The position numbers were made by a program, and so were the translations under genes. DNA of 38,229 bases, taken from assembly GCA_947588765.1 (NCBI GenBank), contig CANPZG010000009.1, forward strand, positions 1 to 38,229, read 5' to 3'. Under the pieces are notes generated by a model. The model worked only from the letters and a program-made list of their open reading frames with translations. It was not told the DNA's origin and did no database searches. Of the stretch, positions 1 through 38,229 are shown piece by piece. Numbering within the stretch: the first letter of the stretch is position 1; each line of letters begins with the position of its first letter. Source of the stretch: an uncultured Bacilli bacterium (lineage in GTDB: Bacteria > Bacillota_I > Bacilli_A > RF39 > UBA660).

Positions 1-110
1 TCTCCTTTCACAAACATTTTATAATTTCTACTGGTAGCATACTACCATCTTTAGGTTGTTTTTTGTAGAAATTTGGTTGCATTAGCAAATTATATCTAAT
101 ATCTAATTAA

Positions 111-139
111 AAAAGCAAGCCTTATGGTTTACTTTCATA
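111..139 (-). terminator. Terminator after the 122-589 gene
   Basis: On the minus strand AAGTAAACC and GGCTTGCTT can form an imperfect stem around ATAA and are followed by a T run. It overlaps the stop codon of the membrane protein gene. Confidence 0.5.
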
Positions 140-589
140 AATTATAAAATCATTTATTTTATAATTATTATCTACCAAATAACTTTCATTATTATAATAA
201 TTTTCTAATTCTTGATAATCTATCATCCTATTTTCTAAGGCTTCATTTAAGGGATAAACCTTTTCTTTTTCAGTATAACTTTTCCAAAAAGAAGGATAAA
301 CAACATAATTAATATTTAAACAAGCAATGATTATCTTTTCATTATTTATTTTTAAAGGGGTATAATATTCTTTATAATCACTTTCTAAATATTCTTCCAT
401 AGTAGGTTTATTACCTAAAACATAGCTACCACAACTAGGATAAAACCCAGTATCAGAAAATTTATAAGAAGAAACTAAAGAATAATTCATATAATCAATG
501 ATTAATTTAAATAAAACTACAAGTACAATTATTCCTAAAATAATTACTAGTCTTCTTATGCGATAATGTTGCCAAAAAGCTCTAATCAT
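122..589 (-). CDS. Small membrane-anchored protein of unknown function
   Basis: This 155-residue protein is not recognised. Arg/His-rich residues 8-13 precede one strong membrane segment at about residues 13-33, followed by a roughly 120-residue polar domain rich in Tyr and Asn. A membrane protein with most of its mass outside is the likely topology. The ATG lies 6 bases after GTAGG, a usable ribosome site. A terminator-like stem overlaps the stop. Its upstream neighbour (661-1101) has its own terminator, so this gene is probably transcribed alone. Confidence 0.75.
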   Translation of the reverse strand: MIRAFWQHYRIRRLVIILGIIVLVVLFKLIIDYMNYSLVSSYKFSDTGFYPSCGSYVLGNKPTMEEYLESDYKEYYTPLKINNEKIIIACLNINYVVYPSFWKSYTEKEKVYPLNEALENRMIDYQELENYYNNESYLVDNNYKINDFIIYESKP

Positions 590-630
590 TTATTTACCTA
601 CTTTCAATTTTATTGTACTAAATAGTAAAC

Positions 631-655
631 AAAAAATCTAGTCGTAACACTAGAT
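631..655 (-). terminator. Terminator after the 661-1101 gene
   Basis: Perfect 6-bp arms ATCTAG and CTAGAT with an 8-nt loop, followed on the minus strand by TTTTTTG. It lies six bases beyond the stop codon of the 661-1101 reading frame. Confidence 0.7.
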
Positions 656-660
656 AATTT

Positions 661-1101
661 TTATTTAGACATTCCTGGTGCATCTAAATTTTCGGAATAT
701 GCTATTGCTTTTTCTTTCAAATCCGTAATTAATTTTAATATTTCATCTTTAGAATCTACTTTTGAACTTTGAATGTAATTAGTATATCCATCTAATATGC
801 CAATAACATTTTGATAATTTTCTCCGCCTAATAAATCAGAAATATTTATATCTGGTTTATATAAATCTTTTTCGGCTCCCACTAACTCTAAAATAATTTT
901 TAAATCAGTATAGATTTGAGCTTGTAATAAGTTATCAGTATAGCCATTTTTTAATTTATTAGTGGTATTTATATATCTCGATTTAATTATTTCTTTTATA
1001 GACATATCAGGTAAAGTTTTTAATTTTTCATATCCTTGGGGTGATATTTTTTCTGCTGAAATAATACCTTTACAAAATTCTTGAAGTTCATTATCACTCA
1101 T
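661..1101 (-). CDS. Unknown soluble protein, possibly 5'-truncated by the adjacent IS
   Basis: The 146-residue product is predicted mostly helical and polar, with no membrane segment or family I recognise. The listed ATG at 1101 has no convincing ribosome site. The same frame stays open upstream for about 28 codons into the end of the IS200-like element and encodes a segment containing DRHGIG. That motif resembles DRHGLG in the neighbouring protein at 1761-1991. I infer that the IS may have removed the original start of this gene. Alternatively the ATG at 1101 is genuine and weakly translated. Confidence 0.6.
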   Translation of the reverse strand: MSDNELQEFCKGIISAEKISPQGYEKLKTLPDMSIKEIIKSRYINTTNKLKNGYTDNLLQAQIYTDLKIILELVGAEKDLYKPDINISDLLGGENYQNVIGILDGYTNYIQSSKVDSKDEILKLITDLKEKAIAYSENLDAPGMSK

Positions 1102-1154
1102 GCCAAATCTTTCTTTATCGTTAAAAGAAACTGCACCAATACCATGTCTGTCAA

Positions 1155-1625
1155 CTACCCCGCAACAAGATTGTCGGGGCTTGATAAGGTCTCATCGTTA
1201 AAATATAGTTGTTCATATTTATCTTTGCCTTGATTTTTTACATATTCGCGGATAACACTTTCTGAACCATGTTTTCCTACAGATTCAATCCAATATCCAT
1301 CAGACCAAAACTTACCACCCCATAATTTCTTTTTTACTTCAGGATTTAGTTTAAATATCATTCTCGCTGTTGTACTTTTTATTGTTCGTACTGTCTGACT
1401 TATTGCATAATTTGGGGTTGTTTGTATCAACATATGCACATGATTTTCATCTGTTCCTATTTCTATAAAAGTTATATCCGAATATCGTTCTTGCAAATCC
1501 ATGCATACATTTACCAATGTTGCTGTTACTTCATCCGTTAATACATTTTTTCTATATTTCACACTGCAAACCAAATGATACAATAGCATTGATTTGTTAT
1601 GCGATTTGTGCACATATCTTCCCAT
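1155..1625 (-). CDS. tnpA: IS200/IS605 family transposase TnpA (Y1 HUH)
   Basis: This is a single-strand DNA transposase that cuts and joins element ends through a tyrosine. The 156 residues match the usual family length. The HUH motif is His62-Val-His64 within NHVHMLIQ, and the catalytic tyrosine is most likely Tyr128 in REYVKNQ. The KFWSDGYW segment (residues 105-112) is also typical. The ATG at 1625 has only a weak GTGATG ribosome site, common for transposases kept at low expression. The last codons lie inside the right-end hairpin, so coding and transposition signals overlap. Confidence 0.95.
   Translation of the reverse strand: MGRYVHKSHNKSMLLYHLVCSVKYRKNVLTDEVTATLVNVCMDLQERYSDITFIEIGTDENHVHMLIQTTPNYAISQTVRTIKSTTARMIFKLNPEVKKKLWGGKFWSDGYWIESVGKHGSESVIREYVKNQGKDKYEQLYFNDETLSSPDNLVAG
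1158..1179. repeat. Right-end subterminal hairpin of the IS
   Basis: CCCCG and CGGGG arms enclose a second short stem ACAA/TTGT, with a small bulge. It lies at the 3' end of tnpA, and the tnpA stop codon falls inside it. Related to the hairpin at 1660-1680. Confidence 0.75.
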
Positions 1626-1659
1626 TTTTCATCACATTGCTATTATATCAATTTTTATT

Positions 1660-1680
1660 CCGCGCAGCAAGACTGCGGGG
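1660..1680. repeat. Left-end subterminal hairpin of the IS
   Basis: CGCAG and CTGCG arms enclose TCTTG, with further C-G pairs outside. It lies about 35 bases upstream of the tnpA start and is preceded on the minus strand by TCTCAAG, matching TATCAAG at the other end. Confidence 0.75.
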
Positions 1681-1760
1681 CTTGAGACCCACAATTTAAG
1701 TCCTCAAAACTTCTAGATAATTTTAACAACAACTACCAAAACCTCATTTCTTTTGGTATC

Positions 1761-1991
1761 TTAATCGTTAAAATTATCTATTCCGTAATTCGACCTTAAA
1801 TTGGTGTCAAGATCAATATAACCTTTATCAAAACCTGGATCATAATATGTTTGAGTTTTAGATTGGTCATCACCTAAACCATGCCTATCACGATCAACAT
1901 ATTTTTTATCAAAATTTGGATCATAATACATTTGTCCTTTTCGAGGATTATCCCCTATTCCATGGTTATCCAAATTATTTCCATTATTCAT
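1761..1991 (-). CDS. Small protein with two tandem Tyr/Asp-rich repeats
   Basis: The product is about 76 residues. It consists largely of two copies of a roughly 27-residue unit: G-[IL]-G-D, then M/T-YYDP-x-FDK and a Y-[IV]-D end. No membrane segment or signal is seen and no family is recognised; the YYDPxFDK spacing suggests a repeated binding motif. The ATG at 1991 was preferred to 1997 because AGGAGG at 2000-2005 is only 2 bases from the upstream ATG but 8 bases from this one. It stands just upstream of the IS, and its DRHGLG motif recurs on the other side. Confidence 0.65.
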   Translation of the reverse strand: MNNGNNLDNHGIGDNPRKGQMYYDPNFDKKYVDRDRHGLGDDQSKTQTYYDPGFDKGYIDLDTNLRSNYGIDNFND

Positions 1992-2108
1992 AATCATAAC
2001 CTCCTATTTATATTTTTATTATATCATTTATTCTATTTAGTAAAGTTTTTTTTATTATTTTTCTCGTAAAGTTTACATTATATAAAGTTATTCTCAAATT
2101 AAAAAAGA

Positions 2109-2129
2109 AAAATAGGAAAATCCTATTTT
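2109..2129. terminator. Bidirectional terminator next to the tRNA-Trp 3'-end copy
   Basis: Perfect AAAATAGGA/TCCTATTTT arms with a very short loop. There is a T-rich tail on the plus strand and a T-rich tail on the minus strand. It may be the original terminator of a tRNA gene displaced by integration. Confidence 0.6.
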
Positions 2130-2138
2130 GTTTTTCAA

Positions 2139-2179
2139 TGGCAGGGTATGTGAGAATCGAACTCCCAACTAAAGTTTTG
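2139..2179 (-). repeat. Duplicate of tRNA-Trp 3' end (attachment-site-like)
   Basis: These 41 bases match the 3' half of the intact tRNA-Trp (3347-3387) with two mismatches, including the anticodon-stem side, T-arm and CCA. Both copies have the same orientation. A 3'-end tRNA duplicate downstream of an intact tRNA is the classic result of integrase-mediated insertion. It could also be a decayed tRNA copy, but the sharp loss of similarity exactly inside the anticodon loop favours an attachment site. Confidence 0.8.
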
Positions 2180-2579
2180 AAGTTCATAATAACAACCCTC
2201 AATCGCCCCCAACCACCATAAAACAGGGCATATCAAGTCTTTATCTTTTTGTTATTTCTTGATATATCTTCTTTTATAATGGCAGAATTGGCAGTTTTTG
2301 TGACAGTTTTTTTACTTGTTTGGTATGCAAACTATCAGTTAAACTTATATCCAACCTTTACTATTAAAATATAGTAAATAACTCTTAAATTTCAAATAAC
2401 ATTACATACATATTATACTAAAGCTATTGCTACTTACAATAAAATTTACCCAATATGAAAAAATCCCTTACTTTTATGTAAGAGATTCTTGTTCTTCAAA
2501 TATAGGTCTAATGTTATTTTCATCTTTATTCATATTGCTTAATAATATAATCTTTACAGCAATGTTTTAGAGTTTCTAA
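2180..2579. other. Gene-free stretch inside the tRNA-Trp-flanked segment
   Basis: About 400 AT-rich bases with no complete gene. The part nearest the attachment-site copy holds a minus-strand open tail (2233-2331) listed separately. A weak stem at about 2461-2490 (CCCTTACTTTTATGTAAGAGATT) lies downstream of the 2580-3200 gene. Nothing else is evident. Confidence 0.5.
2233..2331 (-). pseudogene. Possible C-terminal tail of a lost integrase
   Basis: A 32-codon frame after an in-frame TAG encodes a Lys/Thr-rich tail with SKKTVTKTANSA and stops about 55 bases from the tRNA-derived repeat. Integrase genes of tRNA-targeting elements often end this close to the attachment site with similar polar tails. 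No catalytic residues remain, so this is an inference from position and composition only. Confidence 0.25.
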
Positions 2580-3200
2580 TTAAAAATAGCGGGTATAATC
2601 AGGAAAATGTATTAAAGGTTTGGTTCTTACTAATTTTAATTTTTGTTGTTCATTTTCCATATATTTTAGTCTATCATTTAGTGCTTTGAGGTGTTTCTTT
2701 TCTTTTGAAGTTTTAGCTGATATAAATCCATTAGGGCCTGTTAATTTATTTAATTCTTTAATAATATCATTTTTCATAGCACAAAATCCACTTTCATTTA
2801 CAACATCAAACTCGCTAATTCTGTCACTTTCATTTTCATAAACATTATTTAAATTAATGCTCATGCCTTGCAAAGCATTATAAATTTGATTAGGGTAATA
2901 AAAAGGACTAGATTGAGAAATATGATTAATATTTTGCCATAAATTTTTTTCTTCTTTGTATTCAATAAGTAATTTTTTATTAACTGCCGTAATATAATAA
3001 CTATATTCTTGGCTTAAAACGCTTAACTTAATTACATCACTTACACCATTAAATTCACCTATATATTCTAAAACATATATTTCAGGTATTTCCCTACCAA
3101 TATGAGTTAAAAACCAATTTTTTAAATCATCTACATTATAAAAGAATTCTGGTCTATATTTATAATCATAAGTTACAATCATATATAATTTTTGATTCAT
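2580..3200 (-). CDS. Unknown cytosolic protein, only gene of the tRNA-Trp-flanked segment
   Basis: The 206-residue product is not recognised. It begins MNQKLYMIVTYDYKY, has mixed alpha/beta character, no membrane segment, and a charged helical stretch near residues 155-190. The ATG at 3200 was chosen over 3239 because AGGAGG (3210-3215) stands 9 bases before it. It is the sole complete gene between tRNA-Trp and the duplicated tRNA 3' end, so it is probably cargo. The second half has no match to integrases or excisionases that I can see. Confidence 0.75.
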   Translation of the reverse strand: MNQKLYMIVTYDYKYRPEFFYNVDDLKNWFLTHIGREIPEIYVLEYIGEFNGVSDVIKLSVLSQEYSYYITAVNKKLLIEYKEEKNLWQNINHISQSSPFYYPNQIYNALQGMSINLNNVYENESDRISEFDVVNESGFCAMKNDIIKELNKLTGPNGFISAKTSKEKKHLKALNDRLKYMENEQQKLKLVRTKPLIHFPDYTRYF

Positions 3201-3315
3201 TATCCTAAACCTCCTTTCGTTTATTATATTCCACAACATAAATAAAAATCAATAGTTATTTTTTACTTAATAAATTAATAAATTAATATTGATTTAAAAA
3301 AATCGTTTCTAATAT

Positions 3316-3336
3316 GTAAAAACGGACATAAGTCCG
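3316..3336 (-). terminator. Terminator of tRNA-Trp
   Basis: Perfect CGGAC/GTCCG arms with a four-base loop, followed on the minus strand by TTTTTAC. It begins about ten bases after the tRNA CCA end. Confidence 0.8.
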
Positions 3337-3346
3337 GCATTTTTTA

Positions 3347-3420
3347 TGGCAGGGGATGAGAGAATCGAACTCCCAACTAAAGTTTTGGAGACTCCTATTA
3401 TACCATTTAACTAATCCCCT
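3347..3420 (-). tRNA. tRNA-Trp (anticodon CCA)
   Basis: The 74 bases include the encoded CCA. The acceptor pairs AGGGGAT with ATCCCCT, the anticodon loop is CTCCAAA (anticodon CCA), and the T-loop region is GTTCGATTC. The anticodon stem contains two G-U pairs. With a CCA anticodon and no sign of a UCA partner here, TGA is not expected to encode Trp. Confidence 0.95.
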
Positions 3421-3487
3421 AGGAACTTTATTTAAATATATTCAAATAAAGCATTTCTATTATATCAATAATATTTAATTTTTGCAA

Positions 3488-4063
3488 TTATAAAGCACAA
3501 GTTCCATATACCCCAAAGAAGTCCATAATAAATTCAGTAAGTAATGGGACAAAGAATAACAATACTGCAAAAATAAATCTTTTTATAGTTGTTTGAATTG
3601 CTTTCTTTAAAGCATCATTATCTTGTTTAGTAATTGCCATAACAAAATCAATAGTACTTAAGATTAATAAAGCCGCAATAGCAACATAACGCATTATTTT
3701 TAAAGCAAGTTGTAACCAATATGCTGGACTATTAGGATCTTCTGGCATCCCTAGTAAACCATAACAATCCATATCTTTGTATGAAATATCTTGTCTATCA
3801 TTATCAGATGTAGGATTATCAATTTTAACTATTCCTTCATCATATATTAAATTATTATCTGTATTTTTAGTATCATATAATAATTCTGTAGATTGAATAA
3901 CTTCATTTGTTTTATAATTATTATCGTTAACTGGTAATGCTAAATTTTCATATGTAAATCCACTACCAAAAACAAAAGCTAAACATATAACTAAAATAAT
4001 TTTAAAATAACTTTTGATAAATACCACATCCTTTAATATTAATATTATAACATAAAACATCAT
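3488..4063 (-). CDS. Membrane protein with TrbC/VirB2-like topology
   Basis: An N-terminal hydrophobic segment (about residues 18-35) is followed by a polar Asn/Asp-rich region and two C-terminal membrane segments (about residues 125-148 and 160-185). A short loop containing KQDNDALKKAIQTTIKR lies between these two. Two closely spaced C-terminal helices recall VirB2/TrbC pilins, but this is topology only. The ATG at 4063 has no ribosome site. A TATAAT box (4044-4049) and AAAGGATG (4028-4035) sit inside the frame, so translation may begin near 4018-4027 at a non-ATG codon. It is divergent from the SleB-like gene. Confidence 0.65.
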   Translation of the reverse strand: MMFYVIILILKDVVFIKSYFKIILVICLAFVFGSGFTYENLALPVNDNNYKTNEVIQSTELLYDTKNTDNNLIYDEGIVKIDNPTSDNDRQDISYKDMDCYGLLGMPEDPNSPAYWLQLALKIMRYVAIAALLILSTIDFVMAITKQDNDALKKAIQTTIKRFIFAVLLFFVPLLTEFIMDFFGVYGTCAL

Positions 4064-4130
4064 AAAAAAACTACTTAATAAGCAAATAAACTTTTTAAAT
4101 TTTTAACATACAATAAATTAGGTGAATAAT

Positions 4131-4553
4131 ATGATTATTAATTATACAGAAAATGACTTAGATCTTTTAGCTAGAATTATGCGAGCTGAAGCTTTAGGTG
4201 ATGGTGATTTAGGGATGCTGATGGTTGGTAATGTTGTTGCTAATAGAGTTTTAGCTGATTGTCTAACTTTTAAAAATGTTAATTCTCTTTATGATGTTAT
4301 TTATCAAAAAAATCAGTTCAGTGGCACCAATAATTCCTTGTTCTATGGCAGTGCTACTACTACCGAAAAACAACTTGCTAAAAGAATTCTAGTCGGAGAA
4401 TATTATTATCCTGCTACCAATGCCCTATGGTTTTATGCACCATCTGGTAATGCCAATTGCAAACAAACTTGGTATGACCAAGACTTCGCCGGCAGATATA
4501 AAAGCCATTGTTTTTATAATCCCGATGCTGGAGTATGTAAAAAATTACATTAA
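4131..4553 (+). CDS. SleB/CwlJ-type cell wall hydrolase
   Basis: The 140-residue product matches the Hydrolase_2 family, which cleaves peptidoglycan, in sporulating relatives the spore cortex. Its length is close to CwlJ rather than to two-domain SleB. The N-terminal LLARIMRAEALGDG segment holds the expected catalytic Glu20, and GMLMVGNVVANRV follows as in the family. There is no signal peptide, as in CwlJ. The ATG at 4131 has AGGTG 7 bases upstream; the GTG at 4122 overlaps that site and was rejected. The stop overlaps the convergent 4550-5233 gene by four bases. Confidence 0.88.
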   Translation: MIINYTENDLDLLARIMRAEALGDGDLGMLMVGNVVANRVLADCLTFKNVNSLYDVIYQKNQFSGTNNSLFYGSATTTEKQLAKRILVGEYYYPATNALWFYAPSGNANCKQTWYDQDFAGRYKSHCFYNPDAGVCKKLH

Positions 4554-5233
4554 AATCTTCTAATTCTAGTTATATCATCTTTACTTAAACTTGTTAAATT
4601 ATTATAATCATATTCTTTGATATTAGGTATTTTATATAAATCCATTAAATTTTCAACCATTTGTTTATATAAGAAAATAACTTCTTCTATTTTAGATGTA
4701 TCATAATTAGCAATTGATATTAAATTACATATAGGTATTAAATAATTATTATAAATAGCTAAAGCTACTTCTTTTTTGTTTTCATCTTTTTCTATAGCAT
4801 AAGCAATAATTCTGCCATAAATATCATAAGATACTAAAAGATTAAAATATTGGATATTTTTTTCTAATATATTTTCTCTAAATTCACTAATCATTTGCCA
4901 ATATATTTTGGTAACATCTGTTTTTAATATGTTATCCACAACTGTAGCAATATAATAATTGTAAGATTTAGGATTGTATCTACCACATTTTTTAATTAAT
5001 ACTTCATAAGCATCTTTTATATCTTTATGCTTTCTTCTTCGATCATTTCTTTGGTGATTGCATGAATCATCAAAGGCAACACCAACCGTTGAAAACCAAC
5101 CTGTGCTATGAACGGGACAAACATAACCCCGTGGTGTAGCTTTACTTTTATCCCAGATAGGATAACTTTCACACATTCCACATTTATCTTTATAATAACC
5201 ATCTATATCCTTAAATCCATCATAAAGGCTCAT
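4550..5233 (-). CDS. Unknown protein with an N-terminal Cys/His cluster
   Basis: This 227-residue protein opens with a compact set of possible metal ligands: CGMC at residues 18-21, Cys39, His42, then Cys58 and His60. That is suggestive of a zinc-binding head. The rest is predicted helical, with no membrane segment. No family is recognised with confidence. The gene begins just before a terminator-poor 50-base gap from the DNPH1-like gene, so the two could be co-transcribed. The stop codons of this gene and the SleB-like gene overlap convergently. Confidence 0.7.
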   Translation of the reverse strand: MSLYDGFKDIDGYYKDKCGMCESYPIWDKSKATPRGYVCPVHSTGWFSTVGVAFDDSCNHQRNDRRRKHKDIKDAYEVLIKKCGRYNPKSYNYYIATVVDNILKTDVTKIYWQMISEFRENILEKNIQYFNLLVSYDIYGRIIAYAIEKDENKKEVALAIYNNYLIPICNLISIANYDTSKIEEVIFLYKQMVENLMDLYKIPNIKEYDYNNLTSLSKDDITRIRRF

Positions 5234-5284
5234 AAAAAATCATCTCTTTTCGAGACGATATTTTAATATAAAGCTGCTATCTTG

Positions 5285-5698
5285 TCAAATATTTAAGTTT
5301 TCCATTACTTCATCTATTTTAGTTAATAAATCTGAAATATTATCATAAGGGATTTGAATAAAGTTATTATTTCCTCTTATCATCGCTGATATATTTTCTT
5401 TATTTTCATAACAAACAATAATTTTTTTATTTAATTTTTCAGCATAGGCTAACTCATAACCTACTCCTAAAGAAGGAATAGTGATATCAGCTACTACTAA
5501 ATTACTTTCAGTAAGCCAATTAATATCTCTAGTGTATATATCAGTAGGATTCATTACTTCTCCAGTATTAGAAATATTTTCATTACCAAGATGTTCGGTT
5601 AAAACATCGCCATATTCTTTTAAAACATTAATGATTTCTTTATAATCATAAACTTTTTCCCTACCCCCACATATAGAACCTGCAAAATAAATTTTCAT
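5285..5698 (-). CDS. 2'-deoxynucleoside 5'-phosphate N-hydrolase (DNPH1/RCL-like)
   Basis: Members of this nucleoside 2-deoxyribosyltransferase-like family split deoxynucleoside monophosphates into base and deoxyribose phosphate, cleaning the nucleotide pool. The 137 residues show KIYFAGSICGGR at the start, RDINWL (58-62) and PSLGVGYELAYA, where Glu82 is the expected catalytic residue; SAMIRG near residue 104 also fits. The ATG at 5698 was chosen because GGTGA lies 5 bases upstream; the ATG at 5710 has none. It sits in a run of co-directional genes. Confidence 0.88.
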   Translation of the reverse strand: MKIYFAGSICGGREKVYDYKEIINVLKEYGDVLTEHLGNENISNTGEVMNPTDIYTRDINWLTESNLVVADITIPSLGVGYELAYAEKLNKKIIVCYENKENISAMIRGNNNFIQIPYDNISDLLTKIDEVMENLNI

Positions 5699-5736
5699 TC
5701 TTTTCACCATTATTATTGTTAACTATAAAAATTATT

Positions 5737-6171
5737 TTAATCTCTTTCTTTAAAAGAATGAATTATTTTACCAGTCTTAGCATTAATGTAATATTCATAT
5801 TCATGATATTCATAATCAAAAGTAACTTCATAAACCGTTTCATTATAGCGATAATCTAATCCACAATCTAAATCTCTTACTTGGCTTTGTTTTAAACCAA
5901 TATTTTTTAAAGCAATATTAATTGCTTCTTGATGAGAAATATAATCTTTAGTATCAGTTTCTGGTACTTTTTCATCAATATCATTACCTATATTTGTATC
6001 ATTATCATCATTATCATAATCAACATTATAACTATCTCTATCAAAATAATCTTCTATTTTTCTTTCCATAGTTCTTTCATTAAATACTACAACAATAACT
6101 GCTACTAGTAAAAGAACAATTACAACTAATAATGCTAGTACTAAATACTTATTTAAATTTTTCTTATTCAT
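5737..6171 (-). CDS. Membrane-anchored PepSY-domain protein
   Basis: The 144-residue protein has one membrane segment (about residues 8-30), then an acidic linker very rich in Asp and Asn. A C-terminal PepSY-like domain starts at about residue 78: HQEAINIALKNIG, YEVTFDYEYHEYEYYINAKTGKI. PepSY domains are extracytoplasmic and often modulate peptidases. The ATG at 6171 follows GAGGAAAAT and leaves 10 bases after the upstream stop; the earlier ATG at 6189 would overlap that gene and lacks a site. It is co-transcribed with 6182-6847. Confidence 0.85.
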   Translation of the reverse strand: MNKKNLNKYLVLALLVVIVLLLVAVIVVVFNERTMERKIEDYFDRDSYNVDYDNDDNDTNIGNDIDEKVPETDTKDYISHQEAINIALKNIGLKQSQVRDLDCGLDYRYNETVYEVTFDYEYHEYEYYINAKTGKIIHSFKERD

Positions 6172-6181
6172 ATTTTCCTCC

Positions 6182-6847
6182 CTAATCAACCAATGAATAA
6201 CTATTATCTATTAACTTATATATTTTATTTATATTAACACTTTCATCTAGAATAATCGTAATCCAACTTTTTTTATTCATATGATATCCCCGAAAAAATA
6301 ATTTATTATCAACAAGATTATCAATTTTATCTTTTTGATATTTTAAATTTATTATTTCCACTTTAGTAGTATCCTCAAAACCTAATTTATCCTTTTCTAT
6401 CGTCATTACTACCCCATACCATTTATTAGTATTACTACATCTAAATACTGCGGTATCTAAAGAATTAGGCCAAAGAAATTCTAATTCATTATGATATTTT
6501 TCTTTAATATAATCTATTATCTTTTTGGTTTGTTTACTTTTAAAACTATCAATAAAACTACATTTAGCAATAATGTCATTGATAATAAATTCATATTCTT
6601 CTTTTATTTTACTCGCATATTCTCCTAGAGTAGTTTTTAAATCAACCAAAATATATTCTTCATTATTTAAAATATCTATAACTTTAGATAACATATTATC
6701 TTCATTAATAATTACTTCAATTTTAAACTTATCATTGCCAATATTTTTTTGATAAATATATTCATTATTTATTTTTTTAAAACCATAATCTAGTAATAAT
6801 TTATAATCTATTTTATGATTTTCAAATTCTTTATTTAAATTACGCAT
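6182..6847 (-). CDS. Unknown protein with MmcQ/YjbR-like features
   Basis: The 221-residue product has an N-terminal half of helical, charged character and a C-terminal half of about 120 residues. That half contains LDTAVFRCSNTNKWYGVVMTI, KDKIDNLVDNKLFFRGYHMNKKSWITIILD. This order (xxWY, then GYHMNKKSWITI) resembles the MmcQ/YjbR DNA-binding fold, where MNKKHWNTV occurs near the end. The ATG lies three bases after the stop of 6851-7105, with no clear ribosome site, suggesting translational coupling. Confidence 0.72.
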   Translation of the reverse strand: MRNLNKEFENHKIDYKLLLDYGFKKINNEYIYQKNIGNDKFKIEVIINEDNMLSKVIDILNNEEYILVDLKTTLGEYASKIKEEYEFIINDIIAKCSFIDSFKSKQTKKIIDYIKEKYHNELEFLWPNSLDTAVFRCSNTNKWYGVVMTIEKDKLGFEDTTKVEIINLKYQKDKIDNLVDNKLFFRGYHMNKKSWITIILDESVNINKIYKLIDNSYSLVD

Positions 6848-6850
6848 AAA

Positions 6851-7105
6851 TTAGAAAATCCAAATTACAATTGTAACAATAAAAATTACTGCTGCTGCTA
6901 TAAGACAAAAGATTGCTGATTTTCTTTTGGTATCCCAATTTTCTAAAGCTTGTAAAAGAATAAGTAAACCTAATAATGGTTCAAATACATTTACAGCTTT
7001 AGTCCAAATACCAAATACTTGAAGTATTGCTAAAGCCATAATGGAAACACATAGAATAAAACCTATTCCTTCAGAATAATTTTTGATAATTTTTTTTAAC
7101 TTCAT
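6851..7105 (-). CDS. Small three-helix membrane protein
   Basis: The 84 residues contain membrane segments at about 15-33, 41-53 and 63-83, with KRKSAIF between the last two. Size and layout recall the small uncharacterised DUF3953-type proteins, though that is a guess. AGGAAGGTGAT precedes the ATG by about 5 bases. It begins 39 bases after the glycerophosphodiesterase gene and runs into the next gene, so it probably belongs to that operon. Confidence 0.75.
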   Translation of the reverse strand: MKLKKIIKNYSEGIGFILCVSIMALAILQVFGIWTKAVNVFEPLLGLLILLQALENWDTKRKSAIFCLIAAAVIFIVTIVIWIF

Positions 7106-7144
7106 ACTTTATCACCTTCCTAAATTATATCATGTTATCTACAT

Positions 7145-8962
7145 TTAATCAAAAATACTTTGAACTAATTTAACGTATTCATTTATGACATTACTTGTTT
7201 TGCTAGTATATATTTCATTTTTCGCTAAAGTTATATTGTCTGTTATTATATTATCAACATTAATATTTATCATTTTGTTTATGTTTTCGCTAGTATTAAC
7301 TGTCCAAGCATATATTTCTTTACCTGCCCCATGAATTTGATTAACTAAAGTTTTATTTATACTTGAAGCTTCAATACTAAAACTATCAGCATATTCTAAA
7401 TCAATTATATTGCCATATGCCAAACTCATAACATACACGGTTTTAATTGAATCATCGTATTTTTTAACATTTTCTAAGACTTCATAAACTTGAGAAGTAA
7501 CCACACAATTATTCTTAAAATTATATTCATTAATTAAATCAATAACTCCCTTTTCAAAATCTATTTCATGTCCCGTTGGTTTTAATTCAATATTTAATTT
7601 TAGATTATTCTTTTTCGCATATTCTAGAACATCTCTAAGTAAAGGTATTCTTTCATCACTAAAGGATTTATCAAAGAAACTTCCAGCATCTAAATCTTTT
7701 ATTTCATCATAGGTTGCTTCCCAAGTATTTTTATTTACTCCCGTGGTTCTTTTTAAATTAGTATCATGTAAGACTACTAATTGTTGATCCAAAGTTTGTT
7801 GTACATCCAATTCCGCCCAATCAGCCCCATATTCTTTTGCTCCTACAAAAGCACTCATCGTATTTTCAGGATAATCAACTGATGCTCCTCGATGAGCTGT
7901 AACCTCAATTGTTCTAACATATTCAATATTTAAATTTAATTTATTATTTAAAACTAAATAAGTGAATATTGTGCCACTACCAAGAATTAAAACAATAATG
8001 GCATACTTTAATATGTTCATTTTTCTTTTTACTTTTACTTCTTCTTTTATTACTAAATTAACATGTTTAACTTTTTCTTTTCTTTGTTCTTTATGTCGAA
8101 AAAACAATATACTAATAATAGCATAACTAATAGGTGTTGCTAAAAGTAACATAATTATGAAAGATATCGCAATAAATAACCAAATAATTGTAATCATAAC
8201 ATTACCTAAAATATTAGTTTGACCAAACATTTTATAAAGAGCAACAATCAAAAAAACTCCTAGACCTATAAATAACATATATAAAAAGGCCAATAACATT
8301 TGGGTAATAATTATTCTTAAATAATCTTTTAATTTATTTTTCTTACTTAAATTACTACTCTTAGCACAGGATTCTTTAAAATTTAAATCTTCTAAAACAA
8401 AATAATGAAAAACATATAGCCATCTAAATAAAGTAATCGTTAAGATAATAATTAAAATAATATATAAAGCAAAATATAAACTATTTTTAACAATAAAATC
8501 CATGATAAATTCTGGTACGGCAATTGTCGAAATAAAACTAGAGGATACTCCAATATTTAAAAATGGAATCAAGAATATTACTAAAAATGGTAATAAAATA
8601 TTTTGCCATTTAAAGACTCTTAAGGATTTTTTTAATGCTAAAACAAAAGCATCTTTAATTTTAATTTTTTTCTTTTGATAAGAACTATCTAAAATAATTA
8701 TAATTGTACTAATATCTATAAAAGTATAAAAGGTCATAAAGATTAGCAAAAATAATAAACATATTATAGTTAATGGTTGCATTAAAAAAGGAATTATATT
8801 TTCAAATGTTAAATAATTATAATTACTTATATCCATAGTTAGATGAAACATTCCTAAAAATAAAGGAACAAATATTATTGTCGTAATAAGTTTATAAATT
8901 GTCTCAAATCCTAACAAAGTTTTTAAATTAAAACTCAATAAATTTTTAATAGATGACTTCAT
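7145..8962 (-). CDS. Membrane-anchored glycerophosphodiester phosphodiesterase
   Basis: The enzyme releases glycerol 3-phosphate from glycerophosphodiesters or from glycerophosphate polymers. Residues 1-340 carry about eight membrane segments, as in the GPDPase_memb family. Residues 352-590 are an extracellular-type GDPD domain: His357-Arg358 in AHRGAS, Glu366-Asn367, Glu384 and Asp386 in AELDVQ, and His399 in VLHDTN. All expected catalytic residues are visible. GTGAGGT precedes the ATG by 7 bases. At 605 residues it is full length. Envelope lipid or lipoteichoic acid turnover is likely. Confidence 0.95.
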   Translation of the reverse strand: MKSSIKNLLSFNLKTLLGFETIYKLITTIIFVPLFLGMFHLTMDISNYNYLTFENIIPFLMQPLTIICLLFLLIFMTFYTFIDISTIIIILDSSYQKKKIKIKDAFVLALKKSLRVFKWQNILLPFLVIFLIPFLNIGVSSSFISTIAVPEFIMDFIVKNSLYFALYIILIIILTITLFRWLYVFHYFVLEDLNFKESCAKSSNLSKKNKLKDYLRIIITQMLLAFLYMLFIGLGVFLIVALYKMFGQTNILGNVMITIIWLFIAISFIIMLLLATPISYAIISILFFRHKEQRKEKVKHVNLVIKEEVKVKRKMNILKYAIIVLILGSGTIFTYLVLNNKLNLNIEYVRTIEVTAHRGASVDYPENTMSAFVGAKEYGADWAELDVQQTLDQQLVVLHDTNLKRTTGVNKNTWEATYDEIKDLDAGSFFDKSFSDERIPLLRDVLEYAKKNNLKLNIELKPTGHEIDFEKGVIDLINEYNFKNNCVVTSQVYEVLENVKKYDDSIKTVYVMSLAYGNIIDLEYADSFSIEASSINKTLVNQIHGAGKEIYAWTVNTSENINKMININVDNIITDNITLAKNEIYTSKTSNVINEYVKLVQSIFD

Positions 8963-9025
8963 AAAACTACCTCACTTTTATAACAATAATATCATAACAT
9001 AAAATAATAAATTGGTTAAATAAAA

Positions 9026-9051
9026 ATGATGACCTTTAATAAAGTCACCAT
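9026..9051 (-). terminator. Terminator after lipoprotein copy 1
   Basis: On the minus strand ATGGTGACTTT pairs with AAAGGTCATCAT around a four-base loop and is followed by TTTTTATTT. It lies 10 bases after the stop of the 9061-9762 gene. Confidence 0.8.
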
Positions 9052-9060
9052 TAGATTTAA

Positions 9061-9762
9061 TTATTTTTCTAAAGCATCAGTCGTTGTTACTTTTTCACAT
9101 GTTTTACTTTCAGTATTATAAGTAAAGCCTTCGGTTTTACATGTATTTGTTATTTCTTTAGTTTCAGTTATAGTACATTTTGAACCGGATAACTTTCCTT
9201 CACTACAAGTATATGTAGTTTTAACTTTACTTGTTTTATAGCATTTACCATCTATTTCTTTCATACCATTTTCACAACCTAATTCATAAATAGGTTCAAC
9301 ATAATCTTCATAACAATCTGTACCATCAGCATTTTGACAAATTTGAACAATGCATTTATGATCTTCAGCTCGAACTGAACGATAATAATAATTACGTTCT
9401 GGATCATAATCAAATTTTTCTTGAATACCACCACGACAAGCAGGAACCAATTCACGATCTACACCGTTTTTGCTAACACAACTATCATTTTTTAGTTCAT
9501 AACCATCACTACAGCTTTTTGTAGCTTGAGCTTTAATAGAACTTGTTTTAACACATTTACCATCATTTAATTTATAATCTTTATCACAAGACTCTATCGC
9601 ATCTTCCGTAGCAATTATTTCACATACTGTACCATTTAAGTTTCCATCTTCACAATAGTATTCTTTCTTAGATTCTTTATTTTCACTTGCTTCTTTAGTT
9701 CCACACCCAGAAAGTGTTAAAACTAACAAACAACAAGTCAAAACATTTACTACTTTTTTCAT
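9061..9762 (-). CDS. Cys-rich lipoprotein, array copy 1
   Basis: The 233 residues start with a lipoprotein signal and lipobox LSGC at Cys20. Short Cys-rich units of the form YxC-x2-G-x-L-x3-x-C repeat through the mature part. The N-terminal 80 residues and the last 60 residues are almost identical to the other two array members, while the centre (about residues 90-170) is different. A surface ligand or adhesion role is possible but unproven. It has its own promoter (9786-9815) with TTGACA and TATAAT, the ribosome site AAGGAG, and a terminator. Confidence 0.85.
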   Translation of the reverse strand: MKKVVNVLTCCLLVLTLSGCGTKEASENKESKKEYYCEDGNLNGTVCEIIATEDAIESCDKDYKLNDGKCVKTSSIKAQATKSCSDGYELKNDSCVSKNGVDRELVPACRGGIQEKFDYDPERNYYYRSVRAEDHKCIVQICQNADGTDCYEDYVEPIYELGCENGMKEIDGKCYKTSKVKTTYTCSEGKLSGSKCTITETKEITNTCKTEGFTYNTESKTCEKVTTTDALEK

Positions 9763-9785
9763 AAACTCACTCCTTAATTACTACT

Positions 9786-9815
9786 ATTATATTTTAAATT
9801 ATTAGAAAATGTCAA
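9786..9815 (-). promoter_or_regulatory. Promoter of lipoprotein copy 1
   Basis: TTGACA (9815-9810) and TATAAT (9791-9786) are separated by 18 bases. It is about 25 bases upstream of the start codon. The matching region of copy 2 keeps the TATAAT but not the TTGACA. Confidence 0.75.
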
Positions 9816-9833
9816 ATAATTAATTTTAAAAAA

Positions 9834-9854
9834 GATTACCTTTTTTGGGTAATC
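9834..9854 (-). terminator. Terminator after lipoprotein copy 2
   Basis: Perfect GATTACC/GGTAATC arms, loop of seven bases, followed by TTTTTT on the minus strand. It lies just after the stop at 9861, so copies 1 and 2 need not share a transcript. Confidence 0.85.
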
Positions 9855-9860
9855 AATTTA

Positions 9861-10553
9861 TTATTTTTTTAAAGCTTCAGTTGTTGTTACTTTTTCGCAT
9901 TGTTTACTTTCAGCATTATAAGTAAATCCATCAGTTTTACATGTATTTGTTACTTCTTTACTATCAGTTATAGTACATTTTGAACCTGATAATTTACCTT
10001 CACTACAAGTATATGTTGTTTTAACTTTACTTGTTTTATAGCATTTACCATCTATTTCCTTAGTTCCGCTTGGACAAGCTGTAACCGTTGTAGGATCATA
10101 TTCATCTATTGCACCATCTATGCATTCACCATCTCGATATTTAGCACATGCAGATGTTGAACATTTACCTTCTTCATTCAAACTGCCTTTTGAAAAACCT
10201 TCATCGGCTAAATCTTTAGGTAATACACATTCTTTAGTTGTTACCTTATCATAAGTTTTATCACTAACACAAGTACTGCCATTTAAAGTATATCCATCGC
10301 TACATGATTTAGTTGCTTTAGCATCTTTAGTTGTTGTTTTAACACATTTTCCATCAGTTAATTTGTAGTCCTTATCACAAGTTTCTACGGCATCTTCCGT
10401 AGCAATAATTTCACATACTGTCCCGTTTAAATTTCCTTCTTCGCAATAATATTCTTTTCCATTTTCTTTGTTATCACTTGCTTCTTTAGTTCCACAACCA
10501 GCTAGTGACAATACTAACATACAACAAACCAAAATATTTAACACTTTTTTCAT
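9861..10553 (-). CDS. Cys-rich lipoprotein, array copy 2
   Basis: The 230-residue paralogue has the same signal peptide and lipobox (LAGC, Cys20). It has the same N-terminal block ending near residue 80, and the same C-terminal block of TCSEGKLSGSKCTI and related units. Its centre, from about KECVLPKDLADEGF to EYDPTTVTAC, differs from copy 1 and partly matches copy 3. Its upstream region resembles copy 1 in TATAAT and AAGGAGTGAG but lacks a good -35 box, so it may depend on read-through from copy 3. Confidence 0.85.
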   Translation of the reverse strand: MKKVLNILVCCMLVLSLAGCGTKEASDNKENGKEYYCEEGNLNGTVCEIIATEDAVETCDKDYKLTDGKCVKTTTKDAKATKSCSDGYTLNGSTCVSDKTYDKVTTKECVLPKDLADEGFSKGSLNEEGKCSTSACAKYRDGECIDGAIDEYDPTTVTACPSGTKEIDGKCYKTSKVKTTYTCSEGKLSGSKCTITDSKEVTNTCKTDGFTYNAESKQCEKVTTTEALKK

Positions 10554-10609
10554 AAACTCACTCCTTAATTACTATCATTATATTTTAAATTAATTATAAA
10601 TAAGATTAC

Positions 10610-11326
10610 TTATTTTTCTAAAGCCTCAGTAGTTGTTACTTTTTCACAATTCTTACTTTCAGCATTATAAGTAAAACCATCAGTCTTACATGTATTTGTT
10701 ACTTCTTTACTATCAGTTATAGTACACTTTTTACCATCTAATTTACCTTCACTACAAGTATATTCAGTTTTAACTTTACTTGTTTTGTAACATTTACCAC
10801 CTATTTCTTTTGTATCACTTGGACAAGATGTAACTGTTGTAAATTCGGTTCTATTTATTTCTCCACCATAACATATACCATTATCCCAATCAGTACAAGC
10901 ACTATACCAACATTCACCATCTTTAACATAAGCTGAATTAGTTGATTTGTTACCATCAATATCAGTATATTCACCGATATCATATTTTTCAGGTAAACGG
11001 CATTCTTTAGTTGTTACCTTATCATAAGTTTTATCACTTACACAATTACTACCACTTAAAGTATATCCATCTTCACAAGTTTTTGTTGCTTTAGCATCTT
11101 CAGTTGTTGTTTTAACACATTTTCCATCAGTTAATTTATAATCTTTATCACAAGTTTCTACAGCATCTTCCGTAGCAATAATTTCACATACTGTACCATT
11201 TAAGTTCCCTTCTTCGCAATAGTATTCTTTTTTAGTTTCTTGATTTTCACTTGCTTCTTTAGTTCCACAACCAGAAAGTGTTAAAACTAATAAACAACAA
11301 GTCAAAATATTAACTGTTTTTTTCAA
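10610..11326 (-). CDS. Cys-rich lipoprotein, array copy 3 (TTG start, TA-repeat promoter)
   Basis: The 238-residue paralogue is first in the array as transcribed. Lipobox is LSGC at Cys20. The N- and C-terminal blocks match the other copies, while the central KYDIGEYTDIDGNK part is distinct. The start is TTG at 11326, fixed by AGGAGGTG 8 bases upstream; no ATG fits. Upstream is a consensus promoter whose whole spacer is TA repeat (11351-11379), so expression may vary by repeat-length change. Confidence 0.88.
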   Translation of the reverse strand: MKKTVNILTCCLLVLTLSGCGTKEASENQETKKEYYCEEGNLNGTVCEIIATEDAVETCDKDYKLTDGKCVKTTTEDAKATKTCEDGYTLSGSNCVSDKTYDKVTTKECRLPEKYDIGEYTDIDGNKSTNSAYVKDGECWYSACTDWDNGICYGGEINRTEFTTVTSCPSDTKEIGGKCYKTSKVKTEYTCSEGKLDGKKCTITDSKEVTNTCKTDGFTYNAESKNCEKVTTTEALEK

Positions 11327-11350
11327 TTCAAAACACCTCCTTTTGCCCTA

Positions 11351-11379
11351 ATTATATATATATATATATATATTGTCAA
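11351..11379 (-). promoter_or_regulatory. Consensus promoter with pure TA-repeat spacer
   Basis: TTGACA (11379-11374) and TATAAT (11356-11351) are both perfect and exactly 17 bases apart. The whole spacer alternates T and A, and the tract extends into the -10 box (about ten TA units, 11353-11373). Loss or gain of one unit would shift spacing to 15 or 19 bases and should change promoter strength greatly. Confidence 0.85.
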
Positions 11380-11457
11380 GAATTTTAATACCCCTTTTAA
11401 ATATAGTTTTTATTTTATATTTATTATAATTTTTTTAAATATTTTTTAATAATACAT

Positions 11458-11494
11458 AAAAAAATAGCACTCAATCTCATTAAATTAAGTACTA
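11458..11494 (-). terminator. Terminator after the XRE membrane regulator
   Basis: Minus-strand AGTACTTAAT and ATTGAGTGCT form an imperfect stem and are followed by ATTTTTTT. A similar stem sits at 12265-12297 on the other side of the gene. Confidence 0.65.
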
Positions 11495-11561
11495 TAATTA
11501 CAAGAATTAAAAATTACAAAATCTTTTATTTAAATTGAATCAAATTAATTTGTTTTTAATT

Positions 11562-12071
11562 TTATTTTTTCTTTCTTGTTAAACATATTCCTATAACAGA
11601 ACCGATAAATATTATTGGAGCAATTCTAACAAAAAGCCATACAAAACTATGAACTCCAACACCCAATACTGCTAATTCTGGATCATTATAATCCCATTCC
11701 ATATAAGTATTTCCTAGTGTTACCAAAAATATAAAAATAACTATTATAATTACACATATAGCTATAAATACTAGATGCCAAATTTTTCTTTTTGTTTCTT
11801 GTTTTTGGGTTAATTGTAAATTTATTATTTCTAATTTTTCAGCTATTTCTTTTAATGAATCTTCTTTTTGTTCCGTAATATTTTCTCCAAGTAAGGTACT
11901 AACTGATGTATCTAAAGCATTAGCTAATGAAACTAATAATTCCGAATCAGGAACCGATAATCCTTGTTCCCATTTGGAAATTGTTTGTCTAACTACATTT
12001 AATTTTATAGCCAATTCTTCTTGTGAAAGTCCTTTGGCTTTTCTAATAGTCTTAATATTATCTTTTAACAT
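11562..12071 (-). CDS. XRE-family regulator with C-terminal membrane segments
   Basis: Residues 1-65 are a Cro/CI-type helix-turn-helix with LSQEELAIKLNVVRQTISKWEQG. After a charged linker come two membrane segments (about residues 100-120 and 143-163). Such membrane-tethered XRE proteins probably respond to an envelope signal. The ATG at 12071 follows AGGAGG by 9 bases; the longer frame from 12092 lacks a site. The promoter TTGAAG-17-TATAAT is overlapped by the palindrome TTGCTTCAAGCAA, suggesting autoregulation. It borders the toxin-like units. Confidence 0.9.
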   Translation of the reverse strand: MLKDNIKTIRKAKGLSQEELAIKLNVVRQTISKWEQGLSVPDSELLVSLANALDTSVSTLLGENITEQKEDSLKEIAEKLEIINLQLTQKQETKRKIWHLVFIAICVIIIVIFIFLVTLGNTYMEWDYNDPELAVLGVGVHSFVWLFVRIAPIIFIGSVIGICLTRKKK

Positions 12072-12094
12072 AATAATTTCCTCCTTCACCAAGG

Positions 12095-12127
12095 ATTATA
12101 TGCTAAATCTATCGTTGCTTCAAGCAA
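12095..12127 (-). promoter_or_regulatory. Promoter with operator-like palindrome for the XRE gene
   Basis: TTGAAG (12123-12118) and TATAAT (12100-12095) are 17 bases apart. The 13-base palindrome TTGCTTCAAGCAA (12115-12127) covers the -35 box. It fits repression by the XRE protein itself. Confidence 0.6.
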
Positions 12128-12158
12128 TGCATATTAACATTTAATATTTGTATAAATT

Positions 12159-12242
12159 ATGTATAAGAAAGATTTTTTAATCTTATCTCTTATTCTAAAT
12201 ATCTTCTTACTTATAGCCTTACTTTCTATTTTAGTAATTTAG
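12159..12242 (+). CDS. Possible 27-residue hydrophobic peptide
   Basis: ATG opens a 27-codon frame. The peptide has charged MYKKD first, then an unbroken Leu/Ile-rich membrane segment to the end. No good ribosome site or promoter is visible, which lowers confidence. Support comes from the terminator at 12313-12350 and from the downstream 48 bases, which recur after the terminator of the better peptide gene at 12618. It could be a decayed or poorly translated type I toxin paralogue, or chance. Confidence 0.3.
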   Translation: MYKKDFLILSLILNIFLLIALLSILVI

Positions 12243-12264
12243 TAACTATTTTTAATAAGAGAAA

Positions 12265-12297
12265 AGCACTCAATTTACTTTCAGTAGATTAAGTGCT
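12265..12297 (-). terminator. Hairpin AGCACT/AGTGCT, minus-strand terminator-like
   Basis: AGCACT and AGTGCT close a long imperfect stem with CAATTTACT opposite AGTAGATT. On the minus strand it is followed by TTTTCTC. It would stop transcripts coming from the right before the XRE gene. Confidence 0.55.
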
Positions 12298-12312
12298 AAC
12301 CACATTATTGGC

Positions 12313-12350
12313 GAGTACTCAACACTGCAATGTTAAGTATTCTCTTTTTT
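12313..12350 (+). terminator. Plus-strand terminator of the first toxin-like unit
   Basis: GAGTACT-C-AACA and TGTT-A-AGTA-TTCTC form an interrupted stem followed by TTTTTT. It leads directly into the 48-base repeat. Confidence 0.6.
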
Positions 12351-12392
12351 ATTTTATTCAAGTTTCCTTGACAAACACATAATAACACAAAA
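12345..12392. repeat. 48-base direct repeat, copy A
   Basis: Matches 12769-12816 at 44 of 48 positions. Both copies start at the T run of a plus-strand terminator. On the minus strand both contain TTGTCA followed 17 bases later by TAAAAA, a possible antisense promoter. Confidence 0.85.
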
Positions 12393-12521
12393 CTGTACTT
12401 TTATCAATCAAGTTTCCCATTTTTACCACAAGTTTACCGTAATTTAATATTTAGTAAAATCAAAAATTGTTCATATATACTTAACCATATAAATGATTGC
12501 AAAATTTAATATAAAAATATA

Positions 12522-12550
12522 TTGTATAAAGAACATTTGTTTGATATAAT
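12522..12550 (+). promoter_or_regulatory. Promoter of the 30-residue peptide gene
   Basis: TTGTAT (12522-12527) and TATAAT (12545-12550) are 17 bases apart. Transcription would begin near 12557, giving a leader of about 60 bases. Confidence 0.7.
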
Positions 12551-12576
12551 TATCTTAGGAATACTTAATTAGTTTG

Positions 12577-12744
12577 GGTACTATTCTCCTTTACTTTTAA
12601 TAGTGGGAGGTGAAGTTATGAAAAAATCAGAGAAATATCTTTGTACTATCATAATACTCCTTATTATTGTGATATTAATCATACTAATAAAAATAGTACC
12701 AACTGCATAAGTCGGTACTAGACTAAATCTTTAGGAATAGTACC
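12577..12744 (+). promoter_or_regulatory. Complementary 5' and 3' mRNA segments around the peptide gene
   Basis: GGTACTATTC at 12577-12586 in the leader is the exact complement of GAATAGTACC at 12735-12744 in the terminator. It also matches AATAGTACC at 12692-12700 at the end of the coding region. CTCCT next to the leader segment can pair with the ribosome site GGGAG. Such alternative pairings hide the ribosome site in full-length type I toxin mRNAs. The function here is inferred. Confidence 0.6.
12618..12710 (+). CDS. 30-residue hydrophobic peptide, type I toxin-like
   Basis: The peptide starts MKKSEKYLC, then a 15-residue or longer Ile/Leu/Val membrane segment, then KIVPTA. GGGAGG lies 7 bases before the ATG. 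The transcript is complete: promoter 12522-12550, terminator 12734-12774, total about 215 bases. Complementary ends (see the regulatory entry) match the fold of type I toxin mRNAs such as AapA or BsrG types. The sequence is not a known toxin family that I recognise. A plain small membrane regulator is the alternative. Confidence 0.65.
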   Translation: MKKSEKYLCTIIILLIIVILIILIKIVPTA

Positions 12745-12774
12745 TAACTCTTCAAAATTAGGCATTCCTTTTTT
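12734..12774 (+). terminator. Terminator of the peptide mRNA
   Basis: GGAAT/ATTCC and CCTAA/TTAGG form the stem in 12734-12768, followed by TTTTTT. The left arm overlaps the segment complementary to the leader, so the two structures compete. Confidence 0.85.
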
Positions 12775-12816
12775 ATTTTATGCAAGTTTCCCTGACAAAT
12801 ACATAATAACATAAAA
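12769..12816. repeat. 48-base direct repeat, copy B
   Basis: Second copy of the repeat at 12345-12392, four mismatches. It follows the peptide gene's terminator. The minus-strand TTGTCA-17-TAAAAA would start an RNA near the terminator and antisense to the peptide mRNA. Confidence 0.85.
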
Positions 12817-12934
12817 AAGAATTTATTGCAAGTTTTCTATTTTAAAGTTTTGTCTATTTTAAAGTTTAAATAGTTCAAATAAAATTTTCAAATGGGGCAA
12901 TCTACAACTTTTCAGAAAAATGCAATTAAATTTG

Positions 12935-13177
12935 CTATCTGCTAATACCTTTGTTAACTGTTTGAAGCACTTCAGTAATAGAGTCTTTACTTTCAAGTTG
13001 AGCTTTATATTGCTCGGGTAAAAAGACTTTAAAAACTTGTTCTATAAGCGAAGTATCAATCCCTGTAAGTTTAGAAATTTCATCAAAATGAATATGTTGA
13101 CCTAATAATTTTATAATATTTTCTAATTTAGTTTGACCAATAACATTAAGTAAATTTAGTTTTTCGTCTTCTTGCAT
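12935..13177 (-). CDS. Small protein resembling the C-terminal tail of Rpn-type nucleases
   Basis: The 80 residues contain IIKLLGQHIHFDEISKLTGIDTSLIEQ, which resembles the short helix-turn-helix-like tail found at the end of Rpn/PD-(D/E)XK transposase-like proteins. The nuclease domain is absent. The start is well supported: AGGAGG 9 bases before ATG, so it is expressed as a separate small protein rather than a fragment. It lies 61 bases beyond tRNA-Thr. The ribosome-site context CGAAAGGAGG matches that of the gene next to tRNA-Trp. Confidence 0.7.
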   Translation of the reverse strand: MQEDEKLNLLNVIGQTKLENIIKLLGQHIHFDEISKLTGIDTSLIEQVFKVFLPEQYKAQLESKDSITEVLQTVNKGISR

Positions 13178-13212
13178 TATAGTTTTCCTCCTTTCGATTT
13201 ATATTAATATTC

Positions 13213-13238
13213 AAAAAATTTGAATAAAAATTTTCAAA
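13213..13238 (-). terminator. Terminator of tRNA-Thr
   Basis: TTTGAA/TTCAAA arms with an eight-base AT loop, then TTTTTT on the minus strand, directly after the tRNA CCA. Confidence 0.75.
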
Positions 13239-13312
13239 TGGTGCCGTAACAGTGAATTGAACACTGATTTAATCCTTACCATGGATTTGTAATACCATTA
13301 TACTATTACGGC
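13239..13312 (-). tRNA. tRNA-Thr (anticodon GGT)
   Basis: 74 bases with encoded CCA. The acceptor GCCGTAA pairs with TTACGGC, the anticodon stem AATCC with GGATT around ATGGTAA, and the T stem CAGTG with CACTG. The anticodon GGT reads ACC and ACT. Confidence 0.95.
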
Positions 13313-13358
13313 GTACTTAAATTATATCATGAGCCTAATATTAAGTAAATAAATACAT

Positions 13359-13385
13359 AAAAAAATAGTCCGAAGACTATTTTTC
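13359..13385 (-). terminator. Terminator after the FAD-dependent dehydrogenase
   Basis: GAAAAATAGTC and GACTATTTTTT enclose a TTCG tetraloop, followed by T residues on the minus strand. It overlaps the stop at 13377. Confidence 0.85.
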
Positions 13386-14771
13386 AGTTTCTAAAATATC
13401 ACGCGCGGCAATTAAACCAGTAGCAGCTGCTGTAACAATATTTCCAGCTTTACCAGCACCATCACCAATAAAGTAAATATTATGATTTTCTAATTTCATA
13501 TGATCGTTGGTTTCAATTTCATTACTAAAGAATTTTATTTCTGGACCATATAATAATGTTTCACCATTACTTACCCCAGGAATAATTTTATTTAAAGTAT
13601 CTAATCCTTCAATAATATTTTTAATAATTCGATGAGGTAAAACCAAAGCTAAATCTCCAGCAACAACATCTTTTAAAGTTGGTTCAATAAAACCTTTCTT
13701 AATTCGATGCATATTACTTCTTCGACCCATTTTTAAATCTCTGAGGGTTTGAATAATTGGTTTTCCAGCCCCTAAAGTATTAGCAATTTTTGCAATACAT
13801 TCCCCATATTCACGAGTATTAGTAACTGGTTCTGTTAAACTAACTTTAGAAATAAATGCAAAATTAGAATTATTTGATTTTTGATTTTTTAAAGCATGAC
13901 CATTAACACAAATATAACCATTATAATTTTCTTTAGCTACATATCCTCCCGGATTAGTACAAAAAGTTCTTATTTCATCATTATAAGTATCAGTTTTGAT
14001 AAAGATTGTTGGATCATATATTATATTAGTTATTTCATCAAGTATTTCTTTTCTTACTTCTACTCTTACCCCAATTTCAATACTTTGAGATGTATAATTA
14101 ATATGATATTTGTCTGCCAGTTCTTGAATCCATTTCGCACCCGTTCTACCTGGAGCTACAATAACATATTTTGTCTTAATTTCTTCTTGTTTTTTATTAG
14201 TTTCAAAAGTAACTTTATAAGTTTTATTTTCTTCTTTAATATCTGTTACTAAAGTATTTTCTTTAACTTCTACGCCATTATCTATTAAGTAATTTGTAAA
14301 TGCTTCAATATACTTTGGTAACATATCACTACCTAAATGTTTTTGTTTAATTATAAGTAAGTTAGCTCCTACTTGGGCGATCTTTTCTTTTAAAGCATTA
14401 GCTTCATCCATATTCGTAGGATAACTTTTCGCATCCATATGAAATTTATTAAATATAGTTTCGGTATCATCAATTAACTTATAAGCTTCACTTTGATCCA
14501 TATATTTAAATAAATCAGATTTTCCTAATTTAGGAATAAAGTTTAATTTTCCATCAGAAAATGTTCCAGCTCCACCGAAACCTGATAAAATAGCACAAGG
14601 CTTACAATTTAAGCAAACACCATCTTTAGTTTTATTCATAGGACAAACTCTATTATTTGCTAGTCTTCCTTGATCTAATAAAAGTATTTTTAATTTTTTA
14701 TTTTTTTCAGATAATTCATAAGCAGCAAATAACCCTGCAGGTCCAGCTCCTATGATAACAACATCATACAT
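13377..14771 (-). CDS. FAD-dependent dehydrogenase (COG2509 type)
   Basis: The 464 residues begin with a Rossmann FAD-binding motif GAGPAG (8-13). The family's Cys cluster (Cys43, Cys53, Cys56, Cys59) is followed by GFGGAGTFSDGKL. Near the C terminus, IYFIGDGAGKAGNIVTAAATGL closes the second FAD contact. Length and motif order fit this widespread but biochemically undefined flavoprotein group; the Cys set may bind metal. The gene stands alone with a tetraloop terminator. Confidence 0.92.
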   Translation of the reverse strand: MYDVVIIGAGPAGLFAAYELSEKNKKLKILLLDQGRLANNRVCPMNKTKDGVCLNCKPCAILSGFGGAGTFSDGKLNFIPKLGKSDLFKYMDQSEAYKLIDDTETIFNKFHMDAKSYPTNMDEANALKEKIAQVGANLLIIKQKHLGSDMLPKYIEAFTNYLIDNGVEVKENTLVTDIKEENKTYKVTFETNKKQEEIKTKYVIVAPGRTGAKWIQELADKYHINYTSQSIEIGVRVEVRKEILDEITNIIYDPTIFIKTDTYNDEIRTFCTNPGGYVAKENYNGYICVNGHALKNQKSNNSNFAFISKVSLTEPVTNTREYGECIAKIANTLGAGKPIIQTLRDLKMGRRSNMHRIKKGFIEPTLKDVVAGDLALVLPHRIIKNIIEGLDTLNKIIPGVSNGETLLYGPEIKFFSNEIETNDHMKLENHNIYFIGDGAGKAGNIVTAAATGLIAARDILETEK

Positions 14772-14858
14772 TTTTATACACCTACCACAACAATAAAATT
14801 ATATCATATTTTAATAAATAATTAAAATTATTAAAAAATAAGTCATTTTTAAATGAAC

Positions 14859-15680
14859 TTACTTTTCTCTTTTCAAACTAATACCATGATTTTTTTCATA
14901 TAATTTTTCTAATTCAAGATAATAAAATAGCCTATTTTTAGTTTTATAATTTAAATCTATTCTTTTATAATCAAAATTTAAATAATATATTGCTTCGTAT
15001 AATTTTGCTAAATCTTCTTCTGTTGTAACATTATAAAATTTTACTAGTTCATTCCAATTTCCAGTTATTGGATATTTACTAAATAAATCATCACAATTTA
15101 TTGGTCCTTGTTTTTTACTATCTCGGTATACATTTTTTAATAAAGTTTCAGTTTCAATTTCATATTTATTTGTTTCTTTAATTAATGATACTGGTTCATT
15201 TTCTTTCATTTTAGAAACATCTAAATTTTTATTAACTTTTTCTTGTTTTACTTTTTCTTTGATTTTTTCTAATAAAATTAATTGAACATCTATATTTTTT
15301 ACTTTTCTTTTTAAAATAGATTTACCTATGACAATAATCGTTGATGCTAAAATTATATCTGAGAAAAGTATTGTTAAAAAAGTATTGCAATCAGTAAAAA
15401 AGTTGGGAATAGTTATTCCAAAAATTACGGAAAGAATAAAAATTAATAAAAACATAAATGCAATAATATGCAGCATTATTTTTAAAAAGTGAATATTATT
15501 TTTATGTTTTTTTAACTTTTCCTTTAATGACGTTAGATTATTTTCAATTATTTCCTTTTTATTTTCATATAATAATGATTCTTTTGAAAATTCTTCAACA
15601 TTCTTAAAATTTATTTTACCATTATCATCAGTAATTATTCCCCTTTTTTTCTCATCAATCAACATAAATTCTTGATTCAT
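14859..15680 (-). CDS. Unknown protein with two membrane segments
   Basis: The 273 residues comprise an N-terminal polar part with a charged helix (45-65), two membrane segments (about 66-90 and 100-122), and a C-terminal cytosolic half ending near GISLKREK. No family is recognised. The only nearby ribosome-like site, AGGTGA, is 17 bases from the ATG and so too far; the start is uncertain. It is in line behind the 15748-17292 gene and could be co-transcribed. Confidence 0.7.
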   Translation of the reverse strand: MNQEFMLIDEKKRGIITDDNGKINFKNVEEFSKESLLYENKKEIIENNLTSLKEKLKKHKNNIHFLKIMLHIIAFMFLLIFILSVIFGITIPNFFTDCNTFLTILFSDIILASTIIVIGKSILKRKVKNIDVQLILLEKIKEKVKQEKVNKNLDVSKMKENEPVSLIKETNKYEIETETLLKNVYRDSKKQGPINCDDLFSKYPITGNWNELVKFYNVTTEEDLAKLYEAIYYLNFDYKRIDLNYKTKNRLFYYLELEKLYEKNHGISLKREK

Positions 15681-15747
15681 TTTTTCTTTTAGTTTGTCAC
15701 CTCTTAATAAATTATTTAAACACTTTATAAATATTATTTCAAGATTT

Positions 15748-17292
15748 TTATTTAGAATAATTCCGTTTTCTAGTATGACCTTTTTCTTTACCCAAAATTA
15801 TTTGGGAAATAATATTATAACAAGGATGCGATTTATAATCTTTAAGTCCCTCAACAATATCTTCATCATGGGTAACATCATAATAGGCCCCTAAAAATAA
15901 TAATTTTCTAATAGTATATTTATCAAATGGTAAAGTAAAGGCATTATCAAAAATATAGCATATAAAATTATCTAAAAAATGAAATTCATCTACTTCAAGT
16001 TCAACATCTTTGATTTCTTCATAAATAGCATTAAGTCTTTCGGGATCATACAAACCATATTCCGGCATATCTAAAGCATAAAGCAATCTTTTCCGAGCCA
16101 TATTTAAATTTTGTATTTCTTCCAAAGGGCTTATATTTAAATCTAAAGCCGATACATATTCTTCAATTGATGGAATAATTTCATCAATTCTTTTAATATA
16201 TCTTAAATAAAAAGTTAAATTAAATATTTCTATTTCATCTTTACTTTTTAAACTAACTGTATTGGGATTAGTATAAAAATTATAAATATTTTCTAAGTTT
16301 TTTATTTTCTTTAATTCTTCTTCATCAGTGGCTATCTCTTTTGATTCATCAATCATATTTTTTAAAGATTCTAATGCTTCTTCATCATGAAAATCAAAAT
16401 CTTCTAAAGATATGTAATCTTCATTCTTAGCTTTTTCTCGGTCATAAAAAGGAGTAACATTCATTTCTATAAATTCACTAATTTTATTGGGAGAAAGAAT
16501 CCCAAATCCAAAAATAGCATATTGATAAATCTCATATAAAACATCATCTAAATCAGAAAATAATTCTTCTATTATATTTTCTGGTTCACCATTATTTTCT
16601 TTTAAATATTTATTCCAAGATTCTTGATTAATTACCTCATTATCTTTAGAATATTCATACTCTGATGGATCATATTCTTTATCTAAAAGCCAAGAAATAT
16701 GCCTAAAACTATTTTGCAAATATGGTTCTAGTTTTTTTAAATTATTTAAAAACTCTTGTCTTTTTATGAGTAATAATTTTATTATTTTTTTATTATCATG
16801 AAGATATTGATAATATAGCTCTTCTTCAATTTTTAAACATTTTTTTAAATAATCATAGATAGTATGAATATTTAATAATTTTCGTAATTCTGATGAATCA
16901 AAGATCTTACTACTCCATCTATTAGAAATTGGTTTACCATTTTCTTCTCCATTTGTTCTTAAATTAATTTCTATATCTTCTATATCATAATAAGTTACGC
17001 CATCTTTTAAATAAATGGTATCATTTTTTAGATAACAAATATGTTCGTATTCTTTCAAAAAAGTTTCTAAATTTTGCATGGGATTATTAATTAACATCAC
17101 ATCTTTTTCCCATATATCTTGAGGTTGTAAATATTTATGATCACTTTGATGGTCTTTAATTACTTCTTTTAAAACAATTTGGTGATATTCTTCCAAAGTT
17201 TTAACTTTTATATGACGAACATCTTCATATCCTAATAAATCTTTGAAAGCTGTTATTGTTATATAATTATAAGGTATTTCTATTACTTGCAT
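15748..17292 (-). CDS. Large acidic protein of unknown function
   Basis: The 514-residue product is very rich in Glu, Asp, Ile and Tyr, with no membrane segment, signal or recognised motif. Helical stretches dominate. Several short segments such as NRWSSKIF and DMPEYGLYDPERL look distinctive but are not diagnostic. AGGAGA precedes the ATG at 17292 by 6 bases. The gene is followed by 67 bases and then 14859-15680, a possible pair. Upstream it is separated from the anti-sigma operon by a tetraloop terminator. Confidence 0.75.
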   Translation of the reverse strand: MQVIEIPYNYITITAFKDLLGYEDVRHIKVKTLEEYHQIVLKEVIKDHQSDHKYLQPQDIWEKDVMLINNPMQNLETFLKEYEHICYLKNDTIYLKDGVTYYDIEDIEINLRTNGEENGKPISNRWSSKIFDSSELRKLLNIHTIYDYLKKCLKIEEELYYQYLHDNKKIIKLLLIKRQEFLNNLKKLEPYLQNSFRHISWLLDKEYDPSEYEYSKDNEVINQESWNKYLKENNGEPENIIEELFSDLDDVLYEIYQYAIFGFGILSPNKISEFIEMNVTPFYDREKAKNEDYISLEDFDFHDEEALESLKNMIDESKEIATDEEELKKIKNLENIYNFYTNPNTVSLKSKDEIEIFNLTFYLRYIKRIDEIIPSIEEYVSALDLNISPLEEIQNLNMARKRLLYALDMPEYGLYDPERLNAIYEEIKDVELEVDEFHFLDNFICYIFDNAFTLPFDKYTIRKLLFLGAYYDVTHDEDIVEGLKDYKSHPCYNIISQIILGKEKGHTRKRNYSK

Positions 17293-17343
17293 GAGTATTC
17301 TCCTTTTATTTAATTATACTATAGCCTATTTGCTTATGTAAAG

Positions 17344-17366
17344 AAAAAAAAGCCGAAGCCTTTTTA
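17344..17366 (-). terminator. Terminator after the first sigma/anti-sigma operon
   Basis: AAAAAGGC and GCTTTTTTTT enclose TTCG on the minus strand. It overlaps the stop of 17364-18161. Confidence 0.8.
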
Positions 17367-18161
17367 ATAATTTAAATCATTAATTATTTTTAACAACTCT
17401 TTTTGAGTTATTTTTTCATTACTTGTAAATCTATATTTGATGCCATCATATATGAAATCAGCACACAAAATATTATCTATTTTAGGGTTTTTATCCGTAA
17501 ATGATTCGCCTTCTTTTAATTGACTAATAGTATAGAAAATTACTTCACTATCAAAATTTGTTTTATCTTTGCCAACATATTTTTTAATAGCTCCCGTAGC
17601 ATCATCAATTGTAGTCATTTTGAAACCTTCATCAGCATTAGTTGTTAAAAAATTAGCACTTAAACTCAAATCATAATTTTCATTTTTAATAAAATTAGGC
17701 ATCCATAAATTAACACTAGCTATTGTTTTATTATCATTATTTAGAAATGTTGTATAATATATTTCTTCACTAGTTTGTAATTTAGATTTTAAAATTTTAA
17801 AACCTAAACTTTCTTCAACTTCTTTATAATCTAATAATAGTCCTTCATTATGCGTATTAACAGTATCTTCATTTATTTCTTTATATGAGTAACTTTCATT
17901 GTCTAATACAGCATCATCATGATTAGAAAAACTATATACTGCTCTCCAACTTGCTAAATATTCTTTTATTTCATCAGCATAAACTACGGATAAAGATATA
18001 GCACAAACACCAACTACACTACCCAATGTTAAAGCCAATTTTCTAAAAGTATTTCTCTTTGGTTTACTATAAATAGTATTATTAAAAACTTTTTGTCTTA
18101 CTTCATCAGTTACCTCAATTTTATTATAAGTATCTTTTATTTCATCAACAATATTTCGCAT
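17364..18161 (-). CDS. Membrane anti-sigma factor (DUF4179-like)
   Basis: The 265 residues have an N-terminal cytosolic part of about 40 residues. One membrane segment follows at about 42-62 (FRKLALTLGSVVGVCAISLSVVYA), then an extracellular domain of about 200 residues. This topology and position fit an anti-sigma factor holding the sigma encoded just upstream. The start overlaps the sigma gene by 17 bases, and AGGAGATA precedes the ATG. The extracellular domain would sense an unknown envelope signal. Confidence 0.85.
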   Translation of the reverse strand: MRNIVDEIKDTYNKIEVTDEVRQKVFNNTIYSKPKRNTFRKLALTLGSVVGVCAISLSVVYADEIKEYLASWRAVYSFSNHDDAVLDNESYSYKEINEDTVNTHNEGLLLDYKEVEESLGFKILKSKLQTSEEIYYTTFLNNDNKTIASVNLWMPNFIKNENYDLSLSANFLTTNADEGFKMTTIDDATGAIKKYVGKDKTNFDSEVIFYTISQLKEGESFTDKNPKIDNILCADFIYDGIKYRFTSNEKITQKELLKIINDLNY

Positions 18162-18633
18162 TTTTATCTCCTTCCATCATATTTTTTAATTTTTCACGTG
18201 ACCTAACTAAAATTGTTCGAATATTAGTTTCTGAAATATTTAATAATTTAGCAATTTCTTTTATTTTATAATTTTCATAATAAAATAAATAGGTAACTAA
18301 ACGATATTTCCGGGGAAGTTCTAAAACTAAAGGCAAAACATTATCTTCTTTAGGAATAACCGAAATATTTTCTTCTTCCTTTTCTTCAAAGAAAGTTATT
18401 TTCCTTCGCCAAGAAGATAAAAAGAAATTTTTACTTTCGTTGATAGTTACTTTAACTAACCATTTCTTTATTTCAATATCATCTTTAGTTAAAATATTTT
18501 GATGTTTGTATAATTTAATAAATACATTTTGGAAAATATCTTCAGCATCAGTTTTGTTTTTAGTATAACTATAGGCTAGACGAAATATATCATTTTTGTA
18601 TAAATCAAATATTTCAATAAACTTTTTATTCAT
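18145..18633 (-). CDS. ECF-type RNA polymerase sigma factor, operon 1
   Basis: The 162 residues show a sigma-2 region (NDIFRLAYSYTKNKTDAEDIFQNVFIKLY, about 14-45) and a sigma-4 helix-turn-helix (KIKEIAKLLNISETNIRTILVRSREKLK, near 120-150). The gene overlaps its anti-sigma partner by 17 bases, which couples their synthesis. Sigma factors of this type direct regulons for envelope stress. Confidence 0.93.
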   Translation of the reverse strand: MNKKFIEIFDLYKNDIFRLAYSYTKNKTDAEDIFQNVFIKLYKHQNILTKDDIEIKKWLVKVTINESKNFFLSSWRRKITFFEEKEEENISVIPKEDNVLPLVLELPRKYRLVTYLFYYENYKIKEIAKLLNISETNIRTILVRSREKLKNMMEGDKNAKYC

Positions 18634-18721
18634 AACTTTTTCCTTTCTAAAAGGCCTTTCACTATATTAACAATTGAAGAAGCAAAAATGTGACAAATTT
18701 TAATAAGTTATGATTAATATT

Positions 18722-19396
18722 TTACTTATCATTGGTAACATCGCCATTACCTGAAACTGGAATTTCTTCTCCGAGATAAGTTGATTTTGGTTTGAAAATA
18801 CTTTTAACAAAATCTTTATCACGAGCAAGTATTTCTCTTAATTCCCGACTTGTTTGACCAGCATACTTACGGGAATCAGCACTAACACCATAGGCATTTA
18901 AGCCCAATGATTCAGCAATATAAAGTGCTCTATATAAATGATATTCTTGAGTAACAATAATAATATTTTTGGCTTTAAATATTTCTTTAGCCCGATAGAT
19001 ACTATCGTAAGTTGAAAAACCAGCATGGTCCATGAATACATCTTCACTAGGCACACCTTCATTAATAGCAAACTCTTTCATAACATTAACTTCATCATAA
19101 TCTGGCAGGTGATGGTCTCCCGACATTATTATTTTTGGAGCCACACCATTTTTATATAAATTTATGCCTACCTCTAATCTATCATTTAACATAGGACTAG
19201 GTTCATCATTCCAAATTTTAGCACCTAAAATAAGAATACAATCAATATTATCAATATTAGAAAAATCATTATCTTTTATTATTTGTTTTTTGGTTGAAAA
19301 TTTAACATAATAATTTATACCAAAAATTAAAGCTATAGCTAATAAAAATAAAACTAGTAATACGATAATTATTCTTTTAATCTTTTTATTTTTCAT
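18722..19396 (-). CDS. SanA/YdcF-like DUF218 membrane protein
   Basis: The 224 residues have one N-terminal membrane segment (about 5-28). The DUF218 core follows: CILILGAKIWNDEPSPMLNDRL, PKIIMSGDHHLPDYDEVNVM, GFSTYDSIYRAKEIF and IIIVTQEYHLYRALYIA. SanA-type members affect envelope barrier function; the reaction is unknown. The start at 19396 uses AGGTGAACAAT; the GTG at 19405 lies within that site. It sits between the two ECF operons and may serve envelope homeostasis. Confidence 0.93.
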   Translation of the reverse strand: MKNKKIKRIIIVLLVLFLLAIALIFGINYYVKFSTKKQIIKDNDFSNIDNIDCILILGAKIWNDEPSPMLNDRLEVGINLYKNGVAPKIIMSGDHHLPDYDEVNVMKEFAINEGVPSEDVFMDHAGFSTYDSIYRAKEIFKAKNIIIVTQEYHLYRALYIAESLGLNAYGVSADSRKYAGQTSRELREILARDKDFVKSIFKPKSTYLGEEIPVSGNGDVTNDK

Positions 19397-19443
19397 ATTG
19401 TTCACCTAATAAAATAATAACATAATATTACTAGAAAAGAAAT

Positions 19444-20490
19444 TCATTCATTTAAAGTATAATATACAGAATAAGGACAAATATAAATATCTTTATTTCC
19501 TTCTATTGTGTTTTTAACTATAATCATTACATCTTTAGTTTGTGATTTATAAATTATTGTTCCTCCATCATTAAGGATAGCATCAGGATTTAATTTATTT
19601 GTAATTGTTTTAATGCATTCTTCTAAAGTTTTATTAGAATTTGTAATATATTCTTTTAAAGTTATTTGTTTATTATCTAAAAATATATTAAATTCATTAA
19701 TATCTCCACTTAAAAATATTTCTCGTTCTCTATCTTTATAATAACTTTTAAAACCAGTATCTTCATTCGTTTTAGTAATACTAAAATCAAAATTATGAAT
19801 ATAATTTTCAAGATATAATAGATTATAAGTTTTCGTTTTTTCTAAACTTTCTTGAAAATCACCATTATATAAAATAGTTTCATTATTATATTCTATTAAT
19901 TTTTCATATTCTTGTAATTTAATCTCTTTATCACTACTAAACTCATCCCTTGTATTATCTATAACTAAATATAATTTATCAGTATTTTCTAAAAATAATA
20001 AATCATAAAGAATTATATCTCCTTCTACAGTAGTCCTTGCAATTCTTAAATATGTATCATTTTTATCAAGATAATTATTCATAAATTCATCATATAAATT
20101 AGAATTATAAATAATACCATTTGCCTCAATAAATATATTATCCTTAATAGCATCATCTATATTATAATTTTCTTTTAGTTTTCTAATATCATTATTTTTA
20201 GTTAAATAAGTATTATAAAAATTATCTATTGTTTTAATTTCTTCCGTTATTACTAATTTAGAACAAGCATATTTTTTATTTTTAAATATAGTTTTTTCTT
20301 CTTTATTAGCACAGTAATAATGATTAACAAATAATCCTTTATCAATATAATAAGTATTTCCCCCATTAATAAATTCTCTTAATTTTAAGATAGGACTATT
20401 ATTAAAAACTAAAGCTTGAATTGTATCTAAAACAATAAAAGTAAATAAAACACTAATAACAATAAGCGTAATTTTTAAACCTTTTTTCAT
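19444..20490 (-). CDS. Unknown exported/anchored protein of the second ECF operon
   Basis: The 348 residues begin with one membrane segment (about 5-26), then a large polar extracellular domain rich in Asn, Asp and Tyr. The domain has two Cys residues (CANKEEK and ACSKL) that could form a disulfide. No family is recognised. AGGTGG precedes the ATG. The 15-base gap from the anti-sigma-like gene places it as the third member of the sigma operon, perhaps as a sensor or output protein. Confidence 0.75.
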   Translation of the reverse strand: MKKGLKITLIVISVLFTFIVLDTIQALVFNNSPILKLREFINGGNTYYIDKGLFVNHYYCANKEEKTIFKNKKYACSKLVITEEIKTIDNFYNTYLTKNNDIRKLKENYNIDDAIKDNIFIEANGIIYNSNLYDEFMNNYLDKNDTYLRIARTTVEGDIILYDLLFLENTDKLYLVIDNTRDEFSSDKEIKLQEYEKLIEYNNETILYNGDFQESLEKTKTYNLLYLENYIHNFDFSITKTNEDTGFKSYYKDREREIFLSGDINEFNIFLDNKQITLKEYITNSNKTLEECIKTITNKLNPDAILNDGGTIIYKSQTKDVMIIVKNTIEGNKDIYICPYSVYYTLNE

Positions 20491-20505
20491 TTTCTTCCAC
20501 CTCTC

Positions 20506-21183
20506 TTATATTAGTATTGATACTAAAAATTCTTTTAATTCTTCTTCTGTTATATTAGAAGTATTAATTTTAAAATCATAGTCATTATAAGTAAAAATTA
20601 CAAAATAATTACTACTTAATTTAAATATTTCTACTTCATAATCATTTATAATAGTAGTCTTAATATCTGTATCCGTTAAATCATAATAATCAGGATTAGC
20701 TTTTTGATAAGAAACTATAATATTACGATATTCATTACCATATTCTATTACATAATTACTAATTGCTTTATCATCTTTATAATAAGCAACATATGATTTA
20801 CTTTCCTTTAGATTTTCAGGAATACTTACCCCTCCCATGAAGGGATAAGGAATATAAACATTATCTTTTTTTTCGATATCGATATCATCATAATTTTTAA
20901 AACCACCTTCAATACTAGAAGTCATCATATCTATATTATTAATGTTTAAAATAGGTTCTTCTATCGAGTTTACATTATCTTGAGGCATTTTATTATTAGA
21001 CATTTTATGATTATTTAATAAAATAACACTAATAAACGCAATAATTAAACAAGTTGGAATTAAAGTATATTGCCAATATTTTGTTCTTTTATTTTTGGTA
21101 GCTAATTTTACTATAGCATCATAGTTATTATCTTTATTAATGTCCTGATTAATTACTCTTTTTAATTTTTCTTTATTAGTCAT
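20506..21183 (-). CDS. Putative anti-sigma factor, operon 2
   Basis: The 225 residues have a cytosolic N-terminal part of about 35 residues, one membrane segment (about 37-58), and an extracellular domain of about 165 residues. It overlaps the upstream sigma gene: the ATG at 21183 shares ATGACTAA with the sigma stop. This start has GGGGGT upstream, and the longer frame to 21204 was rejected. It resembles the anti-sigma of operon 1 in layout rather than in sequence. Confidence 0.8.
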   Translation of the reverse strand: MTNKEKLKRVINQDINKDNNYDAIVKLATKNKRTKYWQYTLIPTCLIIAFISVILLNNHKMSNNKMPQDNVNSIEEPILNINNIDMMTSSIEGGFKNYDDIDIEKKDNVYIPYPFMGGVSIPENLKESKSYVAYYKDDKAISNYVIEYGNEYRNIIVSYQKANPDYYDLTDTDIKTTIINDYEVEIFKLSSNYFVIFTYNDYDFKINTSNITEEELKEFLVSILI

Positions 21184-21727
21184 GTGAATTACCCCCATTT
21201 CCATATTTTCTTTGTAGATTATGCAGTGTTCGATATATTAAATGTTTGGTATATGATTCACTTACATTTAAAGCTTGCGAAATTTCTTTAATCGTTAACT
21301 CTAAAGTATAATACAAATAAAATATTTTAGGAATATCTTGATTCTTTTGCTTTTTTAAATATTCCCATACTATCTTCCAATTATCATTATTTATGATGAT
21401 ATCATTAATATTTATTTTATCAGCAATAGTATCTATTAATTCAATATCATCAGTATTTTTATCAAATAAAGATATTGTTTTTAATCTTTGGATTAAGGAA
21501 TAATGTTTTTTAATTTTATTATTAGCAATACTAAAAAGATAACTTTTAATATTTGTATCCATCAAAGTTTTTTTATGCAAAATATTCCATAACTCTAAAT
21601 AAGTTTCTTGCAAAATATCATTAGCATCATTAATATTATGACATTTAACAATAACATACTTTAGTAAATGATTGTAAGTTTTATCATATACTTCATTAAA
21701 TTTAGATAGGTTTATTTGACTAGTCAT
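21176..21727 (-). CDS. ECF-type sigma factor, operon 2
   Basis: The 183 residues contain a sigma-2 region (NDANDILQETYLELWNIL, with SYLFSIANNKIKKHY after it) and a sigma-4 helix-turn-helix (ELTIKEISQALNVSESYTKHLIYRTLHNLQRK). AGGTGATAAAT precedes the ATG at 21727; the GTG at 21736 overlaps that site and was rejected. It leads an operon with the anti-sigma-like and anchored proteins. Confidence 0.92.
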   Translation of the reverse strand: MTSQINLSKFNEVYDKTYNHLLKYVIVKCHNINDANDILQETYLELWNILHKKTLMDTNIKSYLFSIANNKIKKHYSLIQRLKTISLFDKNTDDIELIDTIADKININDIIINNDNWKIVWEYLKKQKNQDIPKIFYLYYTLELTIKEISQALNVSESYTKHLIYRTLHNLQRKYGNGGNSHD

Positions 21728-21783
21728 ATTTATCACCTACAATATATTAATCCTTAGTTTAAAGAAAAAAGTTCCAAAAAATT

Positions 21784-22131
21784 CTATTTCTTGCAATAAT
21801 TTCTAAAAAAGAAAATAAGTAAAATGATGAAAACGCCAACAACTATTAATAAAGAATAGGTTTTATTAACAAAAGCATAATAAGTGGTATAAACTAAAAT
21901 ACCGAAAATATAAAGGCCAAAACTTATTTTAAATATCATACTAAAAAGCTTAGCTAATTTCTCTTTTTTGAGTAGTAAAGAAATATTGCCTCCAAGAATA
22001 GCTAAAGCACATATTAAAAATGGCAAAATAATTATTTTACCTACTACTTCATTTTTTAAAAAAGCCCAAGTTAAAAAGATAATAACAATTGTTGCCATAA
22101 TAATATTTTTAGTCATAATTATTTTTTTCAT
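21784..22131 (-). CDS. Four-helix small membrane protein
   Basis: The 115 residues contain hydrophobic segments at about 8-24, 30-52, 64-83 and 90-110, and end in RNYCKK. No family is recognised. AAAGGA lies upstream of the ATG. It is followed by only 56 bases before the second sigma gene, but there is no obvious functional link. Confidence 0.75.
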   Translation of the reverse strand: MKKIIMTKNIIMATIVIIFLTWAFLKNEVVGKIIILPFLICALAILGGNISLLLKKEKLAKLFSMIFKISFGLYIFGILVYTTYYAFVNKTYSLLIVVGVFIILLIFFFRNYCKK

Positions 22132-22243
22132 ATTTTAATCCTTTATTACTTAAATTATATCATTTCTTGGTTATTTATTAAATAAGTATAAGTTGACAAA
22201 AGCAAGAAAATGAGTATAATATTTTCAAAAAGAAGGGGAAAGT

Positions 22244-23275
22244 ATGGGAAATATAGAATATTTAGGGAAATGGAATAAGGAACTTAATACATGGCAAAAA
22301 GCTAAAGATTCAGAATATGGTAAATCTTTAGCTATGGCATCATTTGATTTTTTAGATGTACTTGCTCAAGATTATTTTATAATAATCCATGGTTCTAGAG
22401 TAGAAAATAGAACTAAAGATTATAATAAAATTAAAGATAAGGAACTTGGGATTAACAAAATAAATAATTTTTTTATGAAAAATAATCATAATGTTAATAT
22501 TAAACTTTATTTATTAGATAATGATGCTCCCTTAATAAAAGATGCTGAAATTTTAGCTCATTATGTTGATGCTTTAGCTAACAAACCAACAACCAAAACA
22601 ATTAATATTTTGGCGCACTCTAAAGGTGGGGCTTTAGCTTTTTATACCCCAATTTTTTTTAAAAATCCCCAAAGTTTTAAGAAAACCAATATTTTTACAT
22701 CCGCTACCCCTTTTAAAGGAACAAAAATGGCTACTCCACCAATTCTATATCCGCAAATAAAAGAAATTTTAACTTCTCACCTTAAAAATGAATTTCTAGT
22801 TAATTATGTCTATAATTTTATTATTAAAGCATATGAAAATACAAGTAGTAATTCGCATATGGACTATGATATTGGAATACCAATTAAAGATAATATAGAT
22901 TTAGATAATTATGATTTCAATTTTATTAATAATATTTTAAATAATCATAATATAGAAACTATCAATAAATTAAATTCATACCATAATTTTATTACTGGTT
23001 TTGGTAATCAAAAATTTTATGAAGTATGCAAAAGTGGTTCAATGACGGGAATAGGTTTATATATTATGGATGACTTATTATTTGATAAATTATCGGATGG
23101 GATGATAATAAGTTCAACCCAAACAATTGAAAATTTTTCAAACCACACTTTAACGCATTGCCATCACGATATTTTTAGTCAACCGATTGCCATGAAGCAA
23201 ATTTTAACAATAGTAAATGATACCATAAGTGAACAACATGATAAAGATCAATTTATACTTTCAAGAATAAAATAA
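22244..23275 (+). CDS. Alpha/beta-hydrolase fold protein, lipase/esterase-like
   Basis: The 343 residues show IIIHG near residue 46 and the nucleophile elbow ILAHSKGGA, with Ser126 as nucleophile. A C-terminal THCHHDIF supplies candidate catalytic His307 or His308; the acid is not clear. AGAAGGGGAAAG precedes the ATG. There is no signal peptide. Substrate unknown; an esterase or triacylglycerol-lipase-like activity is the broad expectation. It shares a terminator with the convergent peptidase gene. Confidence 0.85.
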   Translation: MGNIEYLGKWNKELNTWQKAKDSEYGKSLAMASFDFLDVLAQDYFIIIHGSRVENRTKDYNKIKDKELGINKINNFFMKNNHNVNIKLYLLDNDAPLIKDAEILAHYVDALANKPTTKTINILAHSKGGALAFYTPIFFKNPQSFKKTNIFTSATPFKGTKMATPPILYPQIKEILTSHLKNEFLVNYVYNFIIKAYENTSSNSHMDYDIGIPIKDNIDLDNYDFNFINNILNNHNIETINKLNSYHNFITGFGNQKFYEVCKSGSMTGIGLYIMDDLLFDKLSDGMIISSTQTIENFSNHTLTHCHHDIFSQPIAMKQILTIVNDTISEQHDKDQFILSRIK

Positions 23276-23313
23276 AAGAATATTGATTTAAGGCACCAAT
23301 ATTCTTTTATTAT
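23271..23313. terminator. Bidirectional terminator between convergent genes
   Basis: Perfect 15-base arms (23271-23285 and 23297-23311, AATAAAAGAATATTG and complement) with an 11-base loop and T-rich flanks. It covers the ends of both genes. Confidence 0.9.
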
Positions 23314-24370
23314 TTTCTTTTTCAATATTCTTAATTAAAGAAATAAAATCTTTTAAACTTCGACTTGGAATAAGTCCTAGTTTTATTAAGTTATTATAAT
23401 ATTGTAAATCATCATTATATCTTAAATTTATTATTTTGGATAATATATCTAAAGCAACATCTTTATTTTGAATATAAAGCATAAATAATTCTAAAGCAAA
23501 AACTCTACAAGTAAAATATCTTTTTACATAAGATGCATTTTCTAAAGCACTTTTCAATTTATTTTCATTTAAATATAACTTAGATGCAGCAAATTTTTTT
23601 AATTCTGTTTCATCAGCAAAATCTCTCTTTAAATCTTGTTCAATTTTAATTAAAGATATCATTTTATGACTTACGATTGCAAACAATCTATAACGATTTA
23701 ATAAATACTCTAAAAAATTAAATGATTCTTTACTTTTACTTTGTTCAAAGTAATAAAAAGCTGCTACCAATTCCATAAAACTAGTTTCAATTTCATCATA
23801 ACAACCTTTATAACTATTTTGAAACTTAAATGTAAAGGCATGAGTTAATTCATGAATTATAGTTATATAATCATATAAAGAATTATCCTTTTGTAAATTA
23901 ATATATACTTCATCTATTGATTTTAAATAAAGGGTCATTCCAGCATAATCTTCATTATTTAAAGAAAAATTTACCCAATTTGGTTTATTTAAAAATTCTA
24001 TGATTGTTTCATAAAATGGTTCTCCTAAAAATTCAAAAAAATTCCTAGCTAAACTAATTAATTCTTCATTTGAAAAATTAACTTTGTCTAAATCTAATTT
24101 AGGAGCCCCAGAAGTATTTTCATACATCCTTTCAAAAGCATCCCATAAAAAATAGATACTATAAAAATCTTTTTTATTAATTTGGTATAAATCCAATAAA
24201 GAAAAATCATTAAGTTCTCCTATTTTATTTTCAAAAATAGTTTGTCTTATATCTTTCATATCTTGTAATATAACAAACCTTTTTTCTCTATTAGGTTCTT
24301 TCTTTAATAAATCATTTAAATAATAAAATCTTTCTTTCAATAATTTAATAAAATCTTTTTCACTAGTCAT
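23288..24370 (-). CDS. M3-like zinc metallopeptidase, short form
   Basis: The 360 residues contain HELTH at 173-177, where His173, Glu174 and His177 are zinc ligands/catalytic. EIETSFME at about 193-200 provides a likely third ligand, Glu193. This arrangement resembles oligoendopeptidase F (M3), but the family is usually 560-600 residues; the spacing to the third ligand is also shorter. No signal peptide. AGAGGAAAT precedes the ATG. A related but distinct gluzincin family is possible. Confidence 0.8.
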   Translation of the reverse strand: MTSEKDFIKLLKERFYYLNDLLKKEPNREKRFVILQDMKDIRQTIFENKIGELNDFSLLDLYQINKKDFYSIYFLWDAFERMYENTSGAPKLDLDKVNFSNEELISLARNFFEFLGEPFYETIIEFLNKPNWVNFSLNNEDYAGMTLYLKSIDEVYINLQKDNSLYDYITIIHELTHAFTFKFQNSYKGCYDEIETSFMELVAAFYYFEQSKSKESFNFLEYLLNRYRLFAIVSHKMISLIKIEQDLKRDFADETELKKFAASKLYLNENKLKSALENASYVKRYFTCRVFALELFMLYIQNKDVALDILSKIINLRYNDDLQYYNNLIKLGLIPSRSLKDFISLIKNIEKENNKRILVP

Positions 24371-24441
24371 AATCTATTTCCTCTTCAAAAAATTATTGAA
24401 AACTATTTTAGCATAATGTTTATCACAATACAATGGATTAT

Positions 24442-25239
24442 TTATTCAACATTAACACCTTTTTTAAATATTTTTATATCAATATAATAATAGATAGCAA
24501 TTAATATTATATATAGACAAATACCTAAAGTTAATGCTATTTTTACGATATCAACTGTAAGAGTATTATTTATATTTGTATTAAATAAGGCCATAATATT
24601 AGGATTAAATAAACCAATGATATAAATAATTAAAACTGATATTACACCAACAAATAAATAATTTAAGAAACCATAAACAATTGATTTAGCCATTTTTAAA
24701 TTATTGGATCTGTGTCCTAGCAATAAGCCAGTAAAACCTACTTGTAATATCATTGTAAATTCTAAAAATAAACATAAGAAAGCTGTAAGAATTACTTTTA
24801 TAGTGGTACTATCCATAGATGTAGCAAAAAACTGTAAGGTATTTTTTAATATTTCTAAGTTTTCTTTAGAGTAATAAGCAATAAATACACATAGGATAAT
24901 AACTAATATACTTGTAAACATTGTAATAATAGAAGCTAAAAATTTAGATGTATAAATGGTACTTTTACTAATTGGCAAAGTATGAGTTAAATAAGATTCA
25001 TCACTATAAATATTTTTCACAAATCTGGCCCATACACGCATTAAATTATTAATAATAATACTAAACATAAAACTAATTGTTGTTCCACTTGCGATAAGAG
25101 CAAGAATATGCAACATAAATGAATTATCAAAAGAAAATAATATTCTTGTAATTATAGCAAATCCAATATCAATTAAATAAAACACTATTAATACTTTATA
25201 AATATATTTTAAATCATATTTTAAACATTTACTTAACAT
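24442..25239 (-). CDS. ABC transporter permease (ABC-2 type)
   Basis: The 265 residues carry about six membrane segments and SYLTHTLPISKSTIYTSKFLAS, the family's conserved HTLPISR-like motif in the first cytosolic loop. Overlaps the ATPase gene by seven bases; AGGAGGATG precedes the ATG. It forms a transporter with 25233-25928. The substrate is unknown; in YtrA-type operons these pumps often serve peptide antibiotic or envelope stress. Confidence 0.92.
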   Translation of the reverse strand: MLSKCLKYDLKYIYKVLIVFYLIDIGFAIITRILFSFDNSFMLHILALIASGTTISFMFSIIINNLMRVWARFVKNIYSDESYLTHTLPISKSTIYTSKFLASIITMFTSILVIILCVFIAYYSKENLEILKNTLQFFATSMDSTTIKVILTAFLCLFLEFTMILQVGFTGLLLGHRSNNLKMAKSIVYGFLNYLFVGVISVLIIYIIGLFNPNIMALFNTNINNTLTVDIVKIALTLGICLYIILIAIYYYIDIKIFKKGVNVE

Positions 25240-25928
25240 TTGAACATCCTCCTAAAAATTTCATCTATTGAACCTTTTTCTTTTTCCCTTAATTTATCGG
25301 CATCAGTAGAAAGAATTATTTTTCCTTTATCAATAAATATAACTTCATCAAGTATTCTTTCAATATCACTAATAAGATGAGTAGAAATAATAACACTAGC
25401 ATCTTCATTAAAATTATTTAAAATAGTATCTAGAATATAATCTCTTGTTGCTGGATCTACCCCACCCAAAGGTTCATCTAAAATATAAAGTTCAGCATTT
25501 CTAGACATAACAAGGATTAATTGTAATTTCTCTTGCATCCCTTTACTCATTTTAGAAATTTTAGTATCTATTTCCAAATCTAAATCCTTTATTAATCTTT
25601 TGGCTTTTTCAATATCAAAGTTATCATAAAAGTCAGTAAAATATTCTAATGTTTGTTTAATTGTCATACTTTTATCTAAATAAGTTTGCTCTGGTAAATA
25701 AGATATAATTTTTTTACTTTCGTTTCCAATATTTTTACCATTAACTAAAACTTTCCCACTTGTTGGTGTAAGTAAATCATTAATAAGTTTAATTAAGGTT
25801 GTTTTACCCATGCCATTTTTACCTAATAATCCTATAATTTTTCCTCTTGGTATTTTTAAGTTAATATCTTTTAAAACTTGTTTCTTATCATAATCTTTAT
25901 AAATATGAATACATTCCAGTAATTCCAT
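25233..25928 (-). CDS. ABC transporter ATP-binding protein
   Basis: The 231 residues show Walker A GKNGMGKTT (36-44), a Q-loop segment LPEQTYLDKSM, the signature MSKGMQEKL (a degenerate LSGGQ) and Walker B LYILDEPLGG followed by STH. The degenerate signature keeps Ser and Gly and is common in YtrB/YtrE-type pumps. It overlaps the permease and directly abuts the regulator's end (one shared base). Confidence 0.95.
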   Translation of the reverse strand: MELLECIHIYKDYDKKQVLKDINLKIPRGKIIGLLGKNGMGKTTLIKLINDLLTPTSGKVLVNGKNIGNESKKIISYLPEQTYLDKSMTIKQTLEYFTDFYDNFDIEKAKRLIKDLDLEIDTKISKMSKGMQEKLQLILVMSRNAELYILDEPLGGVDPATRDYILDTILNNFNEDASVIISTHLISDIERILDEVIFIDKGKIILSTDADKLREKEKGSIDEIFRRMFKC

Positions 25929-26287
25929 TATTTATCTTCCTCCTTTAAAAACTTAATTATTTCTTCCTTAGTAAAATTTAATTCTTTCATTTCATTTATG
26001 TATTTTTGTGTTTTTTCTTTAGCATACTTACTTTTAAATTTATTTAACAACTTATTATCCGTAGTAACATATTTTCCATTTGTTCTTTCCGTATAAATAA
26101 GTTTTAAATCTTCTAGTTCGGCGAGAGCTTTTTGCATAGTATTAGGATTTACTTTAGTCTTTAAAGCTAAATCCCTAACTGATGGTAATTTTTCTCCTGG
26201 TTGTATTTTTCCAGAAATGATAAATATTTGTAATTGCTCTACTAATTGAATATATATAGGTCTATCATTATCAAATATAAAATTCAT
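25928..26287 (-). CDS. GntR-family regulator, YtrA subfamily
   Basis: The 119 residues form a winged helix: YIQLVEQLQIFIISGKIQPGEKLPSVRDLALKTKVNPNTMQKALAELEDLKLI. The small C-terminal helical extension, rather than a large effector domain, is typical of YtrA. It is first gene of the operon and is expected to repress it through the palindrome over the start of transcription (26305-26326). Confidence 0.95.
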   Translation of the reverse strand: MNFIFDNDRPIYIQLVEQLQIFIISGKIQPGEKLPSVRDLALKTKVNPNTMQKALAELEDLKLIYTERTNGKYVTTDNKLLNKFKSKYAKEKTQKYINEMKELNFTKEEIIKFLKEEDK

Positions 26288-26304
26288 AATAGCTCCTTTC
26301 TTAA

Positions 26305-26354
26305 TTGTATTACTTACTTAATACAATAATATATTAAAGTTCTAAAAAAGTCAA
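26305..26354 (-). promoter_or_regulatory. Promoter and GntR operator of the ABC operon
   Basis: TTGACT (26354-26349) and TATTAT (26331-26326) are 17 bases apart. Immediately downstream is a 22-base palindrome, TTGTATTA and TAATACAA around CTTACT (26305-26326), overlapping the -10 box edge and start point. YtrA-type regulators bind such sites. Confidence 0.85.
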
Positions 26355-26355
26355 T

Positions 26356-26384
26356 AAAAAATTATCAATTTTACTTGATAATTT
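26356..26384 (-). terminator. Terminator after the 26393-26836 gene
   Basis: AATTATCAA/TTGATAATT arms with a six-base loop, followed by TTTTTATT on the minus strand. It separates this gene from the GntR operon promoter. Confidence 0.8.
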
Positions 26385-26392
26385 CTAGATAT

Positions 26393-26836
26393 TTAAAATT
26401 TCTTTCTAACTAATGATTTATTTTCAATAGTATTTTTAATAGTTAAAGTACTACAAATTCGATTACATTTATTCATCATTTCTTCTTGGGTCTTACAAGG
26501 ATATTTTTTTAGTTTTCCGGCGAAAGACATTGATTGGTATCTATTGCTACATGAAGTACTTTTTCTAAAGCCAAAATATGTTTTGAAATATTCAAAGTGA
26601 ATTTCCCAATCTTGTTTTAAATATATTATCATTAAAGGAATAACTGTTGTTTTATCTTCATACTTTAAATATTTTGTTATTAAAATAAAACTAAATTCTC
26701 TAATTTCAGGATTAGGATGAGTAAGTAATTTCTCAAAATCAAAATTTTCAATACTTGCACTCCAAACAATAGGATAGTCTGCATAATTATTATAAATTTG
26801 TAAATCATAAGATATATCTTGTATTTTATCTACCAT
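26393..26836 (-). CDS. Unknown protein, DNA-alkylation-repair-like helical fragment possible
   Basis: The 147 residues have no recognised domain. PEIREFSFILITKYLKYEDKTTVIPLMIIYLKQDWEIHFEYFK resembles HEAT-like helical repeats, as seen in DNA alkylation repair proteins, but the region is short and unsupported by other motifs. A Cys pair near the C terminus (CNRICS) and CSNRYQ are present. AGGAGC precedes the ATG. It has its own terminator. Confidence 0.65.
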   Translation of the reverse strand: MVDKIQDISYDLQIYNNYADYPIVWSASIENFDFEKLLTHPNPEIREFSFILITKYLKYEDKTTVIPLMIIYLKQDWEIHFEYFKTYFGFRKSTSCSNRYQSMSFAGKLKKYPCKTQEEMMNKCNRICSTLTIKNTIENKSLVRKKF

Positions 26837-26947
26837 AATAAGCTCCTTTATAAAGATATATTTTAAAATGAAATTAAGATTTTTGCAATAATTTTATCTA
26901 CTTTTTTCTTAATATGTGTTATAATCTTTTTCAAAAGGAGAAAAACT

Positions 26948-27349
26948 ATGAATGAAAAAGAAATAGAACAAATTAATAATGTCGTTAGTACAATTCATAA
27001 TATTGCCCGAAAGACTCCTCAATTATTAGACATGGTACTAACTGATGAAATATTAAAATACTCTATAATTGATCTAGATGAAAAAATGAAAGTATTTTTA
27101 GATTATTGCCTTAACAATGCAGCAAATATGAAAGATAATAGTATTGACCAACAAAGAAGGAATTTTAATGCTACTCTTTTAAGCCTAAACAAAAAAGAAT
27201 TAGAGGAATATTATAAAATGTATGTTGAATATGAAAACATTCGTCAAAAAAGAAATATTAATATTGATTGGACTGTTGGTATTGATACAGTTAGTAATGT
27301 TTTAGGTATTAATCCCCAAGATAAAACAAATATTAAACATAAAAAATAA
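26948..27349 (+). CDS. Unknown helical protein
   Basis: The 133 residues are mostly helical and charged, with no membrane segment and no recognised domain. AAGGAG lies 7 bases before the ATG, and a TATAAT about 30 bases upstream gives a plausible promoter. The end is covered by a perfect hairpin shared with the convergent XRE gene. Confidence 0.7.
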   Translation: MNEKEIEQINNVVSTIHNIARKTPQLLDMVLTDEILKYSIIDLDEKMKVFLDYCLNNAANMKDNSIDQQRRNFNATLLSLNKKELEEYYKMYVEYENIRQKRNINIDWTVGIDTVSNVLGINPQDKTNIKHKK

Positions 27350-27380
27350 TAATGCTAATTTAATAACATTATTATTTTTT
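27345..27380. terminator. Bidirectional terminator at 27.35 kb
   Basis: AATAATAATG/CATTATTATT perfect 10-base arms, 12-base loop, T run on the plus strand and A run on the other side. It overlaps both convergent stop regions. Confidence 0.85.
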
Positions 27381-27881
27381 ATTTGCAATTTGTCTATAAG
27401 CATTTCTTTCTATATAAGCTTTCTTTCTATTGTTTTCCCATATTCCATAAGTAAAACCTATAATCATAAATAGATACTGAATTCCATTATCTTTTATAAA
27501 ACCATAAATGATAAACCCAACAATGATAATCATAGCAATAGTAAGTTCAATAAAATGTTCTTTATCCCATTTTTTACCAAAATATTCTATTTTTTCTTTT
27601 AAAGTAAAAGAACTATTTTCTAAAGCATTAAATAAATTATTATCAGCTTGTTCTTTAAATTTTTCTTCTTTAATTTTTTCACCAGCAAAGAAATCATTTA
27701 AAGTTATTCCTAAAATATTGCATAAGTCTTTAAATAAAGATACATCGGGTAAACAAACACCATTTTCCCAACGACTCACAGATTTAGCAGTTACTCCCAA
27801 CTTTTCAGCTAATTGTTCTTGAGTTAATTTTTTCTCTTTTCTTAATTTAGCAATAAACTTGCCTATTTTTTCTTGATTCAT
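27372..27881 (-). CDS. XRE-family regulator with membrane C terminus (paralogue A)
   Basis: The 169 residues have an N-terminal helix-turn-helix (IGKFIAKLRKEKKLTQEQLAEKLGVTAKSVSRWENG, 6-40). A linker and two membrane segments (about 113-130 and 136-148) follow. It is a near relative of 32394-32918, especially in the first 60 residues. Both genes share an upstream motif. Membrane anchoring suggests a signal-responding repressor. Confidence 0.93.
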   Translation of the reverse strand: MNQEKIGKFIAKLRKEKKLTQEQLAEKLGVTAKSVSRWENGVCLPDVSLFKDLCNILGITLNDFFAGEKIKEEKFKEQADNNLFNALENSSFTLKEKIEYFGKKWDKEHFIELTIAMIIIVGFIIYGFIKDNGIQYLFMIIGFTYGIWENNRKKAYIERNAYRQIANKK

Positions 27882-28041
27882 ATTTTTGTTCCTTTCAAAA
27901 AAATTATATAAATTTTTGAAAATAATTAATAGGACATAAAGCGAGAGTTTTATTTTTTTACCATATTAAGTATTATAGCATATCACTTTTCAATAACAAA
28001 AAATGTAGACATCATCTACACCTAAAAATATATTTTAATAT

Positions 28042-28614
28042 TTATTTAATATCATTACCAAATTCTTTTTCAAAGACAATCTTTAAATCATCTAGTGTTG
28101 ATATTTTTACCATTTGTTCTGGTTTTAAATCACATTTATAGCCTGCTCCTGTTGCATGTTTTTCTTCTCCATCTCGACCTCTATTATGAAGATTAACATG
28201 AACTCCATTATGATCAATCTTTAAATTATCAAAATCAATATTTTCAATTTTAATACAATACATGTATATATCATTTGGAGCTATTCCTAAAAATAATACG
28301 CCATTATAATCGCCATTTTTCTTTAACCCTTCATTTTGAAATTTGCCGTTTTTATCTAAAGAAGCAGTTTTTATTTCAAATTTCATTTTGCCAATTTTTA
28401 AATCCCAATCTCCTTGATCGCCATCTCTATATTCAATTCTTCGAGGATATAATTGAGCTAAGGCTAACATATAAAATCTTTCACCAACACTACCTCTTTT
28501 ATCAATTTGAATTAATCTTTGTTGTAAAAATTTAGAATTTATCCATTGTTCTGGCATATCTTCTACTACCATTTTATCTAAAATATTTTTCAAAAGCATT
28601 TCTAAATCATTCAT
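28042..28614 (-). CDS. Type II restriction endonuclease, PD-(D/E)XK-like
   Basis: The 190 residues contain a plausible nuclease core: Glu45 in GERFYM, Asp71 in GDWDLKI, and Glu80-x-Lys82 in MKFEIKTAS, the PD-(D/E)XK pattern. The ATG at 28614 is chosen because AGAGG is 8 bases upstream. It overlaps the methyltransferase stop (ATGAATGA). The overlap and order make a restriction partner to that enzyme very likely; recognition sequence unknown. Confidence 0.85.
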   Translation of the reverse strand: MNDLEMLLKNILDKMVVEDMPEQWINSKFLQQRLIQIDKRGSVGERFYMLALAQLYPRRIEYRDGDQGDWDLKIGKMKFEIKTASLDKNGKFQNEGLKKNGDYNGVLFLGIAPNDIYMYCIKIENIDFDNLKIDHNGVHVNLHNRGRDGEEKHATGAGYKCDLKPEQMVKISTLDDLKIVFEKEFGNDIK

Positions 28615-29662
28615 CAACATAACCTCTTTCAATTAATTGATTTAATATTAAATCAGTTCTTAAATTCAATGCTCCGTTTGTAGAAACAAATGCAACACTT
28701 TCCCAATTAATTTTCTTTTTAAAAAGTTCTATTAACTCCTTTTTATTTTTATAAAAAACTATACCATATCCTCTTTTATTAGGAAGTTCTATAAAACTAT
28801 TATAGGCTTTCATTCCCTTAAAGCATGTTGATGGTAAGTAAACATCACATTTATCCAACATCTTTTTATTTCTCGTACTAGATGGGGTACCACCATCTGA
28901 TAAACTAAAAACTTTAGCATACGAATTACATGTTTTAATATCTTTTTTTTCTATTTTATCGATATTTACCTTAGTCCAAACTTGAAAGATAGTAGCAACA
29001 TTTACTTGAGAGCCATCTGGATATTCAAAAGCATTTCTTTTTAAATTTTCCGTATGGGCTAACTTATAACCTTTAACCCTCGTCATTGGTACACCTTTTC
29101 CTGTAGAATTAAATAAAGGTGGTAATATAAATGCTACAATATCAGCGAAATCATAGGAATGATTAATAAAACGAAGAGCTAAATTTCCTCTTAAACCAAA
29201 AGGAGGATTTCCAATAACTACATATTTATTATTTTGTTGGGGAACATACTTTAAATAATCAGATTCAATTAATTCTTCTTTTAATGCTCCTTTAGGTTCT
29301 ATATCTATACCTATTCTTCTTTCTGGTGGCAAAAGTTTATAAAAACTACAACATCCAGCACTTGGTTCTATAAATATATATTCATCTATTGGCAATGCTA
29401 ATTTTTTCATTACCTCTAAGGTTTTCTTATAGCAGTATTCAGCAGTTTCAATTGTGGTATAAAATTGATCCTTATCCCGATAATCTTCTTTTGGTTCATA
29501 TTTAAATTCAAGCATAGAATTTAAATCATTATAGTATTTATCAGGAACATCGTTTTTTTCTTTCCATCTTCTAACAGTTCCTATATGTAAACATAATTCA
29601 TCAGCTATTTCTTGCATAGATTTAATAAGTAATAATTCATTAAATAAATCAACTGTTTTCAT
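28607..29662 (-). CDS. N6-adenine-type DNA methyltransferase with N-terminal HTH
   Basis: The 351 residues open with a helix-turn-helix-like segment (about 15-42: SMQEIADELCLHIGTVRRWKEK). Motif I FIEPSAGCC (97-105), acidic GIDIEP (118-123) and catalytic motif NPPFG (152-156) follow. The C-terminal half probably reads the target sequence. The HTH could add promoter control of the R-M operon, an uncommon fusion. AGGAGT precedes the ATG. Type II is the best fit; recognition unknown. Confidence 0.92.
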   Translation of the reverse strand: MKTVDLFNELLLIKSMQEIADELCLHIGTVRRWKEKNDVPDKYYNDLNSMLEFKYEPKEDYRDKDQFYTTIETAEYCYKKTLEVMKKLALPIDEYIFIEPSAGCCSFYKLLPPERRIGIDIEPKGALKEELIESDYLKYVPQQNNKYVVIGNPPFGLRGNLALRFINHSYDFADIVAFILPPLFNSTGKGVPMTRVKGYKLAHTENLKRNAFEYPDGSQVNVATIFQVWTKVNIDKIEKKDIKTCNSYAKVFSLSDGGTPSSTRNKKMLDKCDVYLPSTCFKGMKAYNSFIELPNKRGYGIVFYKNKKELIELFKKKINWESVAFVSTNGALNLRTDLILNQLIERGYVDE

Positions 29663-29819
29663 ATATTACTCCTATAAGATACTTTAATTATACTACTAAA
29701 TACTTTATTATGCTAAATATTTATTTATAATTTACAAAAAACAATTTTTTTAAACAATATAATATTTAACTTTTCTTCTGATAAAAGAGTTTTTCTAAAT
29801 TTGGGTATGTTTTTTATTT

Positions 29820-30878
29820 TTAGCATATATCTTTTAATTTGTTATTTTTAACATATTGTAATGTTTTAGTAAATATTGGTTCTTCAGTATAAATATTTTT
29901 ATCCCATTCATACCATATATCAAATGCTGTTTTAGCTCCATTTTGAATAATTTGTTGTATTTTACTACTCTTAAAAACAACATTATTCTTTTGGTCATCT
30001 AAAGAATGTTGATAACCCATATCTTGATATACTTTAGCTTGAATATCAGCTTCTAATTTATCACAACAATGAGCAAATTTGGCTTCATAAGTATCTTGTT
30101 CATCAAAACTAAAAAGCATTTTTAATAATAAATCTTTATCTTTAAGATTACCTAAAACATCTTTCATTGCTTTATGTTCAATTTCTGCTTTTTCTTCTGG
30201 TGTAATACCATCAAAAGGAGTTATATCACCAATATTTATTTCCCCTATTTCATGAACACATAAAGTTGTAATTACTTTATCAATATCAACTTTAAAATTA
30301 AATTCTTTAGTTATAGCCATTGCTAAAGCTATTGTTCCCACAATGTGTTCAGAAATTCTTTCAATTCTATTTATTGAAACATTCCAATGTTTTGAATCCC
30401 AGCCACTGCGTTCTTTCTTTTTTAAAGTACGATTTTTATAATAAAATTTAAAAATTTCGTAATTTTTAGTTTCATCATTTCCAAATCTAACCATAAACCC
30501 ATTATTTTTAGCAATAATGTATAATTCATCAACGTTGTTAGCATCAATGTTTTTTTCAACTAAAAATTTTTCAAAAAAATATTCTAATTCTAATTCTGAC
30601 ATTATGCATTCATATGCAAAATTTGATTTATCTATAGTCATAGCAATGGTTTCATTAGGATAGTAAAAGCTTAAAGTTTCAAGTAAAATTGCTTTTATTG
30701 TTTGACTAATATTTTCACATTTTTGATATTCAGAGTTCATAGCTACCGAAAGAATCATTGCCCCATATACTTGATCCGCTATACTTTGTTTATTATCTCG
30801 AGTAACATATTTTAAATTATTTGCTAACATATAAAAACCCATAACATTTTTAAGTTTAATATTTTCAGTATCTATCAT
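29820..30878 (-). CDS. HD-domain hydrolase
   Basis: The 352 residues have a C-terminal half HD_3-like domain: RISEHIVGTIALA (first His), CVHEIGEINIGDITPFDGI (His-Glu in place of the usual His-Asp), and FAHCCDKLEADIQAKVY (distal Asp). HE variants occur in this YfbR-like group, which includes nucleotide phosphatases. The N-terminal half is helical and unknown. GAGGTGAAAG precedes the ATG. It may act in nucleotide turnover, though the role is open. Confidence 0.85.
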   Translation of the reverse strand: MIDTENIKLKNVMGFYMLANNLKYVTRDNKQSIADQVYGAMILSVAMNSEYQKCENISQTIKAILLETLSFYYPNETIAMTIDKSNFAYECIMSELELEYFFEKFLVEKNIDANNVDELYIIAKNNGFMVRFGNDETKNYEIFKFYYKNRTLKKKERSGWDSKHWNVSINRIERISEHIVGTIALAMAITKEFNFKVDIDKVITTLCVHEIGEINIGDITPFDGITPEEKAEIEHKAMKDVLGNLKDKDLLLKMLFSFDEQDTYEAKFAHCCDKLEADIQAKVYQDMGYQHSLDDQKNNVVFKSSKIQQIIQNGAKTAFDIWYEWDKNIYTEEPIFTKTLQYVKNNKLKDIC

Positions 30879-30938
30879 ACTTTCACCTCATTTTTATTGC
30901 CTATTATATACTAATACATACTAAAAAGCAAACAATAC

Positions 30939-31634
30939 TTACATTGACCGCTTTAACTTACGCATTAACTCATAATCAACTTTTTGGGCTACCTCATTAT
31001 CTTGAAAAGCTATATCCAAACTAAACATCGATAAATCAACTTCATGAAAATATATAATTAGTTCTTGAAGGTATTCTATTAATTCCATCTTTGTTTTAAA
31101 AGTACGATAAGAAAAAGGAAAAGGAATGTGATAAGTTTTATCATTAATAGTTGGCTTATATAAATGATTACAATTACCTCTTAAGTCTTTTTCTTTTTTA
31201 ATTGTCACATTTTCTTCTAAAATAAATCCAAATTTTGGTATAAACTCATCTTGTTCATATACTCCAGTCTTATATCGAGCGTATAAAACTGCCATAAAAG
31301 AATATGGAGGAAAATCAATTTTTGTAGGAGTATTGTTATCAAGAACCATCAAATGATAGCCTTGAGAAACATAATCTAAATCTAAAAAGTAAGTATATTC
31401 AATGGGATTATATTTTTCATATCTTGTAATCGTCGTATAATTTTGGGCTTTTCTTTTTGTTAAAAGAAATCCCGTTTCATTTAAGATATTTAAATAATAA
31501 CTATTATTCTTGGGATTAAAATAAATTTTTGTTATGATACCTTCATCATCAACAATTTTATCATCAATTATAACTGATTTAACTTTATCCCCAACTTTTA
31601 AGACTTCATCATAATAATCTAAACATTTTGTCAT
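30939..31634 (-). CDS. Unknown cytosolic protein with KOW-like start
   Basis: The 231 residues open with YYDEVLKVGDKVKSVIIDDKIVDDEGIITKIYFNPKNNSYYL, which resembles a beta-barrel segment of KOW or Tudor-like type. The remainder is mixed and unrecognised, with aromatic-rich NPIEYTYFLDLDY and IPFPFSYRTF. No membrane segment. AAGGAGATAAAAG precedes the ATG. Confidence 0.7.
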   Translation of the reverse strand: MTKCLDYYDEVLKVGDKVKSVIIDDKIVDDEGIITKIYFNPKNNSYYLNILNETGFLLTKRKAQNYTTITRYEKYNPIEYTYFLDLDYVSQGYHLMVLDNNTPTKIDFPPYSFMAVLYARYKTGVYEQDEFIPKFGFILEENVTIKKEKDLRGNCNHLYKPTINDKTYHIPFPFSYRTFKTKMELIEYLQELIIYFHEVDLSMFSLDIAFQDNEVAQKVDYELMRKLKRSM

Positions 31635-31711
31635 TCTTTTATCTCCTTTTACTAGATTAAGCCCCTTATTTTTCTTTTATCAAATAAATTATAAAAGATA
31701 GATAATATTTA

Positions 31712-32266
31712 TTATTTTTTTAGTTGTAATCCATCTTTGAAAGCATTTCCAACTCTTTCATTTACTTTATAATATCCATGAGTATATGGATCAAATGCAA
31801 TAGCATTAACCAATGATACATCAACATTATCCCCATTCATTACTTTTTCTAAAGCAGTAACATTAACTACTTTTCCAATTACCCCACATTCTCCGTATTC
31901 TATAAATTCACATTCTAAACATATTGGAAATTCATTGATAATTGGGGCATCAACATTTTCTGACTTTGTAGCAGTTAAACCACTATTTTCAAATTTATTT
32001 GGTGTATCATTTCCAGATACTATTCCAAAATAATCAGCTTCAACAACATGGTTACTATCAGCTATGCTAACAGTAAATGCTTTTCTTTCCTTAATATTTT
32101 TAACAGTTTTATGTGTTTCTGTTAAATTAAGCATTACTTGATCTCTTTCTAGCATTGTTCCCCATGCTGCATTCATAACATCAATACTTCCATCTTCATT
32201 ATAAGTAGCTATCATTAATACTGGCATTGGGAATATTGCTTCTGTAACTTTAATATTCTTTCTCAT
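31712..32266 (-). CDS. Flavin reductase-like FMN-binding protein
   Basis: The 184 residues match the flavin reductase-like split-barrel fold: PMPVLMIATYNEDGSIDVMNAAWGTMLE, HKTVKNIKERKAFTVSIAD, NKFENSGLT and CLECEFIEYGE. These bind FMN and may act as reductase or oxidoreductase partner. AAAAGGAGACTT precedes the ATG. Full length for this family. Confidence 0.92.
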   Translation of the reverse strand: MRKNIKVTEAIFPMPVLMIATYNEDGSIDVMNAAWGTMLERDQVMLNLTETHKTVKNIKERKAFTVSIADSNHVVEADYFGIVSGNDTPNKFENSGLTATKSENVDAPIINEFPICLECEFIEYGECGVIGKVVNVTALEKVMNGDNVDVSLVNAIAFDPYTHGYYKVNERVGNAFKDGLQLKK

Positions 32267-32393
32267 AAAAAGTCTCCTTTTATTTTTTTTCTAATATTAT
32301 CATAAAAGAAAATAATTTGCAATAATCATTTGTTCTACAAACCACTATATAAAATTCACAATTTTATATGATCAAGCAAATTGTAATTGTTAT

Positions 32394-32918
32394 TTAATTC
32401 TTATTTAATTTTTTTATAAGTTCTTTTTTTCTTTCACTAACAGAAATGTTATGAGAACGATCATATAAACTAATCATATTAGCACATATACTAATACTAT
32501 ATAATGTTCCTTCTACAAATTCTACAATATTAGGTGTAAAAACATAATTTAAATAACCAAACTCATTATTAAATATTGCTAAAACAAAAGTAATAATACC
32601 AATCATAGTATATTTGTTGGATTTCTTATCTTTTTTAATTTGTTGATTAGATTCATATTCAATTAAATTATTAATAGTTTCTCTTAAATCCAACAATTCT
32701 TCTTTTGTCATCTTTCTACCATTTAATAATTCTTGTATCGTACAATTAAGTTCATTAGCTAATATATTAAGCATTGAAATATCTGGCATTGTTTTACCAT
32801 TTTCCCATCGACTTATTGATTTGTCTGTTACTCCCATTTTTTCTGCTAATTGTTCTTGTGTCATATTTTGTTCTTTACGAAGTTCAGCAATAAATTTTCC
32901 AATTTTTTCTTGATCCAT
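32394..32918 (-). CDS. XRE-family regulator with membrane C terminus (paralogue B)
   Basis: The 174 residues begin MDQEKIGKFIAELRKEQNMTQEQLAEKMGVTDKSISRWENGKTMPDISML, nearly the same HTH as paralogue A. Two membrane segments follow at about 102-120 and 130-150. The ATG at 32918 is 8 bases after AGGAG; the frame to 32942 was rejected. The upstream motif AGGACATAAAG-GAGAGTT is also shared with paralogue A. Confidence 0.93.
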   Translation of the reverse strand: MDQEKIGKFIAELRKEQNMTQEQLAEKMGVTDKSISRWENGKTMPDISMLNILANELNCTIQELLNGRKMTKEELLDLRETINNLIEYESNQQIKKDKKSNKYTMIGIITFVLAIFNNEFGYLNYVFTPNIVEFVEGTLYSISICANMISLYDRSHNISVSERKKELIKKLNKN

Positions 32919-33001
32919 AGTTTTTGCTCCTTTCAAGAACAATTATATAATTACTGCAAAATATTGACAGGACATAAAGTGAGAGTTAGATAAATTGTAA
33001 T

Positions 33002-33178
33002 TTAACGAATAGTATGTGCTGTTATAATTGTATAGCTATATGAGTTAATAGTTATTATTATATTTTCATTCTCACAATACCAATTCTTTCCTTGTTTAAA
33101 TATATTACAATTTTTTTCTAAAACTTTATTTTTACAATACTCTACTACATCATTTGTATCTAATTTTAGATTTTTTTA
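33002..33178 (-). pseudogene. DUF3781 family fragment
   Basis: Between the XRE and TfoX genes, a frame after a stop encodes NLKLDTNDVVEYCKNKVLEKN, then QGKNWYCENENIIITINSYSYTIITAHTIR. The combination of DTNDVV, GKNWY and SYTIITAH matches the C-terminal three quarters of DUF3781 (about 80 residues). No start codon is available and the N-terminal part is out of frame, so this is a broken copy. Confidence 0.7.
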
Positions 33179-33199
33179 ATTCATATAATTTAAACCACT

Positions 33200-33499
33200 T
33201 TACTTTTTTATTGGTAAGCCTTTACAAGTTTCAATAACAATTTCTCTTAATGTTTCTTTATTATCTATATCAGCAACTAAATACATAGGTTTAGCACTAT
33301 CATAAGGAATAGATTCTTTCATATTATATTTTTTATTACCATCTACTATTTTAACAAGTAATCTATCATCATATATACCACCAAATAATATTCCATTATA
33401 ATAAAGTAAATATTCTCCCATCATTGATTTACAAGTAATATTATCTAATAAACTTAATTGTTCCAATACAAAATCTCTATATTCTTTTGTCGTAGCCAT
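33200..33499 (-). CDS. TfoX N-terminal domain protein
   Basis: The 99 residues match the TfoX_N fold: FVLEQLSLLDNITCKSMMGEYLLYYNGILFGGIYDDRLLVKI. The C-terminal TfoX domain found in the competence regulator is absent, as is common for free-standing Bacillota copies; the role is not established. GGAGGAGTTGATAT precedes the ATG. A short gap of 18 bases follows the membrane gene upstream, so they may be co-transcribed. Confidence 0.9.
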   Translation of the reverse strand: MATTKEYRDFVLEQLSLLDNITCKSMMGEYLLYYNGILFGGIYDDRLLVKIVDGNKKYNMKESIPYDSAKPMYLVADIDNKETLREIVIETCKGLPIKK

Positions 33500-33517
33500 T
33501 ATATCAACTCCTCCAAA

Positions 33518-34162
33518 TTATATGTATAGTCTTAAACTATATACTATTACTAATATTACTGCAAATAATAAACTATAAACACTATTTTTAGGTTTCGTAT
33601 ATAAAACTGTCATTGTTCCTAAAAATAATAATGTGTCTATTATACTTTTAAAATAAAAATACCAAATTCCAACACTAAAAGATTCTATCAACATTACTGC
33701 TAATATTGCACTAGAAATTATAATTGAAATTTTATTATTTCCTTTTGCATACCAACAAATAAATGCAAGTATAGGAGTTATAGCAGTTATTCCATACCAA
33801 ATCATCATATAACTTTTGGGATTAAAACCACTAAACATAATCGTATATAGGTGGTAGCTTACTGTCATACCTACAAAAAATAAAAATACATTTAAACTTG
33901 CTCTTAATGGTGTTTTACTAAATATAGAAATAGTTATTGCTAGAAATAGCCATATTCCTATATCCGAAAAAACATTTCTTAAATCTATTATTCCTAATAT
34001 GTGTTGCCACCATATTGCATCATTGATAGCAAGATTATCTAACCATTTGGAAAAAATACCTAAAATTATACCTAATAATAGTATCAATAAACTATATATA
34101 ATTTTTTTAGATATTATTATATCTTTATTAGGTTTTCTAATATTATCAAGCCACTCTTTCAT
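33518..34162 (-). CDS. Multi-helix membrane protein, DUF6518-like
   Basis: The 214 residues carry about six membrane segments (20-40, 65-85, 90-108, 120-138, 145-175, 190-210) and the N-terminal LLGIILGIFSKWLDNLA motif. Layout resembles the uncharacterised DUF6518 proteins; the name is tentative. AAGGAGGTTCATA precedes the ATG. It is upstream of the TfoX-N gene. Confidence 0.75.
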   Translation of the reverse strand: MKEWLDNIRKPNKDIIISKKIIYSLLILLLGIILGIFSKWLDNLAINDAIWWQHILGIIDLRNVFSDIGIWLFLAITISIFSKTPLRASLNVFLFFVGMTVSYHLYTIMFSGFNPKSYMMIWYGITAITPILAFICWYAKGNNKISIIISSAILAVMLIESFSVGIWYFYFKSIIDTLLFLGTMTVLYTKPKNSVYSLLFAVILVIVYSLRLYI

Positions 34163-34374
34163 TATGAACCTCCTTTAAAATAGAATTTTCTTTACAAATT
34201 ACTATTTGTTTCATTAAATATTATATCATACTGGTATTAGTAATAACCTATTTGTCAATTCCCTTAATAAATAAAAAGTTAAAAGTTTTCTAAAAACTAC
34301 AGGTGATGTTTTTTGTCCTAAAATTTTCGGCATTAAAAAAGCCCAAATATATCGGACATTTTTGTTGATTACTT

Positions 34375-34420
34375 TGGTGGCTCCAGCGGGAATTGAACCA
34401 GCGACACAAGGATTTTCAGC
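34375..34420 (-). repeat. tRNA-Phe-like 3' fragment (attachment-site-like)
   Basis: Forty-six minus-strand bases run from an anticodon loop CTGAAAA (GAA) through GTGTCGCTGGTTCAATTC to GGAGCCACCA, the 3' half of a tRNA-Phe. The 5' half is absent and the T stem has one mismatch. A lone 3' tRNA end is the usual mark of an integrated element end. With this orientation the element would lie to the right. Confidence 0.7.
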
Positions 34421-34653
34421 TATTTTTTAGAATTAAAATTGGGTTAAAATTAATTTATTAATTATTTACATTTCGCCAATATATGCTAAAAAGTTTTCTT
34501 ATTTAGCCATACTTTAACTTTTATTAATTTTAAATATATTTAATTATATTTAATCTTTTTTGGCCACAAATTGGCCACAAACGGCCAAAGGATTTTTAAA
34601 ATGATTTTTTGACCATATTTATGTAAAATAAATAAATTTTTTTTAATATGTAA

Positions 34654-34682
34654 TTGCTGTAAATAAAATATTAATTTATAAT
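34654..34682 (+). promoter_or_regulatory. Promoter of the Cys-rich membrane protein
   Basis: TTGCTG (34654-34659) and TATAAT (34677-34682) are 17 bases apart, 18 bases before the ATG. Confidence 0.7.
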
Positions 34683-34699
34683 TATAATGGTGAGTAGAT

Positions 34700-35053
34700 A
34701 TGAACAATTTTTTTAGAACTTTAATGTATATTGTAATAACTTGTGGGATTATTGTAGTAGTGGTATTATTAGTTTTTAAATTGACAAATAACGGAACTGC
34801 ATTAGGTGGAAATCATTGTGATGAAGGTGATATTCTAAAAGGAAATACCTGTATTGTTAAACATAGTACACCTGCTCAAGTCGTATATGATTGTAGCGGT
34901 CATCCATCATATATCGTTAAAGGAGATAAATGTTGCCATGCATCTCCATTATATTCAAGTAATTGTCTTCCTGCTGACAAAAGTTATACTTGTTTAGAAG
35001 GATATTTAGAAGATGACGAATGTATCATAGAAACTACTTATCCTGCTTACTAA
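34700..35053 (+). CDS. Membrane-anchored Cys-rich protein related to the lipoprotein array
   Basis: The 117 residues begin with one membrane segment (about 7-29) in place of a lipobox. Units such as CDEGDILKGNTCIV and YTCLEGYLEDDECII follow, with paired Cys. This pattern matches the YxC-x2-G-x-L-x3-x-C unit of the three lipoproteins at 9-11.3 kb. GGTGAG precedes the ATG. It is the only plus-strand gene near the putative element end. Confidence 0.85.
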   Translation: MNNFFRTLMYIVITCGIIVVVVLLVFKLTNNGTALGGNHCDEGDILKGNTCIVKHSTPAQVVYDCSGHPSYIVKGDKCCHASPLYSSNCLPADKSYTCLEGYLEDDECIIETTYPAY

Positions 35054-35060
35054 AATAATA

Positions 35061-36986
35061 TTAATATATATTTTTACATTTTGAGCATTTAGAATTACGA
35101 CGATTTCTATTACTAATTATTGCTTCCCATTCATGGCCATTTTTACATATCCACCATACTTTTTTGTTGCTATTTGCTGTTACCTTTTGAGGGGTTAAAT
35201 CGCCATTCTTTTTATAATTCCATTCTTTGGCTAATTCAGGATTAATTGTAGCCAAATCATTATAGCCAATTAAAACTTTTTTGTTTGAGCAATAAGGACA
35301 ATTTGTTCCATTATTTCTATCAGCAATACATGCCTGCCATTCATGACCATTTTTACATATCCACCATACTTTTTTATTACTATTTGCAGTTACTTTTTGA
35401 GGTGTTAAATTGCCATTCTTTTTAAAATTCCATTCTTTGGCTAATTTAGTATTAATAGTTGCTAAATCATTATAACCTATTAAAATTTTTTTGTTTGAGC
35501 AATAAGGACAATTTCTTCCTTTGTTTCTATTATCAATTGTTGCTTGCCATTCGTGCCCATTTTTGCAAAGCCACCATACTTTTCTATTGCTATTTCCATA
35601 GACTTTTTGTGGTGTTAAATCGCCATTCTTTTTATAATTCCATTCTTTAGCCAATTTTGGATTTATTGTTGCTAAATCATCAATTCCTATATGTGGTGTT
35701 GAAAGTTTAATTGAATTTCGTTTCCTATTACACATAGGGCACCCATAACCATTACATCTAACATAAATTTTTGTTTGCCATTCGTAACCGCATTTAGAAC
35801 ATATCCACCATATTTTTGTATGATCTCCCTTTGAAAAATTTTCCGGTCTTAATTTTCCGTTTTTAGTTGGATGCCATTCACATATTAAGTCAGGATTAGT
35901 TTCTACTATCGATGAGAATTTTTGATATTGTTCGAAATATTGGTATATTTTTAAATAATCGCGATTAACATCTATGTCATAAAAATTAATATTCAATTTT
36001 TCAAATAGTAATTTTATAATTTTATTCATATATGAAAAATCAGATGTTAAATTATTAATTACTAAATCAATAGATGTGTCATTCAAAGTACCGATTAAAG
36101 GTTCTCTAATTCTATATAATATTATTCCTAAATTTTGACACAATTTATTTTTTTCAATATCTTTATCTCGATTTTTATGCCACCGCTGACCATCATACTC
36201 TATTGCAATATTTTTTGAAGGTATAAATATGTCTAATTCCCTTTTTCCTATTTTTTTGTTTTCTTCTATAGCAATAGAAGCCATTTTTAAATAAAATACA
36301 ATAATCTTTTCAGCAATTGATATTCGTTTTCTTTTATCACATTCTTTACAAAAATGTCCTTTAACCCTACTTGAAACTGCAGCTTGCCATTCATGATTAT
36401 TTTTACATTTCCACCAATATTTTTTTGAAGTACCACAAATTATTTCACTTGGTTTTAAAGGATAATTTTTTTCATAATTCCATTCTTTTGCAATTTCCGG
36501 ATATCTCGTTTCTAAATCATTAAATCCAACATTTAGTACTCTATTTGCACACGACGGACAACCTGTAGGATTAGCTTTGGTTCTATTAATTAATGGGGTT
36601 TTCCATTTCCAATTGCATTTAGAACAAATCCAATTTATTGGTATATTTGATTTAACGGCTATTTCATTAGGCTTTTTTTCATTTAGATTAAAATCCCACT
36701 CTTTTAATAAATTTTGAAAATTATTATTTTTACACCATGTTTCAAAATCATTATAACCTTTTAAAACTTTTTGTCCCGCACAATAAGGACATCTTGTGCC
36801 ATAAACAAATTGTTTTATTGAAGATTCATAAGAATTATGACATTTTTCACATATCCACCAAACTTTTTGGTGTGATCCATAAGTTATCTCATTCGGTTGA
36901 ATAGTATTTTTTTCATAATTCCAATATTTTAATAATTCTTTATGAGTAGAAGCAAAGTCATTAATTTCTTTTTCAACTTTTAACAT
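35061..36986 (-). CDS. Seven-zinc-finger protein with central Vsr-like endonuclease
   Basis: Three treble-clef zinc fingers (DUF4379-type) precede a PD-(D/E)XK/Vsr-like domain (about 222-310). Key residues there are Glu250/Asp252, Glu263 and Asp265, plus His270 in IAIEYDGQRWH. Four more fingers follow (365-641). Each finger has the C-x2-C ... C-x2-C pattern with KEWN and WWxCxxGHEW. The last three fingers repeat every 70 residues and are also near-identical in DNA. TAGGTG precedes the ATG. This architecture suggests a DNA-targeting nuclease, perhaps of mobile element origin or defence; substrate unknown. Confidence 0.88.
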   Translation of the reverse strand: MLKVEKEINDFASTHKELLKYWNYEKNTIQPNEITYGSHQKVWWICEKCHNSYESSIKQFVYGTRCPYCAGQKVLKGYNDFETWCKNNNFQNLLKEWDFNLNEKKPNEIAVKSNIPINWICSKCNWKWKTPLINRTKANPTGCPSCANRVLNVGFNDLETRYPEIAKEWNYEKNYPLKPSEIICGTSKKYWWKCKNNHEWQAAVSSRVKGHFCKECDKRKRISIAEKIIVFYLKMASIAIEENKKIGKRELDIFIPSKNIAIEYDGQRWHKNRDKDIEKNKLCQNLGIILYRIREPLIGTLNDTSIDLVINNLTSDFSYMNKIIKLLFEKLNINFYDIDVNRDYLKIYQYFEQYQKFSSIVETNPDLICEWHPTKNGKLRPENFSKGDHTKIWWICSKCGYEWQTKIYVRCNGYGCPMCNRKRNSIKLSTPHIGIDDLATINPKLAKEWNYKKNGDLTPQKVYGNSNRKVWWLCKNGHEWQATIDNRNKGRNCPYCSNKKILIGYNDLATINTKLAKEWNFKKNGNLTPQKVTANSNKKVWWICKNGHEWQACIADRNNGTNCPYCSNKKVLIGYNDLATINPELAKEWNYKKNGDLTPQKVTANSNKKVWWICKNGHEWEAIISNRNRRNSKCSKCKNIY

Positions 36987-37066
36987 TTTAAAACACCTAT
37001 AACAATTATATCATTAATGCTTATTTTAAACATTAAAAACACATTATAAAATGCTTTATTTTTGCA

Positions 37067-37134
37067 TTGAGTTTAAAAAAAGTTAATGGTATTATTTATA
37101 TGATAGGATTTCTCTAAAAAGGAATCTTTTTTTT
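37067..37134 (+). promoter_or_regulatory. Promoter followed by an immediate terminator (short RNA or attenuator)
   Basis: TTGAGT (37067-37072) and TATTAT (37090-37095) are 17 bases apart. A short stem GATTTC/GGAATC (37107-37126) and a run of eight T residues follow at once, ahead of a GGAGG. This predicts a very short RNA or an attenuated leader. Confidence 0.5.
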
Positions 37135-37155
37135 ATTGGAGGTGATAATAAAAAA

Positions 37156-37203
37156 GTACCAATATTTTATAATTAGGCTAAAATTTTATAAAATAATTGG
37201 TAC
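37156..37203. repeat. Inverted repeat with GTACCAAT ends
   Basis: GTACCAATATTTTATAA (37156-37172) and its near-complement ending ATTGGTAC (37186-37203) pair over about 17 bases with one extra base. The same GTACCAA/TTGGTAC ends recur at 37439-37492. Confidence 0.75.
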
Positions 37204-37273
37204 AAACTAAATCATTTTTTAAATTTTCCTGTCGGACATTTGGTAGACAATTAAACTAATTTAAGATTATTTT

Positions 37274-37299
37274 TACTTTAAATTGATTAATTTAAAGTA
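37274..37299. repeat. Perfect AT-rich inverted repeat
   Basis: TACTTTAAATT and its exact complement are separated by four bases. Confidence 0.75.
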
Positions 37300-37304
37300 T
37301 ATAT

Positions 37305-37345
37305 TGTATGACAATAGTAAGACAAAAAAATAAATGTATGACATT
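37305..37345. repeat. Direct repeat TGTATGACA-A/T-T, two copies 30 bases apart
   Basis: TGTATGACAAT at 37305-37315 and TGTATGACATT at 37335-37345, a 30-base pitch (about three helical turns). Iteron-like spacing, but only two copies are visible. Confidence 0.5.
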
Positions 37346-37377
37346 GGAATTTGATATTTATCCCTAATTTATGCCTT

Positions 37378-37396
37378 TTCTTCCCACTGGGAAGAA
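37378..37396. repeat. GC-rich hairpin TTCTTCCC/GGGAAGAA
   Basis: Perfect 8-base arms with an ACT loop, an unusually GC-rich stem for this region. No T run follows, so it is not a standard terminator. A nick or initiation site is one possibility. Confidence 0.7.
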
Positions 37397-37438
37397 GATT
37401 GTCAGCCAAAGTTATCCTGCTATAAAAATACACACGAT

Positions 37439-37492
37439 TTGGTACAATAAAAAATTAATTAATTAAAAAATTTTTAATAATTTTTGTACCAA
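37439..37492. repeat. Inverted repeat with TTGGTACA ends
   Basis: TTGGTACA (37439-37446) and TGTACCAA (37485-37492) enclose a nearly self-complementary AT-rich core. It abuts the stop of the next gene and shares its ends with 37156-37203. Confidence 0.65.
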
Positions 37493-37705
37493 CTATTTCT
37501 TTTCAATAGTAATTGTATAACCATATTTTTTAGCAATCTTCATTAATGTTTCAAAAGTATATCTTCTAATACCACGCTCATAACCTTGAATGGTCATTCC
37601 ACTTAATCCTAAACTTTTTCCAAATTCAGCTTGTTTCTTATTTGACCATTCTCTCATAATCTTCATAACATCTTTTTCACTATAATTATTTGCTATTATT
37701 CTCAT
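37493..37705 (-). CDS. XRE/HTH protein, tandem copy 1
   Basis: The 70 residues form one helix-turn-helix (KQAEFGKSLGLSGMTIQGYERGIRRYTFETLMKIAKKYG). It is a close paralogue of 37752-37988. The ATG at 37705 was chosen because it aligns with the paralogue's start; the longer frame from 37789 overlaps that gene. Its ribosome site is weak. An operator-like CATACAATATGAATG lies 22 bases upstream. Confidence 0.8.
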   Translation of the reverse strand: MRIIANNYSEKDVMKIMREWSNKKQAEFGKSLGLSGMTIQGYERGIRRYTFETLMKIAKKYGYTITIEKK

Positions 37706-37726
37706 TATTTCACATCCTGCCATTAG

Positions 37727-37742
37727 CATACAATATGAATGT
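37727..37742. promoter_or_regulatory. Operator-like site O1
   Basis: CATACAATATGAATG upstream of HTH copy 1, nearly the same as O2 (CATACACTATGAATG). Its position relative to the gene is the same as O2's, which shows that the regulatory region was duplicated together with the gene. Confidence 0.6.
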
Positions 37743-37751
37743 TTTAAAAAA

Positions 37752-37988
37752 TCATTTTCCATTCGTTGAGTATGGTTCATTTTTTTCAATGATTACAACA
37801 AAATTATATTTATGGGCTATTTTCATTAATGTTTCAAATTTATATTTTCTTATACCCCTTTCATAGCTCTGGATACTACTACCACTCATACCAATTTGTT
37901 TACCAAAATCAGGTTGGGTTTTATTTGTACATTCTCTCATTATTCTAATAATATCTTTTGTTTCATAATTGTTTGCTACAATCTTCAC
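37752..37988 (-). CDS. XRE/HTH protein, tandem copy 2
   Basis: The 78 residues include one helix-turn-helix (TQPDFGKQIGMSGSSIQSYERGIRKYKFETLMKIAHKYN). The start is GTG at 37988, with AGGTGG upstream. It ends 13 residues beyond the paralogue. The operator-like site CATACACTATGAATG lies about 25 bases upstream, next to another palindrome shared with the divergent gene. Both copies are probably repressors of their own and the divergent promoter. Confidence 0.85.
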   Translation of the reverse strand: MKIVANNYETKDIIRIMRECTNKTQPDFGKQIGMSGSSIQSYERGIRKYKFETLMKIAHKYNFVVIIEKNEPYSTNGK

Positions 37989-38010
37989 TATTTACCACCT
38001 ATTGACATAG

Positions 38011-38028
38011 CATACACTATGAATGTAT
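38011..38028. promoter_or_regulatory. Operator-like site O2
   Basis: CATACACTATGAATGTAT between HTH copy 2 and the divergent gene. Matches O1 and O3. Confidence 0.65.
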
Positions 38029-38040
38029 AATTATTTCATA

Positions 38041-38062
38041 TTCCATACACTATGTATGGAAT
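38041..38062. promoter_or_regulatory. Operator-like site O3, palindromic
   Basis: TTCCATACA and TGTATGGAA flank CTA: a nearly perfect palindrome with 9-base arms. It lies 21 bases before the ATG of the divergent gene and would control it. Confidence 0.7.
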
Positions 38063-38082
38063 AAATTGGAGGCTTAATTTAT

Positions 38083-38229
38083 ATGTATTGTAATGAAATA
38101 ACAAAAGATAATGAAAAAGACATTGAGGGTGATGAAGAAAAAAAATTAGATATTTTACGAGAAAAACAAAAAGAATATTTAAAGGTACGCTATGCGGAAG
38201 AAATTGCTCATTGTATAATGCTATGGTTC
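38083..38229 (+). CDS. Partial gene cut by the window end
   Basis: ATG at 38083, 10 bases after GGAGG, opens a frame that stays open for 49 codons to the last base. It starts MYCNEITKDNEKDIEGDEEK and continues as a charged helix, then YAEEIAHCIMLWF. The product is not recognisable from this part. It is divergent from the HTH genes and under the O3 palindrome, the usual place of an element's early gene such as a replication, excision or relaxase gene. Confidence 0.7.
   Translation, partial: MYCNEITKDNEKDIEGDEEKKLDILREKQKEYLKVRYAEEIAHCIMLWF

Follow-up and report, generated by a model that had tools for sequence, protein, structure and literature searches.

Lipoprotein array and its promoter

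The window analysed here, which is the whole stretch of 38,229 nucleotides and has an A+T content of 75%, carries three tandem paralogous, cysteine-rich lipoprotein genes, the first of which is headed by a promoter with a TA-repeat spacer (Table 1). Read on the minus strand from 11379 to 11351, this promoter consists of TTGACA, a pure AT repeat of 17 bases and TATAAT, all of them exact, and the unbroken TA tract measures 21 nt (11353-11373). The TATAAT is followed on the minus strand by TAGGGCAAAAGGAGGTGTTTTGAA and then by the TTG start of the 238-aa lipoprotein, from which a leader of about 18 nt with a putative transcription start can be predicted. The initial annotation had described exact hexamers separated by 17 bases of alternating T and A, and this was found again on reading, on the minus strand, which had been left unstated. 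It had also named the first lipoprotein gene of the array, with its TTG start, as the controlled gene; the sequence agrees, an AGGAGG preceding this start.

Table 1. Features of the lipoprotein array and its surroundings in the window
Feature	Position	Strand	Basis
Terminator-like hairpin after gene 3	9025-9052		
Paralogous lipoprotein gene 3, 64% identical to gene 1	9061..9762	-	Sequence comparison
Gene 3 own non-TA promoter, TTGACA-18-TATAAT	9786..9815	-	Sequence read
Terminator-like hairpin 3' of gene 2	9834..9854	-	Hairpin search
Paralogous lipoprotein gene 2, 75% identical to gene 1	9861..10553	-	Sequence comparison
Cys-rich lipoprotein gene 1, TTG start, lipobox LSGC, 238 aa	10610..11326	-	Sequence, model
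Ribosome-binding site AGGAGG, 9 nt before TTG start	11336..11341	-	Sequence read
-10 hexamer TATAAT, first four bases part of the TA tract	11351..11356	-	Exact match
17-bp spacer, pure AT repeat ATATATATATATATATA	11357..11373	-	Sequence read
-35 hexamer TTGACA	11374..11379	-	Exact match
HTH_3 (Xre-type) protein gene, predicted membrane segments, upstream of the array	11562..12092	-	Domain match

This is the only zero-mismatch promoter match in the whole window. When the window was simulated 300 times with an order-3 Markov model, TA tracts of 16 nt or more never appeared and perfect promoters spaced at 17 bp appeared 0.03 times per simulation. A chance origin of the TA spacer is ruled out by these simulations together with the promoter position of the tracts.

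The gap between genes 1 and 2 is 56 nt and no terminator was found in it. Because of this gap, the hairpin after gene 2 and the separate promoter of gene 3, the TA promoter most likely serves genes 1 and 2, which are probably co-transcribed from it. The product of gene 1 (P0001) carries a lipobox and is presumably exposed on the surface. It has no Pfam match, and its NCBIfam matches are weak and below cutoff. A structure model built on a three-sequence alignment is beta-rich (pLDDT 79.9, pTM 0.45) and gave no match in the PDB at E<=0.001. The HTH_3 protein encoded upstream of the array is a possible candidate for its regulator. Directly downstream of the array (7145-8962) lies a gene for a membrane-domain glycerophosphodiester phosphodiesterase (GPDPase_memb and GDPD).

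TA-spacer promoters across the genome

Pattern searches of the genome to which the window belongs (hereafter the own genome) gave 25 TA-spacer promoters, placed mostly before genes for exported or membrane-anchored proteins. Their spacers measure 13 bp (two), 15 bp (18), 16 bp (one), 17 bp (three) and 19 bp (one), those of 17 bp being the window copy, C10:17650 and C41:9395. Fourteen of these promoters are of the type TTGNTA-TA-GTANAAT and eight of the type TTGACAGA-TA-ATGATATCA, the remaining three being a TTGATAGA relative on contig C14, a hybrid with the 16-bp spacer on C2 and the window copy itself. The tracts are pure in 8/8 promoters of the TTGACAGA-TA-ATGATATCA set and in 13/14 of the TTGNTA-TA-GTANAAT set; in the 15-bp copy at C42 the last repeat unit is imperfect. 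Moreover, (TA)9 occurs at four places in this genome of 1.27 Mb and on reading all four proved to be promoter spacers.

Perfect hexamers at 17 bp were found 19 times in the 1.27 Mb, against once for the reversed pattern. Perfect hexamers alone are therefore not special in this genome; the TA spacer is. Among the 42 perfect-hexamer pairs of the own genome with a non-TA spacer, 32 are spaced at 16-18 bp (17 bp in 18, 16 bp in nine and 18 bp in five) and none at 15 bp. The other ten fall at various spacings from 10 to 24 bp, about as often as expected by chance, the reversed control giving 15 matches over 15 spacings.

Repeat-number differences among near-identical copies

Copies that are nearly identical outside the repeat can differ in its length. 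The promoters C7:27523 and C10:17650 are one TA unit apart with two substitutions in 76 flanking bases, and C10:2133 and C54:61 are identical in 48 core bases with tracts one unit apart. Across ten genomes, tract length differs in 15 of 41 close sibling pairs (three or fewer substitutions in 48 core bases), a count in which the pairs are non-independent and in which the even step between siblings is partly imposed, since the comparison admits only odd tract lengths. Close pairs with a tract difference were absent from G020 (0 of 3), G021 (0 of 2) and G025 (0 of 7), and no close sibling pairs were obtained from G014 and G036. Three reciprocal-best ortholog pairs are available between G020 and G024; one of them, with proteins 77% identical, has spacers of 15 and 17, and the other two are 15/15.

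Whole-unit variation in otherwise equal promoters is thus present among paralogs and in one ortholog pair, but not at the window copy. In G000 and in the two sister species G020 and G024, which are the three species with a TA promoter at the homologous array, the TA spacer before its first gene measures 17, so no variation in tract length was seen among them and the window copy may be stable. In the remaining relatives read, the first gene of this array has a non-TA promoter. Viral contigs were also scanned for further copies of these promoters that could represent strain variants, and no strain copies were found, although a further scan gave six contigs. Phase variation through spacer length had been proposed for the window promoter. 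For the class the proposal is well supported, with siblings at 13, 15, 17 and 19 bp, some of them with near-identical flanks, but for the window promoter no variation was seen, the spacer being 17 in three species. The initial annotation had expected lengths of 15, 17 and 19 to be mixed among reads; such a mixture was found among paralogous promoters. Since this copy showed no variation, the claim of switching for the window promoter alone is weaker than that for the class, and we would only lean towards it.

TA tracts in the genus, the family and beyond

Tracts of (TA)9 are present in 8 of the 30 genomes of the genus and absent from 22, these genomes being draft assemblies, one per species, of a kind that breaks at TA repeats. 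Raw forward counts, overlaps included, are 6 in the own genome, 36 in G014, 1 in G015, 1 in G017, 34 in G020, 54 in G021, 44 in G024 and 6 in G025.

Spacers were measured in six genomes of the genus with TTG as the anchor, the automatic choice of hexamers beforehand having been wrong for some rows. The sample comprises all 16 tracts of G014, 23 of G024 (those listed, out of at least that number), 20 regions each from G020, G021 and G025 (of 24, 29 and 27 places, respectively), one extra place in G025 and ten rows from the own genome. The spacing could be measured in 102 of the 112 sampled tracts of 17 nt or more, and was 15 bp in 71, 17 bp in 20, 19 bp in two, 13 bp and 21 bp in one each and 16, 18, 20 or 22 bp in seven. 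This sample predates the recognition of the TTGATA class and counts only tracts of at least 17 nt, which is why the 13-bp copies of the own genome are missing from it. Its ten own-genome rows, compared with the 25 promoters counted later, are a biased sample because they were drawn largely from promoter patterns. Of the ten unmeasured tracts, four have GTGCGACC directly after them, two retain part of a promoter and four lack clear promoter features.

The tracts sampled outside the own genome, also 102 in number and including all ten unmeasured ones, were found by the tract alone, and 98 of them have promoter features. In 92 there is a -35-like triplet and, at measurable spacing, a -10-like end, six further tracts have a partial promoter or an interrupted one, and four are without clear features.

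At the level of the family, promoters of the form TTG-TA-TATAAT with a tract of the searched length were found in 18 of 386 sampled genomes, the reversed control giving three matches in total. Other genera of the family have arrays with TA spacers of 11-21 bp placed before unrelated gene families. In G051 five TA promoters with spacers of 15, 17, 17, 21 and 17 each precede a pair of 240-aa proteins, lipoproteins follow TA spacers of 19, 11, 15 and 19 in G241 and of 21 and 15 in G190, and in G036 spacers of 13-19 stand before exported proteins and a pseudopilin-like pair. The locus in G051 (L116, G051:C9:5000-16000) contains ten tandem genes for proteins of about 240 aa in alternating pairs, with one TA promoter per pair and spacers of 15-21; these proteins have a weak match to a SipW-type leader just below cutoff. 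The two pseudopilin-like genes of G036 (L119, L121; GFTLMELIAV) have TA-spacer promoters of 17 and 13 bp.

A broader survey of 113 stretches of other genomes gave at least 123 TTGACA-TA-TATAAT promoters with spacers of 13-21, of which 15 is the commonest among the matches listed; among these, 65 of 105 ORFs have hydrophobic N-termini. We give this survey little weight because it includes family members counted elsewhere and because its pattern requires tracts of a minimum length and so biases the distribution of lengths. Promoters of this form also occur in cultured Firmicutes (Dolosicoccus, Streptococcus and Anaerococcus; L139, L141, L149, L162, L177, L197 and L128), some of them before LPxTG or lipoprotein genes.

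Genes behind the TA promoters

In the six genomes, 89 genes behind TA promoters are 80 aa or longer, and 87 of them encode a strongly hydrophobic N-terminus, as called by a simple hydropathy rule on the longest ORF. Behind ordinary perfect promoters, a control taken from the own genome only, this is the case for 2 of 17, and both belong to the same surface family. The lipobox of P0001 and these N-termini point to surface products, as in the hif and Vmm systems discussed below, and these products would be exposed on the cell.

Many of the genes with TA promoters are members of a single family, whose proteins have a GATYAFF-like leader and a VRPxFYL-like C-terminus. The members scanned gave no Pfam or NCBIfam match, and among the surface genes as a whole the one match above cutoff was Flg_new_2 (an InlB-type repeat) in a single gene. 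A profile made from ten own members gave 62 matches in the own genome, split matches of one gene included, and it matched in every one of the 30 genomes of the genus, so the surface family is wider than the TA promoters. Moreover, the family can do without the switch, because the 22 genomes without any (TA)9 have the family as well.

The upstream regions of 30 own family loci were read, giving 12 with TA promoters close by, 10 with non-TA promoters and eight left unclassed owing to a contig edge, a hybrid 16-bp promoter, a damaged -35, a far-upstream promoter with an intron remnant or a start that was not found. Nine of the ten non-TA members (L315, L316, L320-L322, L330, L332, L333 and L337) are accompanied by a short gene in divergent orientation that matches a helix-turn-helix family of Pfam, eight of these matches being above the curated cutoff; they would each have a private Xre-type regulator. 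The corresponding number for the TA members is 0 of 12, two of which have another divergent ORF with no Pfam match. The family seems to have two alternative modes of control, a TA spacer or a private Xre-type regulator, a split that was unpredicted and comes from one genome. Palindromes surround the promoter at some of the loci with private regulators (C48, C5).

A putative switch and the alternatives

Promoters of the sigma-70 type work best with spacers of 17+-1 bp, and slippage in dinucleotide tracts proceeds by whole units. Replication of the TA tract would add or remove such units and thereby move the -35 and -10 hexamers by 2 bp relative to each other. At 17 bp the RNA polymerase with the housekeeping sigma factor would fit and the gene would be on, and spacers of 13, 15, 19 or 21 bp would allow weak initiation or none. 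Having perfect hexamers and a 17-bp spacer, the window copy is predicted to be on and to drive lipoprotein genes 1 and 2. As most copies stand at 15 and few at 17, any one cell would display a small part of its surface proteins, drawn at random, and the benefit could be escape from immunity or from phage. What the sequences show directly is the tracts with their lengths, their place within promoters and the genes that follow; the way in which the lengths mutate, the dependence of transcription on length and this benefit are all presumed. The same applies to 15 bp as the off state in this lineage, although, given the mode at 15, such a spacer could work there. On the sequence evidence, we consider it likely that the roughly 25 TA-spacer promoters of the own genome are slipped-strand contingency switches for surface proteins. 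The wider reading is somewhat less secure but still favoured: genome-wide antigenic variation in a genus of uncultured gut Bacilli, in which TA-spacer promoters would stand at tens of surface genes, most at an inactive 15 and a changing few at 17, with the family alternatively under private Xre-type regulators, the choice between random switching and dedicated regulation being made gene by gene.

The TA spacer might instead be a structural device, whose ease of melting and twist would render the promoter sensitive to supercoiling, temperature or a TA-binding regulator, the length differences being drift and 15 bp a working spacing. The predominance of 15 bp in both the six genomes (71/102) and the own genome (18/25) would suit such a device, as would the good conservation of the species-specific flanks. 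However, 15 bp is avoided by the ordinary promoters of the genome (0/42), the arrays of other genera have no mode at 15, and the tracts remain pure, which is unlike the expectation under drift, so that we regard this explanation as unlikely, though worth keeping in mind. It is quite improbable that the tracts are neutral microsatellites copied along with duplicating surface genes. Siblings do share their flanks and signal-peptide regions, which means that the promoter travels with the gene, and the window is rich in A+T, but chance predicts no long TA tract, only 4 of the 102 tracts outside the own genome are without promoter features, and unrelated families (lipoproteins, a pseudopilin-like pair, alternating 240-aa proteins) stand behind TA promoters in other genera. 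The most doubtful explanation is that the repeated promoters provide homology mainly for recombination, through gene conversion or the shuffling of cassettes, and that their differing lengths are a by-product. Promoter and signal-peptide segments are common to many loci and contigs often end there, but the upstream flanks and the adjoining housekeeping genes vary from locus to locus, every gene has a promoter of its own, and no expression site with silent cassettes was seen.

If contingency switching by spacer length is the true explanation, strain-level surface diversity would be set by TA counts and could be read from long-read metagenomes. Repeat-driven promoter switching is known mainly from few loci in pathogens. 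In these uncultured gut bacteria the sequences indicate tens of switches of the same design per genome, and comparable arrangements occur in other genera of the family. The natural series of spacers of 13, 15, 17, 19 and 21 bp with similar flanks is suited to tests of spacer length against promoter output. In addition, the two wirings of one family, by TA switch or by private regulator, make random and sensed regulation open to testing against each other.

Comparison with known systems

Reviews describe Vmm of Mycoplasma mycoides subsp. mycoides SC as a surface protein whose transcription is reversibly on or off, depending on insertions or deletions of dinucleotides in the promoter spacer (PMC2628566, PMC10502178; original in Persson et al. 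2002). Vmm and the TA class have in common a surface-protein gene and spacer-length changes by dinucleotides, but Vmm is one gene in a wall-less pathogen for which ON and OFF clones were sequenced, and the TA class comprises tens of loci in several families known by sequence. The initial annotation had drawn its comparison from Haemophilus hif, and the comparison is sound in kind: the TA repeat of the hifA/hifB fimbrial promoter of Haemophilus influenzae alters the -10/-35 spacing (PMC3899988). The short tandem repeat between -35 and -10 that characterises hif and Vmm is present in exact form in the window. Like the TA class, hif has a TA repeat that sets the spacing for surface-structure genes; unlike it, hif is one bidirectional promoter in a Gram-negative bacterium and not many promoters of single direction. 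By this comparison Vmm is the nearer precedent.

The vlhA genes of Mycoplasma gallisepticum resemble the TA class in being a large surface family with a repeat promoter per gene, most of them at a common short number and few at the active one; the active number of GAA repeats is 12 and the commonest 8 (PMC6258824), much as 15 is the commonest spacer in the TA class. However, the GAA repeats precede the transcription start by about 40 nt, outside the -35/-10 spacer, and there is no conserved sigma-70 sequence (PMC6258824). The TA class does not share this arrangement, its repeat being TA and lying inside the spacer. Repeat length in the promoter region also switches surface proteins at vlp (Mycoplasma hyorhinis) and porA (Neisseria meningitidis), as is proposed for the TA class, but these repeats are homopolymer tracts (PMC10502178, PMC3899988). 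A search of the open-access literature found no description of TA-spacer promoters in gut Bacilli, which is weak evidence of absence.

Other observations

Just behind a TA promoter of the own genome (L111:287-360) there is a match to a group II intron (Rfam RF00029). The GTGCGACC noted above directly after TA tracts belongs to L069, L078, L081 and L276 (G014, G021), and we take it to be a typical group II intron start. Rfam did not confirm a group II intron at these four places. Introns may target TA promoters repeatedly.

Elsewhere in the window (35127-35680) a 210-bp tandem repeat of 2.6 copies lies within an ORF of 641 aa (35061-36986), which possibly encodes a length-variable protein.

Follow-up and report, generated by a model that had tools for sequence, protein, structure and literature searches.

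What do positions 12522-12831 of the window (the whole stretch of 38,229 nucleotides from an uncultured RF39-like bacterium that we analysed) encode, and how would the products be controlled? A sequence-only reading had proposed a type I toxin-like transcript with a promoter, a strong ribosome site, a Lys-led hydrophobic peptide of 30 residues and a terminator, and all of these were confirmed when we read the sequence. The promoter of the putative toxin gene (12522-12550, plus strand) consists of TTGTAT (12522-12527), a 17-nt spacer and an extended -10 element, TGa-TATAAT (12545-12550). At least five of the six bases of TATAAT lie upstream of the ORF in 117 of 120 related loci. The positions of promoter and terminator predict an mRNA of ~218 nt (12557-12774, plus strand), which would start near 12557. 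The predicted fold of this mRNA (-56 kcal/mol) is far more stable than those of shuffled sequences (-35.4 +/- 3.8 kcal/mol; z -5.4; 0 of 200 shuffles). The Shine-Dalgarno (SD) sequence GGGAGGTG (12605-12612, plus strand) precedes an ORF (12618-12710, plus strand; ATG at 12618, TAA at 12710) for a putative membrane toxin, MKKSEKYLCTIIILLIIVILIILIKIVPTA. This peptide of 30 amino acids begins with Lys, has a long and uninterrupted hydrophobic stretch, and shares with type I toxins a length below 60 amino acids, a membrane helix and a charged end. The intrinsic terminator of the mRNA (12734-12774, plus strand) is built of the same bases as the 3' arm of a long-distance interaction described below, in an alternative fold.

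The unit belongs to a large family, which the sequence-only reading had not reported. The genome that contains the window (1.27 Mb, 25% GC) has nine DNA matches to it. Complete paralogues with other peptides are found on contig C42 (MYKKDFLIFSLILIIFLLIALLFTLVI) and on contig C23 (MKTKTFIIKTLKLITIILFLIIILIVVIKK and MNKKDFLILSLNIFIFLLILLLFIVLI), and there are decayed ones as well. The tRNA-Thr gene lies near the window copy, and two of the paralogues in this genome (L004 and L008) likewise appear to adjoin tRNA genes directly. We searched more widely with a conserved 26-nt core of the putative antitoxin, CAAGTTTCCTTGACATATTCATAATA, allowing up to 2 mismatches; a reversed-pattern control almost always gave zero. 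Within the window's family, 130 of 291 genomes and 87 of 150 genera had the core; outside it, roughly 217 genomes of the class were sampled, and one of them had it. By this sampling, the core occurs almost exclusively in the RF39-like family of the window. One complete class-B copy (L203, G586:C32) stands in a genome of another family in the same class and may reflect horizontal transfer or bin contamination. Named records with the core are uncultured Bacilli, Candidatus Ventrenecus and Candidatus Coprosoma, from animal guts; Coprosoma has been placed in the order RF39 (PMC8035907). Single genomes carry up to 16 cores, and clusters of three or four copies occur (L142, L165 and L195). Many copies, among them the cores L003, L065 and L087, lie near contig ends, which suggests that metagenome assembly tends to stop at these repeats and that their number is underestimated.

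An SD-preceded hydrophobic ORF was scored in 131 loci by a filter (SD at least 4/6, 18-50 amino acids) that may miscount a few of them, and it mostly starts 162-202 nt from the core. By their patterns, the peptides fall into five classes: A (KKDFLI), B (KTFIIK), C (KIVP, that of the window), D (KREFSQ) and E (KKDLLISF). Class C peptides were found in 48 of 148 genera, and in this class the mRNA start AGGAATA is conserved. The pN/pS of the peptide ORF is 0.53 in class C and ranges from 0.22 to 0.53 over the five classes; on this comparison, the ORF is coding and under purifying selection in all five. The sequence-only reading had not recognized the peptide family and thought it possibly undescribed. 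In agreement with this, five peptides matched no family in Pfam or NCBIfam at a meaningful score, giving only sub-threshold membrane-helix noise. The comparison with TxpA/BsrG and other described type I toxins, made through these libraries, gave no relation. In Rfam, two tRNAs were the only gathering-score matches in the window, and nothing matched at E<=1 in 12100-12900. The family was also not matched in any plasmid, phage or viral contig.

The two ends of the mRNA are complementary, and their pairing, which we call the clasp, is where comparison is most informative. The leader segment GGTACTATTC (12577-12586) had been described as exactly complementary to the terminator region and nearly so to the end of the coding region. 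Both statements hold: its exact complement, GAATAGTACC, lies at 12735-12744, and 9 nt at 12692-12700 (AATAGTACC) can also pair with it. The full complementarity is longer than had been claimed, about 29 pairs, in which GGAATACTTAATTAG...GGTACTATTC joins both arms of the terminator; the 5' arm, supported by covariation, occupies 12558-12587 (plus strand). In all classes the ~28 nt that open the mRNA form this helix with its 3' end, including both terminator arms, and the terminator loop is bulged out. Class D has a weaker clasp of about 12 pairs.

From class to class, leader and tail vary in sequence, yet within each locus they are still complementary. The mean duplex of a leader with its own tail has -25.3 kcal/mol, compared with -17.8 kcal/mol for swaps between loci (0 of 5000 permutations) and -23.0 +/- 0.26 kcal/mol for swaps within a class (0 of 5000). 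Double-change cells, whose counts are not independent because the loci share ancestry, numbered 51 in class A against 23.6 in shuffles (both-side changes in 12 of 27 pairs), 42 in class B against 11.1 (10 of 27 pairs) and 12 in class C against 4.0. The covariation scores exceeded their shuffled values in every one of 500 shuffles: 0.238 against 0.183 in class A, 0.203 against 0.120 in class B and 0.120 against 0.103 in class C. Sliding the partners lowered pairing from 88.6% to below 45% in class A, and from 97.4% of cells to at most 47% in the 40 loci of class C. An alignment of leader and tail by local identity placed 56 of 120 loci above the maximum shuffled score, and as its null was noisy, we rested the existence of the clasp on the duplex swaps and pair counts. 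Thus, the conservation of the pairing among homologues, which the sequence-only reading had named as a check, is strongly borne out.

The tail can pair either with the leader or within the terminator, and where the two partners conflict it follows the leader. In class C, a leader G or A opposite a tail C or T covaries (GC 26, GU 8, AU 6), and we saw no covariation in the terminator helix of this class. For instance, four class-C loci have GAT in the tail for GGT, which leaves a U-A pair with the leader intact and breaks the terminator pair (C.A). Covariation of the clasp with the leader that goes so far as to sacrifice terminator pairs indicates that end-to-end closure itself is selected. Additionally, mismatches between leader and tail favour G.U over A.C by 231 to 81. 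This excess is expected if pairing of the mRNA strand as RNA is selected, and an inverted repeat acting as DNA would not give it. Class D showed no such excess (20 G.U, 22 A.C). Judged by these comparisons, the clasp is a real RNA structure that has been kept by evolution.

A second structure covers the ribosome site. It had been suggested that CTCCT beside the leader segment could do this, and the pairing with the SD sequence is real and covaries. The hairpin (CUCC.../...GGGAG) lies at 12586-12612 on the plus strand. In the 40 loci of class C, where it reads CUCCUU...AAGGAGG, there were 13 double-change cells against 2.7 expected (0 of 500 shuffles). Constrained folding predicts that the SD sequence is ~84% paired in the full-length, the truncated and the antitoxin-bound mRNA alike, and the hairpin is independent of the clasp in the predicted folds. 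As the accessibility of the SD sequence is low in every predicted state, the fold alone does not tell what opens it. We also considered a bsrG-like model in which the antitoxin frees the anti-SD sequence from the clasp and thereby closes the SD sequence. As a general switch this model found no support, the same ~84% pairing being predicted throughout.

A predicted antisense gene, convergent with the toxin gene, overlaps the 3' end of its mRNA. Its strong promoter (12831 to 12803, minus strand) is TTGCAA-17-TGt-TATTAT with an extended -10 element; the candidate that had been seen in the downstream repeat is real, and it is conserved as TTGNNA, 17 nt and TGnTATNAT in 170 loci. Promoter and terminator predict an RNA of ~108 nt (about 12796 to 12688, minus strand; both ends predicted), whose overlap with the mRNA, the last ~87 nt of the latter, is fully complementary. 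The 5' half of this RNA is the same sequence as the mRNA leader. It begins with a stem-loop, CAGG-GAAA-CUUG (12783-12794, minus strand), whose loop is of the GNRA type in 176 of 177 copies; where the loop of a listed core departs from GAAA, a hand count found about 20 of 22 still GNRA. Its stems are compensated, as CAAG/CUUG, AUGAAG/CUUCAU, AUGGAC/GUUCAU and AUGAGU/ACUCAU, the last three occurring in some class-C loci with pairing preserved. Some class-C loci (L216, L231, L236, L256, L267, L268, L271 and L272) carry, in place of the usual core and at its position, a second type of 5' end (around TGTATAnrGATGAAGGAAACTTCAT), whose stems differ yet still pair. An alignment of antitoxin 5' ends with hand-completed 3' ends was left out of the evidence.

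The antitoxin terminator, which the sequence-only reading had missed, lies at about 12689-12720 (minus strand), over the last toxin codons and the stop codon. The site at 12720-12694 is the only terminator-like one on the minus strand of the region (0.1 expected), and such a site is present in 118 of 120 loci. In class C it overlaps the IVPT codons and the stop codon, and the tail of the peptide is therefore constrained by both products. Comparison thus establishes the promoter, the 5' hairpin and the terminator of a gene that is presumably transcribed. Together with the conserved end-to-end pairing, this predicted antisense gene supports the type I toxin-like interpretation.

The two genes are not lost equally. 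All 42 class-C toxins that were found by peptide profile and had enough flank carry the antitoxin module, 34 with the usual core and 8 with the variant type of 5' hairpin at the same place. Conversely, 39 of 170 antitoxin modules have no intact toxin by the ORF filter, and 20 of these 39 keep toxin remnants. The loss of toxin with retention of antitoxin, the reverse being unseen, is the pattern predicted for an addictive toxin. The window itself holds a decayed copy upstream (12159-12410), also absent from the sequence-only reading. Its paralogous toxin ORF, MYKKDFLILSLILNIFLLIALLSILVI (12159-12242, plus strand), has lost promoter, leader and SD sequence, and from leader position 57 on the copy is 89% identical to the C42 locus. 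The minus-strand antitoxin gene of this copy is apparently intact (12255-12407), with a promoter at 12407-12379, a 5' hairpin at 12370-12359 and a terminator hairpin at 12298-12266. The toxin mRNA from C42 may be a trans target of this orphan antitoxin.

Based on these results, we consider it highly likely that the locus is a single copy of a type I toxin-antitoxin system that is family-wide and has not been described before. Our best reading, by analogy, is that it works like bsrG/SR4, with a 5'-3' clasp like that of hok and aapA. The model that follows is inferred from bsrG/SR4, aapA/IsoA and hok (PMC6562991, PMC6733600). We propose that the strong promoter would give the ~218-nt mRNA for a 30-amino-acid, single-helix membrane peptide, and that the nascent SD sequence would be closed at once by the local hairpin. 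After termination, the 5' leader would invade the terminator and pair with both arms, and the resulting ~29-bp clasp would render the mRNA inert. The ~108-nt antisense RNA would be made constitutively from the opposite strand and, its 5' half being leader sequence, would compete with the leader for the 3' end of the mRNA. The long duplex of antitoxin and mRNA would be destroyed by RNase III, a gene for which is present in the genome. Once the short-lived antitoxin is exhausted, 3' trimming or refolding may open the surviving mRNA, the peptide would be made, and the membrane would be damaged.

More tentatively, and with rather more doubt than confidence, we suggest that the antitoxin is a trans mimic of the leader that shares its target, the terminator arms, and that the terminator is a three-way switch (terminate, clasp, capture). 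A single antitoxin cassette would then serve at least five peptide classes, in up to 16 copies per ~1.3-Mb genome, with orphans perhaps immunising against paralogous toxins.

Among known systems, bsrG/SR4 and bsrE/SR5 of Bacillus subtilis, in which RNase III carries out decay (PMC6562991, PMC7430163), come closest in geometry. The unit at 12522-12831 shares with them a short hydrophobic peptide, a convergent antisense RNA complementary to the 3' end of the mRNA, an SD sequence masked in a local stem, and a main closing helix (their P1), the 3' part of which the antitoxin contacts; here geometry and covariation both support 3'-end antitoxin pairing, local SD hairpin and closing helix. It differs in several respects. 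The peptides are unrelated by Pfam and NCBIfam, the closing helix invades both terminator arms, one antitoxin GNRA hairpin is common to several peptide classes, and the family resides in uncultured RF39-like genomes with none seen in phage or plasmid records. By size and by its 5' stem-loop on the SD sequence, the unit is nearest to Fst/par of pAD1, which also has convergent promoters, a membrane peptide of ~30 amino acids and a terminator region common to both RNAs. Pairing of the Fst antitoxin with the leader relies on direct repeats (PMC7472228). The leader and tail repeats of the window are inverted, not direct, and the antitoxin thus cannot pair with the leader as in Fst; the window peptide also gave no match to the Fst family. 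CD0956.2/RCd10 and its relatives in Clostridioides difficile have a similar convergent overlap and several paralogues per genome, with longer toxins of 34-53 amino acids, several of them prophage-borne (PMC6563280, PMC7699646), and the family libraries showed no relation to them. With respect to the clasp, the nearest systems are aapA/IsoA of Helicobacter and hok/Sok. They have the 5'-3' long-distance pairing of full-length mRNA that we find here, which in them makes that mRNA inert, and local hairpins that cover the SD sequence of nascent RNA; they also form multi-copy modules with folding conserved family-wide. The partner of the antisense RNA in aapA/IsoA is the mRNA after processing and truncation (PMC6733600).

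In hok/Sok, the antisense RNA targets the 5' leader. The antisense RNA of the window, unlike this, is antisense to the 3' part of the mRNA alone and contains the leader's own sense sequence, and targeting of the leader or ribosome-binding site, a defining feature of hok/Sok, is absent.

Some of this evidence could be read differently. There is close to an even chance that no 3'-processing switch exists, as in txpA/RatA and bsrE/SR5, and that the clasp stabilises the mRNA, the SD hairpin sets a low level of translation and the antisense RNA triggers decay. This is a variant within the type I reading, and its probability overlaps with that of our best explanation. Firmicute relatives with 3'-overlapping antitoxins do use SD sequestration and not 3' processing (PMC6562991), and the independence of the SD hairpin from the clasp in the predicted folds agrees with this; the tail that follows the leader at the expense of terminator pairs argues that end-to-end closure is selected, against such a variant. 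A larger departure, which we regard as improbable, would keep the anatomy and make the peptide a small membrane regulator, not a toxin, throttled by mRNA folding and the antisense RNA. Purifying selection on the peptide would suit it as it suits any function. It fits poorly with antitoxins that outlive their toxins, with one antitoxin cassette common to several peptide classes, and with copies that are numerous, arrayed and often decayed, as in toxin-antitoxin systems and unlike a housekeeping regulator.

Could the unit be a miniature mobile element with terminal inverted repeats and an incidental ORF? Its multiple copies in this and other genomes, their intergenic positions and the inverted repeats at its two ends would suit such an element. 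The bias towards G.U is strand-specific, however, and the terminator loop is present in the 3' copy of the repeat and absent from the 5' copy. The ORF is under purifying selection, the promoters are conserved, the SD and antitoxin hairpins covary, and plasmids, phages and viral contigs hold no copies, all of which makes this explanation very improbable. Chance complementarity around a spurious short ORF has a negligible probability: hydrophobic ORFs are common in so AT-rich a genome, but the duplex swaps, the covariation in classes A, B and C, the pN/pS values and the fold z-score refute it. Provided that the peptide is toxic, comparison makes the type I reading preferable, and the family is very probably a new one of this known kind.

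We found no paper that joins RF39 with type I systems, and this would be the first evident type I toxin-antitoxin family of this uncultured order of gut bacteria. Its natural variants are numerous enough for an RNA mechanism to be read from covariation alone. With this family one can test whether an end-to-end clasp and an antitoxin that overlaps the 3' end, which have been described mostly in different systems, work in concert, and whether related toxins are countered by orphan antitoxins. Genes of about 25-30 codons are easily missed by ordinary annotation.

Three further observations concern the surroundings of these genes. In one class-C locus near a contig end (L276, G119:C70), there is an abrupt change of sequence where the toxin ORF ends, and an insertion element may lie there. 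In the window, an HTH_3/XRE-type regulator of 176 amino acids (11562-12092, minus strand) is encoded directly upstream of the tandem toxin-antitoxin copies. On the other side, an ORF of 80 amino acids with no Pfam match (12935-13177, minus strand) lies between the toxin-antitoxin unit and the tRNA-Thr gene.
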